Shown piece by piece: positions 1 through 64,000 of a DNA stretch of 64,000 nucleotides. Position 1 is the stretch's first letter, and each line of letters begins with the position of its first letter. Source of the stretch: Effusibacillus dendaii (lineage in GTDB: Bacteria; Bacillota; Bacilli; Tumebacillales; Effusibacillaceae); contig NZ_AP023366.1 in NCBI RefSeq assembly GCF_015097055.1, forward strand, positions 1,951,001 to 2,015,000, written 5' to 3'. A program made the position numbers and the translations under genes. The notes below the pieces were generated by a model. The model saw only the letters and a list, made by a program, of their open reading frames with translations. It searched no databases and had not been told where the DNA came from.

Positions 1-755
1 TGTTCACGGGCTCTTTGAATAATCCGCTCCACTTGTCTGATTGTTAAAGGAAACAACAGTTGATTTGCATCTCGATCTTTTTCTTGTTGCTGCGAATAAA
101 AAGGAAGTTGGCGAAACAGATTCCATAGTGTTCGCGGCACTTTGACTTCACGCTGCTTCCCGCCCTTCCCCTCCACTACCGTTAACCAAACCGTAGTTTC
201 CGAAGGATCGGTATGAAAATGCCCCCACCGAATAGAAACCAATTCTGAGACCCTTAGGCCTAATAAAACAAGAGTCAAACCTATCAGATAATCACGGTAT
301 CCCTGTTTTTTCAGTTGGTTGATAAGATGGGCAACCTCCCGCTTGGTCAGATAGTGGCTCTTGCTGGTTACCGGTACTTTAGGTGTGTGTACGGATGTTG
401 TAGGATTATGGGGGAAAACTCCAATATTTGGGTCGCTCCCCCATTTGTATAAGGAGCGAAGCGGGTCGATCATACTGGCAACTGTAGCAGGTGCCAGAGG
501 TCTATATTTCTTATTGCAAAATCCTTGCTCCAAGGAGATCTTAAACATTTCAATTTCTTTCCAAGTGACTTCACGTAATGGTTTGAAAGCGATAAATTGA
601 CGAAATTGAACGATGGCACGCATATAGTTGCGAAGGGTATATTTAGATCGCTGCCGTGTGGCCAAAAACATACCGATAATTTGTTCATCCGAATACTCTT
701 TGGTGTACTCCATTTGATTGGAGGACTCAATTGATAGGATCCCCTGCTGTATCAT
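1..755 (-). CDS. Tyrosine recombinase / phage-type integrase, 3' end cut by window edge
   Basis: An open frame starts at ATG 755, just after a GGAGGAGGAAAA ribosome binding site, and runs off the left edge with about 251 codons visible. Residues 15-110 have the helical SAM-like core-binding pattern (RSKYTLRNYMRAIVQFRQF). The start of the catalytic domain is visible, with the GLRVSEL box near residue 166 that carries the first catalytic arginine, followed by a KGGKQREV turn typical of Xer-type recombinases. The HxxR box and nucleophilic tyrosine would lie outside the window, so activity cannot be judged. By family it cuts and rejoins DNA at specific sites. It could belong to an integrated element lying left of the window or be a stand-alone Xer-like protein. 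Confidence 0.85.
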   Translation of the reverse strand, partial: MIQQGILSIESSNQMEYTKEYSDEQIIGMFLATRQRSKYTLRNYMRAIVQFRQFIAFKPLREVTWKEIEMFKISLEQGFCNKKYRPLAPATVASMIDPLRSLYKWGSDPNIGVFPHNPTTSVHTPKVPVTSKSHYLTKREVAHLINQLKKQGYRDYLIGLTLVLLGLRVSELVSIRWGHFHTDPSETTVWLTVVEGKGGKQREVKVPRTLWNLFRQLPFYSQQQEKDRDANQLLFPLTIRQVERIIQRARE

Positions 756-950
756 TACTTTTCCTCCTCCTGACTTGTTTGTCGAACAACAACTCGTCTT
801 GTACGACTCAGGTTCTTGCGGAAGCGCTACAAGATCCATATAGCATATTAAAGTTGGTATCAGCCCCAAAGACGTCATAAAGATAAAAGCTGTCCATCAC
901 AATTCGCTTAACAAGCAGTCTTCCAGCAGTTCACCCATTCCGACCGCTCC

Positions 951-1860
951 TTAGGGATTGGAACGGTTTTCGATTGGGAATCGTACAGTCAGTTTCGTCC
1001 CGATTCCCTCTTTACTGGAAATTTTTCGATTGATCCTGCGTGTAACTCGACGATTTTTTGGCTATCGCCAACCCTAGGCCAACGCCGCCCGTTTTCCGAT
1101 TTCTCGCTTGATCCACGCGATAGAAACGTTCAAACACATGAGGAATTTCTTCTTCAATGCCGATTCCCTGGTCGATAATATGGATCGTTACCACTTGCTG
1201 CTCCGCTTCGATACTCAGCCAAATCTCCTTGTCACTGTATTTAATCGCATTGTCCAAAAGGATGATCAGCAATTGTTTGATTTTCTCCGGGGTAGACAAC
1301 ACTTAAACAACGTCCAGTTTGCGAAAGGTACCTTTTATTTGTATGTCTCTCATTGTACCTGCCAGATGATGAATCGGCCGCAAGAGGATTTTGTATAAAA
1401 AAAACTCCAAATCACTGATAAGGCAATAATTCCCGCAGAAGTGCACAGTTAAACAGGGAGCAGCATACCGAAGTAACTATCGAGGGATTCCAGTATTTTC
1501 CGGCTTCCAGCACACCTACTTGCTGGTTATTTTGAATGATTGGAACTTGCATATATCCTACTATTTCCCGATCTATCTTTACAATTTCCGAGTGGGCAGT
1601 CGTTTGATAGACGAACAGTTTTTTCAATAAAGCCTGGTCAGAATAAATTTCTCTGACGAGACTTGAATCTTTCCCGATAATGCGTGTCATTTCGTCGGAC
1701 CCGAGGTACCGTTCCAACAAGTTGGAGTCTTGCCAATGTTCCGGATGGCGGATCTCATCCTTCTGTAAAAGTGTATCGGTTAACTCAAATTAAACAGGAC
1801 AAGAATTAGGAACAGCCAAGTCGTGGTCAACAGGATCGATCTCGTTTTTAAGCTCATGTT
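951..1860 (-). pseudogene. Remnant of a sensor histidine kinase (ArlS-like)
   Basis: Reading from right to left, the three frames give an N-terminal membrane segment (SLKTRSILLTTTWLFLILVL), a periplasmic sensor stretch with IDREIVGYMQVPI near 1560, and then the ATPase domain with an N box ([10 protein letters not shown]), G1 box (IDQGIGI) and G2 box ([12 protein letters not shown]) around 1070-1280. The end, IGTKLTVRFPIENRSNP, stops at 951. Frames change several times and the HAMP/HisKA part, including the phospho-accepting histidine, is largely missing, so this cannot make a working kinase. The sensor stretch resembles ArlS-type kinases, an assignment made from memory of the family. Confidence 0.75.
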
Positions 1861-2045
1861 CTTGGCTCTCCAATAAAATATCCAATTCCCCGACTTGTCT
1901 GTCCCAGGATTCCGAAAGAGCGAGATCCAACCCTTTCCGTCCGTCTTCCGCAAGACGAACCTTGTATCCTTCATGCAGAAGTTCTAACTGCAGAACCCGA
2001 GCCATTTTGGCTTCATCCTCAATAAGCTAGATTTCGCCTTGCATG
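1790..2045 (-). pseudogene. Remnant of a response regulator receiver domain, fused to kinase start
   Basis: The start at about 2045 reads MQGEI, an in-frame TAG, then LIEDEAKMARVLQLELLHEG followed by YKVRLAEDGRKGLDLAL. This is the beginning of an OmpR-type receiver domain with the acidic pair. After about 55 residues the frame jumps into the amino terminus of the adjacent kinase, so the rest of the receiver and the whole DNA-binding domain have been deleted. Order and orientation (regulator then kinase on the minus strand) match an ordinary two-component operon before decay. Confidence 0.7.
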
Positions 2046-2120
2046 GCTCCCATCTCCTGTTCGAATCGCTTTACCCATGTGTTTATTTATTTTATGAAAA
2101 ACGAACTGTAACCGTACATA

Positions 2121-2870
2121 CTATAATAAACCTGCCTCCCGCAATAAATTGCGTACAATATCCATTTGGTATCTGATTCGAACTGAAAGAGGCAAATTTA
2201 TCGATGTTTCGACGGTGATTGCCCGGCAACCTAATAACTGCCCGACAGCCGTACGAAAGGAGCCCCGCAAAATGCCTTGACGAACCGTAAAACGTCTCGC
2301 AGAACGGACAATCGACCGGTTGATACGTTGAGTTACCCGTGTTGCAAGGTTCACTGACCCAGGATAGCAGATCAACGACTGCCCCAGTTTTTTATTATCC
2401 AATCGGGAAAATCCGTTTGCCTCATGGAGATCTATGCAAAATTCCGGTCGGAAACGCATCGTTAATTGAAATAAATTCGCCGCCAGCGGATGACTTGACT
2501 TGCGAACGTCCTTGTAAGGAAATGTGCGATTCAAATCGGGACATCCTGCATAGCCTCGGGTACGTCGTCTATAAGCCAGTACGTTGACCATTGGCACGAG
2601 AATCAATACTCCCTTTTTAACGGGAATCGTTTGTAGTTTTTGAGCAGCCAGCACTCCGGCGATTTCAGTGCCATGAATGCCTGCCGTTATCATACAAACC
2701 GGTCCTTTCATACTTCCGCGTAGAACATAATAATCCGTTTCAAACGGAGTACCTATAGCTAACCGGTGTTTCATTATGCGCACGAAATCACACCCTTCCA
2801 TCTGATCGCTGATTTCTTTTTTGAATCTTCTACTAATAAATGTTAGAGGATTCGTAATGGGAAGGGACAA
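2121..2870 (-). CDS. Succinylglutamate desuccinylase/aspartoacylase-type zinc deacylase (M14-like)
   Basis: A 249-residue protein with the zinc-carboxypeptidase fold signature of the AstE/AspA family: a GIHGTE motif (H66, E69 as zinc ligands), a DLNRTFP motif at 112-118 (substrate carboxylate binding) and IDLHEA with the third ligand H149. The family removes acyl groups from N-acyl amino acids or related amides; the substrate cannot be told from sequence. It stands alone between the two-component remnant and an IS element. The ATG at 2870 has no strong ribosome binding site, so the true start may lie a few codons downstream. Confidence 0.8.
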   Translation of the reverse strand: MSLPITNPLTFISRRFKKEISDQMEGCDFVRIMKHRLAIGTPFETDYYVLRGSMKGPVCMITAGIHGTEIAGVLAAQKLQTIPVKKGVLILVPMVNVLAYRRRTRGYAGCPDLNRTFPYKDVRKSSHPLAANLFQLTMRFRPEFCIDLHEANGFSRLDNKKLGQSLICYPGSVNLATRVTQRINRSIVRSARRFTVRQGILRGSFRTAVGQLLGCRAITVETSINLPLSVRIRYQMDIVRNLLREAGLL

Positions 2871-2925
2871 ATGGGATAATTTCTACCAAGACATTTCTCA
2901 TCATTTTTTTCATTTTTAAATCACA

Positions 2926-2957
2926 AAAAAGACCCGCCTGTAACCAGCGAGTCTTTC
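2926..2957. terminator. Hairpin with flanking T/A tracts
   Basis: AAAGAC...GTCTTT arms enclose a short GC stem at 2931-2957, with A-runs on the left and TTTCT on the right. It could terminate transcription on the + strand and perhaps also on the minus strand. No intact + strand gene lies upstream, so it may be a leftover. Confidence 0.45.
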
Positions 2958-3117
2958 TAACATTGCTTCAACCCGTTCTTTTGGTCAAACTCCATCGGTG
3001 GATCGTTGCTTACAGTAATTGCCGACTGAAAGCCCACGGTTTTAATCGCGGGATGAAAGACAGCTTTTCTTTTTGTTTGTTTGTTGCAGTTTATTATTAA
3101 ACTGATACCATGGTTGT

Positions 3118-3464
3118 ATGGGACAAGAGTATCGACGTACAGCTACCACCGTATCTCTCATTCACTCCCATTTCGTTTTCTGCCCTCGTTATCGAAGAAA
3201 AGTATTAGTCGAACAGGTGGAAACTCGATTCAAGGAACTGTGGGCTGAATATGCCAAAAGAATGACTGGTTTATTCCTACTGATTCTCCATCAGACGTAA
3301 TGGCAAAAGTGAACGGAGTGACCTCTCGAATAGTAAGGCAAGAGTTTAAGCATCTTGCTCATTTGCCCAGTCTGTGGACACGCTTTTTTTTCGTAAGTAC
3401 AGCAGGAAACGTATCAAACGAAACAGTAAAGCGTTATGTGGAAGAACAAAAGAAAAGGGGGTGA
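3118..3464 (+). pseudogene. tnpA: IS200/IS605 TnpA (Y1 HUH transposase) remnant
   Basis: The first frame (3118-3300) gives VSLIHSHFVFCPRYRRKVL, the classic amino terminus of TnpA. The second frame, through ATG 3300 to TGA 3462-3464, gives GVTSRIVRQEFKHL and ends NETVKRYVEEQK, which carries the catalytic tyrosine. The middle of the protein, where the metal-binding His-hydrophobic-His motif (usually PDHVHLL) should be, is deleted and the frame changes there. It therefore has the tyrosine but not the HUH centre and cannot nick DNA. Confidence 0.85.
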
Positions 3465-3468
3465 ACAC

Positions 3469-4522
3469 ATGCAACCCTTAACCGTTAAGATTCGCATCTT
3501 TCCTGAACAACCAGACGTGCTTCATCAACCGGGAAAAGAGTATATTCGGGTAGTCAAACAGCTAACCGAGCAGGGTGATCAACTTGGTGCATTTCCGCAG
3601 GTGACTACAAAAGATGTAGAAACAATACTTCCAGCTGCCGTTTGTAATCAAGCCATTCGTGATGCCAAAAGCGTTTTTCGTAAAATCAAGAAACCGGGTG
3701 TTCGACCGATTCTAAAAAAGCCCGTATACTTCGTAAACAACCAAAACTACTCTATATCCGAAAATACAATTGCTTTTCCTATCGTTGTAGATGGAAAGAC
3801 AAAGGAAACGGCGTTTCGGGCTACAACGACTCGTCGGGACAGGGAGTTGTTAGAAAATGCCAAGTTTGGATTGATGCGAGTGGTTGAAAAGTCGGGCAAA
3901 TGGTACGCTCAATTTCGTTAGAAGTACCAACAAGCAAATCAAACAGTGAAAATATCATGGGCATTGATCTTGGATTGAAAGTTCCTGCTGTTGCTGCAAC
4001 TTCGACAGGAAAAACTCGCTTCTTCGGGAACGGCAAACAGAACAAGTACATACGAAGAAAGCACCAACAACGTAGACGTAAATTAGGGAAACTCAAAAAG
4101 TTGTCAGCCATCCGAAAGTTAGGAAACAAGGAACAACGCTCGATGAAAGATCAGAACCACAAGATGAGTCGTCAAATTGTCAACATGGCGATTCAAGAAG
4201 GTGTATCCATGATAAAGCTTGAGCGACTGGAGAATATTCGCAAAACGGCAAGAACAAGCCGTAAAAACGCAAGAATCTGTATAGTTGGGCTTTCTATCAA
4301 CTTCAGCAGTTCATCTCCTACAAGGCAAACCTTGTCGGTATTCGTGTAGAGGGAGTAAATCCAACGTACACATCCCAAACATGCCCGGTATGTGGGAAGA
4401 AGAAGAAAGCAAAAGACCGAAGGTACAGATGTTCATGCGGATTCAATACTCATCGTGATCGGGTTGGTGCAATCAATATCTTGAACCAACCTGTGGCAGA
4501 TGATAACAGTCTGCCAGCCTAG
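3469..4522 (+). pseudogene. tnpB: IS605 TnpB (RuvC-like RNA-guided nuclease) with two frameshifts
   Basis: Three consecutive frames reconstruct a TnpB of normal length. Frame one (3469-3921) is the amino-terminal domain ending GKWYAQF. Frame two (about 3910-4290) holds the RuvC I motif GIDLGLKVPAVAA and RuvC II with IKLERLENIRK. Frame three (about 4285-4522) has a zinc ribbon CPVCGKKKK...CSCGF and RuvC III HRDRVGAINI. All three catalytic acidic residues (D, E, D) survive, so the damage is only at the two frame junctions. Intact TnpB proteins cut DNA guided by an RNA from the element's right end. Confidence 0.85.
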
Positions 4523-4672
4523 CGATCTATACGATCTGCGCCAGGACGGACTGATGAGACAGCCCTGAACTTTTGGGAACTACGGATAGCAGAAATGCAC
4601 TTCCGTCTACCACCCAAGAATCCCACTGATACCGAAGGTGGCAGCTTGCCCCTTTAGGGGTGGGAGTCTCAA
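4500..4672 (+). ncRNA. Probable omega/right-end RNA region of the IS605 element
   Basis: The 150 bases after the tnpB stop have no reading frame and end in the CCCCTTTAGGGG hairpin at 4649-4660. This is where the guide RNA of TnpB is made in characterised IS605 elements. Placement is by analogy; I did not fold the RNA. Confidence 0.4.
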
Positions 4673-5304
4673 TGCTCATTAGATCTTGCTTTGAGTCCCC
4701 GCATATATTCTTCCATGTTGTGATGAAGATGCTCCTTCATCAATTTCTCCGCAGCATCTGCATCACCGGAAGAAATCGCCTCACAAATTTTGTCATGCTC
4801 GTCATGCAAGCATGGGTGGCTTTTTACGATTTGGTGACGACATAGGAGGATCAGTGATCTCATCTTTTCAAGCACATCGATCATCCGTTTATTCCCGCTT
4901 GCCTTAACAATAAGATCATGAAAAACGGTGTTCGCTTTTAATGCCTCTTCAAACGAACCCTCTTTCGCTTGCTGCACTGTTTTTTGGAGTTCCTTTTTCT
5001 CCGCTTCCGTAAAAGAAACTGCTGCACAGCGCGCGGAATACCCCTCCAGCAACATTCGAATCTCATAGCTATCCCGCAAATCATCTTCGGAAGGCTCGAT
5101 CACCATATTTTCCTGGACAAGACCATCTTGCTCCAAACGCTTAATCGACTCACGAATCGGGGTTCTGCTGACTCCCATTTGGGCAGCCAGTTTCTCCTCA
5201 ACAAGTTTCGTCCCTGGCGTAAGTATACCTTCTATAATCATATTGCGGAGAATTTCGTAGGCTTGCTGATGCATTGGTTCATACTTTCGAATTTGCATTT
5301 TCAT
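4669..5304 (-). CDS. GntR-family transcriptional regulator (FadR/FCD subfamily)
   Basis: A 211-residue protein with an amino-terminal winged helix (residues 12-75: AYEILRNMIIEGILTPGTKL, MGVSRTPIRESIKRLEQDGL) and an all-helical FCD ligand-binding domain with spaced acidic/histidine residues (FHDLI, HDEH, HLHHNMEEY) that usually hold a metal and a carboxylate ligand. It is divergent from the maleate isomerase-like gene, and a palindromic operator lies between them, which suggests it represses that gene and itself. Its -10 box TATAAT is at 5346-5351. The final codon and stop lie in the right end of the neighbouring IS605 element, so the original carboxy terminus may have been slightly different. 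Confidence 0.9.
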   Translation of the reverse strand: MKMQIRKYEPMHQQAYEILRNMIIEGILTPGTKLVEEKLAAQMGVSRTPIRESIKRLEQDGLVQENMVIEPSEDDLRDSYEIRMLLEGYSARCAAVSFTEAEKKELQKTVQQAKEGSFEEALKANTVFHDLIVKASGNKRMIDVLEKMRSLILLCRHQIVKSHPCLHDEHDKICEAISSGDADAAEKLMKEHLHHNMEEYMRGLKARSNEH

Positions 5305-5382
5305 AGCGATCTCCGAGCCTCCAAAATACAGATAAACCTATTCACATTATACTTTTTTTCCGACAGAAAAAACACTATGTAC

Positions 5383-5412
5383 TTTGTATACAGAATACGA
5401 TATTCTTATGTT
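5383..5412 (+). promoter_or_regulatory. Promoter and operator of the maleate isomerase-like gene
   Basis: A -35 TTGTAT (5384-5389) and -10 TATGTT (5407-5412) are 17 bases apart, and the spacer holds a near-perfect palindrome GAATACGATATTC (5393-5405). The same block, with one base changed, lies in front of the MFS transporter gene at 8924-8953. A repressor bound here would block RNA polymerase; the GntR protein encoded next door is the obvious candidate (inference). Confidence 0.7.
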
Positions 5413-5441
5413 AGTACCCAATTAGAAAGGTGGTCAATTCG

Positions 5442-6197
5442 ATGTCTAAACATTACCGTATTGGTCTAATTGTTCCGAGTTCAAATACTACCATGGAAAC
5501 AGAAATTCCGATGATGCTGCAATGGCGCATGAAGCAGATTCAGGAGGAAACTTTCACTTTCCACTCGAGCCGGATGCGCATGATGCACGTTAATCCTGAA
5601 GAGTTGAAAGCCATGGACGTTGAGAGCGATCGTTGCGCAGTTGAACTGTCCGATGCACGCTGTGATGTTCTTGCGTATGCATGTTTGGTCGCGATCATGT
5701 GTCAAGGACCTGGCTATCACAAAACTTCTGAAGAACGTCTATCGAAACGAACGGTTGAAAACGGCGGAGCCGCTCCTGTAATCAGCAGTGCAGGCGCTCT
5801 TGTCGACGGCATCCATACGATCGGCGCAAAGAAGATCGCTTTAATTGCACCCTATATGAAGCCGCTGACAAACACAGTCATTGAGTACATTACCTCCAGC
5901 GATATCGAGGTCACGGACTCGATCAGCCTTGAAATTCCGGATAACCTGGAAGTTGGCCGTCAAGATCCGATGAATCTGCTTGAAATCGTAAAAAGACTGG
6001 ATCACAGTCAAGCAGATGCGGTCGTGTTGTCCGCCTGTGTCCAGATGCCTTCTTTGGCCGCTATCCAAAAAGTAGAGGATCAAATCGGCAAGCCTGTCTT
6101 GTCCGCTGCTACTTCTACCGTCTATAAAATCCTCAAAACGCTTAATCTGAAGGCTGTTGTGCCGAATGCTGGACATTTGCTCTCCGGAAAATACTAA
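5442..6197 (+). CDS. Maleate cis-trans isomerase / Asp-Glu racemase superfamily protein
   Basis: About 251 residues of the Asp/Glu/hydantoin racemase fold. The opening RIGLIVPSSNTTMETEIP is highly characteristic of maleate isomerases and arylmalonate decarboxylases. The two catalytic cysteine positions are both present, in LAYACLVAIM (first half) and VVLSACVQMPSL (second half). The enzyme would convert maleate to fumarate or act on a related small dicarboxylate, in the cytoplasm. I chose ATG 5442 because AGAAAGGTGG lies 8 bases upstream; a GTG at 5430 is in frame but sits inside that site. It is divergent from the GntR regulator and shares an operator with the MFS transporter, suggesting uptake and breakdown of one organic acid. 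Confidence 0.8.
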   Translation: MSKHYRIGLIVPSSNTTMETEIPMMLQWRMKQIQEETFTFHSSRMRMMHVNPEELKAMDVESDRCAVELSDARCDVLAYACLVAIMCQGPGYHKTSEERLSKRTVENGGAAPVISSAGALVDGIHTIGAKKIALIAPYMKPLTNTVIEYITSSDIEVTDSISLEIPDNLEVGRQDPMNLLEIVKRLDHSQADAVVLSACVQMPSLAAIQKVEDQIGKPVLSAATSTVYKILKTLNLKAVVPNAGHLLSGKY

Positions 6198-6211
6198 GAA
6201 CCATATACCAA

Positions 6212-6248
6212 CAAGGACCGTTTCGATAGCTGAAGCGGTCCTCTTTTT
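6212..6248 (+). terminator. Rho-independent terminator after the isomerase-like gene
   Basis: AGGACCG and CGGTCCT arms enclose a short loop and are followed by CTTTTTT, 15 bases after the stop codon. Confidence 0.85.
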
Positions 6249-6262
6249 TGCGAAACTGCCTT

Positions 6263-7396
6263 TTACAATAGGAGAGTCCCGAGTAAACCCAGCCCGTACG
6301 ATACAACCCCGACGATAATACCGGCGGCAGTCATCTCTAATCCACTCGCCCACCAACTTCTTACCGTGATAAGACTTTTCGCAGCCCCTACTGCAAAATG
6401 GGCCAATATGCTTACTACGGCTGCCGTCACCATAGCAGGTAACCCCGATAAGAAGAAGAACGGGATCAGCGGAATAATTCCTCCTATGAAAGTGGAAATG
6501 CAACCGTAAAGAGCAGAAGTCCATGGGTTAGCAGCAGTCGATTCATGAATTCCCAATTCCTCTTGTGCCATGGCCTTAACGAATTGTTCAGGGTCGCTGG
6601 CAATCCGGTTTGCGATCTGTTTCGATTCTTCTTGTGAAAACCCCTTTAATTCATATAACAGGGCCAGCTCTTCCTTTTCGTGTTCCGGATCTTCTTGTAC
6701 CTCACGTCGTTCGTGTATAAGTTCACTCTCCATAAGCTCGTTTTCCGATTTTGTTGCAAGCCATGCTCCCGCGCCCATCGATAACGTACTGGCAAGAGCG
6801 CCGAAAAATCCGGATACGAGTATAGTATGGCTATCGTTCGTATAACCCGCGACCCCTGCGATAATGCCAAAAATAGCCCCGAGTCCATCATTTACACCAT
6901 AGATGGCATCTCCCACCCAATCTCCCGTTTTCTGTTTATGCCAACGTTCTTTCCTCCAAATGTTGTTTAACACGTTCGAAATACTTGGAGTGGATCGAGT
7001 TAACGAATTTACTGTAGTTTCATGTTCCGCTTCATCTTCTTCAATTTTATCTAGAATTTGCAGTAAGTTTTCATCAGCCAACAGGTTTCTTTGCGATTGG
7101 TACCACGTTGCATTACTCTGTTCAATATCGAACAATTTTTTCATCAAATTGGTTGTCTTTAGATCATTAGGCACTTTGATAACAGGCAGTTGAGACAAAT
7201 CGTATCCGAGTTCGGTTAATTGCTTTTCCCATAATATCGCATGTTCCTTCTCAATTTCCGCAAGACGAAGCAAAATATTATGTTTTTTCGGGTTTGGCTC
7301 TTGCCTCGCTGCCAGTTCATACAGTTGTACAGCTTCCATTTCGCGCCGCCAGTTTTCAATCAAAAGTTTCTTTTTGAGATCAAGATTTGAATCCAT
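6263..7396 (-). CDS. Ferritin-like (rubrerythrin) domain fused to VIT1/CCC1 iron-manganese transporter
   Basis: A 377-residue fusion. Residues 1-145 form a four-helix ferritin-like domain with ExxH iron ligands (REMEAVQLYELAAR, AEIEKEHAILWEKQL, EEDEAEHETTV). Residues about 155-377 are a VIT1-type membrane domain starting GDAIYGVNDGLGAIFGIIAG, with a cytosolic acidic linker (ELMESELIHERREVQEDPEHEKEE) and several membrane helices. Family members move Fe(II)/Mn(II) across the membrane. The start at 7396 follows CAGGAGGTGAT; the in-frame position further upstream would place the ribosome site inside the gene. It splits the GntR catabolic cluster, with which it has no obvious functional link. Confidence 0.88.
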   Translation of the reverse strand: MDSNLDLKKKLLIENWRREMEAVQLYELAARQEPNPKKHNILLRLAEIEKEHAILWEKQLTELGYDLSQLPVIKVPNDLKTTNLMKKLFDIEQSNATWYQSQRNLLADENLLQILDKIEEDEAEHETTVNSLTRSTPSISNVLNNIWRKERWHKQKTGDWVGDAIYGVNDGLGAIFGIIAGVAGYTNDSHTILVSGFFGALASTLSMGAGAWLATKSENELMESELIHERREVQEDPEHEKEELALLYELKGFSQEESKQIANRIASDPEQFVKAMAQEELGIHESTAANPWTSALYGCISTFIGGIIPLIPFFFLSGLPAMVTAAVVSILAHFAVGAAKSLITVRSWWASGLEMTAAGIIVGVVSYGLGLLGTLLL

Positions 7397-7424
7397 GAAA
7401 ACAATCACCTCCTGTAACGGTAGA

Positions 7425-7490
7425 AAAAAGGTAAGCCTACATATTATACGTTACCTAATATGTGCTTACCTTTTATTTTTGGATTTTTTT
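7425..7490. terminator. Long hairpin between MFS and ferritin-VIT1 genes, likely bidirectional terminator
   Basis: Arms AAAAGGTAAGC...ACATATTA and TAATATGTGCTTACCTTTT pair almost perfectly with a two-base bulge. The minus strand ends CCTTTTTTCTA and the plus strand ends in T-rich sequence, so either direction could terminate. The hairpin loop contains a TATAAT on the minus strand, so it may also overlap the ferritin-VIT1 promoter. Confidence 0.6.
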
Positions 7491-7523
7491 TTGTAAGGCC
7501 TTGATACTTTGATCTATCGTGAG

Positions 7524-8820
7524 TTAATTCCCGCTTGTAAGTTCAGTTCCCTTCGTTTCGCGAATCGTAAAGACCATAAAACCTGCAATAAAGTAAGCAA
7601 TGGCTGCAATTGAAATTGCTACCGAGAACGGAAGCGAAAAGGTTGTCAGCAAGATCGGAACGAGTTTAATGCCCGCAATCGATCCAACACGTCCAAAGTT
7701 AAAGCAGAAGCCGGCGGCCGTTGAACGAATGCTGGTTGGAAACAACTCGGAATACCAAGCTCCAAATCCGCTGAAGTAGCCCGTGAAAAATCCGAGCAAT
7801 GCAGAGATAATGCCCAAGTATATGACATTGCCTCCCGTGAGTATCAATTTCCCGTTAGTCAATGGCATGTGGCTCGCGGTGTAGGTAAAGACGGGAACCA
7901 TTATCGTCATGCCAAAAAAGAAAAACGCAAAAGCTTTCACTCGGCCCCATGATTCTGCCATATACCCATATACAATGTATCCAATAATACCGCCAATTCC
8001 TGTCCAAACAAGGAACACTGGCGCCTGGTCAATACGGATGCCAAGCACATTTTGCAAGAAGGACGGAGCAAACGTCATAACGATCCAATAACCAAGCATC
8101 GCTAAGATGGAAATCAGCAGAGCCAATATCGTAACTTTTAAATGTTCCGGTTTAAAGATTTCAAACAGCCCTGCGTTTTTGGTCTGCTTTACGTATCCAC
8201 GATTGGCAAGCCAAACAGGCGATTCCTTCACAAAGAATAAGATAAATAACAAAGTTGCAAACGCTGGGATACTCGCGTATATAAACAACGTTCTCCACGA
8301 CTCGGGATCACTCGGGTTCAAAATGGTCCAGGCAAAAATCGCAGCCAAGAGATTGCCGCCCGACCATCCGGTTTGCATGAACGCCAGTGCTTTAGCTCTC
8401 CCTTCGGGGCGCCATATTTCTGAAATCAATGCGGCACCAGCTGACCAAAGCCCACCGACAGCGATCCCCACAATAAAGCGGTAGATGTTTAATTCCGTCA
8501 CACTATGTGCATATCCACACGCCAAAGTACCTAATCCGTAACCCAATACAGATAAGAGAAGCGTTTTTTTTGCGACCAATGCGGTCTGAAATATTCCCTA
8601 GCAAGTAACCACCTATGCCCGTTGCTAACAAAAACCAGGCAACTGTGGAAACGACATCGTTCAAACCTACTTTGAAAGTTTTGGCAATTGCCATGATGAC
8701 GAAACTGAAAATCCCCGCGTCCAGCGCATCAAACAACCATCCTGCCCATGTACCAATCAAGGTCAGATAGGCGTTTCCTTTTTTTGTTACGGGTGTATTC
8801 ACAACTGCGTTTGTTTCCAT
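7524..8820 (-). pseudogene. MFS transporter (organic/aromatic acid:H+ symporter type), single-base frameshift
   Basis: Two overlapping frames reconstruct a 12-helix MFS protein of about 431 residues. The first (8820 down to about 8575) has GWLFDALDAGIFSF and GNISDRIGRKK; the second (to 7524) resumes as TLLLSVLGYGLGTLACGYAH and runs to the end. The junction is a run of eight A (minus strand) at about 8568-8575; seven would give a continuous frame, RKKTLLLS. This is either a sequencing/assembly error or a recent mutation. By family it imports small carboxylates with protons. Its promoter carries the same operator as the maleate isomerase-like gene, so the two are probably co-regulated. Confidence 0.8.
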
Positions 8821-8923
8821 AAGTGATCCTCCTGTTCTCTCTCGTCAACACTTGTCCCATTCAAGTGCATAACACACCCCACGAGTTGTTAACGCTTTCA
8901 TTTACAACTATCTGATTTTTTAT

Positions 8924-8953
8924 AAAATAAGAATACCGTATTCTGTATACAAA
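8924..8953 (-). promoter_or_regulatory. Promoter and operator of the MFS transporter gene
   Basis: On the minus strand, -35 TTGTAT (8947-8952) and -10 TATTTT (8924-8929) flank a perfect 13-bp palindrome, GAATAC-C-GTATTC (8931-8943). It matches the isomerase promoter at 5383-5409 at all but one base over 27, in the same orientation relative to the gene. Confidence 0.7.
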
Positions 8954-9145
8954 TGTACAGACTTGAATTTTCATGTTTTTTCGTATATAATTTGCTAAAA
9001 AAATGGCCGTAGAAGTGTTTCTACCGGTCATTTTTATTTGTCGGTCTGAACTGATAATCCTCCGTTTCGATTCCAATATCTGAATAAAACACAATTATTC
9101 GGTAAACATACTCCTGTAAAAACACCATTCAGGAGGTACTTTTAT

Positions 9146-9589
9146 ATGCCATTAATTCCTTATGAACCCTTCCACCATCTTGAAAACATGAGACGTGAGT
9201 TGGACCGTTTCTTCACAACAGATTTTCCTACAGTAAGAACTGGTTTTGGTCAAACTTTCGGCACACCCAGTATTGATATTCATGAAACGGAACATGAAGT
9301 AGTGGCCACATGTGATATTCCGGGGTTGGAGAAGAAGGAAGATGTGAATATTGACATTGACAATAACATACTTACTGTTAGTGGTACTATTAACAGGATG
9401 AGCGAAGTAAAGGAAGAACATATGCATAGGCAAGAACGTTTTGTTGGCCGTTTTCAACGCTCTGTTACCTTGCCATCTCGTGTTGCTTCGGAAGGTGTTA
9501 AAGCAACCTACAAAAATGGAGTTCTGGAAATTCATATGCCTAAGTTGCAAGCTGATACCAAGAATAGAATTGATGTGGAGTTCCATTAA
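9146..9589 (+). CDS. Small heat shock protein, Hsp20/alpha-crystallin family
   Basis: A 147-residue chaperone. Residues about 45-140 are the alpha-crystallin domain (PSIDIHETEHEVVATCDIPG, GRFQRSVTLP, ATYKNGVLEIHMPK), with a short amino-terminal arm starting MPLIPYEPFHHLENMRRELD. The start follows AGGAGGTAC. Such proteins form oligomers in the cytoplasm that hold unfolding proteins. It is a single-gene unit with its own terminator. Confidence 0.95.
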   Translation: MPLIPYEPFHHLENMRRELDRFFTTDFPTVRTGFGQTFGTPSIDIHETEHEVVATCDIPGLEKKEDVNIDIDNNILTVSGTINRMSEVKEEHMHRQERFVGRFQRSVTLPSRVASEGVKATYKNGVLEIHMPKLQADTKNRIDVEFH

Positions 9590-9610
9590 ATGCATCGTTT
9601 TTACAGATAC

Positions 9611-9638
9611 GACCAATCCGTTGTGGATTGGTCTTTTT
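9611..9638 (+). terminator. Terminator of the Hsp20 gene
   Basis: GACCAATCC / GGATTGGTC stem with loop GTTGT, followed by TTTTT. Confidence 0.9.
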
Positions 9639-9639
9639 C

Positions 9640-9950
9640 ATGGATTCCGAGACGCCGATTGCAAAAGTGCCAACCTAACTTCATTTCCACTTCCGTCCCT
9701 TACTACGAACGTTTAGACCGTCAAATGCAGCGTTTTGGTTTTTTTTGCATAAGCGATAGCTCTTTGATTCTGGTTACCTGACAGCTCATATTTGTAAAGT
9801 ACTGTTTCCTTTGGACCTTCCTTGGTTCCTTCAAAATAAATATAGCGGGATGCGATTGTATAGGTTTCTGAAACACTTTCAAATGTTGCGACTCAGTACC
9901 AAGATTTTTGGCACCCCCGTCTTCCACCCCGAAAGTAATATTCCCTCAAA
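9640..9950. other. Intergenic stretch with no convincing gene
   Basis: I find no frame with a recognisable product or a ribosome binding site here. A poly-T run at about 9740-9747 interrupts any minus-strand reading. It may hold decayed sequence. Confidence 0.4.
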
Positions 9951-11159
9951 TCATCCCCCGCAGCATTTTTTGAACTTTTTGCCGCTGCCGCAAGGGCAAG
10001 GGTCGTTTCGCCCGACCTTTTTTCTTGTTACAAAATTAACGACCTCCGCCTTGACAGCAAACGGTGAATCACCCGTCCTACTTTTTGCCGGAGATAGCTC
10101 ATTTGGAGCATAGCCCTTGATAAACCATTGTCTGGTGTTATTATTAAGCATCATGATATGATCTATAAAACCTTTCATCAATTCCAATTCGTCGATCTCC
10201 AGTTGAGACTGCAGAAACTCAAGCAGATTACTCGGCGCTTCACCGATCCGAATGGCATAAACACACTCTTCGACGAGACTGTCTGCCTCGTCCTGAGAAA
10301 TAGTGTAGTTCCTCCTGATAAAGTCGACAAAAGCTTCATAACTCGGATTCCGATCCACGAAGCCCGGTTCGCCTGCACGCAACAGTTGAGCCTTGGTGAA
10401 CGGATAGAACGACAGGTCAGGTCTGGATTGATGTTCTTTTTTCACTCTTTCAGCGTCCCAAACCCTGTAGTTTGAGAATCCATTGGTATCGAATCGGATT
10501 TCCCGATAGAAAAATCCGGCTTCTTCCAAGACAGGCAGATAATCCACCAACCGCAGATTTGTTGCAGAATAATGCTTAAAAAGGTCTTCCAATGCGTTTA
10601 GATCCAAGGTACCATAGTAATAAAGCATGCCTTGCGTAAGCTTAATCCACTCCGTGTTTCTTCGAATCGTTTCCTGATAGGACGTACTGTCCATTTTTTT
10701 GAAACCTTCTAAAACTTCTTGTGGCATTGCCAAGGTCTTTTTACCTTTGTACGTCCCAGTGAAGATCAGTCCCCTATTCTTAAAATAATCAAGTTGATGG
10801 GATTCCAACGACAAAAAGGCGTCACCGCCACGACCGGCAATTTGCTTAATAATTCTATATCGGGTTTCGTCTAATTTATTCAGAAGTTTAGGAAGCGCAG
10901 CGGGAATTCGCTGCTCTAATATGTCGGTTAACTCTTGTTTTTTTAGTGCACTTGCCCCTTTGATATGCAAATTTAATCGGATTGCCGACAATTCATTTTT
11001 CGTCAGCCTGGCAAGACTACCGGCGAGGGTAAGAGGCAGTTCAAACTCAGACCAACGCTTCTCCTCCTCTTTCGCCTCCATTTTCCGTCTCATCTCTTTT
11101 GCATATTCCAAGGCATTCAACAGCATTTTCTGCTCTTTTTTGCTGAGGCGCTTGTCCAT
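9951..11159 (-). CDS. SEC-C metal-binding domain protein
   Basis: A 402-residue protein. The last about 22 residues form a SEC-C zinc motif ([18 protein letters not shown]), as found at the end of SecA and in many accessory proteins. The amino terminus is a charged helix ([20 protein letters not shown]) followed by a Rho-N/SAP-like helical segment ([30 protein letters not shown]). The central 200 residues are helical and match nothing I can name. Function unknown; SEC-C tails bind zinc and often mediate contact with ribosomes or other macromolecules. It is transcribed alone. Confidence 0.75.
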
Positions 11160-11260
11160 TTTCTCACCCTTTCCAAACAGACAAATTATCTTCGTCTACA
11201 CATTGAATGTACAGCATAACAAAATCCGGTTTAGAGAACCAAGTCGCATCATGCTTCATT

Positions 11261-11296
11261 AGCCCCTATTTTATTGAGGTCGACGGGCTTTTTATT
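11261..11296. terminator. Hairpin with T-tract
   Basis: AGCCC / GGGCT arms followed on the + strand by TTTTTATT. It lies next to the tiny minus-strand frame at 11292-11357; no plus-strand gene is evident upstream. Confidence 0.4.
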
Positions 11297-11357
11297 CTAT
11301 TACAGTTCCTTGTCTACCGTCCGCAAGTCGAACCACAGTAAAAAGATTAATGTCCAT
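11292..11357 (-). CDS. Possible truncated small protein (DUF4926/DUF4314-like start)
   Basis: A 21-codon frame with ATG at 11357 follows GGGGAGATCAGT and, about 25 bases further up, a TATAAT. The product, MDINLFTVVRLADGRQGTVIE, looks like the first beta strands of small SH3-like proteins of the DUF4926/DUF4314 type but stops early. It could be a broken copy or chance. Confidence 0.3.
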   Translation of the reverse strand: MDINLFTVVRLADGRQGTVIE

Positions 11358-11369
11358 ACTGATCTCCCC

Positions 11370-11867
11370 GTTTCTCTTGTTTATTATATCAAAATACAGA
11401 GAAATCATCTTTGTGCAGATTCTGTTATAAATCCGTAAACAGTTACTTTTAGCCTCATTTTTCTAAGGCAGTGAACTCGTCACACGGTGTCGGCAGCTTA
11501 GCATAAGTAATCAATAATTCCTGAAATAGTACTCCTTACCCCCAGTCCAAGGAAAGGAGTTGATTCCTCCCAACGACCCCCACCAATTCAGTGCTTGCAG
11601 CGAAAATAACCCGCTGCCTGATATAGTTCATAAAATTTATTTCAGTACTTTTTCTTGATCGCCCACACTTTTTGTTGAAATCGAACAAATGTTCTGGATT
11701 TAAAAGGACGAGTCCCAAATCATACTTCCCCTTTCGGTCACAATGGCCGCAAATTGAGATAATGTTTATTCAGCTTGTACAAGAGGGTGGATTTTGCTTT
11801 TCTTGCCTGCTGCCTTTCTGGCATATTCACCAGGCAATATGGTTAAGATCGGCTTTTCCATGACATT
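11370..11867. other. Decayed intergenic DNA left of the TOTE remnant
   Basis: Only short frames occur. One on the minus strand (11536-11718) gives 60 residues that I do not recognise. I see no intact gene. Confidence 0.35.
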
Positions 11868-12414
11868 TTACGGATCCTGACCTGTAATGATGCTGATCAA
11901 CTTAGGATTGAGGCTGAAGTCTGCCAGCATATTGCTACAGCGTTCCGATCTTCCCCGATCCAGCTCTCTCAGCAAATCATCGAAAATAAGTTCGTTGCGC
12001 GATTCATCGGCGATCAATTTCTCGTAAATGTCGTGAATCGGAACATTCGGTCCCGATTCCGGCACTTTGAAATCCGTATACCTTGGAATAACGATATGTT
12101 GAAACGGCCTTGCTTTAGCCTGAGTTCTTGCATCCACCATCTTCCCGGCTTTTAAAGTAGCCGCGAAACAATGCGATTTTTTCTTCAATGGGAGATTGTT
12201 TTGTTACCCTACTCGAAGTGGCCGGATTTTCTGAATACTGTAATTCCCCGTTTATAAACTCTAGTGAAGTCTTATTCTCAGAACAACGCTCCAAATGCGT
12301 TTCAGAATGGATTAATTGTTTCAAACATTAAATTTCATGAAATAACTGAATACTCCGACCCTTAAACCGATTGTTTTCTGCCCGCAGACGTTCCATCTCA
12401 TTAGGGTCATACAT
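11868..12414 (-). pseudogene. Remnant of a TOTE-type conflict-system helicase/primase protein
   Basis: Pieces in three frames look like parts of one large protein. At 12414 the coil MYDPNEMERLRAENNRFK resembles the start of TOTE proteins. Near 12170-12220 SPIEEKIALFRGYFKSRED matches the conserved entry into the archaeo-eukaryotic primase domain. Immediately after, at 11990-12110, FQHIVIPRYTDFKVP and VPIHDIYEKLIADESRNELI match the middle of the fused superfamily II helicase. More than a thousand residues between them are missing, so this is an internally deleted relic. The identification rests on my memory of family motifs, not a search. Confidence 0.55.
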
Positions 12415-12440
12415 GTCCGGTTTCAATTGAACCGATTCAT

Positions 12441-12489
12441 CAGTTTATTATGGTTGGCAAGGGTTTATTATTTATCTACAATTTCAACG
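12441..12489. repeat. Left copy of a 49-bp direct repeat flanking the CRISPR-Cas locus
   Basis: The block starts CAGTTTATTATGG and ends CTACAATTTCAACG. It is identical to 24435-24483 in the same orientation. The first CRISPR repeat begins 34 bases to its right. Confidence 0.85.
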
Positions 12490-12522
12490 TATGGTGATCG
12501 CTTTACTTGCTTGCTCTTTGGT

Positions 12523-15013
12523 ATTTCAATCCACGCATCCGCGAGGGATGCGACGAAAATATCAACTGTATGTGATCCATCGAGCGTATTTCAATCCACG
12601 CATCCGCGAGGGATGCGACTTACACTGGTTGTTCAGGAATTGTTCGACCAAGCGGTATTTCAATCCACGCATCCGCGAGGGATGCGACTCTCGTTCTAGG
12701 ATGGCTTTACGGACTTTGGGAGAATTTCAATCCACGCATCCGCGAGGGATGCGACGTTTTGCAAACGACGGTCAGACCATGCTGCATGTATTTCAATCCA
12801 CGCATCCGCGAGGGATGCGACTCGCTTGGCATCTTTTCCCCTGACTCCACCTTAATTTCAATCCACGCATCCGCGAGGGATGCGACCAGCCACGTGTCCG
12901 GCTTGTGACGCTTCCAATCCATTTCAATCCACGCATCCGCGAGGGATGCGACGTCGGAGCAATACCTACTCGGCTGCCTTCTGCTAATTTCAATCCACGC
13001 ATCCGCGAGGGATGCGACAACTCGGCCACAAAGATACGATCCGGGAACATCCATTTCAATCCACGCATCCGCGAGGGATGCGACTTTTTCTGAGTACTCC
13101 AAGTGATTGGCGGCAAATATTTCAATCCACGCATCCGCGAGGGATGCGACGAACAACGGGTATTGTGTCTCTAAAAAATAATAATTTCAATCCACGCATC
13201 CGCGAGGGATGCGACTCTACATTTTCCTAATAGTTCCCCCGTTTTCTTTATTTCAATCCACGCATCCGCGAGGGATGCGACACTTTTTGAAGGACATCCG
13301 CGCGAGTGTCAAGGAATTTCAATCCACGCATCCGCGAGGGATGCGACGTGATTACTGTCATGGATAACGGTAGCCAATTTGATTTCAATCCACGCATCCG
13401 CGAGGGATGCGACTGCCGAATGGTTAATACCAAACCACTCGTACAGCCAAATTTCAATCCACGCATCCGCGAGGGATGCGACTCGTGTGAAATCGGTGCA
13501 AGTAACACTCGATAAAATTTCAATCCACGCATCCGCGAGGGATGCGACGTTGTTGTAGGTGGATTTGTTTGGTGGTTTGGACATTTCAATCCACGCATCC
13601 GCGAGGGATGCGACTGGCAAGTTTTGCTCTTGAGGATGGTGTCAAACCATTTCAATCCACGCATCCGCGAGGGATGCGACTCCCAAAACCGGTCATTTCG
13701 GCCAACCGCCGGACGATTTCAATCCACGCATCCGCGAGGGATGCAACGATCAACGTAAAGAAAAACTAACACAACGTTACATTTCAATCCACGCATCCGC
13801 GAGGGATGCGACTCGTCGTCAGATAGACCGATCAATTCTTCGTCTGATTTCAATCCACGCATCCGCGAGGGATGCGACAGTCACGACGACCCAATACCAG
13901 AGCGGTATCTTCGAATTTCAATCCACGCATCCGCGAGGGATGCGACCCGGTGGCCAGTTGGACAGCAGAAGAGATGTCGGTATTTCAATCCACGCATCCG
14001 CGAGGGATGCGACCCCATATACTGAGTCTCCTTTCTTGCAGTAGGTATTTCAATCCACGCATCCGCGAGGGATGCGACTACAACACGATTGTCGGCCGAA
14101 TCAAGATTTTGGAATTTCAATCCACGCATCCGCGAGGGATGCGACACTTCTCGTACTACTGGATTGCAGACCGACAAGATTTCAATCCACGCATCCGCGA
14201 GGGATGCGACAACAAAAGAACGTTTATAACGAGAATCCCGACAAATTTCAATCCACGCATCCGCGAGGGATGCGACGTTGTACTGCGTACTCTTGATATT
14301 TGTGTGGGATATTTCAATCCACGCATCCGCGAGGGATGCGACAGGATTTCGGCTGCTCACTCAGCCACTGTTCCAATTTCAATCCACGCATCCGCGAGGG
14401 ATGCGACGGTTAGACTTCTGACAGCCGGTGACAGGCTAAAGCTATTTCAATCCACGCATCCGCGAGGGATGCGACTGCGTATTTCTCTCTCCATTCTCGT
14501 TCCACGAAAATTTCAATCCACGCATCCGCGAGGGATGCGACCTCGATTCGCCTAGGATAGTGCTTCCAGAATTCCTCATTTCAATCCACGCATCCGCGAG
14601 GGATGCGACATCGGAGGCGACCAATATGGAACTCAACAAATATTGATTTCAATCCACGCATCCGCGAGGGATGCGACTCCCGCCTTTTTGAGTTTTTCAA
14701 TATAACCGGATTTATTTCAATCCACGCATCCGCGAGGGATGCGACGTTTGATGAGCGGCGGTTTGAAAAATCGTTTAATATTTCAATCCACGCATCCGCG
14801 AGGGATGCGACTCCCGCCTTTTTGAGTTTTTCAATATAACCGGATTTATTTCAATCCACGCATCCGCGAGGGATGCGACTACAGCAGGCTCAGCAAACAC
14901 AGCGGGCAGTTGCTATTTCAATCCACGCATCCGCGAGGGATGCGACGGTGCGATTCTAGCGGGAATAAAAATATTTCCGGTATTTCAATCCACGCATCCG
15001 CGAGGGATGCGAC
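12523..15013 (-). CRISPR. Type I-C CRISPR array, 38 repeats and 37 spacers
   Basis: A 32-bp repeat occurs 38 times, spaced by unique 33-36-bp spacers. On the transcribed (minus) strand it forms a CGCATCC/GGATGCG stem with a CTCGC loop and ends TGGATTGAAAT, the typical I-C repeat type. The leader and cas2 lie at the right end, so new spacers enter near 15013 and the oldest are near 12523. All repeats are identical except number 19 from the left (13716-13747), which has one G-to-A change at the stem-side end. The spacer at 14678-14713 is repeated exactly at 14812-14847. Cas5c is expected to cut the transcript at each repeat. Confidence 0.98.
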
Positions 15014-15190
15014 AGCGATTTTTGATTCAAATATACCTGAAATCCCATATTTGTTATCAAAAATACGCGTAAATCAATAAAATACCTAAATAATGTGGAA
15101 AAAAATGTATTTGAATTGGTTGGTACTACCATTTTCTCGGTGCGAATGTCCCAGAAAAACCATGTGCACTACGTATTCGCACCACTTGTA
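15014..15190 (-). promoter_or_regulatory. CRISPR leader
   Basis: An AT-rich 177-bp stretch lies between the cas2 stop and the first repeat. It includes a near-repeat TATATT about 15 bases before the first repeat that could serve as -10 with TTGATA upstream. Nearest cas2 is an inverted repeat with GGTGCGAAT (15139-15147) and ATTCGCACC (15175-15183). It has no T-tract, so it is more likely a protein-binding or leader-anchoring site than a terminator. Confidence 0.75.
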
Positions 15191-15490
15191 CTACAATATC
15201 AAAGGGCCTTCTATATCAATTGACTCTTTCACACCAAAATGTTCTACCTTATTCTTGTAATTATTCCCCAATTGATAGAACCTAAGGCTGTCCTGCTCTT
15301 GATCTATAAGATCAAGGAGCTTTAACTTCAAAACAGTAAATTGAGTGGCGTCTACAACGCATTCAAACACTGAGTTTTGGACACGCTGGCCATAATTCTG
15401 GCATGCTTTAGAAACCAGACGCAGTCTCTTTTGACCTTCACTACTAACTGTGCTTACATCATACGTAATCAATACCAGCAGCTTTTTCAC
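15191..15490 (-). CDS. cas2: CRISPR adaptation protein Cas2
   Basis: A 99-residue ferredoxin-fold protein, MKKLLVLITYDVST at the start with the conserved aspartate after strand one. With Cas1 it forms the spacer-integration complex. It starts with GTG directly after the Cas1 stop (TAG-GTG), so the two are translationally coupled. Length and sequence are as usual for type I-C. It is the last gene of the operon and abuts the leader. Confidence 0.95.
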   Translation of the reverse strand: MKKLLVLITYDVSTVSSEGQKRLRLVSKACQNYGQRVQNSVFECVVDATQFTVLKLKLLDLIDQEQDSLRFYQLGNNYKNKVEHFGVKESIDIEGPLIL

Positions 15491-16522
15491 CTACTTCCAC
15501 AAAAAAGGTGGATACTCATCTAAATCATTACGCAAATAACGGGCTAATAGTAGGGCTTGTGCATGTGGGACTAACCCCCAGGAAATCTTCTCGCCAAGAT
15601 AGGGATGCGTGATTTTCTCTTGCTTCTTATTTTGCCATGCGGATAGAAACTTCTTTCTCGCCTCATCCCTCAAAATAACTGCACCGTTCTCTTTTTTTAA
15701 AAAATCTTCTTTGCTGACAATCTTCTTATTAATTAATGACAACACAAACTTATCTGCATAAACACCTCGCAGTTCCTCCATCATATCCAGCGCCAAAGAA
15801 ACGCGTCCCGGCCGGTCGCGATGCAAAAATCCAACATAGGCATCCAGTCCGACGCCTTCCAGCGCGGATGCCACATCATTCGCTAACAGCGAATAAGCGA
15901 ACGAAAGCATCGCATTCACGTTATCCAGCGGCGGCCTACGGGAACGCGAGTGAAAGTAAAAATCCTCTTTTTGCTGCAGGATCATAGTGTCGAATAGTTT
16001 GTTGTAGCTAATAGCCGCTTGTCCTTCCAGTCCTCTTAATCTTTCTAGATCTTCACAAGCTCTTACGTCTAAAATGATAGCGGATAGCTGCTGCGAAACA
16101 GCTTTGAAGCGGGCAACATCAATACGTAAAGGATAATCTCTGGTCATTCTCTCGATGATCCATTTGTGATTGTAGATCTTACCAATTATAAAATTACGCG
16201 CAATCTTCGCCGACAGGACCTCATCTTCCGATATATGATATTGTCTCTTCCTCAGGACAACATTACCCTTGCTTTCTCCAATGACTCGGGCCAGAAATCT
16301 GCCGTTCATGGTAAAAAAGACTAACGAGATATTGCGCTCTGCACAATATCCCATTAATGCCGGACTTGCACCGGTGTAACCAAATGCGATAATCGATTCC
16401 AGGTTGTGCAGAGGCAACCTGCCCAGCTTCTCCTGTTCCTTAAGCAGAACAATATTATCGCCGTCCAGCGACAAATAAACATCGGGCTGTGTAATAAACA
16501 GAGTATTTAGCAGCTTTTTCAT
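15491..16522 (-). CDS. cas1: CRISPR-associated endonuclease/integrase Cas1 (type I-C)
   Basis: A 343-residue Cas1. The metal-binding residues are visible as E166 (RLRGLEGQAA), H234 (YVGFLHRDRPGR) and D246 (SLALDMMEE). It integrates new spacers at the leader-proximal repeat together with Cas2. Its ATG overlaps the Cas4 stop by four bases, which fits coupled translation in the cas operon. Confidence 0.97.
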   Translation of the reverse strand: MKKLLNTLFITQPDVYLSLDGDNIVLLKEQEKLGRLPLHNLESIIAFGYTGASPALMGYCAERNISLVFFTMNGRFLARVIGESKGNVVLRKRQYHISEDEVLSAKIARNFIIGKIYNHKWIIERMTRDYPLRIDVARFKAVSQQLSAIILDVRACEDLERLRGLEGQAAISYNKLFDTMILQQKEDFYFHSRSRRPPLDNVNAMLSFAYSLLANDVASALEGVGLDAYVGFLHRDRPGRVSLALDMMEELRGVYADKFVLSLINKKIVSKEDFLKKENGAVILRDEARKKFLSAWQNKKQEKITHPYLGEKISWGLVPHAQALLLARYLRNDLDEYPPFLWK

Positions 16523-17178
16523 TCCTTGATTTTCCCTTCAACGTAACTTCTAACGGTCCGTTTATTCATTAGCTCCGGCAAGCAAATATTTTGAAGGGAA
16601 CAGCTTCGGCAGAAAGGCCCGGTTTTCACTTTAGGCGTATGCCTGCGCTTATAATAGTCTTGCATTTCAGCAACAATCAACTTTACCTTGTTTTTAATAT
16701 CTGCAGTTAGCGAAACCTCAACTCTATGTTTGATCTCGTTATAAAACATATAGCCTGTACCTATGTCGCACAGCAGCATTTCCTCCAGACAGATGGCTTG
16801 TGCAGCTAGTTGTAAAATATCCTCATCGTTCAATTTCGGCTTTCCGCGTTTATATTCAACCGGATATGCGATGTATTTCCCTTCGGATCCACTAATTTCA
16901 ACACCGCTGTCGTTTCTTATAAACTCCACCACATCGCATATACCTGATATTTTAAGGTTCTCTGACCTCACAGGCATTGCGCGAACGATAAGCTTATCAC
17001 CCCGTTTCTCTCTTGTGAACGGCTGATCGGCATTTCGATGAAGGTACTTTCCCACGATGGTTCTGACGTTTTCTTCCCATTGCTGTTCAATATGGATTAA
17101 TGCCCACTGCCGTTTACAAAATTGAAAATGTTGTATACCGGACAACATTAAATAATCATCGTCTTCCTTATTGTCCAT
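16519..17178 (-). CDS. cas4: CRISPR-associated RecB-like exonuclease Cas4
   Basis: A 219-residue protein with the RecB nuclease motifs ICDVVEF (D82) and YPVEYKRGK (E108, K110), and four cysteines for an iron-sulfur cluster: C21 near the start and C190, C193 and C199 near the end. In type I-C, Cas4 trims prespacers and selects those with the correct PAM before Cas1-Cas2 integrates them. Its start overlaps the end of cas7 by 11 bases. Confidence 0.95.
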   Translation of the reverse strand: MDNKEDDDYLMLSGIQHFQFCKRQWALIHIEQQWEENVRTIVGKYLHRNADQPFTREKRGDKLIVRAMPVRSENLKISGICDVVEFIRNDSGVEISGSEGKYIAYPVEYKRGKPKLNDEDILQLAAQAICLEEMLLCDIGTGYMFYNEIKHRVEVSLTADIKNKVKLIVAEMQDYYKRRHTPKVKTGPFCRSCSLQNICLPELMNKRTVRSYVEGKIKE

Positions 17179-18028
17179 CTATGATCTCTACCTTCAAACC
17201 TTCCAAAGGCTGAACAGCAAACTTGTAATCTTTGAAGGACTTTGGTTCCTCTACGAGTCTTTCAACCGTTAAAGACCGATGTACTTTGGCCGAAGAATAC
17301 TGCCCGAGCTTGGAATTGTGTTCCCACCAATACACGGTGTGGACTTCCATGCTTCCTTCCGGTCTGGCTGACGACGCGTCGTTTTCGAATAAGGAAACTA
17401 GCGCATTCTTAAATTTCTCAGCATCTTCATTCGTAAATCCGGTTTTCTCAGCCAGCTGTGGATTTATACTGCCATAAAAGACGTAGACACCCGAATCTAC
17501 ACGATGCTTCATACCCATCGTATCCGAACCTTTTGCCGCACCCGGCTCGGAATTGACGCTTTTCGTAATTTGCAGGCTGGTAATGTCAATCGGATCGATA
17601 CTGGTTGCAGTATGAATGGAAACCGGACCCCGTATTCCAACAGAGACACCTGATCCCTTATCAGCTTTGAACGCAAATACCTGGCCAAAGCATCGGACAT
17701 CTAACCATGTCCGGCAAGCGATGTTGGCAAACTCATCGCCAGAACCTGTTTTAGACTTCAAAATTTTCTCCAGTTCGGGATTCGCCTCTGCACGCTCTCT
17801 TAAACTATTGTATGAATCGGACTTGCGATCGTTGGATTGGACAAAGATAGCTTCGCCCATATCCTGCAGACGGTTTCTAATTTTCCGTTTCAGCGCAACA
17901 TCGGATATCTCACCATAGCCATCGTAGTTTTGCCGCGGCCGATTGCCATTCAATGGATCACCATTCGGATTAGCCTTGGTTACGGATAACACAACTGCAA
18001 AATCAATTTTACGATCTAAAGTCGCCAT
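17168..18028 (-). CDS. cas7: Cascade backbone protein Cas7 (Csd2)
   Basis: A 286-residue protein beginning ATLDRKIDFAVVLSVTKANPNGDPLNGNRPR, of which FAVVLSVTKANPNGDP is the hallmark of type I-C Cas7. Several copies coat the crRNA in the interference complex. The spaced thumb of Cas7 subunits is what flips out every sixth crRNA base in type I effectors. It lies 16 bases after cas8c in the same operon. Confidence 0.96.
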   Translation of the reverse strand: MATLDRKIDFAVVLSVTKANPNGDPLNGNRPRQNYDGYGEISDVALKRKIRNRLQDMGEAIFVQSNDRKSDSYNSLRERAEANPELEKILKSKTGSGDEFANIACRTWLDVRCFGQVFAFKADKGSGVSVGIRGPVSIHTATSIDPIDITSLQITKSVNSEPGAAKGSDTMGMKHRVDSGVYVFYGSINPQLAEKTGFTNEDAEKFKNALVSLFENDASSARPEGSMEVHTVYWWEHNSKLGQYSSAKVHRSLTVERLVEEPKSFKDYKFAVQPLEGLKVEIIDGQ

Positions 18029-18044
18029 ATCGATCTCTCCTTTT

Positions 18045-19934
18045 TTAATTCGATGCTTCCACTACATCATGATTTTCTTTCTTCTGATAAAGTTCGTGCC
18101 GCTGACTATAAAATCCAAGCAAGTACAAACCCGATAATGGCTTATTATTAAACTGATCTACCGGAATTCGTGAAGCTACTTCATCAATAATTTTAGAGTA
18201 ATAGGTTCCCTTCTTTCCAAGTCGGGCTTGGTAAGGCTGCAAGCAGTCCTGGATGGTTTTCCAGGTTCTTGCCGGGCGATTGGAAAAAGCGTTCATATAA
18301 CGAATAGCATTGGTGGATCGGTTCTCATCGACGCTGTCTAACACACGTCTTTCCAAAACATCGGCGACAGCCAATAAACGGCCGAATAAGTAGTCACGGT
18401 TATTATTGTCCGTATCTAATGCCACATTGAATCCCTCCTGTCTGTTGATTAACGCGCATGTAATGCTGAGCGTCTTCTCCCATTCCCATTTCTCCATCGA
18501 TACGGGGTTGGACGCACGGTGATAAGCACTGGTTACAATGTCTAACGGAATCTTCCGATCATCGATAATACATGGCAGTATTCGCTCCATTAGTCCTTTG
18601 ACAGTTTTGTCGCTTGCTCTTGGCCCGTAAGCAGCAAAAGCGATATCCTTCGTAGCCGGCGCCCCGAAAAATTGCACAAATTCACCATTGTCATTCTTAC
18701 GATACCGATGTAACCACGCACAGGTTGAATGCCATTTGGCAAGCCGGTCGAGGTAGAGCTCCTTGTCCATATTCCGATAGTACAGCACCGCCATACGCCC
18801 TGTTGTAGCCGAATCCAGTACCAAAATGTTCACATTCGCCTTTGACGACAACCGATTTCTATATCCGTCTAACGCTTTTGCCACTTCATCGGCGAACTCT
18901 TGATTGGTAAACGATATTCTCTCCTTGGTTGTAACAGGTGTTGGGTCTATGGAAAAATAATCCTCGGTAAGTCCCGGAACCTCAAGTTCATCATTGGCCC
19001 ATACTAGAAACACACGCTGATCAATAATTTTCCCCTGGCGATTAATGAGCCATTTCAAGGCATTATGGGCTTTTTGTGAAACTTCATAACTGATGCTTGC
19101 CGCTTCATGGCTAAGATTAAACCTCCCTCGAAAGGTAAAGCCGCTTTTGTCATTCGCCGAGATTAATTTGGCTTTATCTGCCGCATTTCTAATTTTATTC
19201 GCATGCTTGTCCGTACTTGGTAGCAATCTTCCCGTGACATAACAGAGATCCTCAACGCCTAACCGACTGCTGTAAAATCGGATGAAAGAATCGCATATCT
19301 CCTGATCCTTCCATACCTTTGTCAATATCTTTGTAGGAGAATAGACGTTAAAACGAACGAACGCACTGGTTTGCTCTCCACTAATAACAGAGAATATAGG
19401 CGGTTTCGCACCATACATAGCCTCGGCATTTTTGTCCCACTTGTCGATGAGTCGACCCGCGGCGTCCAAATATAAAATCTTGTGTTCAACTAAGTCCCGA
19501 ATGAGCTGTCCTTTGCTCAAATAGTGATAAATGCTCTTTACCTTGGCGACAGCATATGGAGAATTCGCCCAATCTTCCAGCTGTTTGATGTAATATGTAT
19601 AGGGCTCTTCTTTTTTAATTTCCCCGCCGTATGCCGCATAATCTCCCGCTACATAACTTAATTTATCATGCAGAGGATAGGGCGCAATGACGGCACCTGC
19701 GCGGCTTGCAGATTCTTCAGTACACGGAATCAAAGTGCTCGCATCACTCTTGTCAATCACACTCGCTGAATGAAATTCGCCATCTTCTGTTATCTCTACT
19801 TCGATGTGCGCATTTTGCGTTGTGTGGGAAACAGGAAGCAGCGTGTATTCTTGATCGTTATGTTTTTTTTCAATCTTGCCAACAAGGTCCAAATTCGATT
19901 CAAATGTTTCATACAAATTTAATAGCCAACTCAT
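18045..19934 (-). CDS. cas8c: Cascade large subunit Cas8c (Csd1)
   Basis: A 629-residue protein of the Csd1 family, starting [20 protein letters not shown], with the motif [19 protein letters not shown] in the middle and the usual [17 protein letters not shown] end. It is the PAM-recognising large subunit of the type I-C complex; a small Cas11c is normally made from an internal start in its 3' part. Its ATG overlaps the cas5c stop (ATGA). Confidence 0.96.
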
Positions 19935-20653
19935 GGATTCCTCCCCTCCTCCAATTGTGTGAGCAGCTCATCCGCCGATACAACATTTGTTTCATCGAAA
20001 TGCTTCGGCTCCATATCCTTAATCATGCGAACCTGCGTGCACTGTTCGGGTCTAATAAATTGGATCACTCCATCCTTCATGACCGGATTCCATAGACGCA
20101 CTTCCAAATGGTTCCTGCCTGTTTCATCCGGATAATTCAAGCCATGAACCATGCTCCCCAGATGAAGCTCGCCATAGCCGTCATAAAACCCTTTCCCTTC
20201 TCCAAATACGCAAGGTTCAACATAAGCCTGACATTCCCTGGCTCCAAGAAAAATGTCTCTGCGACCACCAGCCTGGAGCGAACGTTTCAGGATATTGTGG
20301 TGCTTATGTTCGTTGCGGTCGTAGGCCATTTCCGGACGATTCATGTTGAACTCAAAATGGGCACGTACCTGGTAGCGAACATCTCTCAAATACGTATAGT
20401 TGGCAAGCGTATTTCCTCCACCGTACTCAATTGGACGAATACCCTTGGATTCCATACGGATCGGGTTCATGATACGGACTTCATCGACGACCATGATCAA
20501 TGTCGGCTTCCAATATATGGACTCTAGTATTCCCTTAAGCGCTTGATAAGTAGGCACTTGGTAGGAAAGCTTTTCCCCGCCAAGCTTAGTCAACGGGTCG
20601 GTAAATAACGCATACTCTCCATAAACAACAAATTCTATCGAATTCCTCATCAT
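19931..20653 (-). CDS. cas5c: Cas5c (Cas5d), crRNA-processing endonuclease of type I-C
   Basis: A 240-residue Cas5 protein. In type I-C, where Cas6 is absent, Cas5c cuts the repeat stem and then stays on the 5' handle. The catalytic region [20 protein letters not shown] has the Lys-His pair typical of the active subfamily, and [10 protein letters not shown] is the family amino terminus. No cas6 is present in the locus, which agrees. It is the first gene of the cas5c-8c-7-4-1-2 operon; AAGGAGGTGA precedes the ATG pair. The promoter lies about 75 bases upstream and contains the CreR-like target. Confidence 0.95.
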
Positions 20654-20702
20654 CTCACCTCCTTCCCATCCAACTTTTCTGACAATTCCATATTACGCCA
20701 AT

Positions 20703-20760
20703 TCCAATTCACAGTCAAATGCTTTACACATTATATGAATTTACCTTTGAATAGTGTGCA
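20703..20760 (-). promoter_or_regulatory. cas5c-operon promoter overlapped by a TTC-flanked protospacer for the CreR-like RNA
   Basis: On the minus strand a TATAAT (20735-20730) serves as -10, with a weak -35 (TGCACA or CACACT) at 20753-20760. A TTC, the standard type I-C PAM, lies at 20739-20737. The next bases from 20736 downward read ATATA-A-TGTGT-A-AAGCA and match the guide of the RNA encoded at 20804 at every position from 1 to 17 except 6 and 12. A Cascade complex bound here would sit on the -10 box and the start of transcription. Confidence 0.8.
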
Positions 20761-20769
20761 TGATATAAT
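20740..20769 (+). promoter_or_regulatory. Promoter of the CreR-like RNA
   Basis: An extended -10, TG-A-TATAAT (20761-20769), is preceded 18 bases upstream by TTTACC (20740-20745). Transcription should start at about 20774-20776, exactly where the degenerate repeat begins. The -35 box abuts the PAM of the cas promoter protospacer on the other strand. Confidence 0.7.
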
Positions 20770-20774
20770 GAATC

Positions 20775-20852
20775 GTCGCTATGTGCATAGCGTGGATTGA
20801 AAAATATAGTGTGTGAAGCAGAAACCTATCCTTAGATAAAGATAGGTTTCTC
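20775..20852 (+). ncRNA. crRNA-like RNA (CreR/CreA-like) guiding Cascade to the cas5c promoter
   Basis: Bases 20775-20803 are a degenerate CRISPR repeat. They start GTCGC, keep a hairpin with a CGCTAT/ATAGCG stem (the array has CGCATCC/GGATGCG, so both arms changed together) and end TGGATTGAAAA (array: TGGATTGAAAT), which preserves the crRNA 5' handle. The guide starts at 20804. Its first 17 bases read ATATA-G-TGTGT-G-AAGCA and match the cas5c promoter beside a TTC PAM. From 20820 the sequence folds into a hairpin (AGAAACCTATC / GATAGGTTTCT) that would close the RNA's 3' end. No second repeat follows. Such RNAs are known from other type I and V systems, where they let Cascade bind a promoter without cutting because the match is short. 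The role here is inferred from sequence. Confidence 0.85.
20820..20852. terminator. Hairpin at the 3' ends of cas3 and the CreR-like RNA
   Basis: A perfect 11-bp stem, AGAAACCTATC / GATAGGTTTCT, with a 10-base loop, 7 bases after the cas3 stop on the minus strand. Neither side has a good T-tract, so it may protect 3' ends as much as terminate. Confidence 0.6.
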
Positions 20853-20859
20853 GTCATCC

Positions 20860-23289
20860 TCAAAACATGCTCAAATCAAACCCGCTGTTATTTTCGAGAT
20901 CAAGGCCGTACTCCCCACTATAAGCACTTTCCTTCAGCGCTAATATTTTCCCATCAAGCAGACTTACCAACCCATTATTCTTCTCCAGTTGCTCCCGTTC
21001 CCAGGTAAACAGATTGATAGAATATTGTTGGGCCTTGCGCAGCAAGCGTGATAGATCCTCAATCGTTTCATTGCCGTTCAGCTGCGCAATAATGTCTTTG
21101 CCTTCATCGCCATAAGGGACAATAACAGATGTCGTATGGTCATCAATAACATGAAAGTTTTCTGCTGCGGTTCGATAACTATTCACGATAAATAATGGCA
21201 GGCTTTCCTTCTTATCCTGTGAATAGGCTATATTATACGAGTTGTGTTTCCTATCAGACGCCAATAACTCTATCATTTCCTTCTTTAATTTCCGTATATA
21301 ATAATTCAAACTCGAACTGAACTCTGTATAAAACTCCTTAAAATACCTTTCCATTGCCTGAGCAGATAAAATATTGCCGCCATGATGGTTCTGATCGCGC
21401 TTGAGATCGACGAGAATCCGCTTGGACAGTTTTTTCCCAACTTTTATTTCCTGCAAATGATCCAGATTCTCCTCTACATGATCAATAACATAAACCTCCT
21501 GAATCTCCTGCTCCCCATGACGGTTGCATCTGCCGGCAGCTTGGGCAATGGAATCCAGTCCCGCCAAAGAGCGAATCACACAATCAAAGCTTACATCTAC
21601 TCCGGCTTCGATCAATTGGGTGCTGATGCATATGACTTTTTCATTATTCACAAGATGTTCTCTCACTTGTCCCAAAATGTGATTCCGATGCGCGGCGCAC
21701 ATCGATGTGCTTAAGTGATAAACGGGCACATCACTCCCTTCCATTTGACGGTATAACCTCTTCACAACCGTTTTCGTATTCAAAATAACAAGCACACTCT
21801 GAACCTCGCCTATTTTCTCCACTATAAAATCGGCAAGCTTGTCATTGTTAAACGTCTCTTCCGTTGCTTTATCGACTATTTCCACCCGTTTAAATGCTTC
21901 AATTACGCGATCAAGGTTCTGAATGATTTCAGCGTCCGCGTTTATTTCCAGCTTATGCTCGACAAAATCCAGAGCGGGCTGAGTTGCGGTGCAAAGAATG
22001 AGGCTGGAATGGCCATAAGTTTTCAAAAAATTCAGCGTCTGATTAAATAGCGATATGCATTTGGTTGGAACCTTCTGCACCTCGTCAAAAATAATGACCG
22101 ACTCGCTTAAATTATGAAGCCTCCGTATATTCCTGCTGCCTTTGGCATAGAACACGTTCAAAAACTGCACCATCGTCGTAAAAATAATCGGTGAATCCCA
22201 GTTATCCTTGGCCAACTTTAACTTTTGTTGCGTATTGATTATGCCATCTTCGTTCTCGTCGTCATCATCCAAATCATCGATGACGTTTGAATGGTGCTCG
22301 AGAATATGTCCGTCATCCATTAAAATTTTGCGTACTTCTTCTGCGTTTTGTTCTATTATCGTTGTGTACGGGACTACATACACGATGTGCTTTTTGTTAT
22401 ACAGGCCGGCATGCTTAAGCGCATATCTTAAACTTGCTAATGTCTTACCGCCGCCAGTTGGAATCGATAACGTATAGATCCCCGATGGCTTCTCCGCAAA
22501 CCGGCCGCACTGATCCGACATTTCTCTCCTAAGCGCATTTATTTGTGTTTTTGCAGCGTCTTGAACTTGGTAGGAGTCAATCTTTTCCATCAGTTTTTCA
22601 TAATATGCATCAAACAGCTCCTTGCGGCTCGGTTCCGGTTCCACGGTCTTATTTTCTTCAAATAATCTGGTGTTCGTTCGATCGGCATCTATCAAAGCGC
22701 TAAAAATAAATTTGGTTAAGAACATCAGCTTACTTTCACTATTCCCCGAATAGGGTTTCATCAGATAAGCTTCCAATTCATCTACTGCTTTAGAAACATA
22801 TTGCTGAAATTCCGCCTCACTCATCACATGGTCAAAAAAGCACTGCTTCGACCTGTCAAACTCTTTTAATTCGAATTCGTTTTTTTGAACGCGTCTCAAG
22901 TAGGGTGACTCCAGATCCGGATTTAAAAAATCGTGAAGATAGGAATGGTGCGATATAATAGCGTTTCCAACGACTTCGGCCAGAATCCAATTAAGTCTGG
23001 AAGGAGCCCCTGTATGAAACAGTTGATATAATAACTTCCCCCCCGCCGTTGAATGGTCAACACTTCCTCTCTTCGGCGGAGAATCCGGATTTTTTACAGC
23101 TTCTATGATGTATTCTCTAAATTCATGGGTGTACTTACCCATATCATGAAGCATCCCTGCAAGACCTGCTATATGCCTGACTCCAACCTTCTCCCCGAAT
23201 GATTCCGCCAAATCCTTTACTCCAAGCAAATGCTCCTCGACGCTCTGAATCTGTTTGTCACTTTCACGGATATGGGCGATGTACTTCAT
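20860..23289 (-). CDS. cas3: CRISPR-associated helicase-nuclease Cas3
   Basis: An 809-residue Cas3 with an amino-terminal HD nuclease (MLHDMGKY with H48-D49, SVDHSTAGGK near residue 77, ISHHSYLHD near 112) and a superfamily II helicase (Walker A PTGGGKT at 277-283, DEVQ at 402-405, QLIEAGVDVSFD and a QAAGRCNRHG motif VI). It unwinds and degrades DNA marked by Cascade. It is upstream of, but separated by 206 bp from, cas5c, instead of being tightly joined as in many I-C operons. The gap holds the CreR-like RNA and the cas5c promoter. All key motifs look intact. Confidence 0.97.
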   Translation of the reverse strand: MKYIAHIRESDKQIQSVEEHLLGVKDLAESFGEKVGVRHIAGLAGMLHDMGKYTHEFREYIIEAVKNPDSPPKRGSVDHSTAGGKLLYQLFHTGAPSRLNWILAEVVGNAIISHHSYLHDFLNPDLESPYLRRVQKNEFELKEFDRSKQCFFDHVMSEAEFQQYVSKAVDELEAYLMKPYSGNSESKLMFLTKFIFSALIDADRTNTRLFEENKTVEPEPSRKELFDAYYEKLMEKIDSYQVQDAAKTQINALRREMSDQCGRFAEKPSGIYTLSIPTGGGKTLASLRYALKHAGLYNKKHIVYVVPYTTIIEQNAEEVRKILMDDGHILEHHSNVIDDLDDDDENEDGIINTQQKLKLAKDNWDSPIIFTTMVQFLNVFYAKGSRNIRRLHNLSESVIIFDEVQKVPTKCISLFNQTLNFLKTYGHSSLILCTATQPALDFVEHKLEINADAEIIQNLDRVIEAFKRVEIVDKATEETFNNDKLADFIVEKIGEVQSVLVILNTKTVVKRLYRQMEGSDVPVYHLSTSMCAAHRNHILGQVREHLVNNEKVICISTQLIEAGVDVSFDCVIRSLAGLDSIAQAAGRCNRHGEQEIQEVYVIDHVEENLDHLQEIKVGKKLSKRILVDLKRDQNHHGGNILSAQAMERYFKEFYTEFSSSLNYYIRKLKKEMIELLASDRKHNSYNIAYSQDKKESLPLFIVNSYRTAAENFHVIDDHTTSVIVPYGDEGKDIIAQLNGNETIEDLSRLLRKAQQYSINLFTWEREQLEKNNGLVSLLDGKILALKESAYSGEYGLDLENNSGFDLSMF

Positions 23290-23327
23290 TATATCCCTCC
23301 TGATTCTTTAACTTTTTCTTAGCTGCA

Positions 23328-23808
23328 TCAATTGAAGGCTAATTCATCCGCATCTGCGATTTTCTTCTCCGGCTTGCGGTCTCTAGCCTCGATAGCGACG
23401 GCAGCATCAATGAACCCTTCTTGAAAAGCTTTGCGGGTTAGTTTATCCTGCGTTTCTTGAAAGACTGCCGAATTCTGCAGTTTCTGGACCAACCGACTGT
23501 AGAAGGCTTCACTCGGAATTCAATCAGACCCCGTGAAACCACAGTCTATGCTGAATTCGACGCTCTGTTTCACTCGTTTTCGCCAGTCCTTAATAGTCGG
23601 AATTCGTTCCACCCGGAACGAACAGGGAAATAAGCATTGTGGCATATAGTTTAACTGAGTCGGTGGCGCCGTATATAGTCTTTTTGGATACCACCCTTAA
23701 GAACGGGATAATATCTAACGTTTCGAACAGAAGAGAATACGTCTCCTTGGGGGACATTTCCAACAATTCTTCCAAGGAAAACAAACTGTCTTGGCGAATC
23801 CTATACAT
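23328..23808 (-). pseudogene. IS1182-family transposase remnant
   Basis: The first frame, from ATG 23808, reads MYRIRQDSLFSLEELLEMSP, the common amino terminus of IS1182-family transposases, and continues to about 23590. A second frame then gives IPSEAFYSRLVQKLQ and EEGF-like FQEGFIDAAVAIEARDRKPEKK up to a stop at 23328-23330. The central DDE domain is absent and at least one internal deletion is evident. It lies between cas3 and the right-hand 49-bp repeat. Confidence 0.75.
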
Positions 23809-23864
23809 CGGGAGTTCATCCTTTCATCTCGTGTGTATGGTAGCGGTACTAAACACTTCGAGAT

Positions 23865-24200
23865 TTGGGGAGGCACTCCTTTTTCGATGCTCGGGAAATT
23901 CAGTTACAGCAAGGCTTCGAAAGTTATGAAATTGATTCAGCTATACTAAATATACACCATCCTACGGACAACAAGCTGTCAGGGAACGTTTGTTCCGAAA
24001 GCCAATCGGCCCCTGAAGACTGCTTCATCTACCACGTATGTTCACTAATTGAACCCAGAAAACTCAACGACTATCAGCTTGGCTTGCCCATTTTTCAAGG
24101 TTCGGATTCTTATCTTCAAATCGCACTTCAATACGATTTTGATTTGGGTAATCAGCCTAGCGGTAAAATCTGGTATTCCGTAAAAATAAACCCTTGCTAA
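23865..24200 (+). pseudogene. Unrecognised gene fragment
   Basis: A frame of about 110 codons on the + strand, with a TTG at 23865 but no ribosome binding site. Its second half (LNDYQLGLPIFQGSDSYLQI, ALQYDFDLG) reads like a real beta-rich domain and ends IWYSVKINPC. I cannot name the family. It begins where the transposase remnant stops, so it may be the 3' part of a gene cut by that insertion. Confidence 0.3.
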
Positions 24201-24434
24201 AACACCCCCCCGCGAACCCGCATTCTTCCGTCCCCGCTTTTCCCCAATTAAAATAAAGTCTTGCACAACTCCCGCATTTTCTCGATTTTTGATTCCACTT
24301 GTTCTATCAGAACTTTATTCTTGTAAAAATAAAGTCGTGATAAAAAAACGGGCTTAAGGCTTGATCGGATGGGGTTTCCCCTTTTTCCTCTCTCCTTATT
24401 CCCGCTCTTTATCAAAATTTATTTTGATTTTGGC
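24201..24434. other. AT-rich intergenic DNA between CRISPR-Cas region and rlmCD
   Basis: No gene is visible. On the minus strand, after rlmCD, a GGGGAAACCCC hairpin (about 24370-24380) and a run of seven T at 24338-24344 following AAGCCCG may end rlmCD transcription. Confidence 0.4.
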
Positions 24435-24483
24435 AACAGTTTATTATGGTTGGCAAGGGTTTATTATTTATCTACAATTTCAA
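24435..24483. repeat. Right copy of the 49-bp direct repeat; overlaps the 3' end of rlmCD
   Basis: Identical to 12441-12489. Its last bases provide the final four codons and the stop of rlmCD on the minus strand. This is the usual geometry of an attachment site at a gene's 3' end, where integration restores the gene. Confidence 0.8.
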
Positions 24484-25896
24484 CGACATCGATACCACAC
24501 ACTCCACATGAAACGTATGCGGAAACATATCGACCGGTTGCACCTGCTGCGTCTGATACCCCCGATCCTCCAAATACCGAAGATCCCGCGCCAACGTACT
24601 CGGATTGCAGCTTACGTAGACGACTCGTTTCGGCTGCATATCGACAATCGTCTGCAGCAGCGCCTCGTCACACCCTTTGCGCGGCGGGTCCACGACAACC
24701 ACATCTGCCCGCAGTCCCCGCTTCGCGTAAAGCTCCGGGATCACCTTTTCCGCCTGCCCTACCAGAAACTCCACATTCTCGATGCCATTCAAAGCCGCAT
24801 TTTTCTTCGCGTCTTCAATTGCATCGGCCACCACTTCCACGCCCACGACCCGCTTCGCCTTCTGTGCCAGGAACAACGAGATCGTACCAATCCCGCAGTA
24901 TGCGTCGATCACTGTTTCATCACCCGTCAACCCCGCATACTCCAGCGCCTTCTGGTACAGGACTCCAGTCTGGATCGGATTCACCTGAAAAAACGACCGG
25001 GCCGAAATCGAAAATCGGATATCCCCAATCCGGTCCTCAATCGTGTCTTTTCCCCACAAAGTGATCGTATCGGGCCCAAAAATCACATTGGTAACCGCCG
25101 CGTTTACATTCTGAATGATCGACACCAGGTGGGGAATCTCATCTCGTAACCGCGAAACCAACTCATCGATATGCGGGATTTTTCGTCCGTTTGTCACCAG
25201 CACGACCATCGTCTCATCCGTGTGGAAACCGACGCGCGCCACAATATGACGCACCAGTCCTTTTCGCGTTGCCTCATCATACGGTGAAATCCTCAAGTCG
25301 CCCAGAATCCGTTTCACCCGACTGACAATCTCATCACTGTACGGGTGCTGGATCGGGCAGCCTTCCATATCGATAATCTCATGCGTCCGCGGCGCATAGA
25401 ATCCGGCCACAATCCTGCCGTCCACCCATCCAACCGGGACTTGCGATTTGTTGCGATATCTCCAAGGATCCTGCATGCCAAGCGTAGGGTAAACGGGAAT
25501 CGCATCCCCTTCTTCCCCACCCGGCGCCGATTCCAGCCTTACCGCAAACTTCCCTATCCGCTGCAGGGCATCGGCCACCATCTGCTGTTTGTGCTCTAAC
25601 TGCCCTTCATAAGACATATGCTGCAGATGGCAGCCGCCACAGCGGTGATACACAGGACAAAGCGGTTCCGTCCGGTGGTGGGACGCTTCCAGAACTTCAA
25701 GCAGTCTCCCATAAGCAAAGCTTTTCTGTACTTTGACAATCTTTGCTTTTACCCGTTCCCCTCGTATCGCACCGGGAACAAAGACGGCAAATCCTTCATA
25801 TCGCCCGATGCCTTCCCCTTCGTGCCCTTGGCCGGTAATGTCGAGCTCGATATATTGATTTTTCTCTACCGGAACATTCGTCGTCGCTTTCGCCAT
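24472..25896 (-). CDS. rlmCD: 23S rRNA (uracil-5-)-methyltransferase RlmCD/RumA family
   Basis: A 474-residue protein with an amino-terminal TRAM domain (residues 12-70), an iron-sulfur cluster motif (C80, C86, C89 in LCPVYHRCGGC), a SAM-binding motif (DAYCGIGTISLFLAQ) and the catalytic cysteine in VVYVSCNPSTLARDL. It methylates uridines 747 and/or 1939 of 23S rRNA. In Bacillus the gene (yefA) lies beside dgkB and gatCAB, as it nearly does here. It starts right after the upstream gene (TAA-ATG). The last codons come from the 49-bp repeat. Confidence 0.93.
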   Translation of the reverse strand: MAKATTNVPVEKNQYIELDITGQGHEGEGIGRYEGFAVFVPGAIRGERVKAKIVKVQKSFAYGRLLEVLEASHHRTEPLCPVYHRCGGCHLQHMSYEGQLEHKQQMVADALQRIGKFAVRLESAPGGEEGDAIPVYPTLGMQDPWRYRNKSQVPVGWVDGRIVAGFYAPRTHEIIDMEGCPIQHPYSDEIVSRVKRILGDLRISPYDEATRKGLVRHIVARVGFHTDETMVVLVTNGRKIPHIDELVSRLRDEIPHLVSIIQNVNAAVTNVIFGPDTITLWGKDTIEDRIGDIRFSISARSFFQVNPIQTGVLYQKALEYAGLTGDETVIDAYCGIGTISLFLAQKAKRVVGVEVVADAIEDAKKNAALNGIENVEFLVGQAEKVIPELYAKRGLRADVVVVDPPRKGCDEALLQTIVDMQPKRVVYVSCNPSTLARDLRYLEDRGYQTQQVQPVDMFPHTFHVECVVSMSLKL

Positions 25897-26658
25897 TTAT
25901 CTTTCCCTTACCTTATGTAAAATTCGGTCGGCTGCCGCATGCGCCCGATCACGCCACTCCTCAATCCTTCTCATTAAAACGGCATCCCGATTGCCTGACC
26001 TAACAAGATCCGACCGTTCCAATTCCAAAATCCCATCCGCAGCCCCCCGCGCCAGATGCGCAATAACCCGGACATCCGGCAAGACGGAAGGATGAAACCG
26101 ATCTGCTCTTTCTTCTACGAGCGTAAGCAGTTTAACCAATCCGGACGCCACCTTGGCAAGCGGTGCAATCTGTTTCCGTATGCAGATATCCTGACTGCCG
26201 CTATACAGGTGAGCTACCATCTGTACATCCTCGTCTGCGAACCGCAACATATTTTCAGAGAGGGATACCGCTTCGCGGACCACCATTGACCAGTCGGCAT
26301 CGGCTAGCCCTGTCACTTCGCAACCCCCGGCTCCCCCTCCTCCTTCACAAGCCCCATCCGTTCCCTCTCCACAAGCCTCGTCTGCTCCCTCTTCCCAAGC
26401 CTCGGCGGCTCTATCTCCGCTAGTCCCGCCAACTCGCTCACCGCAGACAGCCACCCCATCTCTGCTTCTCGAGTGACGTTCCGATACGCGCGCCGCCAGT
26501 TCTGCTAGACTGGACAGCATCGCGCCAATCACCGCGATAACTGCGCCACCGCATGGACTGGGCAGATCCGGTTTGCCGACCTCTCTGCAGAAATCGGTCA
26601 GTGGTTCATTCGCATACGCCAAAGGTGTAAGTCCCCTTTCTTTTCTTTTCCTTTCCAT
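25897..26658 (-). CDS. Cyclodeaminase/cyclohydrolase-family protein with low-complexity insert
   Basis: A 253-residue protein. The start (LTDFCREVGKPDLPSPCGGA followed by VIAVIGAMLSSLAEL) matches the FTCD cyclodeaminase/methenyl-THF cyclohydrolase (FchA-like) fold, and the helical second half (LRFADEDVQMVAHL, SGLVKLLTLVEE) agrees. Residues about 70-115 are a Gly/Ala/Glu-rich insert (EEGADEACGEGTDGACEGGG) with internal GAD/GTDGAC repeats that is unusual for the family. It would act in one-carbon metabolism if active. It is co-transcribed with rlmCD. Confidence 0.7.
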   Translation of the reverse strand: MERKRKERGLTPLAYANEPLTDFCREVGKPDLPSPCGGAVIAVIGAMLSSLAELAARVSERHSRSRDGVAVCGERVGGTSGDRAAEAWEEGADEACGEGTDGACEGGGGAGGCEVTGLADADWSMVVREAVSLSENMLRFADEDVQMVAHLYSGSQDICIRKQIAPLAKVASGLVKLLTLVEERADRFHPSVLPDVRVIAHLARGAADGILELERSDLVRSGNRDAVLMRRIEEWRDRAHAAADRILHKVRER

Positions 26659-26759
26659 CCTATCCTCACTTCACTATACACCAATCCCTGTCTGTCTGCT
26701 TGGCGGCTGTTTTTGTCAGTCTTTCCAAAATTCCATTTTTCGCAATCGGAGGAAAAGAA

Positions 26760-27291
26760 ATGAGAAAAAGTCGGCCTCTGCGCTCTTATCTTTTGCAATC
26801 GCAGCCGGATCAACCGGTTATTTTGCAAATACGGCGCAAACGGCGGAAGACATTTCAATCATAGTTGAAGACAAACCGGTCTCACCTGATACACAACCTT
26901 TTATCTTAAATGACCGGGTGATGGTCCCACTCCGGGCATTGGCCGAATCAATGGGTGCCAATGTTTCCTATGACGTGGTGACAAGTACCGCAACTGTCTA
27001 TAAAAACAATACAACCTTACAAATCAACTTTCAAACTGGATCGGTCACAAAAAACGACCATGCAATGACCATCAGCCCCGCCCCGCAATCGCCAACAGCC
27101 GCTCGATGGTGCCGCTTCGTTTCATTGCGGAGGGATTTGGCAACAAATTGGAATAGACTTCGTAAATCTGCCTAACATCGGCCCCGTCGAATATACGGTA
27201 AATGGAACGATGGCAGACAGGGAGAGTGCCGCTCCCAGCCAAATTCCGCAGGATGTACTGGATACAGCGGTCGACGCGACGCCACAGTAAC
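26760..27291 (+). pseudogene. Copper amine oxidase N-terminal (stalk) domain secreted protein, frameshifted
   Basis: ATG 26760 follows GGAGGAAAAGAA. One base later in frame the protein reads KKSASALLSFAIAAGSTGYF, a signal peptide, then ISIIVEDKPVSPD, NDRVMVPLRALAESMG and ANVSYDVVTSTATVYK, the repeat of stalk domains. A second repeat (RSMVPLRFIAEGFGNKLE) is in another frame near 27100. The tail ending IPQDVLDTAVDATPQ is in a third, stopping at 27291. At least three frame changes make it a pseudogene unless the assembly is wrong. Such domains anchor or display proteins at the cell surface. Confidence 0.7.
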
Positions 27292-27304
27292 CTGTTCGCC
27301 TGGA

Positions 27305-27339
27305 AATAAATAAAAAGGGATGGGGCTCTTCCCCATCCC
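27305..27339 (-). terminator. Terminator of the DUF2653 gene
   Basis: GGGATGGGG / CCCCATCCC stem; on the minus strand it is followed by TTTTTATTTATTT. Confidence 0.85.
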
Positions 27340-27357
27340 TGCTCATTTCTGATACCG

Positions 27358-27657
27358 TTACATCCGATTTACATAAGCGGAAAATCCATTATTTTCTTCA
27401 AACAGCAATTCCACCGTTAATTTCTGCGGATCGAACTGGTGGTATTCGGACAGATACACAGCCACCGAATCGATCAGATCCTGTTCTGTCAAATCGTATC
27501 GGTACAACCCGTTTTGCGCTGTCACCAAAGCCGAGAAGCCCTTTTGTTCTTCATAGAACAGCTCAGCTTGCAGGCTTTCCACAGGCCGGTTATGACGCAT
27601 CGCGGTCAATACGCAGACCGAATCGATCAAGTCTTGCTCGTCGAACAAAATCTTCAT
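27358..27657 (-). CDS. DUF2653 (YxcD-like) protein with tandem internal duplication
   Basis: A 99-residue acidic protein of the YxcD family. The two halves repeat the same unit: FDEQDLIDSVCVLTA...GFSALV and LTEQDLIDSVAVYLS...GFSAYV, each about 48 residues. No catalytic residues are apparent and the role is unknown. It overlaps the preceding secreted protein gene by four bases (ATGA), as in the two-gene yxcE-yxcD-like arrangement, so the two products probably work together. Confidence 0.8.
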   Translation of the reverse strand: MKILFDEQDLIDSVCVLTAMRHNRPVESLQAELFYEEQKGFSALVTAQNGLYRYDLTEQDLIDSVAVYLSEYHQFDPQKLTVELLFEENNGFSAYVNRM

Positions 27658-28118
27658 AGTTTCCTTCTCCCCATAAAGTAACGGATCAGCCTATACACCA
27701 GATAAATGACCAGCAAATCCACCAGAATTCCGATTATCGAAAATCCGCCAAATCCATATCCGCCAAACGGGTGGAACATTCCGGAAAACAGATGTCCCAT
27801 CAGAGCGCCTGTTGCCATACCGCCCAGGAACGAACCCATCCCTCCGAAGAAAGAAGTTCTTGGTTGTGAAGCCTGATTTACAGGCGGCGTGTTTGTCTGC
27901 GGTTTAGTCGCGTTCACAGACGGGCTTTTTACACCGGAACTGTATGACTTGGTTCCCGTTGAACCCGAAACCGGATTGCTTACCCCCGCATGTATATTCG
28001 AACCTCCACTGTAGGATCCTCTCACACTGCCAGCTTTCGTGGCAGCATCTGCCACTCCGCTACCCATTACCCCTGCGGCAAACAACAGGGTAAAAATTGC
28101 AGTCAACCATTTTTTCAT
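27654..28118 (-). CDS. Secreted/membrane-anchored Ser-Gly-rich protein
   Basis: A 154-residue protein with a signal peptide (MKKWLTAIFTLLFAAGVMGS), a Ser/Gly/Thr/Pro-rich linker (residues 30-90), a glycine-rich segment (FFGGMGSFLGGMATGALMGH) and one membrane helix near the end (IIGILVDLLVIYLVYRLI) with a basic tail. This resembles Tim44-like/YxcE-type envelope proteins in layout. Function unknown. It is first in a two-gene operon with the DUF2653 gene. Confidence 0.75.
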   Translation of the reverse strand: MKKWLTAIFTLLFAAGVMGSGVADAATKAGSVRGSYSGGSNIHAGVSNPVSGSTGTKSYSSGVKSPSVNATKPQTNTPPVNQASQPRTSFFGGMGSFLGGMATGALMGHLFSGMFHPFGGYGFGGFSIIGILVDLLVIYLVYRLIRYFMGRRKL

Positions 28119-28243
28119 GGTTGATTCCTCCTTTCATGCTTACATATTAGATAATATACAGAAAAAAGAAAAATCGAAGCCTGTCGGGCCCCGATCAAAT
28201 TTTAATCAAATTATTATTACCGATCAAAACATATCACTGTCTC

Positions 28244-29671
28244 TTAGCTTTGCTCGTTCGCGCTTTGATTTGCTTGCACAAGCCGCCAAGCAGTTTTATC
28301 GATCATCTGATCGCCCAGGTAAGAATCGGCCGACATCATCATACGTGTGGCTCCTTGCAGAACTGATTTGGGCAGAACCACCCAGAACCCGTCAGACCCT
28401 TTTTGCAATCGGGCACCGGCAGGCAGATCCATACTGTTCTTCGCCAACTTCTCTGCGGACAAGCGTGAATCCTGAACCGTCAGGTCGAGACGATTCACAC
28501 CTTCCGGCCGGAAAAATCGAATCCGAACATGATAGGTAATTCGACCCTCGCTGCCGGATCTCGACTTGACCCCCACCCAGAATGCATCATCCGATGCGAT
28601 GCCGCTCACCGCGGTCAGGTCGGCAGTCGGCAAAAATTCTCTGCTTAGGGTGTCGTCCACCGCATCCGGAAACAAGGGGTTTGACTTTTCCACCGACTCC
28701 TGCACATTGCCTGTTCCCTGTACCTTCCCCAGAACAGGCGGCTGGTAGGTCGCAAGCAGGTCATTTTTGCGGATGAAAGCAAGCAGGAAAGGTTCCATTA
28801 CTTTCATTTGAGTGGCATACCGATTGACGGCGTCATGTTTGGTTGTTTCCTCCTGTTGGTTCATCGGAAGAGTATGCCAACTCGTATCCAAATGTTGAAA
28901 CGCATAGGGAGGATCTAGCGTTCGGTTCGGTTCATACAGCCAAGGCGCCGGGAAACCGCCATGATGCACCAGATAAAACCATTCGTTTATCGGTTCTTTC
29001 CTTTGCGCCAACGTGTAGCTTACGAACGCTTGTGTCGCCCAATGGTCGTGGTGCTGGTCGTGCGGATCCGGATATACAATATCGGTCGGGTGAAACTGGT
29101 CAATAATGGAGGACAGATTTTTAACCACATTTTCCCCTGCGTACGGCGCCCCTTTTTCATAACTGAAATCGTAGGGAGACCGATCGCTGCCATTTCGCCC
29201 CCGATGGAGATGATCGCGGTCCCAATTCTCTTCCCATAGCCCATTCGTTCCACCGTCCGGATAACCCAAAAACAGAATATCTGATTGCTTGACCCCCAAT
29301 CGGTTTAAAGCCGCAATCGACTCCGCTCGCCGCGCTTTCCCTAATCGTTGATAGTCAGCAGGTTTGGGTGATACGACCCCAAAATTTTCGATGACCGCTC
29401 GTTCATATCCGTCGCCGCATGTCATAATCACGACTTTGACCTGTTTCTTTTGGGCCAATGCTTTTTGAATCAGTGCTGCGCCGCCCAGTGTCTCATCATC
29501 GGGGTGCGGGGCCACAAACAGAATGCGATTTCCAAATTGCACCAACTGATTGTTCATTGCCCGGTTCGCAACCAAAAAATCAGCTAGGAAAGGCCGGTAT
29601 AAAACCAGACCCAGAATCAGTACGACTGCCAACAGGGCAACCCAAACCGTTTTTTTGCGGATCTGGAACAA
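28244..29671 (-). CDS. PIG-L/LmbE-family deacetylase, membrane anchored
   Basis: A 475-residue protein. One amino-terminal membrane helix (VWVALLAVVLILGLVLY) is followed by the zinc-binding motif APHPDDE (55-60) and, further on, DPHDQHHDHWATQ, which carries the third ligand. The family removes acetyl groups from GlcNAc-type substrates. The last 170 residues are a beta-rich extension of unknown role. The anchor suggests action on cell-surface glycans or lipids. It lies alone, between the YxcE-like operon and a kinase remnant. Confidence 0.85.
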   Translation of the reverse strand: MFQIRKKTVWVALLAVVLILGLVLYRPFLADFLVANRAMNNQLVQFGNRILFVAPHPDDETLGGAALIQKALAQKKQVKVVIMTCGDGYERAVIENFGVVSPKPADYQRLGKARRAESIAALNRLGVKQSDILFLGYPDGGTNGLWEENWDRDHLHRGRNGSDRSPYDFSYEKGAPYAGENVVKNLSSIIDQFHPTDIVYPDPHDQHHDHWATQAFVSYTLAQRKEPINEWFYLVHHGGFPAPWLYEPNRTLDPPYAFQHLDTSWHTLPMNQQEETTKHDAVNRYATQMKVMEPFLLAFIRKNDLLATYQPPVLGKVQGTGNVQESVEKSNPLFPDAVDDTLSREFLPTADLTAVSGIASDDAFWVGVKSRSGSEGRITYHVRIRFFRPEGVNRLDLTVQDSRLSAEKLAKNSMDLPAGARLQKGSDGFWVVLPKSVLQGATRMMMSADSYLGDQMIDKTAWRLVQANQSANEQS

Positions 29672-29733
29672 AGGAAATCCCCCCGCGTAGAAGAATATCA
29701 GTCTTTGCCCTAGGTTGCGCCATTGAAGATAAA

Positions 29734-30410
29734 TTATGCCAGTACTGGCCCTTTCTCAACCGGCAGACGGATAAAAAATTGCGTTCCCTTTCCCTTCTTG
29801 CTAACCACCTTGATCTTGCCATGAAAAGATTCGATAATTCGGTAGGAAACCATCAACCCCAAACCGGTTCCGCTTCGTTTCATCGAATAACACGGAGTTC
29901 CCAAACGTTCAATCTCCTGTGGCGTCATGCCAATTCCCTGGTCTTTGATCTCAACGGTTGCAATTTCCTCCACCTGCTGCGTGAAGTCCACTTCCTCGAC
30001 ATGTTCTGCCTGCGGTTTCGCAAACGATAAATAGCCGCTAATAATCGATTGCGCACGGTCCAGTTCGAGGATCTTGTCTTTCTGAATACGGGCGCAAGTA
30101 AAATCGCACCGAGAGCTACTAGCGAGGTTACAATAAGCGCTGTCGGAATCCCGATTCCGCCCAAATACCAGCGGAAGCCAATTAATTTGGCAAATACGGC
30201 CAGCCTTTCCTTCCATCCGCAATATAAGAAAACGATAATTAAGCAGACGGTCCGCAAATCAAAATTAAAACCATTATCCAATTTTAACGGGAAAACCATG
30301 CACAAAACGATAGAAACTCCAAACAGAAGAACGGTCAGATAAGGGAGCGCTTTTTTCTGTTCTTCCGTTTCCTTATGTCCCAAAAAGAAATACATCTTTC
30401 CAATCGTCCA
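29734..30410 (-). pseudogene. Sporulation-type sensor histidine kinase remnant (KinB-like)
   Basis: The first frame has several membrane helices (LPYLTVLLFGVSIVLCMVFP, VCLIIVFLYCGWKERLAVF, ALIVTSLVALGAILLAPVF), as in KinB-like kinases. The second frame resumes at DKILELDRAQSIISGYLSFA, the helix after the phosphorylated histidine, and ends with ATPase boxes (VEIKDQGIGM, SGTGLGLMVSYRIIESFHG). The part between (PAS/HisKA with the histidine) and the N box are deleted. It cannot be a functional kinase. Confidence 0.75.
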
Positions 30411-30437
30411 TGCTTTTCCCGCGGCTTGCTGCAGTTC

Positions 30438-31322
30438 CTACACCACAACCTGTAAATGGTGCTTCAAAACGCGAAATTCCTTTGGAAGCGTTCCTCCGTA
30501 TTCACCATCCAAATTGAGTTCCACCTTTTCCTTTGACGTTACTTTCAACCATTCGGTTTGAAAATAAAGAACTCTCTCGTTATGAACATGTTCTCCCCGG
30601 AGAGCTTGTGTAGCCAACCGGATCATATCAGGAATCGAAGCCTGCTTGACTACCATCACATCGAACAATCCGTCCGCCAAATTGGCGTCGGGAGCGATAT
30701 TTTCAAATCCGCCAACCCGGTTTGAATTGCATATCAGACACAACATCGCTTTTCCGGAAAATCCGAAACTGGCCGCTTCAATCTCCAGATGAATGGCTCC
30801 CAATTGAGGGATTTTCTCCAATCCCTTCATGTAATAAGCCAACTGTCCGAGAGCCGTCTTCATCCGACTGGGAACCTCGTAGGTAATTTCCGTTATTCGG
30901 CCACATCCGGCAATATTAATGAAAAATCGGTCATTTACCTGCCCAACATCTAACGGTTTGTATTGCAAATCCGTAATTCGCCTGGCAGCTTCCTTCAGAT
31001 CGCGAGGCAGCCCTAGTGCTCTGGACAGATCGTTGCTGGTGCCTGCAGGAAGAATCCCAAGTAAAGGCCGGACCTCAAACGGGGACAGTCCATTCACTAC
31101 TTCGTTTACCGTTCCATCTCCCCCGGCAGCTATCACAAGATCATACGCTTCCTCTGCCGCCCTTTTGGCCGCCTCTACTGTATCATCCGAATTTTTTGTC
31201 ATATGGCAGGTTGTCTCCAATCCTGCCGAATCGAAAATATCGAGAATTTCAGGCAATTGCTGCCGCATCATTTCTTTGCCGGACGATGGATTGTAGATCA
31301 GTCTGGCCCTTTGTTTGACCAT
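30438..31322 (-). CDS. dgkB: Diacylglycerol kinase (DgkB/YegS family)
   Basis: A 294-residue lipid kinase with the ATP-binding IAAGGDGTVNEVVNGL (GGDGT at 67-71) and a GILPAGTSNDLSRALGLP loop. It phosphorylates diacylglycerol to phosphatidic acid, recycling the lipid left by lipoteichoic acid synthesis. Neighbours gatB, gatA and gatC follow the B. subtilis order, where this gene is yerQ/dgkB. Confidence 0.92.
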   Translation of the reverse strand: MVKQRARLIYNPSSGKEMMRQQLPEILDIFDSAGLETTCHMTKNSDDTVEAAKRAAEEAYDLVIAAGGDGTVNEVVNGLSPFEVRPLLGILPAGTSNDLSRALGLPRDLKEAARRITDLQYKPLDVGQVNDRFFINIAGCGRITEITYEVPSRMKTALGQLAYYMKGLEKIPQLGAIHLEIEAASFGFSGKAMLCLICNSNRVGGFENIAPDANLADGLFDVMVVKQASIPDMIRLATQALRGEHVHNERVLYFQTEWLKVTSKEKVELNLDGEYGGTLPKEFRVLKHHLQVVV

Positions 31323-31380
31323 GAGTACGCCCCTTCTTTATTCCGTTAGTAAAACTTGTCCTTCGCCATAAAATGTGGAA

Positions 31381-31402
31381 TACCCCAAGCGAACTTGGGG
31401 TA
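31381..31402. terminator. Hairpin between gatB and dgkB
   Basis: A perfect TACCCCAAG / CTTGGGGTA stem with CGAA loop. There is no clear T-tract, so it may only attenuate read-through into dgkB. Confidence 0.45.
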
Positions 31403-31427
31403 AATCACTGCCGCAGAAGCATTGTTT

Positions 31428-32873
31428 TTATGACTGAATACGTTCCAGAATCAGCTTGTTCAGCAGTTGCGGATTTCCTTTCCCTTTCGTTGCTTTCATC
31501 GCCTGTCCGACGAGAGCTCCTAACGCTTTTTCTTTCCCCGCTTTGTAATCCGCAACCGATTGCGGATTGTTGGCAATAATTTCTTCCACAATCTTGACAA
31601 GTTCGCCTTCGTCGGAAATTTGCACCAGACCTTTGTCCTGGATGATCGTTTCCGGGTCGCCGCCTGTCGCAAACATCTCCTCGAAGACCGTTTTGGCGAT
31701 CTTGCTGGAAATCGTTCCTTTGTCGATCAGGCTGATTAATTTGCCAAGACCGGCAGGAGTCACTTTCGTTTCGCCAATTTCCAACCCGGCTTCATTCAGA
31801 TGCCCCATCAGTTCACCCATGATCCAGTTGGAAGCCGCTTTTGCGTTGTCCGTATGCTGCAGCGTCTGTTCAAAGAAATCGGATACAGCTTTTGATGATG
31901 TCAACACTTCCGCATCATAGGACGGCAATCCCAACTTTTCCATGTACCGGGTTTTTCGCTGATCGGGCAGCTCCGGAATGGCAGCTTTGATTTCACTGAC
32001 CCATTCCTGACTAATGACCATTTTTACCAAATCGGGTTCCGGAAAATATCGATAGTCATGCGCCTCTTCCTTCGAGCGCATGACGATCGTTTCATTTCTC
32101 GCATCATCCCATCGCAAGGTCTGCTGCACAATCGTACCGCCCGAGCGGAGCACATCCGCCTGTCGTCCCTGTTCGTATTCAAGCGCCCGCTGAACATTGC
32201 GGAACGAGTTCATATTTTTCAATTCCGTTTTGGTTCCAAACTGTTTCTGACCAACCGGCCGCAATGAAATGTTCGCGTCACAGCGGAGCGATCCTTCTTC
32301 CATTTTGACGTCGGACACTTCACAATACTGCATGATCGCTTTCAGCTTCTCCAGATAGGCGCGCGCCTCTTCAGGCGTCCGGATATCCGGCTCGGAAACG
32401 ATTTCGATCAACGGTACGCCCACCCGGTTATAGTCAACAAGTGAGTAACCGCCAGACGAATGAGTCAATTTTCCGGCATCCTCTTCCAGATGAACGCGCG
32501 TGATCCCAATCCGTTTCGTTTCCCCGTTTACCTCAATCTCAATCCAGCCATGTTCGCCAACCGGCTTGTCATACTGGGAAACCTGATAGGCTTTTGGCAG
32601 ATCAGGGTAAAAATAGTTTTTGCGGTCAAACTTGCTTTCCTCCGCTATCTTACAGTTCAACGCAGCCGATGCCTTGATGGCAAATTCCAGGGCCTGCCGG
32701 TTCAATACAGGCAAAACGCCGGGATGTCCCAGACAGATCGGACACACATTTGTATTCGGCGGCGCACCGAAATGAGTCGGGCAGCCGCAAAAAATTTTGG
32801 ATTGCGTTTTTAACTCTACATGCACTTCCAGTCCAATGACCGTTTCAAATTGTGTGGCCACCGCTTCTGTCAT
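31428..32873 (-). CDS. gatB: Aspartyl/glutamyl-tRNA amidotransferase subunit B
   Basis: A 481-residue Gat[21 protein letters not shown] at the start, metal-binding [20 protein letters not shown], the ATP-using cradle domain and a carboxy-terminal YqeY-like tail. It activates Glu-tRNA(Gln) or Asp-tRNA(Asn) for amidation. It overlaps gatA by four bases (ATGA). Confidence 0.97.
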
Positions 32874-34333
32874 GCCTGTACACCCCCTGCAACAGACGGA
32901 CGCAAATTCAGATTGGCCGTTTGTTCATACGCATGAGCGGTTTGCAGAATGGTGCTTTCTGCAAACGCTTTGCCGATAATTTGAAGTCCAACCGGCATTC
33001 CGTCCGCCAACCCGCATGGCACGGAAATACCCGGCAGGCCTGCCAGATTAACCGGTATGGTGTATATATCGTTTAGGTACATCGTCATCGGATCCTCCGT
33101 CTGCTCCCCAGCCTTAAACGCAACGGTGGGAGCGGTTGGGGATACGATTACATCGAATTTTTCAAATACCCGGTCAAAATCCTGTTTGATCAGCGTTCTT
33201 ACTTTTTGTGCCCGCAAGTAGTACGCGTCATAATAGCCGGAAGAAAGCGCGTAGGTTCCCAACATAATACGGCGTTTGACTTCCGCGCCGAAACCTTTCG
33301 CCCGTGTCTGCTTGTACATATCGATCAAATCGTCTGCTTCGACGCGGACTCCATAACGAACTCCGTCATAGCGGGCCAAATTGGAAGATGCTTCGGCCGG
33401 CGCAAGCAGATAATAACAGGCCACCGCATATTTTGTATGCGGCAGGGTGACTTCTTCAACAACCGCTCCCTGCGATTCAAGCAGCCGAATCGCATCCAGC
33501 ACCCGGTCCCGGACAGCCGGGTCCAACCCTTCCGCAAAATACTCTTTCGGCATGGCAATCCGCAGTCCCTTAATATCCCTGTTCAATGCAGCCGAATAAT
33601 CGGGAATTTCCAGATTGGCGGATGTCGAATCCAACTCGTCATAACCGGCAATCGCCTGCAGAACGGCTGCCGTGTCTTCCACATTTCGCGCAAAAGGTCC
33701 AATCTGATCGAGCGAGGAAGCATACGCAACCAGACCGAAACGGGATACAAGACCGTACGTCGGCTTTAGACCGACCACACCGCAATAAGACGCCGGCTGC
33801 CGAATCGAACCTCCGGTATCAGAGCCAAGCGAGAACGGAACTTGACCAGCCGCTACAGCAGCAGCCGAGCCTCCCGACGAACCGCCTGGCACACGCTCCA
33901 GATTCCAAGGGTTGCGTGTGGGATAAAAAGCCGAATTTTCGTTGGAAGAGCCCATGGCAAACTCGTCCATATTCGTTTTCCCGACCATCACAAAATTCTG
34001 CTCCTGCAGTTTTGTTACTGCTGTTGCGGAATAAGGCGGTATATAATTGGCCAGAATCTGACTCGCACAGGTTGTTTTGATTCCTTCGGTACACATGTTG
34101 TCTTTAATGGCACCCGGAATTCCGTATAGTAGCGGAAGATTTCCGTCTGGCAAACGGTCCAATTTTTGCGCCTGATCAATTGCCTGTTCCGCTGTAACCG
34201 TCAGAAATGACTTGACTTGGCTGTCCGTCTGTTCAATTTTCTGCAGAGCTGCTTGCGTAAGTTCAGATGGCCGAATTTCTTTGCTTTTGATTTTTTTATG
34301 TAAACTTTGGATCGATTCATCCAAGATGCTCAT
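32870..34333 (-). CDS. gatA: Aspartyl/glutamyl-tRNA amidotransferase subunit A
   Basis: A 487-residue amidase with the Ser-cisSer-Lys triad: the lysine in [10 protein letters not shown] near residue 80, and the serines in [16 protein letters not shown] and [14 protein letters not shown]. It releases ammonia from glutamine and passes it to GatB. It is between gatC and gatB in one operon, with one base between the gatC stop and its start region. Confidence 0.97.
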
Positions 34334-34334
34334 C

Positions 34335-34625
34335 TTATCCCTCCATTACGGCAGGTACCCGGAACTGTCCTTCGTCCTCGTCGGGTGCATTCGATAGTGC
34401 CTGTTCGTTTGTCAACCATTGGCGGGTCCGGTCATCCCGCATTACGTTCTGTATCGGCAGCACGTGGCTGGTCGGTTCCACATTTTCGAGATCGAGCTTT
34501 TGCAATTCTTCCGCATGCTGCAGAATTTTGTTCAACTGTTCCGTGTATTGCTCCATCTCTTGATCGGTCAGCTTCAACCGCGCCAGATTGGCCACATGAG
34601 CGACATCTTTACTCGTTATAGACAC
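34335..34625 (-). CDS. gatC: Aspartyl/glutamyl-tRNA amidotransferase subunit C
   Basis: A 96-residue GatC ([20 protein letters not shown] start; [10 protein letters not shown] end). I chose the GTG at 34625 because GGAGGTGG is 6-7 bases upstream and the product then has the standard length. A longer frame further upstream lacks family similarity. It holds GatA and GatB together. First gene of the operon. Confidence 0.93.
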
Positions 34626-34808
34626 GTATTCCACCTCCGCAATCACGTCCGAAATCATTTCCTGATTATAGCACAACCGATAAATGCTTACCAGTTGCGA
34701 AACTCGCGGCCAAAAATGGCCGAATTTGACCAATCAGCGCTCGCTGTGCTTCGAATCCGTTTAAATCTATATTTCATGCTAATGAATAGCGAGGGAAGGG
34801 GAATTTGG

Positions 34809-34868
34809 ATGATTGAACATAAAGGGGAAGAAAATGATGATGGAATATCACATTTTTATACTTTCTAA
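34809..34868 (+). CDS. Possible 19-residue peptide gene
   Basis: ATG 34809 follows GGGAAGGGGAATTTGG, and the product is MIEHKGEENDDGISHFYTF. A strong terminator lies 12 bases after its stop. No homologue is known to me. The combination of ribosome site, short frame and terminator is suggestive but could be a small RNA instead. Confidence 0.35.
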   Translation: MIEHKGEENDDGISHFYTF

Positions 34869-34879
34869 GCTGTTGGAAT

Positions 34880-34916
34880 AGCCCTCGCAGCAACTGTAGA
34901 GCTACGAGGGCTTTAT
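34880..34916 (+). terminator. Terminator
   Basis: AGCCCTCG / CGAGGGCT stem followed by TTTAT, between the short + frame and the PanE-like gene on the other strand. Confidence 0.75.
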
Positions 34917-34931
34917 GTTCATCGATTTGCC

Positions 34932-35852
34932 TTAATTGCTACTTCCGTTTTCATAAGGTTTGATTAATCCATACAACGTCTTGATTGTAGGAATTTCAAT
35001 CCCGGCCTGCTTCGCAAGTCGGACCGCTGCTCCCTGCAGACTTTCCACTTCCAACGGGAGTCCTTTCCGAAAATCTTGATGCATCGAGGAAGTAGATCCT
35101 TCCGGCAGTTTAGAACACTGGTCCACACTTATATCAATAAATGACTCTGCAAGATTGACACCTTTGTGCCTCGCCAATTGCCACATCTCAACTAACGATT
35201 GACGGAACACCTCTTTCGTCGGTTCGCATTTCAACACCTTATCAATCGACAGACGGCTGGCGGTTGTGACACCTGAATAAGCGGTAATATAGCCATACTT
35301 GTTCCAAATGTCCGCTTGAATGTCTTCGCTTAGCACCAGCTTCATGTTGGCACCCTTCGCAGCGACCGTCAATTCTTCGCAGAAAGCCTGTTGCTCGGGC
35401 ACCAGAGGACCAAACCGAACTTCATGTGCCAGATTTGTATGTAAAATACGCCCCTCCGCATCTAACGTCGATATAATATAGCAGAGTCCGCCAAGAATCT
35501 TACCTTTGCCGAATTCCTTTTCCAAAAGATCATAGTGTTCTACGCCGTTTAACAACGGCAACACATAAGCTCCCTTTTCCACCAAGGGACGCATTTGATC
35601 AATGGAACCGGGAATGTGATAATTCTTGACCCCGAGAATAATCAAATCACAACCTTCAATCTGATCTGTACGGGTTGCGATCTTCGGTACAAGCTGATCG
35701 TCTCCTCGCGGGCTTTGAATTACGAGTCCTGTTTGCTTCAATTGTTCCGCTCTTTTTTCCCTGACCAGATACGTAACATCTGCTCCTGCCTGCTGCAACC
35801 GGCCGCCGAAATACCCGCCAACCGCTCCTGCTCCGACTACTGTGATTTTCAT
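34932..35852 (-). CDS. 2-dehydropantoate 2-reductase family protein (PanE/ApbA)
   Basis: A 306-residue NADP-dependent reductase. The Rossmann motif VVGAGAVGGYFGGRL is at residues 4-18, the catalytic lysine probably in IILGVKNYHI, and the carboxy-terminal helical domain has LEVESLQGAAVRLAKQ, all typical of ApbA/PanE. It could make pantoate for coenzyme A or reduce another 2-keto acid; Bacillus-type genomes often carry several paralogues, so I leave the gene symbol empty. It is divergent from the SDR gene. Confidence 0.88.
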   Translation of the reverse strand: MKITVVGAGAVGGYFGGRLQQAGADVTYLVREKRAEQLKQTGLVIQSPRGDDQLVPKIATRTDQIEGCDLIILGVKNYHIPGSIDQMRPLVEKGAYVLPLLNGVEHYDLLEKEFGKGKILGGLCYIISTLDAEGRILHTNLAHEVRFGPLVPEQQAFCEELTVAAKGANMKLVLSEDIQADIWNKYGYITAYSGVTTASRLSIDKVLKCEPTKEVFRQSLVEMWQLARHKGVNLAESFIDISVDQCSKLPEGSTSSMHQDFRKGLPLEVESLQGAAVRLAKQAGIEIPTIKTLYGLIKPYENGSSN

Positions 35853-36129
35853 TGGTAGTCACCTTCCTGTCTAATTTAGAGTAATTTTTTTAATTATCCC
35901 GAAATCCGGCGAAAAAGAAAAGAATTTTCAAAACATGACATTTCCCGGGAATTATCGACAAGGGGAAAGCGCCAAAAGCTCATAATATGCCTAAACCTTA
36001 TCAGAAAGGCATCTGTTGTCAGAGAATGCAATAGTATACCGAATTATGCAAGCACTTCCGGGTACCAACCCGGCCGGTCTGTCATATGATGAATCAGCCT
36101 ATTTTGCTTAAGAGGAAAGGGCGGATCAA

Positions 36130-37002
36130 ATGAGCTCCGAAAGTGAATATTATCCGAAACGAGTACCGCCACAACAGCAACACAGACAACCTGGCATCGA
36201 ATCCATCATGGTGCCAAGGCCGATTTTTGACGACCCAGGTTATCAGCCGAGTGGCAAATTACACAACAAGGTGGCACTTATCACAGGCGGCGACAGCGGC
36301 ATTGGCCGGGCAGTGGCAGTCGCATTTGCAAAAGAGGGTGCCCATATTGCCATTTCGTACCTGGATGAACACACAGACGCACAGGAAACCTGGCATTACA
36401 TCGAACGGTTGGGACGAAAATGTATTCTTTTGCCCGGGGATGTCGGTTATGAGAACGTATGTCAGCATGTTGTCAAAACCACAGTGGAGCAGTTCGGCAG
36501 AATCGACGTACTTGTCAACAATGCCGGCGAGCAACACGTGCGGGAAAGTATTTTGGAGCTTCCATCTGAACAGTGGGAGCGCACATTTCGAACCAACATT
36601 TTCTCCATGTTTTACTTAACCAAAGCGGCCGTCCCTTATATGAAAAAGGGCAGTTCCATCATTAACACTGCCTCGATTGTCGCCTACCAGGGATTCAAAA
36701 CGATGATTGATTATTCGGCAACAAAGGGAGCTGTTGTGAGCTTTACACGCTCCTTGTCTCTTAATCTGATCGAACAGGGAATTCGGGTCAACGGTGTTGC
36801 GCCAGGCCCGATTTGGACCCCATTGATTCCTGCTTCCTTTACCTTGCAGCAAGTTGCGGAATTTGGCAGTGATACGCCGATGGACAGACCCGGTCAGCCA
36901 GTTGAATTGGCTCCCGCCTATGTGTATCTCGCTTCTGATGATTCTTCCTATATGTCTGGACAGATTTTGCACGTTAACGGCGGACAAATTGTAAACGGTT
37001 AA
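36130..37002 (+). CDS. Short-chain dehydrogenase/reductase (general stress Gsp39-like)
   Basis: A 290-residue SDR. After a polar amino-terminal extension (residues 1-40, PPQQQHRQPGIESIMVP) typical of Gsp39/YdaD-like proteins come the cofactor motif TGGDSGIGRA, the NNAG motif and the catalytic Tyr-Lys pair YSATKGA with a serine in INTASIVAY. The substrate is unknown. AGAGGAAAGGGCGG precedes the start, and the gene has its own terminator. I did not see a clear sigma-B promoter. Confidence 0.9.
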   Translation: MSSESEYYPKRVPPQQQHRQPGIESIMVPRPIFDDPGYQPSGKLHNKVALITGGDSGIGRAVAVAFAKEGAHIAISYLDEHTDAQETWHYIERLGRKCILLPGDVGYENVCQHVVKTTVEQFGRIDVLVNNAGEQHVRESILELPSEQWERTFRTNIFSMFYLTKAAVPYMKKGSSIINTASIVAYQGFKTMIDYSATKGAVVSFTRSLSLNLIEQGIRVNGVAPGPIWTPLIPASFTLQQVAEFGSDTPMDRPGQPVELAPAYVYLASDDSSYMSGQILHVNGGQIVNG

Positions 37003-37023
37003 ATCTAATCATATAGGAAAAAA

Positions 37024-37056
37024 GGCGGGTGCATGCTCACATGCATCCGTCTTTCT
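37024..37056 (+). terminator. Terminator of the SDR gene
   Basis: GCGGGTGCATG / CATGCATCCGTC stem with CTCA loop, then TTTCTTT. Confidence 0.8.
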
Positions 37057-37065
37057 TTGATTTCT

Positions 37066-37390
37066 TTAATCAGTAGTGACTTCACCCGTCCAGGCCAGCA
37101 TGCCGCCTTGTAAGTTATACAGCTTTTCAAAACCATGCTGTTTTAAAAGATTATAAGCCATTATACTGCGCCTGCCACTTCGACAAATTAACAAATATTC
37201 GTGATCCGGATTCAATTCGCCGATCCGCGACTCCAATTCGCCAAGCGGAATCAGCTTCGCTCCCGAAATATGCCCGCCCGCATATTCTTCCGGCTGACGA
37301 ACGTCAATCAATTCCAGCTGCTTGTTTTTTTTTCAACAAGTTCAGTTCTTCTGGTCCATTTACATGTTTGTACACGGTTAAATCCTCCAT
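37066..37390 (-). pseudogene. Rhodanese-domain sulfurtransferase with a one-base frameshift
   Basis: ATG 37390 follows GGAGGGG and reads MEDLTVYKHVNGPEELNLLK. The rest, from ELIDVRQPEEYAGGHISGA to the end, is in another frame and carries the active-site loop ICRSGRRS. The break is a run of nine A (minus strand, about 37325-37333); eight would restore one frame of about 107 residues. It may be a sequencing error or a real mutation. Single rhodanese domains carry sulfur as a persulfide on the loop cysteine. The 5' untranslated region is unusually structured. Confidence 0.8.
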
Positions 37391-37394
37391 TGAA

Positions 37395-37516
37395 ACCCCT
37401 CCATAGCGCGATCCGGCAGTTTACTGCCGTGACGCGACTTGTGCCCTTTGGGTGCATAGCGAGACCTGGTGTGTCTATGCTTTTTTCATCATAACGATCC
37501 TGCCGATTTCTTGCAA
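37395..37516 (-). promoter_or_regulatory. Promoter and structured 5' leader of the rhodanese gene
   Basis: On the minus strand, -35 TTGCAA (37511-37516) and -10 TATGAT (37488-37493) are exactly 17 bases apart. The transcript would begin near 37482 with a GCATAG/CTATGC hairpin, then a small GTGCCC/GGGTGC-type hairpin, a GCG...CGC stem enclosing CGGCAGTAAACTGCCG, and finally the ribosome site GGAGGGG. A second GCTATG near the ribosome site could pair with the first CATAG arm, so two alternative folds are possible. I do not recognise a known riboswitch. Confidence 0.55.
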
Positions 37517-37620
37517 ATTCTGAAGGACAGTTACAGATGATTTACCCCAATTCGTTCGATATATGGCATAATAAGGTCAATCATATCTATTAAAATCCAA
37601 TCAAAATAAGGAGTTTGCAA

Positions 37621-38118
37621 ATGAGAAAAATTCTCTTGGTTACATTCTTATCCTTGCTGGCCGCCGGATGCTCAACCGCTTCCGAACCGGCCCATCAACA
37701 TACAACTTCATCGGACGCTCTGCAAAACTCAAACATGGATGAAAGCAAAGGAGACATCTTTCAGAAAACTTCATCCGCCGATCATCTGCCATCTTTCGTC
37801 ACGAACAAACCGCAAGCGATCCAGGACGCTTATAAGACGGCAGGCAAAAACATCAGCCTGCTGCAAAAAATGCCCTGCTATTGCGGATGCGGGGAAATTG
37901 GCCACAAAAGCAACGCAGATTGTTTCGTGCAGCAAACCACTTCTGACGGTATCGTCTGGAATTCACATGCCACAACCTGCAACACCTGCATGAACATTGC
38001 CCTGGACGCCGCCAAAATGCAATCGGAAGGAAAGTCCGAAATAGAAATCCGGGCTTACATTGATTCCACCTACAGTAAAACAGGCCAAAAACCGACACCC
38101 ACACCGATGATTAACTAA
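37621..38118 (+). CDS. PCYCGC-motif lipoprotein
   Basis: A 165-residue lipoprotein. The signal peptide MRKILLVTFLSLLAAGCST ends in a lipobox with C18 as the lipidated residue. The core has the diagnostic PCYCGCGE motif and further cysteines (NADCF, TTCNTCMNIA), suggesting metal or thiol chemistry outside the membrane. AAGGAGTTTGCAA precedes ATG 37621; a TTG at 37615 is also in frame but too close to the ribosome site. Function not established. Confidence 0.88.
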   Translation: MRKILLVTFLSLLAAGCSTASEPAHQHTTSSDALQNSNMDESKGDIFQKTSSADHLPSFVTNKPQAIQDAYKTAGKNISLLQKMPCYCGCGEIGHKSNADCFVQQTTSDGIVWNSHATTCNTCMNIALDAAKMQSEGKSEIEIRAYIDSTYSKTGQKPTPTPMIN

Positions 38119-38140
38119 TTCACAAATTCTATCAAATAAG

Positions 38141-38262
38141 AGAAACGCCTGCTTGCCATAACGGGTTCACTTTTAAGGGTGCAATAGTATCGTTAAATTT
38201 CTTTGAAATGACAATATTATTTTTGCATCTCAAAAGTGAACCCGTAATGCCTGCCAGACGCT
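38141..38262. repeat. Nested inverted repeats between convergent genes
   Basis: An inner pair (38161-38183 and 38223-38245) shares ACGGGTTCACTTTT as a perfect arm, extended to GGTGCAA/TTGCATC. An outer pair (AGAAACGCCTGC and GCCAGACGCTTCT) resembles a normal bidirectional terminator. The inner repeat with its 39-base AT-rich loop may be a tiny element inserted in the terminator loop. Confidence 0.5.
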
Positions 38263-38280
38263 TCTTTCAATGGTTAACCG

Positions 38281-39231
38281 CTATTTATTTACCAATACAA
38301 CGATGATCGATACGAGAGAGAAACAGATGCCTAACAAGTAAAGGAATGCGACCGTTTGAATCTGGGTCAATCCCGACTGCATCAACTGATGGAATGTATG
38401 CCCTTTGTCCGCCTTGTAAATCGGGCGATTTTCCTTCAGCCGCCGAATCGTAACATAAAAGAAATCGAAAATCGGAACGCCCAGAGCCAACACAGGTACC
38501 ACCAAAGATACAAGCGTGGCCGCCTTAAACGCCCCTTCCACTGCAATGGCCGACAAGGTAAAACCGAGAAATGTCGCCCCCGAATCCCCCATAAAAATTT
38601 TCGCCGGATGGAAATTGTGACGCAGAAACGCAAGCGAAATGGCGATCAGCGTTACGGCGTACATGGCACTGGTTGGCTGCCCTTTCAACAGAGAAATGAA
38701 CAGGAGTGTGGTCGCCGAAATGGCAGCGATTCCGCCAGCCAAACCGTCCACCCCGTCAAGAAAATTAAACATGTTCGTAATACCGACCACCCACAACACA
38801 GTAGCCAATACAGATACCCAATAAGTAAACTGATAATAGCCCAACCCACCGAATGGAATCGTAATTCCTTCAATGCGCACATCAAAGTATATCAAAATGG
38901 AGGCGGCTGCAATTTGTGCGATAAATTTTGGAAGAGCAGGAAAATCCTTGCCCCTCGTCTTCATGTAATCATCGATCAAACCGACCAGAAAAATAACCAG
39001 GGCCCCCAACATAAGCCCCACATATTCCGATGATCGTTCGCCCATAATCAGCGTGGTAACGAAGAAACCGACGAACATGGCGGCTCCGCCTAACAACGGA
39101 ATCGGATCGGTGTGGATTTTCCGCTGGTTCGGAATGTCTACAAAACCGGTTTTTAACGCAATCTTCCTCATGACGGGAACTAAAGCGTAGACAACCAAAA
39201 AGGCAAGAGTAAATGTAAATAACTGTTGCAT
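38281..39231 (-). CDS. tagO: Undecaprenyl-phosphate N-acetylglucosaminyl 1-phosphate transferase (TagO/WecA/MraY family)
   Basis: A 316-residue polytopic membrane enzyme. Conserved loops are visible: GLIDDYMKTRG (DD pair), FNFLDGVDGLAGG (catalytic NxxxNxxDGxDG-type loop) and DKGHTFHQLMQSGLT near the end. It attaches GlcNAc-1-phosphate to undecaprenyl phosphate, the first step of wall teichoic acid or other surface polymer synthesis. I set the start at ATG 39231 (MQQLFTFTLAFL) because the first membrane helix begins there; an upstream extension is basic and lacks similarity. Confidence 0.9.
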   Translation of the reverse strand: MQQLFTFTLAFLVVYALVPVMRKIALKTGFVDIPNQRKIHTDPIPLLGGAAMFVGFFVTTLIMGERSSEYVGLMLGALVIFLVGLIDDYMKTRGKDFPALPKFIAQIAAASILIYFDVRIEGITIPFGGLGYYQFTYWVSVLATVLWVVGITNMFNFLDGVDGLAGGIAAISATTLLFISLLKGQPTSAMYAVTLIAISLAFLRHNFHPAKIFMGDSGATFLGFTLSAIAVEGAFKAATLVSLVVPVLALGVPIFDFFYVTIRRLKENRPIYKADKGHTFHQLMQSGLTQIQTVAFLYLLGICFSLVSIIVVLVNK

Positions 39232-39427
39232 CGTAAGAAAAGCCTCCCACCTGCGAGTCTTACCTATTAGGATGTTCCGTTTGCGTGATTTCTTCCATGG
39301 GAAAATCTTTATCCGCAAGTCCCCCTCATTATATCAGACAACGGTAAACGAAAGGAATACATATTTAACAGTTCAAAATCATACGTTCTAATGACGGATG
39401 TTTTGTTTGATTCAGGAGGTGAGATTT

Positions 39428-39565
39428 TTGAGTCTGAACGCTATTCTTGCCGTGATTGCCTTACCCGTCGTATTCGTGCTGGGCAGATATTCTTCCCGTT
39501 ACCGGTTTGTGCGGGTGCGTCCCCGTTATCGACAAAACGTCAAAGAATTTATCAGAGGCAAATAA
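39428..39565 (+). CDS. Small single-span membrane protein (45 residues, TTG start)
   Basis: AGGAGGTGA lies 5 bases before a TTG at 39428. The product is a hydrophobic helix (LNAILAVIALPVVFVLG) followed by a strongly basic tail (RYSSRYRFVRVRPRYRQNV), ending FIRGK. A strong terminator follows 16 bases after the stop. The ribosome site, hydrophobic-then-basic layout and terminator make it likely to be real. Function unknown. Confidence 0.65.
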   Translation: MSLNAILAVIALPVVFVLGRYSSRYRFVRVRPRYRQNVKEFIRGK

Positions 39566-39580
39566 CCCTCATGCAGAAAT

Positions 39581-39608
39581 AGTCGCACCGCAAGGTACGA
39601 CTTTTTTT
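39581..39608 (+). terminator. Terminator after the small membrane protein gene
   Basis: AGTCG-ACC / GGT-CGACT stem with GCAA-type loop, followed by TTTTTTT. Confidence 0.85.
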
Positions 39609-39618
39609 GTCAAACTCC

Positions 39619-40698
39619 CTACAAATAGGCCTCCAGTTTTTGCCGTTTCAATTCCTGGATGAGTTCCTTAATGTGCTGCGAACGATATTTCGAACAGACC
39701 AGCGTAATATCTTCCGTATCCACCACAATGATATCCTGGATGCCCAGCGTTGCAATCAGCTTGTCTCCCGCATTGTGAATAATGCAGTCATGCGTGTCCA
39801 GGTTGATGACATTGCCCTGAATCACATTATCAAACGGGTCCCGTTCCGAAATTTTGTCAAGCGCTCCCCAACTGCCCACATCGTTCCAGCCGAAATCGCA
39901 GGGAACCATGTAGATGTTGTCCGCTTTTTCCATCACTCCATAATCGATCGAAATGGCTGGCAAACGAGGATATACCTGTTCCAGCACCGCCTGCTCCATG
40001 CTGCTGTCCAGCACCGGTCGAATGATTTCCAGACCGTGATGAAGATCCGGGAGATACTGCTCAATCATTCTCCGGATAGTATTGGTATGCCATAGGAACA
40101 TACCTGTATTCCAATACAAATTGGGCTTCGTAATAAACGTTTCGGCTGTCTCCCGGTTTGGTTTCTCATGAAACCGTTCCACCTTATACCCGTGCAAAAT
40201 CCGGTCATACTCTGCCTCGGACACCTGCATATATCCATAACCGGTTTCCGGATAGCTGGGTTTGATGCCAAGCGTTACCACACCGCGAGATCGCTTCAGT
40301 ACTTGACGGCCTTTCTGGATGCTCTCAATAAAAATTTCTTCGTCTTCCACATAATGATCGGCCGGTACCACCAGTAATTCACTATTCGGTTGCCGGTTTG
40401 AAATTTTAGCGGCTGCCAGCCCGATACAAGCGGATGTATCTCTTCCGACCGGCTCCAATATCAGATTTCCCACCGGCAATTCGGGCAATTGAAGCCGAAC
40501 AATATCCCGGTAATTTACATGGCTCACAATATGAATATGGGAGAGCGGGACAAATTTACGCAACCGGTCCACCGTCATTTGCAGCATCGAGCGATTCCCC
40601 GCAATGGTCAAAAACTGTTTTGGCCACTGCATCCGGCTTAACGGCCAAAAACGTTCTCCTTTGCCCCCCGCCATTACAATTACGTTGAGTTGATTCAT
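39619..40698 (-). CDS. Mannose-1-phosphate guanylyltransferase
   Basis: A 359-residue nucleotidyltransferase. The GTP-binding signature MAGGKGERFWPLSRMQWPKQ is at the start, VVPADHYVEDEEIF holds the metal-binding acidic residue, and FHEKPNRETAE and NTGMFLWHTN are conserved sugar-binding loops. It makes GDP-mannose. The carboxy-terminal isomerase half found in bifunctional ManC is absent. It starts 2 bases after the glycosyltransferase stop, so the two are co-translated, and GDP-mannose or a mannose-type donor probably feeds the nearby glycosyltransferases. Confidence 0.9.
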   Translation of the reverse strand: MNQLNVIVMAGGKGERFWPLSRMQWPKQFLTIAGNRSMLQMTVDRLRKFVPLSHIHIVSHVNYRDIVRLQLPELPVGNLILEPVGRDTSACIGLAAAKISNRQPNSELLVVPADHYVEDEEIFIESIQKGRQVLKRSRGVVTLGIKPSYPETGYGYMQVSEAEYDRILHGYKVERFHEKPNRETAETFITKPNLYWNTGMFLWHTNTIRRMIEQYLPDLHHGLEIIRPVLDSSMEQAVLEQVYPRLPAISIDYGVMEKADNIYMVPCDFGWNDVGSWGALDKISERDPFDNVIQGNVINLDTHDCIIHNAGDKLIATLGIQDIIVVDTEDITLVCSKYRSQHIKELIQELKRQKLEAYL

Positions 40699-40700
40699 GC

Positions 40701-41807
40701 TTACGGCCCCCCGTAGTCGTTCATTGAATGAGCCGCTACCCCCGCCCGCTGTTTCCAGGTCCACAAGCTGTTAATCGCAAAATTCCAGCCGGTCATAAGC
40801 ACGATTCCAATTGCGTTGGCTAACAGGGCGGGCAGGAGGAAACGGTCATGAAGCACATACAGTACGGTCAAATTGATGGCAATCCCAAACACCGATACGA
40901 TCAGATATTTCAAGTAGCGAACCAACAAGAGATCCTGCTTGTCCCCCGGCCAGGTAAACGTATCGTTGAGAATAAAATTGGATGTCATCGCCACAAGAGC
41001 GGAAAAGAAACCGGACCAAACGACAGACCACCGCAACAGTTCGTAAAACACCGTAAAGGCTCCCATATTTACCGCGACCCCGGACAGTCCGACAAGCAGA
41101 AACAAAAGAAGCCTTCTGTCTTCCGGACTGGCGGCCACCAACCTTCCCACATGACGAATGTAATTCAATTGTTCCCGAAGACTCATTTTGGATTCATCCC
41201 GATGCCGCTCCTGGAATGCATATGGGATTTCCAACGCATTCTTATAATTCCCTTTCACCAGAATTTCAAGCAGGATTTTCCAGCCAATCGGATTCCATTT
41301 GATGCCTTCAATAACCTGTTTCCTCAGCATAAAAAAACCACTCATCGGATCGGTCACTTTCCGGACCCGGCGCAAAGCGGCCTGTCCAATGAGGCGGGCG
41401 CTTTTCGAAATGATTTTGCGGTGTAGGGCCAGTCCCCGGTCTTCTCCCCCCTGTAAAAATCGACTGGGAAGCACCAGATCGACTCCCTGCTGAATTTTCA
41501 CCAACATTTCGGCCAGCAGTTCCGGCGGATGCTGCAAATCCGCATCCATAACCGCCAGCACGTCCCCTTTGGCCGCTTCAAATCCCCGTATAACGGCAGT
41601 CGCCAATCCCCGTTCAGACGCCCGATGAATATAGCGGAATTGCGGGTAACGGTTCGCCACCTCCTGCAAGATATCCGGTGTATCATCTGTACTGTCGTCA
41701 ACAAAAATAACTTCATACTCTTCGCCGTGCAAAGCCCCCCGAATCCGGTCCGCCAGCAGCGGGATGTTCCCTTTTTCGTTGTACGTAGGTATGATGACGC
41801 TGATCAT
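40701..41807 (-). CDS. Family 2 glycosyltransferase fused to GtrA-type membrane domain (dolichol-phosphate mannosyltransferase-like)
   Basis: A 368-residue fusion. Residues 1-225 are a GT2 domain of the polyprenyl-phosphate mannosyltransferase type (ISVIIPTYNEKGNIPLLADR, VIFVDDSTDDTPDIL, AVMDADLQHPPELL with the DxD). Residues about 240-355 are a GtrA-like four-helix membrane domain (FLLVGLSGVAVNMGAFTVFY, FILNDTFTW, WNFAINSLWTW). It would transfer mannose from GDP-mannose to undecaprenyl phosphate at the membrane. ATG 41807 follows GGAGGC. In one operon with the guanylyltransferase. Confidence 0.9.
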   Translation of the reverse strand: MISVIIPTYNEKGNIPLLADRIRGALHGEEYEVIFVDDSTDDTPDILQEVANRYPQFRYIHRASERGLATAVIRGFEAAKGDVLAVMDADLQHPPELLAEMLVKIQQGVDLVLPSRFLQGGEDRGLALHRKIISKSARLIGQAALRRVRKVTDPMSGFFMLRKQVIEGIKWNPIGWKILLEILVKGNYKNALEIPYAFQERHRDESKMSLREQLNYIRHVGRLVAASPEDRRLLLFLLVGLSGVAVNMGAFTVFYELLRWSVVWSGFFSALVAMTSNFILNDTFTWPGDKQDLLLVRYLKYLIVSVFGIAINLTVLYVLHDRFLLPALLANAIGIVLMTGWNFAINSLWTWKQRAGVAAHSMNDYGGP

Positions 41808-41897
41808 AGATGCCTCCTTCTCAACCACCGCGATGTGCAGTTTTTGACAGGAATTTCCGTATCGTTTAGTATGTTGACTGAAAAACGAGGTGAACAC

Positions 41898-43031
41898 ATG
41901 AGCCGCCGGGATGCTTGGATCTATTCGTTTATCCTGTTTCTTGTACATAAAGTCTCCGTGTTTGGAGCCAGTCTTTTCTTTGTCAGTCGATCGATGCCCT
42001 TTCATTCGATAAAGGAGTACTTGCAGTATGCCCTAATTCAAAATTTTGTACGATGGGATTCACTCTGGTATCTCCGGATTGCAACAGATGGATACGCCGA
42101 ATTAAAACGGGCCGCATTTTTTCCGCTGTATCCCTATCTGATTCGCGGACTGCACTTTGCATTCGATATGCCGTACCGCATTGGCGGTCTTTTGATCGCA
42201 AACGTGACGCTTTTGTTGGCCCTCTATCTGCTGCTGCGTCTGCTTGCAAGGGATTTCAGCCGTTCGCATGCCGTTTACACAGGTCTGCTGCTTGTAGTGT
42301 TTCCCACATCGTTTTATTTTTCTGCGCTGTACACAGAATCTTTGTTCCTGTTCCTGACAGTCGGCTGCCTGCTTTCGATCCGCCAAGAAAAATGGCTGCT
42401 CGCAGGCATATTCGGATTTTTTGCGGCGCTTACCCGAAACACAGGATTTCTGCTTGTCTTTCCATTTTTGTATGCCTACCTGTCAGCGCGCAACTTTCAG
42501 TGGCGGCAGATACGTCCGGATATTGTGGCGATAGCCTTGATTCCGACCGGATTGATTGTCTACATGACACTTTTATTTTTCAAAATCGGGGACCCGCTCG
42601 GTTTCGTCCGCGCCCAGAAATTTTGGAACCGTACTTCTTTATGGCCATGGGCCACTTTGTGGTACGGAACTTGGGACATTCTGACAAAACCGCGCCGGGG
42701 CTGGCCGCTGTGGGATCATGCGTATGAAGCAATCGCCGCCTATTTGGAGCTTCTGCTGATCGGTTTATCCCTCTGGAAACAGAAGTGGCGGCTGCCAAAC
42801 GAGTACCTGTTGTATTTGGTCCCGGCCGTTATCGTTCCCCTCTGCTCACCCAGTATTGGCAACTCGTATTTTTACAGCATTCCACGCTTTATTATAGTAC
42901 TGTTCCCCTTGTTTGCCATCTGGGCCCTGATTTTTAAAAACAAAAGATCGATCGGAATCGCGGCTCTTCTCAGCGTGGCAGGTCAATGGTACCTAATGGA
43001 CAAATTCACCCGCGACTTTTTTGTATTTTAA
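41898..43031 (+). CDS. PIG-V-like integral membrane mannosyltransferase
   Basis: A 377-residue protein with about ten membrane helices. The external loop NFVRWDSLWYLRIATDGY and the AAFFPLYPYLIR motif are typical of PIG-V/GPI mannosyltransferase II-like GT-C enzymes, which use a polyprenyl-phosphate mannose donor. That donor would be made by the divergent GT2-GtrA and guanylyltransferase genes, so the three form a coherent surface mannosylation set. ATG 41898 follows ACGAGGTGAAC. Confidence 0.8.
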   Translation: MSRRDAWIYSFILFLVHKVSVFGASLFFVSRSMPFHSIKEYLQYALIQNFVRWDSLWYLRIATDGYAELKRAAFFPLYPYLIRGLHFAFDMPYRIGGLLIANVTLLLALYLLLRLLARDFSRSHAVYTGLLLVVFPTSFYFSALYTESLFLFLTVGCLLSIRQEKWLLAGIFGFFAALTRNTGFLLVFPFLYAYLSARNFQWRQIRPDIVAIALIPTGLIVYMTLLFFKIGDPLGFVRAQKFWNRTSLWPWATLWYGTWDILTKPRRGWPLWDHAYEAIAAYLELLLIGLSLWKQKWRLPNEYLLYLVPAVIVPLCSPSIGNSYFYSIPRFIIVLFPLFAIWALIFKNKRSIGIAALLSVAGQWYLMDKFTRDFFVF

Positions 43032-43040
43032 AGAAAAGAA

Positions 43041-43090
43041 AACCAAACAGAACCAAACAGAACCAAACTAAAACAAATTAAACCAAATTG
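43041..43090 (+). repeat. Five 10-bp phased AACCAAAC-type repeats
   Basis: Five consecutive 10-base units, AACCAAACAG, AACCAAACAG, AACCAAACTA, AAACAAATTA and AACCAAATTG, directly upstream of the tungstate-operon promoter. The period equals one turn of DNA, and the A-runs could bend it. Confidence 0.6.
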
Positions 43091-43095
43091 ATGAA

Positions 43096-43137
43096 TTGAC
43101 GAAACTCTTGAAATCAAATACACTGGTTTTGATTTCA
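43096..43137 (+). promoter_or_regulatory. Promoter and palindromic operator of the tungstate operon
   Basis: -35 TTGACG (43096-43101) and -10 TACACT (43119-43124) with 17-base spacing. A perfect inverted repeat, TGAAATCAAA (43109-43118) and TTTGATTTCA (43128-43137), brackets the -10 box. Binding of the regulator encoded by the first gene would block the promoter. Confidence 0.7.
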
Positions 43138-43160
43138 CCGGACAAAGAGGTGCGGCGGGG

Positions 43161-44132
43161 ATGAGTAGCAATCCGTTTTTGACGGCAGAGGAAGCTGCCG
43201 ATCTGCTCAAAATTTCGAAATATACGCTGTATGAATTGGTAAAACGGGCGGAACTCCCTGCCCAACGGGTAGGCCGCCAACTGCGGTTCCACCGGGACGA
43301 GCTGAACCAGATCTTACGCGGTTCGGTTGTGGCAACAGGAACAGCCGATTCACAACAGGAAAGCTCAGAAATCAACCTGCTGCCAGATGATAGGAACACG
43401 TCTATTCGCCAATACGCGGCAGATTTGAGATTTGTCGGCAGCCATGATCCTGTAGTGGAGATGTTGGCGGAATTTTTAAAATACGCCTCTCCTTCGGTTG
43501 TACTGGACTGTGCCTTTACCGGCAGCATGGAAGGTCTGCACTCCCTGTATCAAGGTGAGGCAGAATTGACAGGTATTCATCTGTGGGATGAAAAAACGGG
43601 TGAATACAATCTTTCCTTCATCGAGTATCTGCTTCCCGGCGAATCTGTAACGGTCGTCAATCTGGCTCAGCGTGTGCAGGGGTGGATTGTTCCGCCCGGC
43701 AACCCGCTGCAGATGAGGACGATGCAGGATATCGCCAAACCGGGCGTGCGCTTTATCAACCGGCAAAAAGGTTCCGGCACTCGATTGCGAATCGATTCGT
43801 TCCTGCGAAAATCGGGCATTCCGTCTGCTTCCATCACCGGCTATGAATTCGAGGAGACGACCCATTTTGGCGTCGCCTACCGGATCGCAAACGGAGAAGC
43901 AAATGCAGGAATTGGCGTACAAACCTCCGCCAGTCGGCTCGGACTTGATTTTGTTCCACTGTACCATGAGCGTTATGACCTGGTTTGTTTGGAGAAAACC
44001 GTCCAAACGACGCACTGGAAGCAGCTTCTGGCCGTTCTCCGCTCACCCGCTTTTCAAAATGCGATTCGCAGCCAGGCAGGTTATGACCCCACTTTAACCG
44101 GTACGTACATACAGAGAGGAGAAAAAGTATGA
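43161..44132 (+). CDS. Excisionase-type HTH regulator with periplasmic-binding-protein-like domain (tungstate/molybdate sensor)
   Basis: A 323-residue two-domain protein. Residues 5-55 are a MerR/Xis-like helix-turn-helix (LTAEEAADLLKISKYTLYEL, RVGRQLRFHRDELN). Residues 90-320 are a PBP-like ligand domain (GSHDPVVEMLAEFL, RFINRQKGSGTRLRIDSFL, ANGEANAGIGVQTSA) as in molybdate/tungstate-responsive one-component regulators. It overlaps tupA by four bases and its promoter holds a palindrome, so autoregulation by the transported oxyanion is likely. GTGCGGCGGGG precedes the start. Confidence 0.85.
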   Translation: MSSNPFLTAEEAADLLKISKYTLYELVKRAELPAQRVGRQLRFHRDELNQILRGSVVATGTADSQQESSEINLLPDDRNTSIRQYAADLRFVGSHDPVVEMLAEFLKYASPSVVLDCAFTGSMEGLHSLYQGEAELTGIHLWDEKTGEYNLSFIEYLLPGESVTVVNLAQRVQGWIVPPGNPLQMRTMQDIAKPGVRFINRQKGSGTRLRIDSFLRKSGIPSASITGYEFEETTHFGVAYRIANGEANAGIGVQTSASRLGLDFVPLYHERYDLVCLEKTVQTTHWKQLLAVLRSPAFQNAIRSQAGYDPTLTGTYIQRGEKV

Positions 44133-45034
44133 AACAATCATTGAAACGTTTTCGTTCCCTATTGGTTACGACGGCCACCATGTTTGCTCTGGTCGGCTGC
44201 GGTAATTCAGCGGCTCCTGCTCCCCAGCAGTCCACTCCCGCCGCGCAACCTCCGACACCATCGAATCCGAACATTATTCTTGCGACAACCACCAGCACGC
44301 AGGACAGCGGTTTGCTTGATGTTCTGATTCCCGAATTTGAGAAGAAAACCGGTTATCACGTTAAAACAGTTGCCGTGGGAACCGGCCAAGCATTGGCGAT
44401 GGGAGAGAAAGGCGAAGCGGATGTTCTTTTGACACACGCCCCCTCCTCCGAAAAAAAATTGGTCGACAATCAAACGGTCATCAACTATCAATTGGTTGCC
44501 CATAACGATTTTATCCTTGTCGGACCACCATCCGATCCTGCCAAAATCAAAGGGATGAAAACGGCAGTAGAAGCGTTTAAGGCGATAGCAAACAGCAAGT
44601 CGACATTTATATCCAGAGGTGACAATTCCGGTACCGACAAAATGGAAAAATCCTTGTGGAAAACGGCCAACATCCAGCCAAAAGGTGCCTCCTGGTACCA
44701 GGAAAGTGGGCAAGGAATGGGCCAAACGCTCAACGTTACCTCCGATAAAGGCGGCTATACGTTAACAGACCGTGCCACCTATCTGGCGCAAAAGAAAAAC
44801 CTGAATCTGGACATTCTGGTAGAAGGCGAAAAATCCTTGCTGAATATCTATCACGTCATGCAGGTAAATCCGGATAAATTCCCGAAAGTCAATAAAGAGG
44901 GGGCCAAAGCGTTCGACGACTTTATGGTCGCTCCAGATACACAGAAAATGATCGGAGATTTCGGTAAAGATAAATTCGGTCAGGCCTTGTTTTTTCCGGA
45001 TGCCGGCAAGAAAATGGAGGACCTTGGAAAGTAA
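44129..45034 (+). CDS. tupA: Tungstate ABC transporter substrate-binding lipoprotein TupA
   Basis: A 301-residue lipoprotein. A signal peptide with lipobox (MFALVGCGNS, C24) is followed by a Pro/Ala/Gln-rich linker and the TupA signature ATTTSTQDSGLLDVLIPEF, which contacts the oxyanion; KGEADVLLTHA and FISRGDNSGTDKMEKSLW also match. It captures tungstate (or molybdate) outside the cell. Second gene of a four-gene operon. Confidence 0.93.
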   Translation: MKQSLKRFRSLLVTTATMFALVGCGNSAAPAPQQSTPAAQPPTPSNPNIILATTTSTQDSGLLDVLIPEFEKKTGYHVKTVAVGTGQALAMGEKGEADVLLTHAPSSEKKLVDNQTVINYQLVAHNDFILVGPPSDPAKIKGMKTAVEAFKAIANSKSTFISRGDNSGTDKMEKSLWKTANIQPKGASWYQESGQGMGQTLNVTSDKGGYTLTDRATYLAQKKNLNLDILVEGEKSLLNIYHVMQVNPDKFPKVNKEGAKAFDDFMVAPDTQKMIGDFGKDKFGQALFFPDAGKKMEDLGK

Positions 45035-45052
45035 AGACAAGGAAGTGGAAAA

Positions 45053-45778
45053 ATGGATTTAATCTGGCAAGGGTTGCTGAAAGCCTTTCATATACTGGTC
45101 ACCGGTGATCCGGAAGTTATGCAGATCACGCTATTAACGTTAAAAATATCAGGTATCGTCACCTTGCTCAGTATTCTAATCGGGGTTCCTTTAGGAACTT
45201 TTTTGGCATTATTTCAGTTTCCCGGACGCCGCTTTCTGTTTAGCGTCATTAATACCAGTATGGGACTGCCGCCCGTTGTGGCAGGCGTATGGATTACCAT
45301 TTTTCTTTGGCGCTCGGGTCCATTGGGCTATTTGGGTCTGCTATATACGCCAACAGCTATCATTATCGCACAATTTGTAATCGCTACGCCTATCATTATC
45401 GGATTGACGTCTGCAGCCATTCAACAGACAGACCCCAAAATGCATTTGCAGATTCGGGCGCTTGGTGCCACCCGTTTCCAGTATCTATGGTTTCTTTTAA
45501 AAGAGACCCGCTATTCCCTGCTGGGGGCTGTGATCGCCGGGTTTGGCCGGGTCGTGGCAGAAGTCGGGGCTTCCATGATGGTGGGCGGAAACATTAAAGG
45601 GGACACCCGCGTGTTAACCACCGCCACCATGTTGGAAGTATCGAAAGGAAATTTTGACGTGGCCATCGCATTAAGCATCATTCTTGCGATCCTGTCCTAT
45701 ATTGTGACACTCTGGTTCACCTTTGTGCAGCAACGGAATCGGGGAGGGGGATCTTATGATTACGGCACAAAATATTAA
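45053..45778 (+). CDS. tupB: Tungstate ABC transporter permease TupB
   Basis: A 241-residue permease with about five membrane helices and the EAA-type loop QIRALGATRFQYLWFLLKETR before the last helices. It starts 18 bases after tupA with AAGGAAGTGG. The end overlaps the ATPase gene by 23 bases. Confidence 0.92.
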   Translation: MDLIWQGLLKAFHILVTGDPEVMQITLLTLKISGIVTLLSILIGVPLGTFLALFQFPGRRFLFSVINTSMGLPPVVAGVWITIFLWRSGPLGYLGLLYTPTAIIIAQFVIATPIIIGLTSAAIQQTDPKMHLQIRALGATRFQYLWFLLKETRYSLLGAVIAGFGRVVAEVGASMMVGGNIKGDTRVLTTATMLEVSKGNFDVAIALSIILAILSYIVTLWFTFVQQRNRGGGSYDYGTKY

Positions 45779-46514
45779 CTGGCGGGTACGCAAGAAAATC
45801 ATCTTGCAGAACATCGACTTTTCCCTGCAAAAAGGCGAATTGGCCGGTTTAGTCGGACCGAATGGTTCCGGCAAAAGCAGTCTGTTAAAAATCCTTTCGT
45901 TTCTGCAGCGCCCCACCTCAGGAACGATCCAGTTTCAGGGAATGCCGGTTGGAAATCGGGTTTCGATTGACATCCGCAGAAAAATTGCAGTCGTTTTTCA
46001 AGAACCGCTATTGTTTAACACCACTGTTTTTGAAAATGTCGCATCCGGTTTAAAAATGCGCCGGACACCGAAAGATGAAATACGATTGCTTTGTGAAACC
46101 TGGCTGAACCGATTTGGCGTCGGGCATGTAATCGAGCAGCATGCCCGTTCCCTGTCGGGCGGTGAAGCGCAGCGGGTGAGTCTCGCCCGGGCGTTTGTTC
46201 TGGATCCTGATGTGCTGTTTCTTGATGAACCGTTTTCCGCATTGGATGCCCCGGCCAAAGAATCGCTCGTGACCGACCTCCAATCCATTTTGCAAACGAC
46301 CGGTACGACAACTGTCTTGGTCAGTCATGATTATCGCGATATTCTGAGATTGGCGAACCGGGCGCTCGTAATGCAGAACGGCCGTCTGATTGCAGATGGC
46401 GCACCACTTGCTTTGCTGAACCATCCGCCAAACGAGCAGGTTGCAGATTTCCTGCGCCATTGGCGAAATTTTCCAGAGACCGTTGACAATCCGTTTGTAT
46501 ATTTGCAACCGTAG
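45756..46514 (+). CDS. tupC: Tungstate ABC transporter ATPase TupC
   Basis: A 252-residue ABC ATPase: Walker A GPNGSGKSS (near residue 35), Q-loop VVFQEPLLFN, signature LSGGEAQRVSLARA, Walker B VLFLDEPFSALD and switch histidine VSHDY. ATG 45756 is preceded by GGGGAGGGGGA. Couples ATP hydrolysis to tungstate import with TupA and TupB. Confidence 0.94.
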   Translation: MITAQNINWRVRKKIILQNIDFSLQKGELAGLVGPNGSGKSSLLKILSFLQRPTSGTIQFQGMPVGNRVSIDIRRKIAVVFQEPLLFNTTVFENVASGLKMRRTPKDEIRLLCETWLNRFGVGHVIEQHARSLSGGEAQRVSLARAFVLDPDVLFLDEPFSALDAPAKESLVTDLQSILQTTGTTTVLVSHDYRDILRLANRALVMQNGRLIADGAPLALLNHPPNEQVADFLRHWRNFPETVDNPFVYLQP

Positions 46515-46528
46515 AGGAGCGTTTTTTG

Positions 46529-47041
46529 ATGACAAACCATGATGAGAATGTAACGTCTCAAATTAGCCGCTCATTTCTTAACTTTGTGCTTTATCCAGAC
46601 CAAGAGCGCCAGCAATCTTTGTATTCCTTGCTGCAATCAATTATCGAACATGTCCAATTTGACCGTATGTGTTTTGAACTCCTCTATCTTCGTACATTCA
46701 TGGTTGATTACACGACAACACTTCTATTCGGAGAAAGCCAACTCCGCAATAACATACTGGATTCATTTTACGAACAACTGAAATCGGCCGCAAATGACAG
46801 CCCGGTACATACTGTGCTGCTGGAAGGAGTCAAAAGCCGGCTGGCCCTTTATGCAGAAGCGGTTAACGAACCTCTTCACAACGAGTTGGGGTGGAATGTC
46901 GGAACAGTGTTTGCGGGGATGCTTGAACAAGAACAAAATTCATTCGTGGTGATGGTCGGCGATAACCTTTACAAGCAATATTATCAACAGATCTCTCAGC
47001 TTGTCCTGCAGCATCACGCACCTAACAGCGAATATCATTAG
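46529..47041 (+). CDS. Uncharacterised protein at the end of the tungstate operon
   Basis: A 170-residue, mostly helical acidic protein (HDENVTSQISRSFLNFVLYP, DQERQQSLYSLLQSI at the start, KQYYQQISQLVLQHHAP at the end). I recognise no domain. AGAGGAGCG precedes ATG 46529, 14 bases after the tupC stop, and a terminator follows, so it is part of the operon and may be linked to tungstate use or to its regulation. Confidence 0.7.
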   Translation: MTNHDENVTSQISRSFLNFVLYPDQERQQSLYSLLQSIIEHVQFDRMCFELLYLRTFMVDYTTTLLFGESQLRNNILDSFYEQLKSAANDSPVHTVLLEGVKSRLALYAEAVNEPLHNELGWNVGTVFAGMLEQEQNSFVVMVGDNLYKQYYQQISQLVLQHHAPNSEYH

Positions 47042-47083
47042 AATGAAGGTTCACATTCTTTCAGCATCTGCGGAACCAACTGA

Positions 47084-47115
47084 AAAACTCCTCCCTTTAT
47101 GGAAGGAGTTTTGGC
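47084..47115. terminator. Bidirectional terminator between the tup operon and aldehyde dehydrogenase
   Basis: AAAACTCC / GGAGTTTT stem between convergent genes, with A and T runs on both sides. Confidence 0.8.
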
Positions 47116-47122
47116 ATTTCGA

Positions 47123-48628
47123 TTATTCCAGATTCATCCAGACAGCTTTCACCTGCGTATACAGTTCCAGTGCATAACCGCCCATTTCTCGTCCGAAACC
47201 GGATTGTTTGTAACCGCCAAACGGAACGGATGCGTCAAACGCGTTGTAGCAATTGACCCATACGGTCCCCGCTTGCAGCGCATGCGCCACCCGGTGCGCT
47301 TTTCTTACATCAGTCGTCCAGACACCAGCCGCCAAGCCGTACTCGCTGTCGTTCGCACGGCCAATCACATCCAAAATTTGCTCTTCATCATCAAATGGCA
47401 ATGCGGCTACCACCGGTCCAAAAATCTCTTCTTTGGCAATCGTCATTTCATCATTTACATCCGCAAAGATGGTTGGCGGCACAAAGTAGCCGGGACCTTC
47501 CAACGGTTTGCCTCCGATCACCGGAGTGGCGCCTTCCTGACGGCCCAACTCAAGATAATTGGATACGCGGGCAAACTGTTCATCCGATACGAGAGGTCCA
47601 ATTTGGGTGTTTTCGTCCAAACCAGGGCCCTGTTGAATTTTGGATGCGTAACTGGACATTTCCGACAACACATTGTCATATGCCTTTTTGTGTACAAACA
47701 ACCGGGAACCGGCACAGCAAACCTGCCCCTGATTGAAGAAAATTCCTAACAGTGCACCGGGAATCGCTTTCGAGAAATCAGCATCCGGGAAGATAATATT
47801 CGGCGATTTCCCACCAAGTTCAAGCGAAACGCGTTTTAAATTTCCGGAGGCCTGCTGCATGATCAGTTTACCTACTTCTGTTGAACCGGTAAAAGCCACC
47901 TTCCGGACATGCGGATGCTGGGCAATTGCAGCACCGGCGGTTGAACCAAAACCGGATAAAATATTTACTGCGCCGTCCGGAAAACCGACCTCTTGAATCA
48001 ATGCGGCTAAGTAAAGTGCAGTGAGCGGAGTTTGTTCGGCTGATTTTAAGACAACCGCGTTGCCTGTTGCCAATGCGGCCCCCAGCTTCCATACAGCCAT
48101 CAGCAGCGGGAAATTCCACGGGATAATCTGACCCACTACACCTACAGGTTCGCGTCTGGTATAGGTCAACATATTGGGACTAACCGAATTGTCAATGACC
48201 TCCCCGTGGATTTTGGTTGCCCATCCGGCATAATAACGAAAATGGTCAATGGCCAGGGGAATGTCAGCATGCCGGGTTTCCCGTATCGGTTTACCGTTAT
48301 CCAGCGTTTCCAGCTGTGCGAGAGCTTCTGCGTGCTGTTCCATCAAATCGGCAAGTTTCCAGATCAGACGGCCGCGTTCACTTGGAGACATTCTTGACCA
48401 AGGGCCTTCCAACGCCCGTTCTGCGGCTTCTACGGCCCGATCGACATCTGCTTTGTCTGCTTCATACACCTGTGTAATCACTTCGCCCGTAGCCGGGTTG
48501 ACAGTGGAAAACGTTTTACCGGATTGAGATTCAACAAACTTGCCGTTGATGAATAACTTTTTCGGCCCTTCACTTAAAAAACTTTCGACTCGCGGATCCA
48601 GTTTGACTGTCGCAGATCTGGTTGACAC
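47123..48628 (-). CDS. NAD(P)-dependent aldehyde dehydrogenase
   Basis: A 501-residue ALDH. Visible motifs: VGQIIPWNFPLLM (cofactor), AFTGSTEVGKL, catalytic glutamate in VSLELGGKSPNI, catalytic cysteine in FNQGQVCCAGSR (near residue 305) and FGGYKQSGFGREMG. It oxidises aldehydes to acids in the cytoplasm. The gene is driven by a clear sigma-54 promoter and is divergent from a sigma-54 activator, as in Aco/acetaldehyde-type catabolic units. Confidence 0.93.
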   Translation of the reverse strand: MSTRSATVKLDPRVESFLSEGPKKLFINGKFVESQSGKTFSTVNPATGEVITQVYEADKADVDRAVEAAERALEGPWSRMSPSERGRLIWKLADLMEQHAEALAQLETLDNGKPIRETRHADIPLAIDHFRYYAGWATKIHGEVIDNSVSPNMLTYTRREPVGVVGQIIPWNFPLLMAVWKLGAALATGNAVVLKSAEQTPLTALYLAALIQEVGFPDGAVNILSGFGSTAGAAIAQHPHVRKVAFTGSTEVGKLIMQQASGNLKRVSLELGGKSPNIIFPDADFSKAIPGALLGIFFNQGQVCCAGSRLFVHKKAYDNVLSEMSSYASKIQQGPGLDENTQIGPLVSDEQFARVSNYLELGRQEGATPVIGGKPLEGPGYFVPPTIFADVNDEMTIAKEEIFGPVVAALPFDDEEQILDVIGRANDSEYGLAAGVWTTDVRKAHRVAHALQAGTVWVNCYNAFDASVPFGGYKQSGFGREMGGYALELYTQVKAVWMNLE

Positions 48629-48679
48629 GATTGACTCCTCCTTGGTTTACGAATATGGTGATTCACGCCGTTTTTTAAT

Positions 48680-48696
48680 TGCAAACTTTGTGCCAA
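48680..48696 (-). promoter_or_regulatory. Sigma-54 (-24/-12) promoter of the aldehyde dehydrogenase gene
   Basis: On the minus strand the bases read TTGGCACAAAGTTTGCA: TGGCAC, five bases, TTGCA, a perfect match to the -24/-12 consensus. It lies 52 bases before the start codon. Confidence 0.88.
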
Positions 48697-48730
48697 CCGA
48701 TCTGTAACGGATATGCGGCAGATTTGTTCA

Positions 48731-48787
48731 GTTGCCGCAAAACATCATGTTCCAATTTGGCGCAACTTTGTGTCGTTCTATGACACT
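48731..48787. promoter_or_regulatory. Inverted repeats upstream of the sigma-54 promoter (likely activator sites)
   Basis: GTTGCCGCAAA (48731-48741) and TTTGGCGCAAC (48756-48766) form an inverted repeat with 9 of 11 matches. A second one, GTGTC...GACAC, is at about 48771-48787. Both are 35-100 bases upstream of the -24 box, where enhancer-binding activators sit. The activator gene next door is the likely binder. Confidence 0.55.
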
Positions 48788-48820
48788 GTGCGAATTTTTA
48801 TTTGGGGGGAGTGCTGCAAA

Positions 48821-50674
48821 ATGCCTGATTTGGCTCTTTTTCAGTCGCGTCAGCGGAGTATCCAGTTTGGTGTTGATTCCCATCGTGCAAGTTTGGCAAT
48901 TTTGGAAGCGTCTGAATTCAAACGGCAACTGGAATGCAACAAACCGGTTCTGCAGGAGATCTATCCCGTTTTTGAACGGCTTGCCAGGTGGATTCGCTGC
49001 TCCCGGTCGATCGTGATCGCGGCGGACAGGACCGGTCATATTTTAGACAGCCAAGGTGATCCCGGTTTCCTGAAAGATGCAGAAAAAATTCATTTGAAAA
49101 AAGCAGCTTGTTGGAGTGAGGAGGTACGGGGCACCAATGCAATCGGTACGGCCATCGCAGAATTAAAAGCCGTTTCCGTGATCGGGGATGAACATTATTT
49201 ATCGGACAATCATGTGCTGTGGTGTGCCGCATCCCCGATTTTTGACCCGCAGGGAAGATTGCTTGCCGTTCTTGATATAAGCGGTCACCGGGATGAATAT
49301 CAGCCATTCTCATTGATGATGGTTGATACCTTGACCCGTCAAATTGAGGATCGCCTTTTATTGCAAAACTCTGATCACCAGCTGATTGTCTCCCTGGTCA
49401 ATCAACATGGACAAACGAACTGCCCGCTGGTTGCAATGAATGAAGACGGATGCATTACAGGTTTGAATCGGGAAGCACGCTTTCTGTTCCGTATCGAACA
49501 ATTGCCGAAAGACCCACCTCACATCTCCAAGTATTTATCTGACTACCAATCGCTTCTGATGAATTTAAAACAAAATCGGAAGCATCCGGTCCGTCTGACT
49601 GACACACGTGACCGTTTGACTGCTGCTGTTTTGGTCGACAGTCGAACAAACAAATGGTCCTTTAACCATCCTGTCCATTCCCAAACCAAACGTGTCCGTT
49701 CTGACTTATCGGCCCATTCTACCGTTTACTCATTCTCCGACATTTTTTGTGAGGATGTCTCGTTCAGTCGTATGCTGGAACTTGCAAAGCGTGCGGCACT
49801 TACCGATTATACGATCCTAATTCATGGGGAAAGTGGAACGGGCAAGGAAATGATCAGCCAAGCCATTCACAATGTCAGCCCTCGTTCCGACAAACCGTTT
49901 GTCGCGATTAATTGCGGTGCAGTACCAAAGCATCTGTTAGAAAGCGAACTTTTCGGGTATGAATCCGGAGCTTTTACTGGCGCAAAACAATCGGGCCAGA
50001 TCGGAAAATTCGAATTGGCGGAGGGCGGTACTCTGTTTTTGGATGAAGTAGCTGAAATGCCGCTTGAAATGCAGGTCGTTCTGCTGCGGGTACTGCAGGA
50101 ACGGACAGTCATGCGAATCGGCGGTACCCGTTTGATACCGATCGATGTTCGAATCATCGCGGCCACTCACAAAAACTTGTGGAACGAGGTACAGGAAGGC
50201 CGTTTTCGTGCCGATCTGTTTTACCGTTTACAAGGGATTCATCTTGAGATACCCCCGTTGCGTGAAAGAACGGATCGGCTGCCGTTTGCACTTTATTTGC
50301 TCAAACAAATCGAGTGCGAATTGTACAGCTCTCCCTTGTTATTGCATCCCGAGTCGCAAAAAATTATTACACAATACACATGGCCCGGAAATACACGGGA
50401 ATTGGCGGCGGCTCTTCGACATGCCAGTTTTCTCGCTGCAGGGGAAACCATTTTACCCGAACATTTCCCTGCCTACATTCAATCTGACAAGCCAACTGTT
50501 CCCTCCTCTTTCTCTATGGGTGATGATACACTATCGTTAGATAAGATCGAGTACAGCGCAATCGTTAATGCGTTGGAAAAAACAAACGGAAATATTTCTC
50601 AGGCGGCAAAATTGTTAGGGATCGGACGCAATACTCTTTACCGTCGGCTCCGTTCCAAACAACCGAAGGAGTGA
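48821..50674 (+). CDS. Sigma-54-dependent transcriptional activator (AcoR-like)
   Basis: A 617-residue enhancer-binding protein. A GAF-type sensor (RSIVIAADRTGHILDSQGD, EEVRGTNAIGTAIAE) is followed by a linker and an AAA+ domain with Walker A GESGTGKEM, the sigma-54 contact loop GAFTGAKQSG, Walker B GGTLFLDEVAEMP and R-finger region. A Fis-type HTH ends it (GNISQAAKLLGIGRNTLYRRL). ATG 48821 follows GGGGGGAGTG; an upstream in-frame start is not supported. Divergent from the aldehyde dehydrogenase with its sigma-54 promoter, which it probably activates. Confidence 0.92.
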   Translation: MPDLALFQSRQRSIQFGVDSHRASLAILEASEFKRQLECNKPVLQEIYPVFERLARWIRCSRSIVIAADRTGHILDSQGDPGFLKDAEKIHLKKAACWSEEVRGTNAIGTAIAELKAVSVIGDEHYLSDNHVLWCAASPIFDPQGRLLAVLDISGHRDEYQPFSLMMVDTLTRQIEDRLLLQNSDHQLIVSLVNQHGQTNCPLVAMNEDGCITGLNREARFLFRIEQLPKDPPHISKYLSDYQSLLMNLKQNRKHPVRLTDTRDRLTAAVLVDSRTNKWSFNHPVHSQTKRVRSDLSAHSTVYSFSDIFCEDVSFSRMLELAKRAALTDYTILIHGESGTGKEMISQAIHNVSPRSDKPFVAINCGAVPKHLLESELFGYESGAFTGAKQSGQIGKFELAEGGTLFLDEVAEMPLEMQVVLLRVLQERTVMRIGGTRLIPIDVRIIAATHKNLWNEVQEGRFRADLFYRLQGIHLEIPPLRERTDRLPFALYLLKQIECELYSSPLLLHPESQKIITQYTWPGNTRELAAALRHASFLAAGETILPEHFPAYIQSDKPTVPSSFSMGDDTLSLDKIEYSAIVNALEKTNGNISQAAKLLGIGRNTLYRRLRSKQPKE

Positions 50675-50689
50675 AATAAGCTGGATACC

Positions 50690-51355
50690 ATGCACAGATT
50701 GTTTTTATGGGACATAGACGGCACGATTCTGCTTGCAAAGGGCAGCGGCAAACGGGCCATGAATCGTTCTTTTTGGGAGTTGTTTCATATACCCGACGCA
50801 TTTGACAACATCCAGATGACGGGCGGTTTGGATATGAATTTTGTCCAGGCGGCTTTTGCCAACCATCAGATTCCGCTCGACCAGATAGCCCCTTTTTTCG
50901 AAGCGTATTATGGAAATTTGCAGCAGGAGTTAAACAACATGACGGTTACGCTGATGCCGGGCGTAATCGAACTGTTGGATAAAATTGAACAAACTGATTT
51001 TTGCTTTAATTCGATTGCGACCGGAAATATGGAGAGGTCCGCACGTATGAAATTAGAAGTATTCAATCTGAATCGGTATTTCCCTGTCGGCGGTTTTTGC
51101 CGATCCGCAGGAGAACGCTATGAAGTGCTGCTGGATGGGATTCGAAACGCAGAAAACTATTATCAAACGAATTTCACGACTGGCCAAGTAACCGTAATCG
51201 GCGACACGGTGGAAGACATTCGCGCAGCACGAAAAATCAACGCATCGGTAATTGCAGTTGCAACCGGGCCCACTTCTTATGAACAGTTGGCCTCTGAAAA
51301 ACCGGATCTTTTATTGTTGAATTTACAGGACTACAACCATATTAAAATGAACTGA
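50690..51355 (+). CDS. HAD-family hydrolase (phosphoglycolate phosphatase-like)
   Basis: A 221-residue HAD phosphatase: DxD nucleophile motif LFLWDIDGTIL, threonine motif in FNSIATGNMER, and the metal-binding GDTVEDIRAARKIN. Substrate unknown. AAGGAGTGA is 17 bases before ATG 50690 and 8-9 bases before an in-frame CTG at 50681, so the true start might be that CTG. Its 3' end overlaps the convergent peptidase gene by 25 bases. Confidence 0.85.
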   Translation: MHRLFLWDIDGTILLAKGSGKRAMNRSFWELFHIPDAFDNIQMTGGLDMNFVQAAFANHQIPLDQIAPFFEAYYGNLQQELNNMTVTLMPGVIELLDKIEQTDFCFNSIATGNMERSARMKLEVFNLNRYFPVGGFCRSAGERYEVLLDGIRNAENYYQTNFTTGQVTVIGDTVEDIRAARKINASVIAVATGPTSYEQLASEKPDLLLLNLQDYNHIKMN

Positions 51356-52434
51356 TAGAGAAGCTCTTGCGCGTACTCCAGATCACCCAAATCAATCGTT
51401 TCTACAGGCGAATGTGTGTATCGACAGGGGACGGAAACCACTCCAGTGCGGATTCCCCGTTTCGTTCTTTGAATGGCTGCGGCATCGGTTCGTCCCGCTC
51501 GAGTAACGCCCACCTGAAAAGGGATTCTCCGGTTTTGGGCCACTTCCATCATGGTTGTACGAATCATGGAGTCTGACAGTATCCCGGCATCCATAATCTG
51601 GATCACCGGTCCAGCCCCAAGCCGGATTCTGTTGTCCATCATGTCTTCTGGAGTATCCGTAGCAACAGTAGTGTCAATCGACACGGCGACTGCGTCGGGC
51701 GGAAGATCATACGCTGCTACAGTGGCCCCCCGCAAACCAACCTCCTCCTGTACCGTGAACGCGATATACAGATCTCCATGTAAAGATACACCTTGCAGCC
51801 GCTCAAGAAGAGCCAGCAAAACCGCGCATCCCATGCGGTTATCCAGGCTTTTTCCCACGACGCGCCGGAATCCCATCGAATGTAATTCGCCCAGAAACAC
51901 GCCGTGACTTCCTATGTCGATCCCCAAATTCCTGACTTCCTCTGCGGAACTTGCTCCCACATCGATATACAGATCCGCACAATCGATTGAGGGACGTTTT
52001 TTCAACAGCCTAACCAAATGGACGGGTACAGTACCGATGACCCCAAACTGGAATCCTCTCTCGGCAGTAATTCGAATCAGTCGGGCAGGTAAAATTTCGT
52101 CGTCTATTCCTCCCAATTTCTCAAATCGCAGGAACCCGTTAGCCTCAATTTTTTGCACGATAAAACCTATTTCATCCAGGTGCGCATTGAGCAACAACGA
52201 GCGTTTCGAAAGCTTTCCTCGTTTTACAGCTATCAAATTGCCTAACGAATCCCGTTTGACTTCATCAACAAGAGGTTTGATTTTTCGACTTACAAACTCC
52301 GCAATTGTATTTTCAAATCCAGATGGTCCCGACAAGTTAACAAGATCCCGAAGCAAATCCTCCACGGGCGGCCTCCCAATCAGTGAATTCATTTTTACTG
52401 TATTCGTATGAAAGGAAGTTAAAAAACGCATCAC
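51331..52434 (-). CDS. M42-family glutamyl aminopeptidase / endoglucanase-like peptidase
   Basis: A 367-residue dinuclear metallopeptidase. Visible: LLLNAHLDEIGFIVQKI (first ligands HxD), VVGKSLDNRMGCAVLLALLE (bridging aspartate), FTVQEEVGLRGA (catalytic EE) and VSVPCRYTHSPVETIDLGD (histidine ligand). Removes amino-terminal residues from peptides in the cytoplasm. Neither candidate start (52434 or MNSLIGRPP at 52392) has a clear ribosome site. Confidence 0.88.
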   Translation of the reverse strand: MMRFLTSFHTNTVKMNSLIGRPPVEDLLRDLVNLSGPSGFENTIAEFVSRKIKPLVDEVKRDSLGNLIAVKRGKLSKRSLLLNAHLDEIGFIVQKIEANGFLRFEKLGGIDDEILPARLIRITAERGFQFGVIGTVPVHLVRLLKKRPSIDCADLYIDVGASSAEEVRNLGIDIGSHGVFLGELHSMGFRRVVGKSLDNRMGCAVLLALLERLQGVSLHGDLYIAFTVQEEVGLRGATVAAYDLPPDAVAVSIDTTVATDTPEDMMDNRIRLGAGPVIQIMDAGILSDSMIRTTMMEVAQNRRIPFQVGVTRAGRTDAAAIQRTKRGIRTGVVSVPCRYTHSPVETIDLGDLEYAQELLYQFILIWL

Positions 52435-52523
52435 TTGTAATACGAATCTGAATGAATAGAGCTCTCCAATTCGGATACTTTAAACGTGTCCGATCAAAAA
52501 GAAAGGGTGAGACCAAATCTCAA

Positions 52524-52763
52524 ATGGAATTATCCCCCCGCACCTATCGCTTGTTTGTCCGACCAAAATTATTCACAAGAATCTATATTCATAACATAGT
52601 CCAGCCTCACCTTAATTTTGGCAACAAAACGGTATTAGATTTTGGTTCCGGAATCGGCTCAAACTGTTCTATGTTCACGCCACACCACACGGACAAAACG
52701 ACAATCAGCGCCAAACAGGCGCCTTTTTACATATCTACAATGTTGCAAAATATAGTTACTTAA
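52524..52763 (+). pseudogene. Truncated class I SAM-dependent methyltransferase
   Basis: The protein starts MELSPRTYRLFVRPKLFTR and reaches motif I (KTVLDFGSGIGSNCSMF), then loses similarity and stops about 80 residues in. Only the amino-terminal fifth of a methyltransferase remains. GAAAGGGTGAGACC precedes the region. Probably a decayed gene cut by deletion. Confidence 0.6.
52708..52728 (+). terminator. Terminator-like hairpin
   Basis: GCGCC / GGCGC stem with AAACA loop followed by TTTTT, inside the end of the methyltransferase remnant; probably the original terminator of that gene. Confidence 0.7.
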
Positions 52764-52866
52764 AAAGTGATGCAATACTTTTTTTATCAAATTTGATTAA
52801 ATTAATTCCAAAAAAAGGTGATCACCTTCCAACCGACGAATATTCGTGGTAGGAGGTGTTGCCTGC

Positions 52867-53340
52867 ATGGCAATTGCAAAAAAATCAACCGCCAAAAAAG
52901 CCGTTACTGCCAAGAAAAATACATCAACGACGACAGTCGTGAAATTAAAACCGGCAACGAGCAAGAAGACGGCGGCCAAGAAAACGACAGCGACGAAAAC
53001 TGCAGCAAAGAAAACAACTGCCGTAAAATCTACCACAGCGAAAAAAACAACAACAGCCAAGAAAGCAACTACAGTCAAAACCGCAGCCAAGAAAACTGCA
53101 ACCGCAAAATCTACAGCAGTAAAGAAAGCAGCTCCCGCTAAGAAATCCACCACTACATCCACTACCGCAAAGAAAACTGCACCCGCCAAGAAAACAACCA
53201 CTGCTAAAAAAACCAGCACCGCCAAGAAAACAACTGCGATTAAACCGGCCAGCAAACCAGCAGCCAAAAAATCAACTGCTGGAAAAACAGCCGCAAAAAA
53301 GACAACCGCCAAGAAAGCAGTCGCCGCAAAGAAAAAATAA
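52867..53340 (+). CDS. Histone H1-like Lys/Ala/Thr repeat protein
   Basis: A 157-residue, extremely basic, low-complexity protein made almost wholly of K, A and T in irregular AAKKT, TAKK and PAKKT units, like the carboxy-terminal tails of histone H1 and bacterial AlgP/Hc1-type proteins. It has no globular domain. By analogy it should bind and condense DNA or shield it. ATG 52867 follows GTAGGAGGTG; the gene has its own terminator and stands alone beside ligA-pcrA. Confidence 0.85.
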   Translation: MAIAKKSTAKKAVTAKKNTSTTTVVKLKPATSKKTAAKKTTATKTAAKKTTAVKSTTAKKTTTAKKATTVKTAAKKTATAKSTAVKKAAPAKKSTTTSTTAKKTAPAKKTTTAKKTSTAKKTTAIKPASKPAAKKSTAGKTAAKKTTAKKAVAAKKK

Positions 53341-53353
53341 ATCTGGATTTTCG

Positions 53354-53406
53354 CCACCATCTGAACTGCCACCTTACCTCAGTTCAAATCGGGTGGTTTT
53401 TTCTTT
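53354..53406 (+). terminator. Terminator of the histone H1-like gene
   Basis: CACCATCTGAACTG pairs with CAGTTCAAATCGGGTGG, with mismatches, followed by TTTTTTCTTTTT. Confidence 0.8.
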
Positions 53407-53409
53407 TTG

Positions 53410-55443
<2,034 letters not shown>

Positions 55444-57645
55444 CTATTCTCTTAGCTTTGTAATCGGCGCAAATTTGGCCAACAGTTTACGGATGCCAGT
55501 CGGCGGGGCGAACTGAACGGTCAGCTCCAAATCTTCTCCCTCACCGGAGCTTTCCACGATGGTTCCCTGTCCCCACGTTTTGTGCATCACTTTTTCACCT
55601 GTCTGCCAGGAGACTGACAGGTCCGCACCGAACCCTTTTGGAATATGTGTGCCGATATTTCCATTGCGCGGTGTTCTTGTAACGTTTCCTGCCGTTCGGT
55701 TCGCATAGCCGCTTTCGTTCAACAGCTCTTCCGGTATCTCTTTCAAAAATCGGGATTCTGCATTCATCCTCGTCTGCCCGAACAATGTGCGGCTAAAACA
55801 GGTGGTCAGATACAATCTTTCCTCCGCTCTTGTGATTCCCACATAGCAGATACGCCGCTCCTCTTCCATTTCGTCCGGATCATCCAATGATCGCATATGA
55901 GGAAATACGCCTTCCTCCATGCCTGCCAGAAACACAACCGGAAACTCCAACCCTTTGGCGGAGTGCAACGTCATTAAAGTGACAGCGTCCGAATCGGCTT
56001 CCATCTGATCCACATCCGCCACCAATGCGACCTCCGACAGAAACGTGAGCAGACCTTCTCCCGGATACCGTTTTTCAAATTCCTGTGTAACAGACAGAAA
56101 TTCGTTCAAGTTCTCCAGTCGGCTTTCCGCTTCGATCGTTTTTTCCGCCATCAACTCGGTCCGATAACCGCTCAGTTTGAGAACTTCTTCTGTCAGTTCC
56201 GTTACGGAAAGATATTGCTGCTGCGTGGATAAATTGCGGATCAACAAAACAAAATCTTTGATCGGTTTGACAAACCTTGCCGTCAACCCAATCTGTTCCA
56301 CTTCCGCCATCGCGGCAAACAACGGGATTCCTTTGCTGTTTGCGTAGGCGCGGATCTTGTCCAAGGTTCCGTCACCGATTCCCCGTTTCGGAACATTGAG
56401 AATGCGGGACAACGAAATGTCGTCGTTCCAGTTTGCAACGAGCCGCAGATACGCCAGCACATCTTTAATTTCCTTCCGTTCATAGAAACGTATGCCGCCA
56501 ACAATCGTGTACGCGATCGACGATTTGAGCAATACATCCTCAATGACCCGGGATTGTGCGTTCGTCCGATACAGCACGGCACAATCACGGTATGAAAAAC
56601 CGTCGTCCAATGCTCTTTGAATCTGCTCCACGATAAAATACGCTTCTTCATGCTCATTCATCGCCCGGTGCAGTTCGATCAGCGGCCCCTCCGGCTTGTC
56701 CGACCACAAATTCTTCTCCTTGCGCTGCGTATTGTTTTCAATCACCGCATTGGCCGCCGCCAAAATCCGCTTGGTGGAGCGATAATTCTGTTCCAGTTTG
56801 ATAACCGACGCATCCGGATAATCCTTCTCAAAGTTCAGTATGTTCCAGATATCCGCCCCGCGCCATCCGTAAATCGATTGGTCCGAATCGCCGACCACAC
56901 ACAGATTGCGGTGTTTTTCGGACAGCAGCTTGACCAGTTTGTACTGCGCATGGTTCGTATCCTGATACTCGTCCACATGAATATATAAAAATTTGTCCTG
57001 ATACCGTTCCAAAACATCCCGGTTGTTCTCGAACAGTTCAACCGTTTTCATAATCAGGTCGTCAAAATCGAGCGAGTTGTTGGCAAACAGCCGTTTCTGG
57101 TACAACTCGTAGACCTGCGCCGCCACCTGCTGAAAAAAGTCTTTCGCTTCCCGGGCATAAGCCGAAGGTCCTTTCAATTGATTTTTGGCACTCGAAATAT
57201 GGCTTAACATCGCCCTCGGTTCAAACTTTTTCTGATCGTAATTCAACTCGTTCAAACATTGTTTGATCGCGGTCAGCTGGTCAGCCGTATCAAGAATGGT
57301 GAAGCTGGATGCGTACCCGATCTTTTCAATGTCACGCCGCAAAATCCGCACACACATCGAATGAAACGTGGATACCCACATATCGGCCACAATTGGCCCC
57401 ACCCATTTTTCAACCCGTTCTTTCATTTCGCGTGCCGCTTTATTGGTAAACGTAATCGCCAAAATCGACCAGGGCGCCACCCGATGCTGGTGAATCAAGT
57501 ACGCAATCCGTCTCGTCAGCGTGCTTGTCTTACCGGACCCGGCGCCGGCCATAATCAACAACGGTCCGTCACGATGCAGCACCGCTTCTTTTTGCTGCGG
57601 ATTCAATCCTTCCAAAACAGAATCCGCGTTGCCGATTGAAATCAT
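55444..57645 (-). CDS. pcrA: ATP-dependent DNA helicase PcrA (UvrD/Rep family)
   Basis: A 733-residue superfamily I helicase: Q motif LNPQQKEAV, Walker A AGAGSGKT (33-40), Walker B YIHVDEYQDTNHAQ, motif GDSDQSIYGWRGAD and motif V/VI with VTLMTLHSAKGLEFPVVF. The carboxy terminus has the PcrA-type Tudor-like domain (GEKVMHKTWGQGTIVE). Acts in repair and removal of RNA polymerase and recombinase from DNA. In most relatives pcrB precedes it directly; here pcrB is 2.4 kb away. Confidence 0.97.
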   Translation of the reverse strand: MISIGNADSVLEGLNPQQKEAVLHRDGPLLIMAGAGSGKTSTLTRRIAYLIHQHRVAPWSILAITFTNKAAREMKERVEKWVGPIVADMWVSTFHSMCVRILRRDIEKIGYASSFTILDTADQLTAIKQCLNELNYDQKKFEPRAMLSHISSAKNQLKGPSAYAREAKDFFQQVAAQVYELYQKRLFANNSLDFDDLIMKTVELFENNRDVLERYQDKFLYIHVDEYQDTNHAQYKLVKLLSEKHRNLCVVGDSDQSIYGWRGADIWNILNFEKDYPDASVIKLEQNYRSTKRILAAANAVIENNTQRKEKNLWSDKPEGPLIELHRAMNEHEEAYFIVEQIQRALDDGFSYRDCAVLYRTNAQSRVIEDVLLKSSIAYTIVGGIRFYERKEIKDVLAYLRLVANWNDDISLSRILNVPKRGIGDGTLDKIRAYANSKGIPLFAAMAEVEQIGLTARFVKPIKDFVLLIRNLSTQQQYLSVTELTEEVLKLSGYRTELMAEKTIEAESRLENLNEFLSVTQEFEKRYPGEGLLTFLSEVALVADVDQMEADSDAVTLMTLHSAKGLEFPVVFLAGMEEGVFPHMRSLDDPDEMEEERRICYVGITRAEERLYLTTCFSRTLFGQTRMNAESRFLKEIPEELLNESGYANRTAGNVTRTPRNGNIGTHIPKGFGADLSVSWQTGEKVMHKTWGQGTIVESSGEGEDLELTVQFAPPTGIRKLLAKFAPITKLRE

Positions 57646-57699
57646 ATTTTCACCGCCTGCATTTTACAAACATACGTTCTGATTTCATTGTACCATACT

Positions 57700-58701
57700 T
57701 TACTTCCCACGGTTATCTGCCATCCGAACCATCATCAATTCGGCCGCATAATTTCCTACCCGAGCATACCATTTTTTTAATAGGGCAGGTGAAATCGTAT
57801 CGATGTCACGCGGCATCGACATATGAAACTGGACTAATGTCGCTACTTCCAATGCAAACTCCATTGAATACCCTAATCGGGGGAGGATCGACAACGCCAA
57901 CTGCGCCCCCACGTTTTCATGATCGTAAAAATGTCCTCGCAAATCGGTGCGAATATATTCTTTCGGCACCTGCACGCCCTGCACCAGATAGGTGTCACCC
58001 GAATCGAGGCCGTCCCGGATGCGTTCCCCGTTCTCAATCACCACACGGTCTTTTTTTGAAAAACGGCCGAACGGTTCGACGAACATGCCAATAAACTGTT
58101 TAATTCCCGGGTATCCTTTGCCGATATCGTGCAGCAGCAAAGTCCAAACCATCTTTAGATCCGTGCCCCCGACAAACGAAGCAGCCTTCACAATATGATC
58201 AAACACTTGGTACGAGTGGTGCGGCGTATGTTGATTCAACCCGATCGTTCTTTTATACTCAGGAATCCAGCGAAGCAGCCTGCCGTCTTTTTGCAGTTGG
58301 CGCATTGTACTGGATGGTTCTTCGATTAATTGCGCTTCCTGCTGACGAAAAAAATCGGCCGCTTCTTCATCGATTGACACATTCTGCTTGACTGTAATCC
58401 GATCAATCGGTTCCGCGTAGGTGGGTATCTGCAGATGTCTGTTTACGTGCGCATTCGAAAACCATACTTCCGTTGCCGCTTTATGCTCAATCGCCTGCTG
58501 CAAAAAAAGGCTGCGCTGTTTGGGAGTCCGCAACGACGCGTGAACCACCGCCTGGCCGCCAGACGACAATTGTTCGTTGACCCGATCGAGCGTCTGCGGC
58601 TCATAAAGGCTTTCCTGCAGAAGTATCGTTCCCGGTTGATTCACGAGTTTTTGCAGGCAATCCGAATCAAAATGACCAATTAACAGTAGAAGTTTCGACA
58701 T
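57700..58701 (-). CDS. HD-domain protein (tRNA nucleotidyltransferase/ poly(A) polymerase-associated type)
   Basis: A 333-residue protein. Residues 170-215 have HTPHHSYQVFDHIVKAA and TLLLHDIGKGYPG, an HD phosphohydrolase metal site, with a further HFYDHENVGAQLA ligand. The amino-terminal 160 residues resemble a P-loop kinase fold (LLLIGHFDSDC) but lack the Walker lysine. This may be a degenerate kinase-HD fusion as in bacterial tRNA-repair-like proteins. Function unknown. Confidence 0.65.
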   Translation of the reverse strand: MSKLLLLIGHFDSDCLQKLVNQPGTILLQESLYEPQTLDRVNEQLSSGGQAVVHASLRTPKQRSLFLQQAIEHKAATEVWFSNAHVNRHLQIPTYAEPIDRITVKQNVSIDEEAADFFRQQEAQLIEEPSSTMRQLQKDGRLLRWIPEYKRTIGLNQHTPHHSYQVFDHIVKAASFVGGTDLKMVWTLLLHDIGKGYPGIKQFIGMFVEPFGRFSKKDRVVIENGERIRDGLDSGDTYLVQGVQVPKEYIRTDLRGHFYDHENVGAQLALSILPRLGYSMEFALEVATLVQFHMSMPRDIDTISPALLKKWYARVGNYAAELMMVRMADNRGK

Positions 58702-58896
58702 CAGATCACCCTCTGCGCTTCAGACTCGTTCTTTTATCAACAGTTTGCACAAAACGGACAAGATTCTCAACTCGTGGCATCCAGTAAAAAATGGTATACT
58801 AATTACCTGACCGGCCCTATAGAATGTCCAAACAGCCGCGCGCATAGACTTAATCGATCGGGTCAACCTAAACTCATAAGGAGTGGTGGAAACTCA

Positions 58897-59922
58897 ATGA
58901 ATATTATCATGGCACTGCTGGCCCTTGGCATCCTCATATTCATCCATGAATTGGGGCATTATTGGGCTGCCCGTGCAACCGGCGTCAGAGTGGAAGAATT
59001 TGCGATCGGTTTTGGGCCTCCCCTCGTTCGATATAGAAAAAACAATATTTTATATCGGCTCAATTTGCTTCCGCTTGGCGGGTATGTGAAAATGTTGGGC
59101 GAAGACAACCCGGAAGCTGCTGAAGCGCCCGACAATTTTAACAACAGACCCTTGCTCGCCCGTATGCTGGTGATTTTGGCCGGCGTCATCATGAACTTTA
59201 TTGGCGCGATCGTCATTTTAACGGTGATGTTTAACCTCTACGGGGCGCCTACCGACAAAGTAAACACACATGCATTCGGAGTAGTGCCCGGTTCCCCTGC
59301 ACAGGTGGCCGGTATACAGGCAAACGATATTTTAAAAAGGATCAACGGAGTTCCGATTGATTCTCCGCAAGTGTTTATCCAACAGGTGCAGGCAAACAAC
59401 GGAAAACCGGTTACTCTTGAAATACTTCGCGACAAACAAATGGTAACCCTGCAAGTGACACCTGTAAATGGAAAAGTGGGGATTGAAATTGGAACCAGTC
59501 CGGTCTATCAGTCCTACGGCAGTTTTGCTGCCAATACATCGGCAGCAATCCGCCAAACTGGCGAATTGGCAAGGTTAGTGGTCAGCGGACTTGGGCAGTT
59601 AGTGACAGGGCAGTTTGCATTCAAAGATTTGACAGGCCCTGTAGGAATCATCGAAGTGACAGGGCAGGCCTCGCAACTCGGCGTTCCGTCTTACTTGCAT
59701 ATCATGGCGCTCCTGTCGGTCAACTTAGGTGTCTTAAACCTCGTGCCGATTCCCGGCCTTGACGGTGGCCGCTTCCTCTTTTTGCTGATTGAAGCGATCC
59801 GCCGGGGGAAACGGCTTTCGCTGGAACGGGAGGCATCTATCAACCTGATCGGAATTCTGTTTTTATTGGGGTTGATGGTGATCGTGACGTTCCAGGACGT
59901 ATTCAAACTGATTGCCCGTTGA
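58897..59922 (+). CDS. rseP: Site-2 protease RseP/RasP
   Basis: A 341-residue intramembrane metalloprotease: zinc motif HELGH (H17, E18, H21), GGYVKMLGE loop, a PDZ domain (about 120-200: VVPGSPAQVAGIQANDILK) and the second ligand in LVPIPGLDGGRFLFLLIEA. It cuts membrane-spanning anti-sigma factors and signal peptides. ATG 58897 follows AAGGAGTGG; a TATACT -10 is at about 58794. It sits on the opposite strand between pcrB-yerC and pcrA-ligA. Confidence 0.93.
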   Translation: MNIIMALLALGILIFIHELGHYWAARATGVRVEEFAIGFGPPLVRYRKNNILYRLNLLPLGGYVKMLGEDNPEAAEAPDNFNNRPLLARMLVILAGVIMNFIGAIVILTVMFNLYGAPTDKVNTHAFGVVPGSPAQVAGIQANDILKRINGVPIDSPQVFIQQVQANNGKPVTLEILRDKQMVTLQVTPVNGKVGIEIGTSPVYQSYGSFAANTSAAIRQTGELARLVVSGLGQLVTGQFAFKDLTGPVGIIEVTGQASQLGVPSYLHIMALLSVNLGVLNLVPIPGLDGGRFLFLLIEAIRRGKRLSLEREASINLIGILFLLGLMVIVTFQDVFKLIAR

Positions 59923-60088
59923 AAAAACTTCGACCCAATGCATGTTAACAAAACGTTCACAAATCGGCCGCGAAAAAAGCATGTAGACCGATTGCATTCG
60001 TCACAGCCAGATTATATAATCTGGTCATATCGAAATAATATTTCTACATAACGGTCCATGACGAACTTAAAAGTCGTTGTGGGCCGTT

Positions 60089-60814
60089 CTATTTTGTCCG
60101 TTTCTTGTTTATGCTGTGTACCGCCGCAGCTGTTTCCTCAACCACAGCAATCCCTTTTTCATACAATGCATTCCCAACCACGATCGTATCTGCAATGGAA
60201 GCCATCTCAACCGCCTTGTCAGCCGAATCGATTCCTCCCCCGTACACAAGATGTGCATTTGTCTTATCCCGCACGGCTTGTACCCATTGCGGATTTCCAT
60301 AGCTGCCGCTGTATTCCAGGTAAATCAAATCCATCCCGAAAATCCGTTCCGCCGTTTGCGCATAAGCGACCGTCCCCCGCGCGTGGTTTGGAACCTTCGC
60401 CCCGGTTAATTTCGCAACCGCTGAGTTTTCATTCAGAATCACATACCCTTCCACTACAAGCTTCTCCCAGGGTATCAGTTCACCAAATTGTTCAATTGCC
60501 GCCTTCTGATGTCCGATGATCCAATTTACATGCCCCGTGTTTAAAACGACCGGAATCGCATATCCATCGCTTTCCGGAAGAATCGCTGACAATTCGGATA
60601 TTTCCTGCCATAGAGGCAAGTGAGGAATGAACCGCTGCAATCTCGCGAACAGATCAAACGTCTTTTGATACGTGATCCCCTGCGTTCCTCCTATCAGAAT
60701 CGCATCGGTTCCGCTATCGCCAAGACGGATCAAATCCTTATCCTGAATTGGACGATCAGGGTCGAGCTTTACTATGTGCCGCCAACTTTTCCAGGGATGC
60801 TGCAGGCAACTCAT
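60089..60814 (-). CDS. pcrB: Heptaprenylglyceryl phosphate synthase PcrB
   Basis: A 241-residue TIM-barrel prenyltransferase. Visible: ILIGGTQGITYQKT (glycerol-1-phosphate site region), IPVVLNTGHVNWIIGHQ, and VYGGGIDSADKAVEMASIADTIVVGNALY (phosphate loop), as in GGGP synthase/PcrB. It makes archaeal-type prenylglyceryl ether lipids. ATG 60814 overlaps the yerC stop (ATGA), so the two are coupled. Confidence 0.92.
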   Translation of the reverse strand: MSCLQHPWKSWRHIVKLDPDRPIQDKDLIRLGDSGTDAILIGGTQGITYQKTFDLFARLQRFIPHLPLWQEISELSAILPESDGYAIPVVLNTGHVNWIIGHQKAAIEQFGELIPWEKLVVEGYVILNENSAVAKLTGAKVPNHARGTVAYAQTAERIFGMDLIYLEYSGSYGNPQWVQAVRDKTNAHLVYGGGIDSADKAVEMASIADTIVVGNALYEKGIAVVEETAAAVHSINKKRTK

Positions 60815-61104
60815 TTTTGTATACGATCCAAAATCAGATTGTATCCGTCCGTACCATAATGGAGGCACCGTTTCACCCGACTGATTGTGGCTGTGCTGGC
60901 TCCCGTCTCCGACTCAATCTGATTGTAGGTATAGCCGCTTCGCAACATACGGGCCACCTCCAATCGCTGTGCAAGAGATTGAATCTCGTTGACCGTTGCC
61001 AAGTCATCAAAAAACTGAAAACATTCTTCAACCGTTTGAAGAGCTAGAATCGCTTCAAAAAGTTGCGTGAGACTCCGGTTCTCCCGCAGTTTATCAAGCT
61101 GCAT
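60811..61104 (-). CDS. YerC/YecD-family TrpR-related regulator
   Basis: A 97-residue helical protein with a TrpR-like HTH (TVNEIQSLAQRLEVARML, YTYNQIESETGASTATISR VKRCLHYG across it). This family is always near pcrB in Bacillus. It probably binds DNA, but its ligand and target are not established. Confidence 0.88.
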   Translation of the reverse strand: MQLDKLRENRSLTQLFEAILALQTVEECFQFFDDLATVNEIQSLAQRLEVARMLRSGYTYNQIESETGASTATISRVKRCLHYGTDGYNLILDRIQK

Positions 61105-61528
61105 CCGACTTCCTCCCCGACTTTTGGACTTGAACGCTTTACCATTTTACCATGACAGAGAACATAACGAAATAACTGTGAAATTTGTAAAAGAGACGAC
61201 AATGAACGCTTGCAGAAGAAACTAGGCGACCGCTCCCCATTATAGATCTTCCTCAAGGGTTTTAAGTTGGAATAGACTTATGGGGTTCAGATTTGACTAC
61301 AATTAGTAGCATTACTGGTGTAAAACCGTTTTCAAATTAAGAGTATAGGATATTGCTGATGTTCATTATCATAGCTTTATTTCATTTTTAGTGGAAAAAG
61401 GCTGCAGACAATGAAGGTACAAATCTTGAACATGCCTTGTAGGGAGAGAGGATTCATGTATCGCCATTAATAAGTTAGAAATCAGATTCACAGTTTGTTG
61501 AGATCTCCGTTAGCATCCCTAAAACAGT
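61105..61528. other. Intergenic region without recognisable genes
   Basis: AT-rich, no frame with a ribosome site and recognisable product. It may hold the yerC-pcrB promoter near 61110-61160 on the minus strand. Confidence 0.4.
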
Positions 61529-61768
61529 GTGTGTGATGTGCTTAAGAAAATAAAAAAGCAGCATACGGAAAATAAATTGAAATTCGGGCAATACTATAGG
61601 GATGAGGGATTGGAATTTTCTCAAGAAGATGGGCACTCATCGGTATTCAACAAATTGGACATACAGCCACGTGCGCTTCCCAACATGCAGGCGGAAACCG
61701 TTCAGAAGCTGGAAGAGAAGTTGCGGAATAAACTCCGTTCGCATGTTAGCCAAATGTTATCATCATGA
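61529..61768 (+). CDS. Possible small protein of unknown function
   Basis: A 79-codon frame with a GTG start and no ribosome site. The product is charged and helical (LKKIKKQHTENKLKF, QKLEEKLRNKLRSHVSQML). Could be a fragment of a decayed gene or real; no family recognised. Confidence 0.3.
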   Translation: MCDVLKKIKKQHTENKLKFGQYYRDEGLEFSQEDGHSSVFNKLDIQPRALPNMQAETVQKLEEKLRNKLRSHVSQMLSS

Positions 61769-61856
61769 TAGATTCGCTGGCAAAAACCATTGTAGCTAAA
61801 GGTATCTTCTCCCTCTTAAATCCATACTATGTATAGGATTGAAATGGGGGATCGCT

Positions 61857-62294
61857 TTGATCGAAAAATGGAAGAACTTCCTGAACGGAAGTTTACAGGT
61901 TGGTTTGCTGGTTGCTGCTGTTGTAATCGTGCATCTGGTGGTCTGGCTATCTGTTTTGTCCTACTTCTACAATATGTATTTGATTTTGTTTCTGTTTCTT
62001 TTTATCCCCATTTGGCTCTTCTGCGTGGGATTGTCTTTCCGCAAACAGTGGGGTCAAGGCTCACTGTTAATCGGCAGTTTTTTCGCTGTCTTTTTCTTAT
62101 CTGTCGCGTTTTTGCCATCCGAGAATACGACTTCTTATCATATCGAAAACGTGCTGATCATGGCCGTTTTAGGAAGCCTTTCGTCGATGTTTGGAAGCGT
62201 CATCGGTAAACTGATCGATGCCTGGCGGTCAGGAGTCAAAAAAAGAAGAGAGAGGCGCAGCACCCCTCCGTCACCCACCTCTCTTCGCATGTAA
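61857..62294 (+). CDS. Polytopic membrane protein of unknown function
   Basis: About 145 residues with four membrane helices (VGLLVAAVVIVHLVVWLSVL, MYLILFLFLFIPIWLF, LLIGSFFAVFFLSVAFL, VLIMAVLGSLSSMFGSV) and a basic tail (KKRRERRS). I chose the TTG at 61857 because GGGGGAT lies just before it; an in-frame TTG at 61839 is also possible. No family recognised. Convergent with the XRE-TPR gene. Confidence 0.6.
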   Translation: MIEKWKNFLNGSLQVGLLVAAVVIVHLVVWLSVLSYFYNMYLILFLFLFIPIWLFCVGLSFRKQWGQGSLLIGSFFAVFFLSVAFLPSENTTSYHIENVLIMAVLGSLSSMFGSVIGKLIDAWRSGVKKRRERRSTPPSPTSLRM

Positions 62295-62311
62295 AAAATC
62301 ACCTTTTTTGA

Positions 62312-63604
62312 TTAGATCATCACTTTTCGGTCGCGCAAATTCTCCAACATGGCACGATTCATTTTTTCCAGACATTCCATGGCATCTCGGAACATTCCCT
62401 GTTTCTTGTAGATGTCACCATACACGGCATATACTTTAACCTTGTCGGCAGCCGTACCTTCCCGCTCTATAATGTCTGCCGATTTCCGGATCCATTCCAG
62501 CGCACTGTCGTATTTTTCCCTTTCCAAATCAATGGTCGCCAAAATACAATAGATTTTTGCGTTTTCCAGATCCTCTTTATCATTCAGTTGCAATGCTCTT
62601 TGACAATGAAGAATCGCTTTGTCGAACTCTCCGTTTTGAAACAGCACATTGGCTAATGCCGTGTGAATTTCACCTGATTGGTGGGGAAATTCATAATTTT
62701 CATTGAGGCTCATGCTTCGTTCAAGTTTGGCAACCGCCTGGTCCGTGTCACCCGTTTCCCCTAGCGCGACTCCGTAGCGAGTCTCTGTATCAATAATGGT
62801 TTCCAGCAATTGGGCCGCTTGATATAACGAGGCCGCAAATTGGGCAAATTGGGTCGATTGCTCAAAACTTCCGCGCACGCGGTATGCAGTCGCCAAGTCA
62901 CTGTACACATTCGCAATTTGTGGGATGTTATGACGTTCCTGCAGAAGTTTCGATGCTTCTGCAAAATATTCCTTCGCCTGATCCCATTCCGCCAGCTTGC
63001 TGTGGACCGTCCCTAACTGGCGAGCTATTTCACTTAACAAAAACGGATCGGTAGGCATTTCTTTTTTCGCCAAGTCATATCCTTTTTTCCAGTAATGAAT
63101 GGCAATCGGGTAGTTTTCCTGTTGGGCGGCCAGTTTCCCTAACTGATTCATGACCCTGATTTTTTGCAAATTGTCTTTTTCACTAATCGCCGTGTCCAGC
63201 GTTTTTTCAAAAATCTCTTCGGCTCGCTGCGTTCGCCCAATATGCATATAGCAGTACGCGAGATCAAACATCACTTGTCCCATACTGATCTGGGCCGAGG
63301 GAGCATCCTGCATTTTTTCAAAAGTGGCAATCGCTTCCTTAAAATCTCCTTTGTACATCAACGTTTGCGCAATACGATAATCATTTAGCTTTTCTAATTG
63401 CGTTTCGACATCCGTAATGAAATATTCAACCGGTGTCTCCAGTTTCTCTGCAATTTGCAAAAGCAATTGATGCGAAGGATTCGCTTTATCTGATTCGATT
63501 TGACTGATCATACTGGGTGTTACCAAACCGTCGCTCAATTCACTTTGTGTTAGGCCCTTTCGCAGGCGTAATTCCCGAATTTTTTGACCCAAAGATAACT
63601 TCAT
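62312..63604 (-). CDS. XRE-family regulator with TPR repeats (RRNPP-like)
   Basis: A 430-residue protein. Residues 5-60 are a Cro/CI-type HTH (LGQKIRELRLRKGLTQSELS, VTPSMISQIESDKANPSHQL). The rest is at least seven TPR units (GDFKEAIATFEKM, GRTQRAEEIFEKTL, AEWDQAKEYFAEAS, GEFDKAILHCQRAL). The layout matches PlcR/NprR-type quorum-sensing regulators, but no pro-peptide gene is adjacent, so peptide control is only possible. ATG 63604 (MKLSLGQ) follows GGGGGTTAG. Confidence 0.85.
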   Translation of the reverse strand: MKLSLGQKIRELRLRKGLTQSELSDGLVTPSMISQIESDKANPSHQLLLQIAEKLETPVEYFITDVETQLEKLNDYRIAQTLMYKGDFKEAIATFEKMQDAPSAQISMGQVMFDLAYCYMHIGRTQRAEEIFEKTLDTAISEKDNLQKIRVMNQLGKLAAQQENYPIAIHYWKKGYDLAKKEMPTDPFLLSEIARQLGTVHSKLAEWDQAKEYFAEASKLLQERHNIPQIANVYSDLATAYRVRGSFEQSTQFAQFAASLYQAAQLLETIIDTETRYGVALGETGDTDQAVAKLERSMSLNENYEFPHQSGEIHTALANVLFQNGEFDKAILHCQRALQLNDKEDLENAKIYCILATIDLEREKYDSALEWIRKSADIIEREGTAADKVKVYAVYGDIYKKQGMFRDAMECLEKMNRAMLENLRDRKVMI

Positions 63605-63743
63605 GTTTTCTAACCCCCGTTCATATCTCAAGTATCATTATAGAGGACACCATTATGATGTCAAACAAATATTAAAATTTTCTAAATTTGCGTCAAAACT
63701 CGACATAAAATTTATTTAATTCGACAATTCGTTAGTAAACAAA

Positions 63744-63771
63744 AACCCCTCTTCCGAAGAAGAGGGACCTC
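63744..63771 (-). terminator. Terminator of the PrsA-like gene
   Basis: CCCTCTTC / GAAGAGGG stem with TTCG loop and, on the minus strand, GTTTTTG after it. Confidence 0.85.
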
Positions 63772-63774
63772 TTT

Positions 63775-64000
63775 TTATTGACCGGGAACCAATTGACTTT
63801 GCAAATCTTTGTATTTGGTATCCACAATTTTCACGTTAAACTCTTTACGGAGTTGAGGAAGTAACTGTTCCGGCGGGATCGCTTTTTGATTTTTAAGGGT
63901 TTGTTCCACTTGCGGACGCGCTTCCTCCAAAGTTAATTGTTTTGCCGGTTTCTTGTCTGTTACTTGAATGACATGATAACCGAAATTTGTTTTGACGGGG
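63775..64000 (-). CDS. Peptidyl-prolyl isomerase (PrsA/PpiC family), carboxy-terminal part only
   Basis: The last 74 residues of a parvulin-type foldase: KTNFGYHVIQVTDKK is the end of the PpiC domain, followed by a charged helix (LTLEEARPQVEQTLKNQKAI) and a carboxy tail. The gene continues past the right edge. PrsA proteins are lipoproteins that fold exported proteins outside the membrane. Confidence 0.85.
   Translation of the reverse strand, partial: PVKTNFGYHVIQVTDKKPAKQLTLEEARPQVEQTLKNQKAIPPEQLLPQLRKEFNVKIVDTKYKDLQSQLVPGQ

Follow-up and report, generated by a model that had tools for sequence, protein, structure and literature searches.

The cas locus and its antisense element

The window analysed here, a stretch of 64,000 nucleotides of Effusibacillus dendaii, comes from a genome that consists of a single contig of 3.45 Mb and carries a CRISPR-Cas locus with Cas3, Cas5c, Cas8c, Cas7c, Cas4, Cas1c, Cas2 and an array all present, which assigns it to type I-C. 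Each of the seven cas genes had at least one NCBIfam match above the cut-off (Table 1). The gap of 206 bp between cas3 and cas5c houses a further element (20775-20851), which lies on the opposite strand to the cas genes and is composed of a standalone degenerate type I-C repeat, a handle, a short guide and a 3' hairpin, with an extended -10 motif ahead of it.

Table 1. Features of the type I-C locus, the antisense element and its target (window positions)
Feature	Position	Strand	Details
cas3	20860-23289	-	TIGR01587 and TIGR01596; upstream of the element, outside the targeted promoter
Hairpin, terminator-like, AGAAACCTATC-loop-GATAGGTTTCT; predicted RNA end	20820-20851	+	11 bp in centroid fold; stem sequence conserved in alignment
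Guide, target-matching, ATATAGTGTGTGAAGCA	20804-20820	+	15/15 matches outside positions 6 and 12
5' handle, 11 nt, TGGATTGAAAA	20793-20803	+	array handle TGGATTGAAAT
Degenerate I-C repeat, 5' part	20775-20792 (stem-loop 20777-20792)	+	GTCGC and 6-bp stem CGCTAT/ATAGCG, loop GTGC
Extended -10 of predicted small-RNA promoter, TGaTATAAT	20761-20769 (TATAAT 20764-20769)	+	10/12 consensus matches, with TG
Weak -35 of predicted small-RNA promoter, TTTACC	20740-20745	+	
PAM, 5'-TTC-3'	20737-20739	-	cas-gene strand
Protospacer matched by the guide, ATATAATGTGTAAAGCA	20720-20736	-	directly after the PAM
-35 of predicted cas5c promoter, TTGACT	20713-20718	-	protospacer positions 19-24
-10 of predicted cas5c promoter, TAATAT	20690-20695	-	17-nt spacer
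cas5c (crRNA-processing Cascade subunit)	19931-20653	-	TIGR01876, 282 bits; opens the operon under predicted control
cas8c	18045-19934	-	TIGR01863
cas7c	17168-18028	-	TIGR02589
cas4	16519-17178	-	TIGR00372
cas1c	15491-16522	-	TIGR03640
cas2	15191-15490	-	TIGR01573
CRISPR array	12523-15013	-	38 repeats, repeat GTCGCATCCCTCGCGGATGCGTGGATTGAAAT

Anatomy of the element

A first-pass annotation of this DNA had described a degenerate repeat with a GTCGC start and a compensated stem, an extended -10 of its own, a position outside the array between cas3 and cas5c on the other strand, and a stable hairpin at the end, and all of these features are present, the handle included. Compared with the array repeat, the stem of the element is shorter and changed in sequence yet compensated, and the handle differs at its last letter only. 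Processing by I-C Cas5 yields a 5' handle of 11 nt, according to the accessible part of PMC5965380. The sequence GTGGATTGAAA occurs 42 times in the genome, namely 38 times in the array, once in the element and three times elsewhere. A handle variant, CGGATTGAAA, seen in 13 of 37 loci with an array, did not track the array handle.

In an alignment of 30 copies, each letter of TG.TATAAT was conserved in at least 90%, and TATAAT is followed by GTCGC at a spacing of 5 nt. Between 20640 and 20880, three promoter-like sites were counted, against 1.0 +/- 1.0 in shuffled sequences. Inspection of the alignment showed that no second repeat stands after the guide, which leads directly into the conserved hairpin. 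A promoter and terminator scan found no T-run terminator at the hairpin of the window; the hairpin may also terminate cas3 transcription from the opposite side. At gathering thresholds, no Rfam family was found in the window. In the minimum free energy fold of the isolated RNA, the 5' arm of the repeat pairs with the guide seed and not with its own 3' arm (20777-20811), and this pairing could be a switch.

Target site and predicted cas5c promoter

When the cas3-cas5c gap was searched for the guide sequence behind TTC, a target was found next to the predicted cas5c promoter, immediately upstream of its -35. Guide and protospacer agree at positions 1-5, 7-11 and 13-17, with mismatches at 6 and 12. 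Positions 6, 12, 18, 24 and 30 are the flipped-out positions of type I crRNAs in the excerpted text of PMC5965380, and TTC is a tested I-C PAM of Xanthomonas oryzae in the part of PMC8406640 available to us. This target site and the short guide are additions to the first-pass annotation. A search of the genome with the PAM and positions 1-15 gave one perfect match, the site upstream of cas5c, and one more site with two mismatches (C1:3412538); a reversed control pattern with two mismatches allowed gave one match genome-wide.

In 31 of the 36 loci with a target on the cas strand, the best-scoring -35 begins within protospacer positions 15-29. Many of the cas5c promoters predicted in this way are weak, with z values against shuffled sequences from -0.8 to 4.5. 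The target lies on the opposite strand in two of 38 loci (L007 and L064). In the window, a further promoter-like site matching 9 of 12 consensus letters was found at 20787-20760 on the minus strand. It was also considered whether the target of the window is the ordinary -10 of the main cas5c promoter; this was rejected, as the -35 of the best-scoring promoter sits downstream of the match.

Position 6 of the target is A in 30 of 38 loci though it is unpaired, and the guide has A there in just 4 of 38. TATAAT in the target may itself serve as a promoter element, possibly as the -10 of a second promoter, and the guide might avoid forming TATAAT at position 6.

Conservation among Cas5c relatives

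From relatives of Cas5c, 88 loci (L001-L088) were gathered, L001 being the copy of the window. An antisense repeat with handle was present in the cas3-cas5c gap of 45 of them, the window included. Brevibacillus panacihumi (L014 and L016) is among the carriers of the element, and Neobacillus vireti DSM 15602 (L022) does not have it. Gap lengths were tabulated for 84 loci; the window was omitted, as were L008, whose Cas5 is distant, and L063 and L080, in which no upstream cas3 was found. In this table, in which near-identical strains were kept, the element occurred in 43 of 46 gaps of at least 175 nt, together with a target in 39 of them; for gaps of 100-174 nt, the figures were 1 of 11 and 0 of 11, and none of the 27 gaps shorter than 100 nt had the element. 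This pattern indicates that the element occurs where cas5c has room for its own promoter, and its absence from all 27 short gaps implies that it is dispensable. The first-pass annotation had suggested looking in related I-C loci for a degenerate repeat followed by a promoter match, and this combination turned out to be conserved in the 39 long gaps just given.

A TTC target was absent from five of the 45 elements (L009, L027, L076, L083 and L085), including the locus with the closest Cas5c (L009, 88%). Decayed copies of the element were recognised by eye in L009, L027 and L076 and remnants in L019, L020 and L034. L027 has retained the repeat and lost promoter and target, and in L019 and L020 a conserved AACCTATC/GATAGGTT hairpin persists beside cas3 after loss of the repeat (both by eye).

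Pairing and co-evolution of guide and target

With positions 6 and 12 set aside, 39 of 45 elements have a site behind TTC that agrees with the guide in at least 13 of the 14 remaining positions, compared with 8 of 13,500 shuffled guides. Guides swapped in from other loci reached this level in 146 of 1,980 pairs, a figure to be read with the shared sequence of relatives in mind. When no PAM was demanded, 40 loci gave a best match of 12 or more out of 14, and TTC stood before it in 39 of them; the lone exception is L041 with TTA, where a TTC site is also present. The start of the guide is equally exact: with the guide beginning right after nucleotide 11 of the handle, a TTC target was found in 40 of 45 loci, and none of the 45 had one at any of the six other offsets tried.

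For the remaining statistics, the five elements without a target and the duplicates L014 and L016 were removed, leaving 38 loci with the window included. Own targets matched in 521 of 532 cells; 100,000 permutations of targets among loci, which ignore kinship, gave a mean of 373, a standard deviation of 8 and a maximum of 429. The own match was 11% at position 6 (swapped 15%) and 26% at position 12 (swapped 27%), 84-100% at the other positions of 1-16 and 11-47% at positions 17-30. High values at the paired positions are favoured because the 38 loci were picked by a match threshold. The threshold explains neither the swapped-level values at positions 6 and 12, nor the exact start, nor the PAM.

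Co-evolution was counted by parsimony for the 38 distinct loci on a FastTree tree of Cas5 and Cas3. At the 14 paired positions, guide and target changed to the same base on 66 branches, both changed differently on 4 and only one side changed on 14. The corresponding counts were 3, 1 and 42 at positions 6 and 12, and 8, 20 and 172 at positions 17-24. Such a pattern would be expected of a Cascade guide that pairs with DNA over about 16 nt, and we could conceive of no alternative that would produce it.

Searches in further genomes, plasmids and viruses

A covariance model was built from 30 elements and run against 398 genomes of the class with a threshold of E <= 0.001. It matched in 12 genomes. 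A Cas5c match was present in 52 of the 398, and all 12 belong to these. Four of the 12 had supplied sequences to the model (G000, G025, G034 and G046, the genome of the window being one of these). Of the eight matches outside the model set, seven had a TTC target agreeing at 12 or more of 14 positions, and the eighth, L107, had none; as L099 and L103 repeat guide-target pairs already in the set, the count becomes five of six new matches with a target. When 30 of the 52 Cas5c loci were opened, 13 satisfied the rule of element plus target. One of these, L119 (class relative G375, around 1066), combines a nearly full-length repeat stem with an unrelated guide whose target lies at a distance of about 180 nt, and can be taken as the same logic with a different guide family.

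Nine I-C plasmid loci were examined of 48 matching records (Paenibacillus, Monoglobus, Lacticaseibacillus, Lysinibacillus, Nitratidesulfovibrio, Thermus, Streptomyces, Zymomonas and Treponema), and none had element and target by the same rule. Virus-borne copies of repeat and guide were sought by two pattern scans of viral contigs, which gave the same two contigs, and the candidates were rejected as the match lies within a long phage-like ORF.

A scan of the 48 loci without an accepted element found only array spacers (L036, L048, L053, L085 and L087) and an unrelated match (L078). In 42 of these 48, the 1,500 nt upstream of cas3 were searched as well, and one match was obtained, L087 of Paenibacillus sp. 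An7 (7095-7260). Here the gap measures 99 nt, and the last array spacer before cas3 is 25 nt long and is followed by a degenerate terminal repeat. The site that this spacer matches is flanked by TTC and lies about 115 nt beyond it, 250 nt before cas3 (13/14 outside positions 6 and 12, mismatches at 6, 9 and 12). The array end of L087 may follow the same self-targeting logic at the cas3 promoter; a single hit across 42 loci, with hundreds of spacers tried, could also be due to chance.

Proposed mechanism

Taken together, the conserved layout and the coupled changes of guide and target argue that the element would make a crRNA-like RNA with one repeat and a 17-nt guide, and that type I-C Cascade loaded with it would very probably sit at the predicted cas5c promoter and repress its own operon cas5c-8c-7-4-1-2. 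The RNA would be transcribed from the extended -10 at 20764 with a predicted start near 20775. The degenerate repeat is predicted to fold, and Cas5c to process the RNA and bind the handle. Cascade would then occupy the -35 region of the cas5c promoter, and the position of this site suggests repression as the outcome. If the complex assembles on the 17-nt guide alone, its footprint ends just upstream of the -35. As matching stops near nucleotide 17, where the hairpin starts, binding would probably not license Cas3 and the chromosome would thus stay uncut. Killing by I-C in Xanthomonas requires at least 27 matching nt in the available text of PMC8406640, and shortened R-loops of I-F1 bind without triggering Cas2/3 in that of PMC7296934; by analogy, binding without self-cutting would be expected. 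Array crRNAs would compete for the same subunits, so that abundant crRNA or a blocked Cascade should relax the repression. A Cascade bound beside the promoter of the RNA may damp the RNA itself as well.

The first-pass annotation had proposed a crRNA-like regulator with which I-C Cascade controls its own synthesis. The regulator itself is borne out, as far as sequence can tell, by the TTC protospacer at the predicted cas5c promoter and by co-evolution at the pairable bases. Control of Cascade synthesis would apply to cas5c-8c-7-4-1-2 as a predicted operon and has to be narrowed with respect to cas3, which would stay outside the loop because its gene lies upstream of the controlled promoter.

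Alternative explanations

The strongest competitor keeps the same targeting and changes its outcome: Cascade might activate or insulate the cas5c promoter, or mainly repress the divergent promoter of the RNA. Pairing in the window that stops just upstream of the -35, the -35 of the RNA itself (20740-20745) abutting the PAM, and the A kept at the unpaired position 6 of most targets, whose TATAAT may be the -10 of a second promoter, would all suit this explanation. Against it, the best -35 falls within the 35-bp stretch of a full Cascade in the same 31 of 36 loci, and the CreR subtypes named in the accessible part of PMC13131331 (I-B, I-E and V-A) are described there as autorepressive, so that a different outcome appears improbable, though it retains more weight than the other alternatives.

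A smaller, very low probability is given to an inert relic, that is, a stray or decaying repeat from an old array with an accidental promoter match. The degenerate repeat stem and the decayed copies and remnants seen by eye in some relatives would fit such an origin, but a relic would hardly keep the element and a PAM-adjacent target jointly in 39 of 46 long gaps or accumulate 66 concerted changes, and the target permutation contradicts it as well.

Repression of the cas5c operon through a guided Cascade is also to be weighed against a decoy in the manner of Racr, where a solitary repeat would titrate Cas5c or Cas7 and the guide would be irrelevant. Racr, too, is a solitary repeat behind a promoter, and an I-C example is shown to be active beside acrIC5 in the part of PMC10651486 available. 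However, Racr is phage-borne, whereas the element is host-encoded within the cas locus, and the viral scans gave just the two contigs described above; moreover, guide positions 1-16 are under target-coupled selection that a decoy would not need, which leaves this idea hardly any probability. An antisense or 3'-end element of cas3, with a convergent RNA overlapping the cas3 message and a shared two-way terminator, is just as implausible, since the conserved hairpin stem and its persistence next to cas3 after repeat loss in L019 and L020 would be accounted for, but repeat, handle, PAM and co-evolving guide would be left unexplained. Pairing of the guide with the cas5c mRNA is precluded as well if the predicted start is right, since the guide has mRNA sense and its site precedes that start.

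Comparison with known systems

The guide of known CreRs is commonly followed by a second repeat, which makes a mini-CRISPR; the element has a single repeat and, where the second would stand, a terminator-like hairpin. Cas-regulating RNAs called CreR are reportedly the subject of Liu et al. (Cell Host Microbe 2023) for types I-B, I-E and V-A. The element resembles them in being crRNA-like with the handle of its subtype, in lying outside the array and within the cas locus, and in having a guide that partly matches, with a PAM, the predicted promoter of its own cas operon, which the effector would repress. No toxin partner was seen at the element, tiny toxin ORFs being outside the search. Unlike the known CreRs, the element belongs to type I-C with Cas5c as processing enzyme, its guide match is just 16-17 nt long, and it lies antisense in the cas3-cas5c gap, so that cas3 would escape control. 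By the features examined, it would fit as a CreR-like autorepressor in type I-C. In the open-access literature searched, no CreR of type I-C was recognised, and absence from print is not claimed.

Standalone crRNA-like elements with spacers partly matching cas promoters are said to have been predicted across type I and V-A loci by Shmakov et al. (NAR 2023). The element shares with these the repeat-like sequence and a spacer partly matching a cas promoter, and the count of co-evolution at paired and flipped positions comes from the present analysis. A natural single-guide tracrRNA of Cas9, attributed to Workman 2021, reportedly autoregulates cas expression with a short-match guide. The element is similar in its natural short-match guide and in cas autoregulation, but the Cas9 RNA is derived from a tracrRNA and belongs to type II.

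In the accessible part of PMC12737573, a CreR is a crRNA-like RNA guiding Cascade or Cas12a to a cas promoter, and the repression is relieved by crRNA competition or anti-CRISPRs. The same portion of text covers the CreTA and CrePA toxin-antitoxin modules, in which a guide RNA makes Cascade a repressor. Here, too, a guide RNA would turn Cascade into a repressor, but the target is the cas5c promoter region and not a toxin gene, and the only perfect target in the genome is the one upstream of cas5c.

Implications

A joint reading of these findings can be put forward tentatively, with a little less than an even chance of being right as a whole. For a large share of the type I-C systems of Bacilli, Cascade might also serve as a dedicated transcription factor, its built-in guide having a single repeat and being trimmed by the terminator hairpin to about 17 nt. 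The short complex would bind and be unable to call Cas3, which would make self-targeting safe, and an A would be avoided at the unpaired position 6 of the guide so that the guide's own DNA forms no TATAAT promoter. The loop would set Cascade and the adaptation genes and leave Cas3 constant, and operons with cas3 first may use a short array-end spacer as in L087.

If autorepression by the element is true, many Bacilli type I-C systems carry an RNA-guided thermostat for their own effector, CreR-type control extends to the Cas6-less type I-C, and a readout for anti-CRISPRs against I-C is predicted. In the dozens of natural guide-target pairs, evolution has recorded which Cascade positions pair in vivo, and comparing genomes is enough by itself to reveal the 6-nt flip rule. 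The element could also be used to study crRNA sensing and the guide lengths at which binding occurs and cutting does not.

Other observations in the window

In the array (14678-14845), the spacer TCCCGCCTTTTTGAGTTTTTCAATATAACCGGATTT is present twice, with one different spacer separating the copies. The array repeat at 13736-13750 has a point change and reads gatgcaac instead of gatgcgac on the plus strand. Apart from the cas locus, two neighbouring ORFs at 3436-4349 resemble by eye a broken TnpB-type (IS200/IS605) gene.
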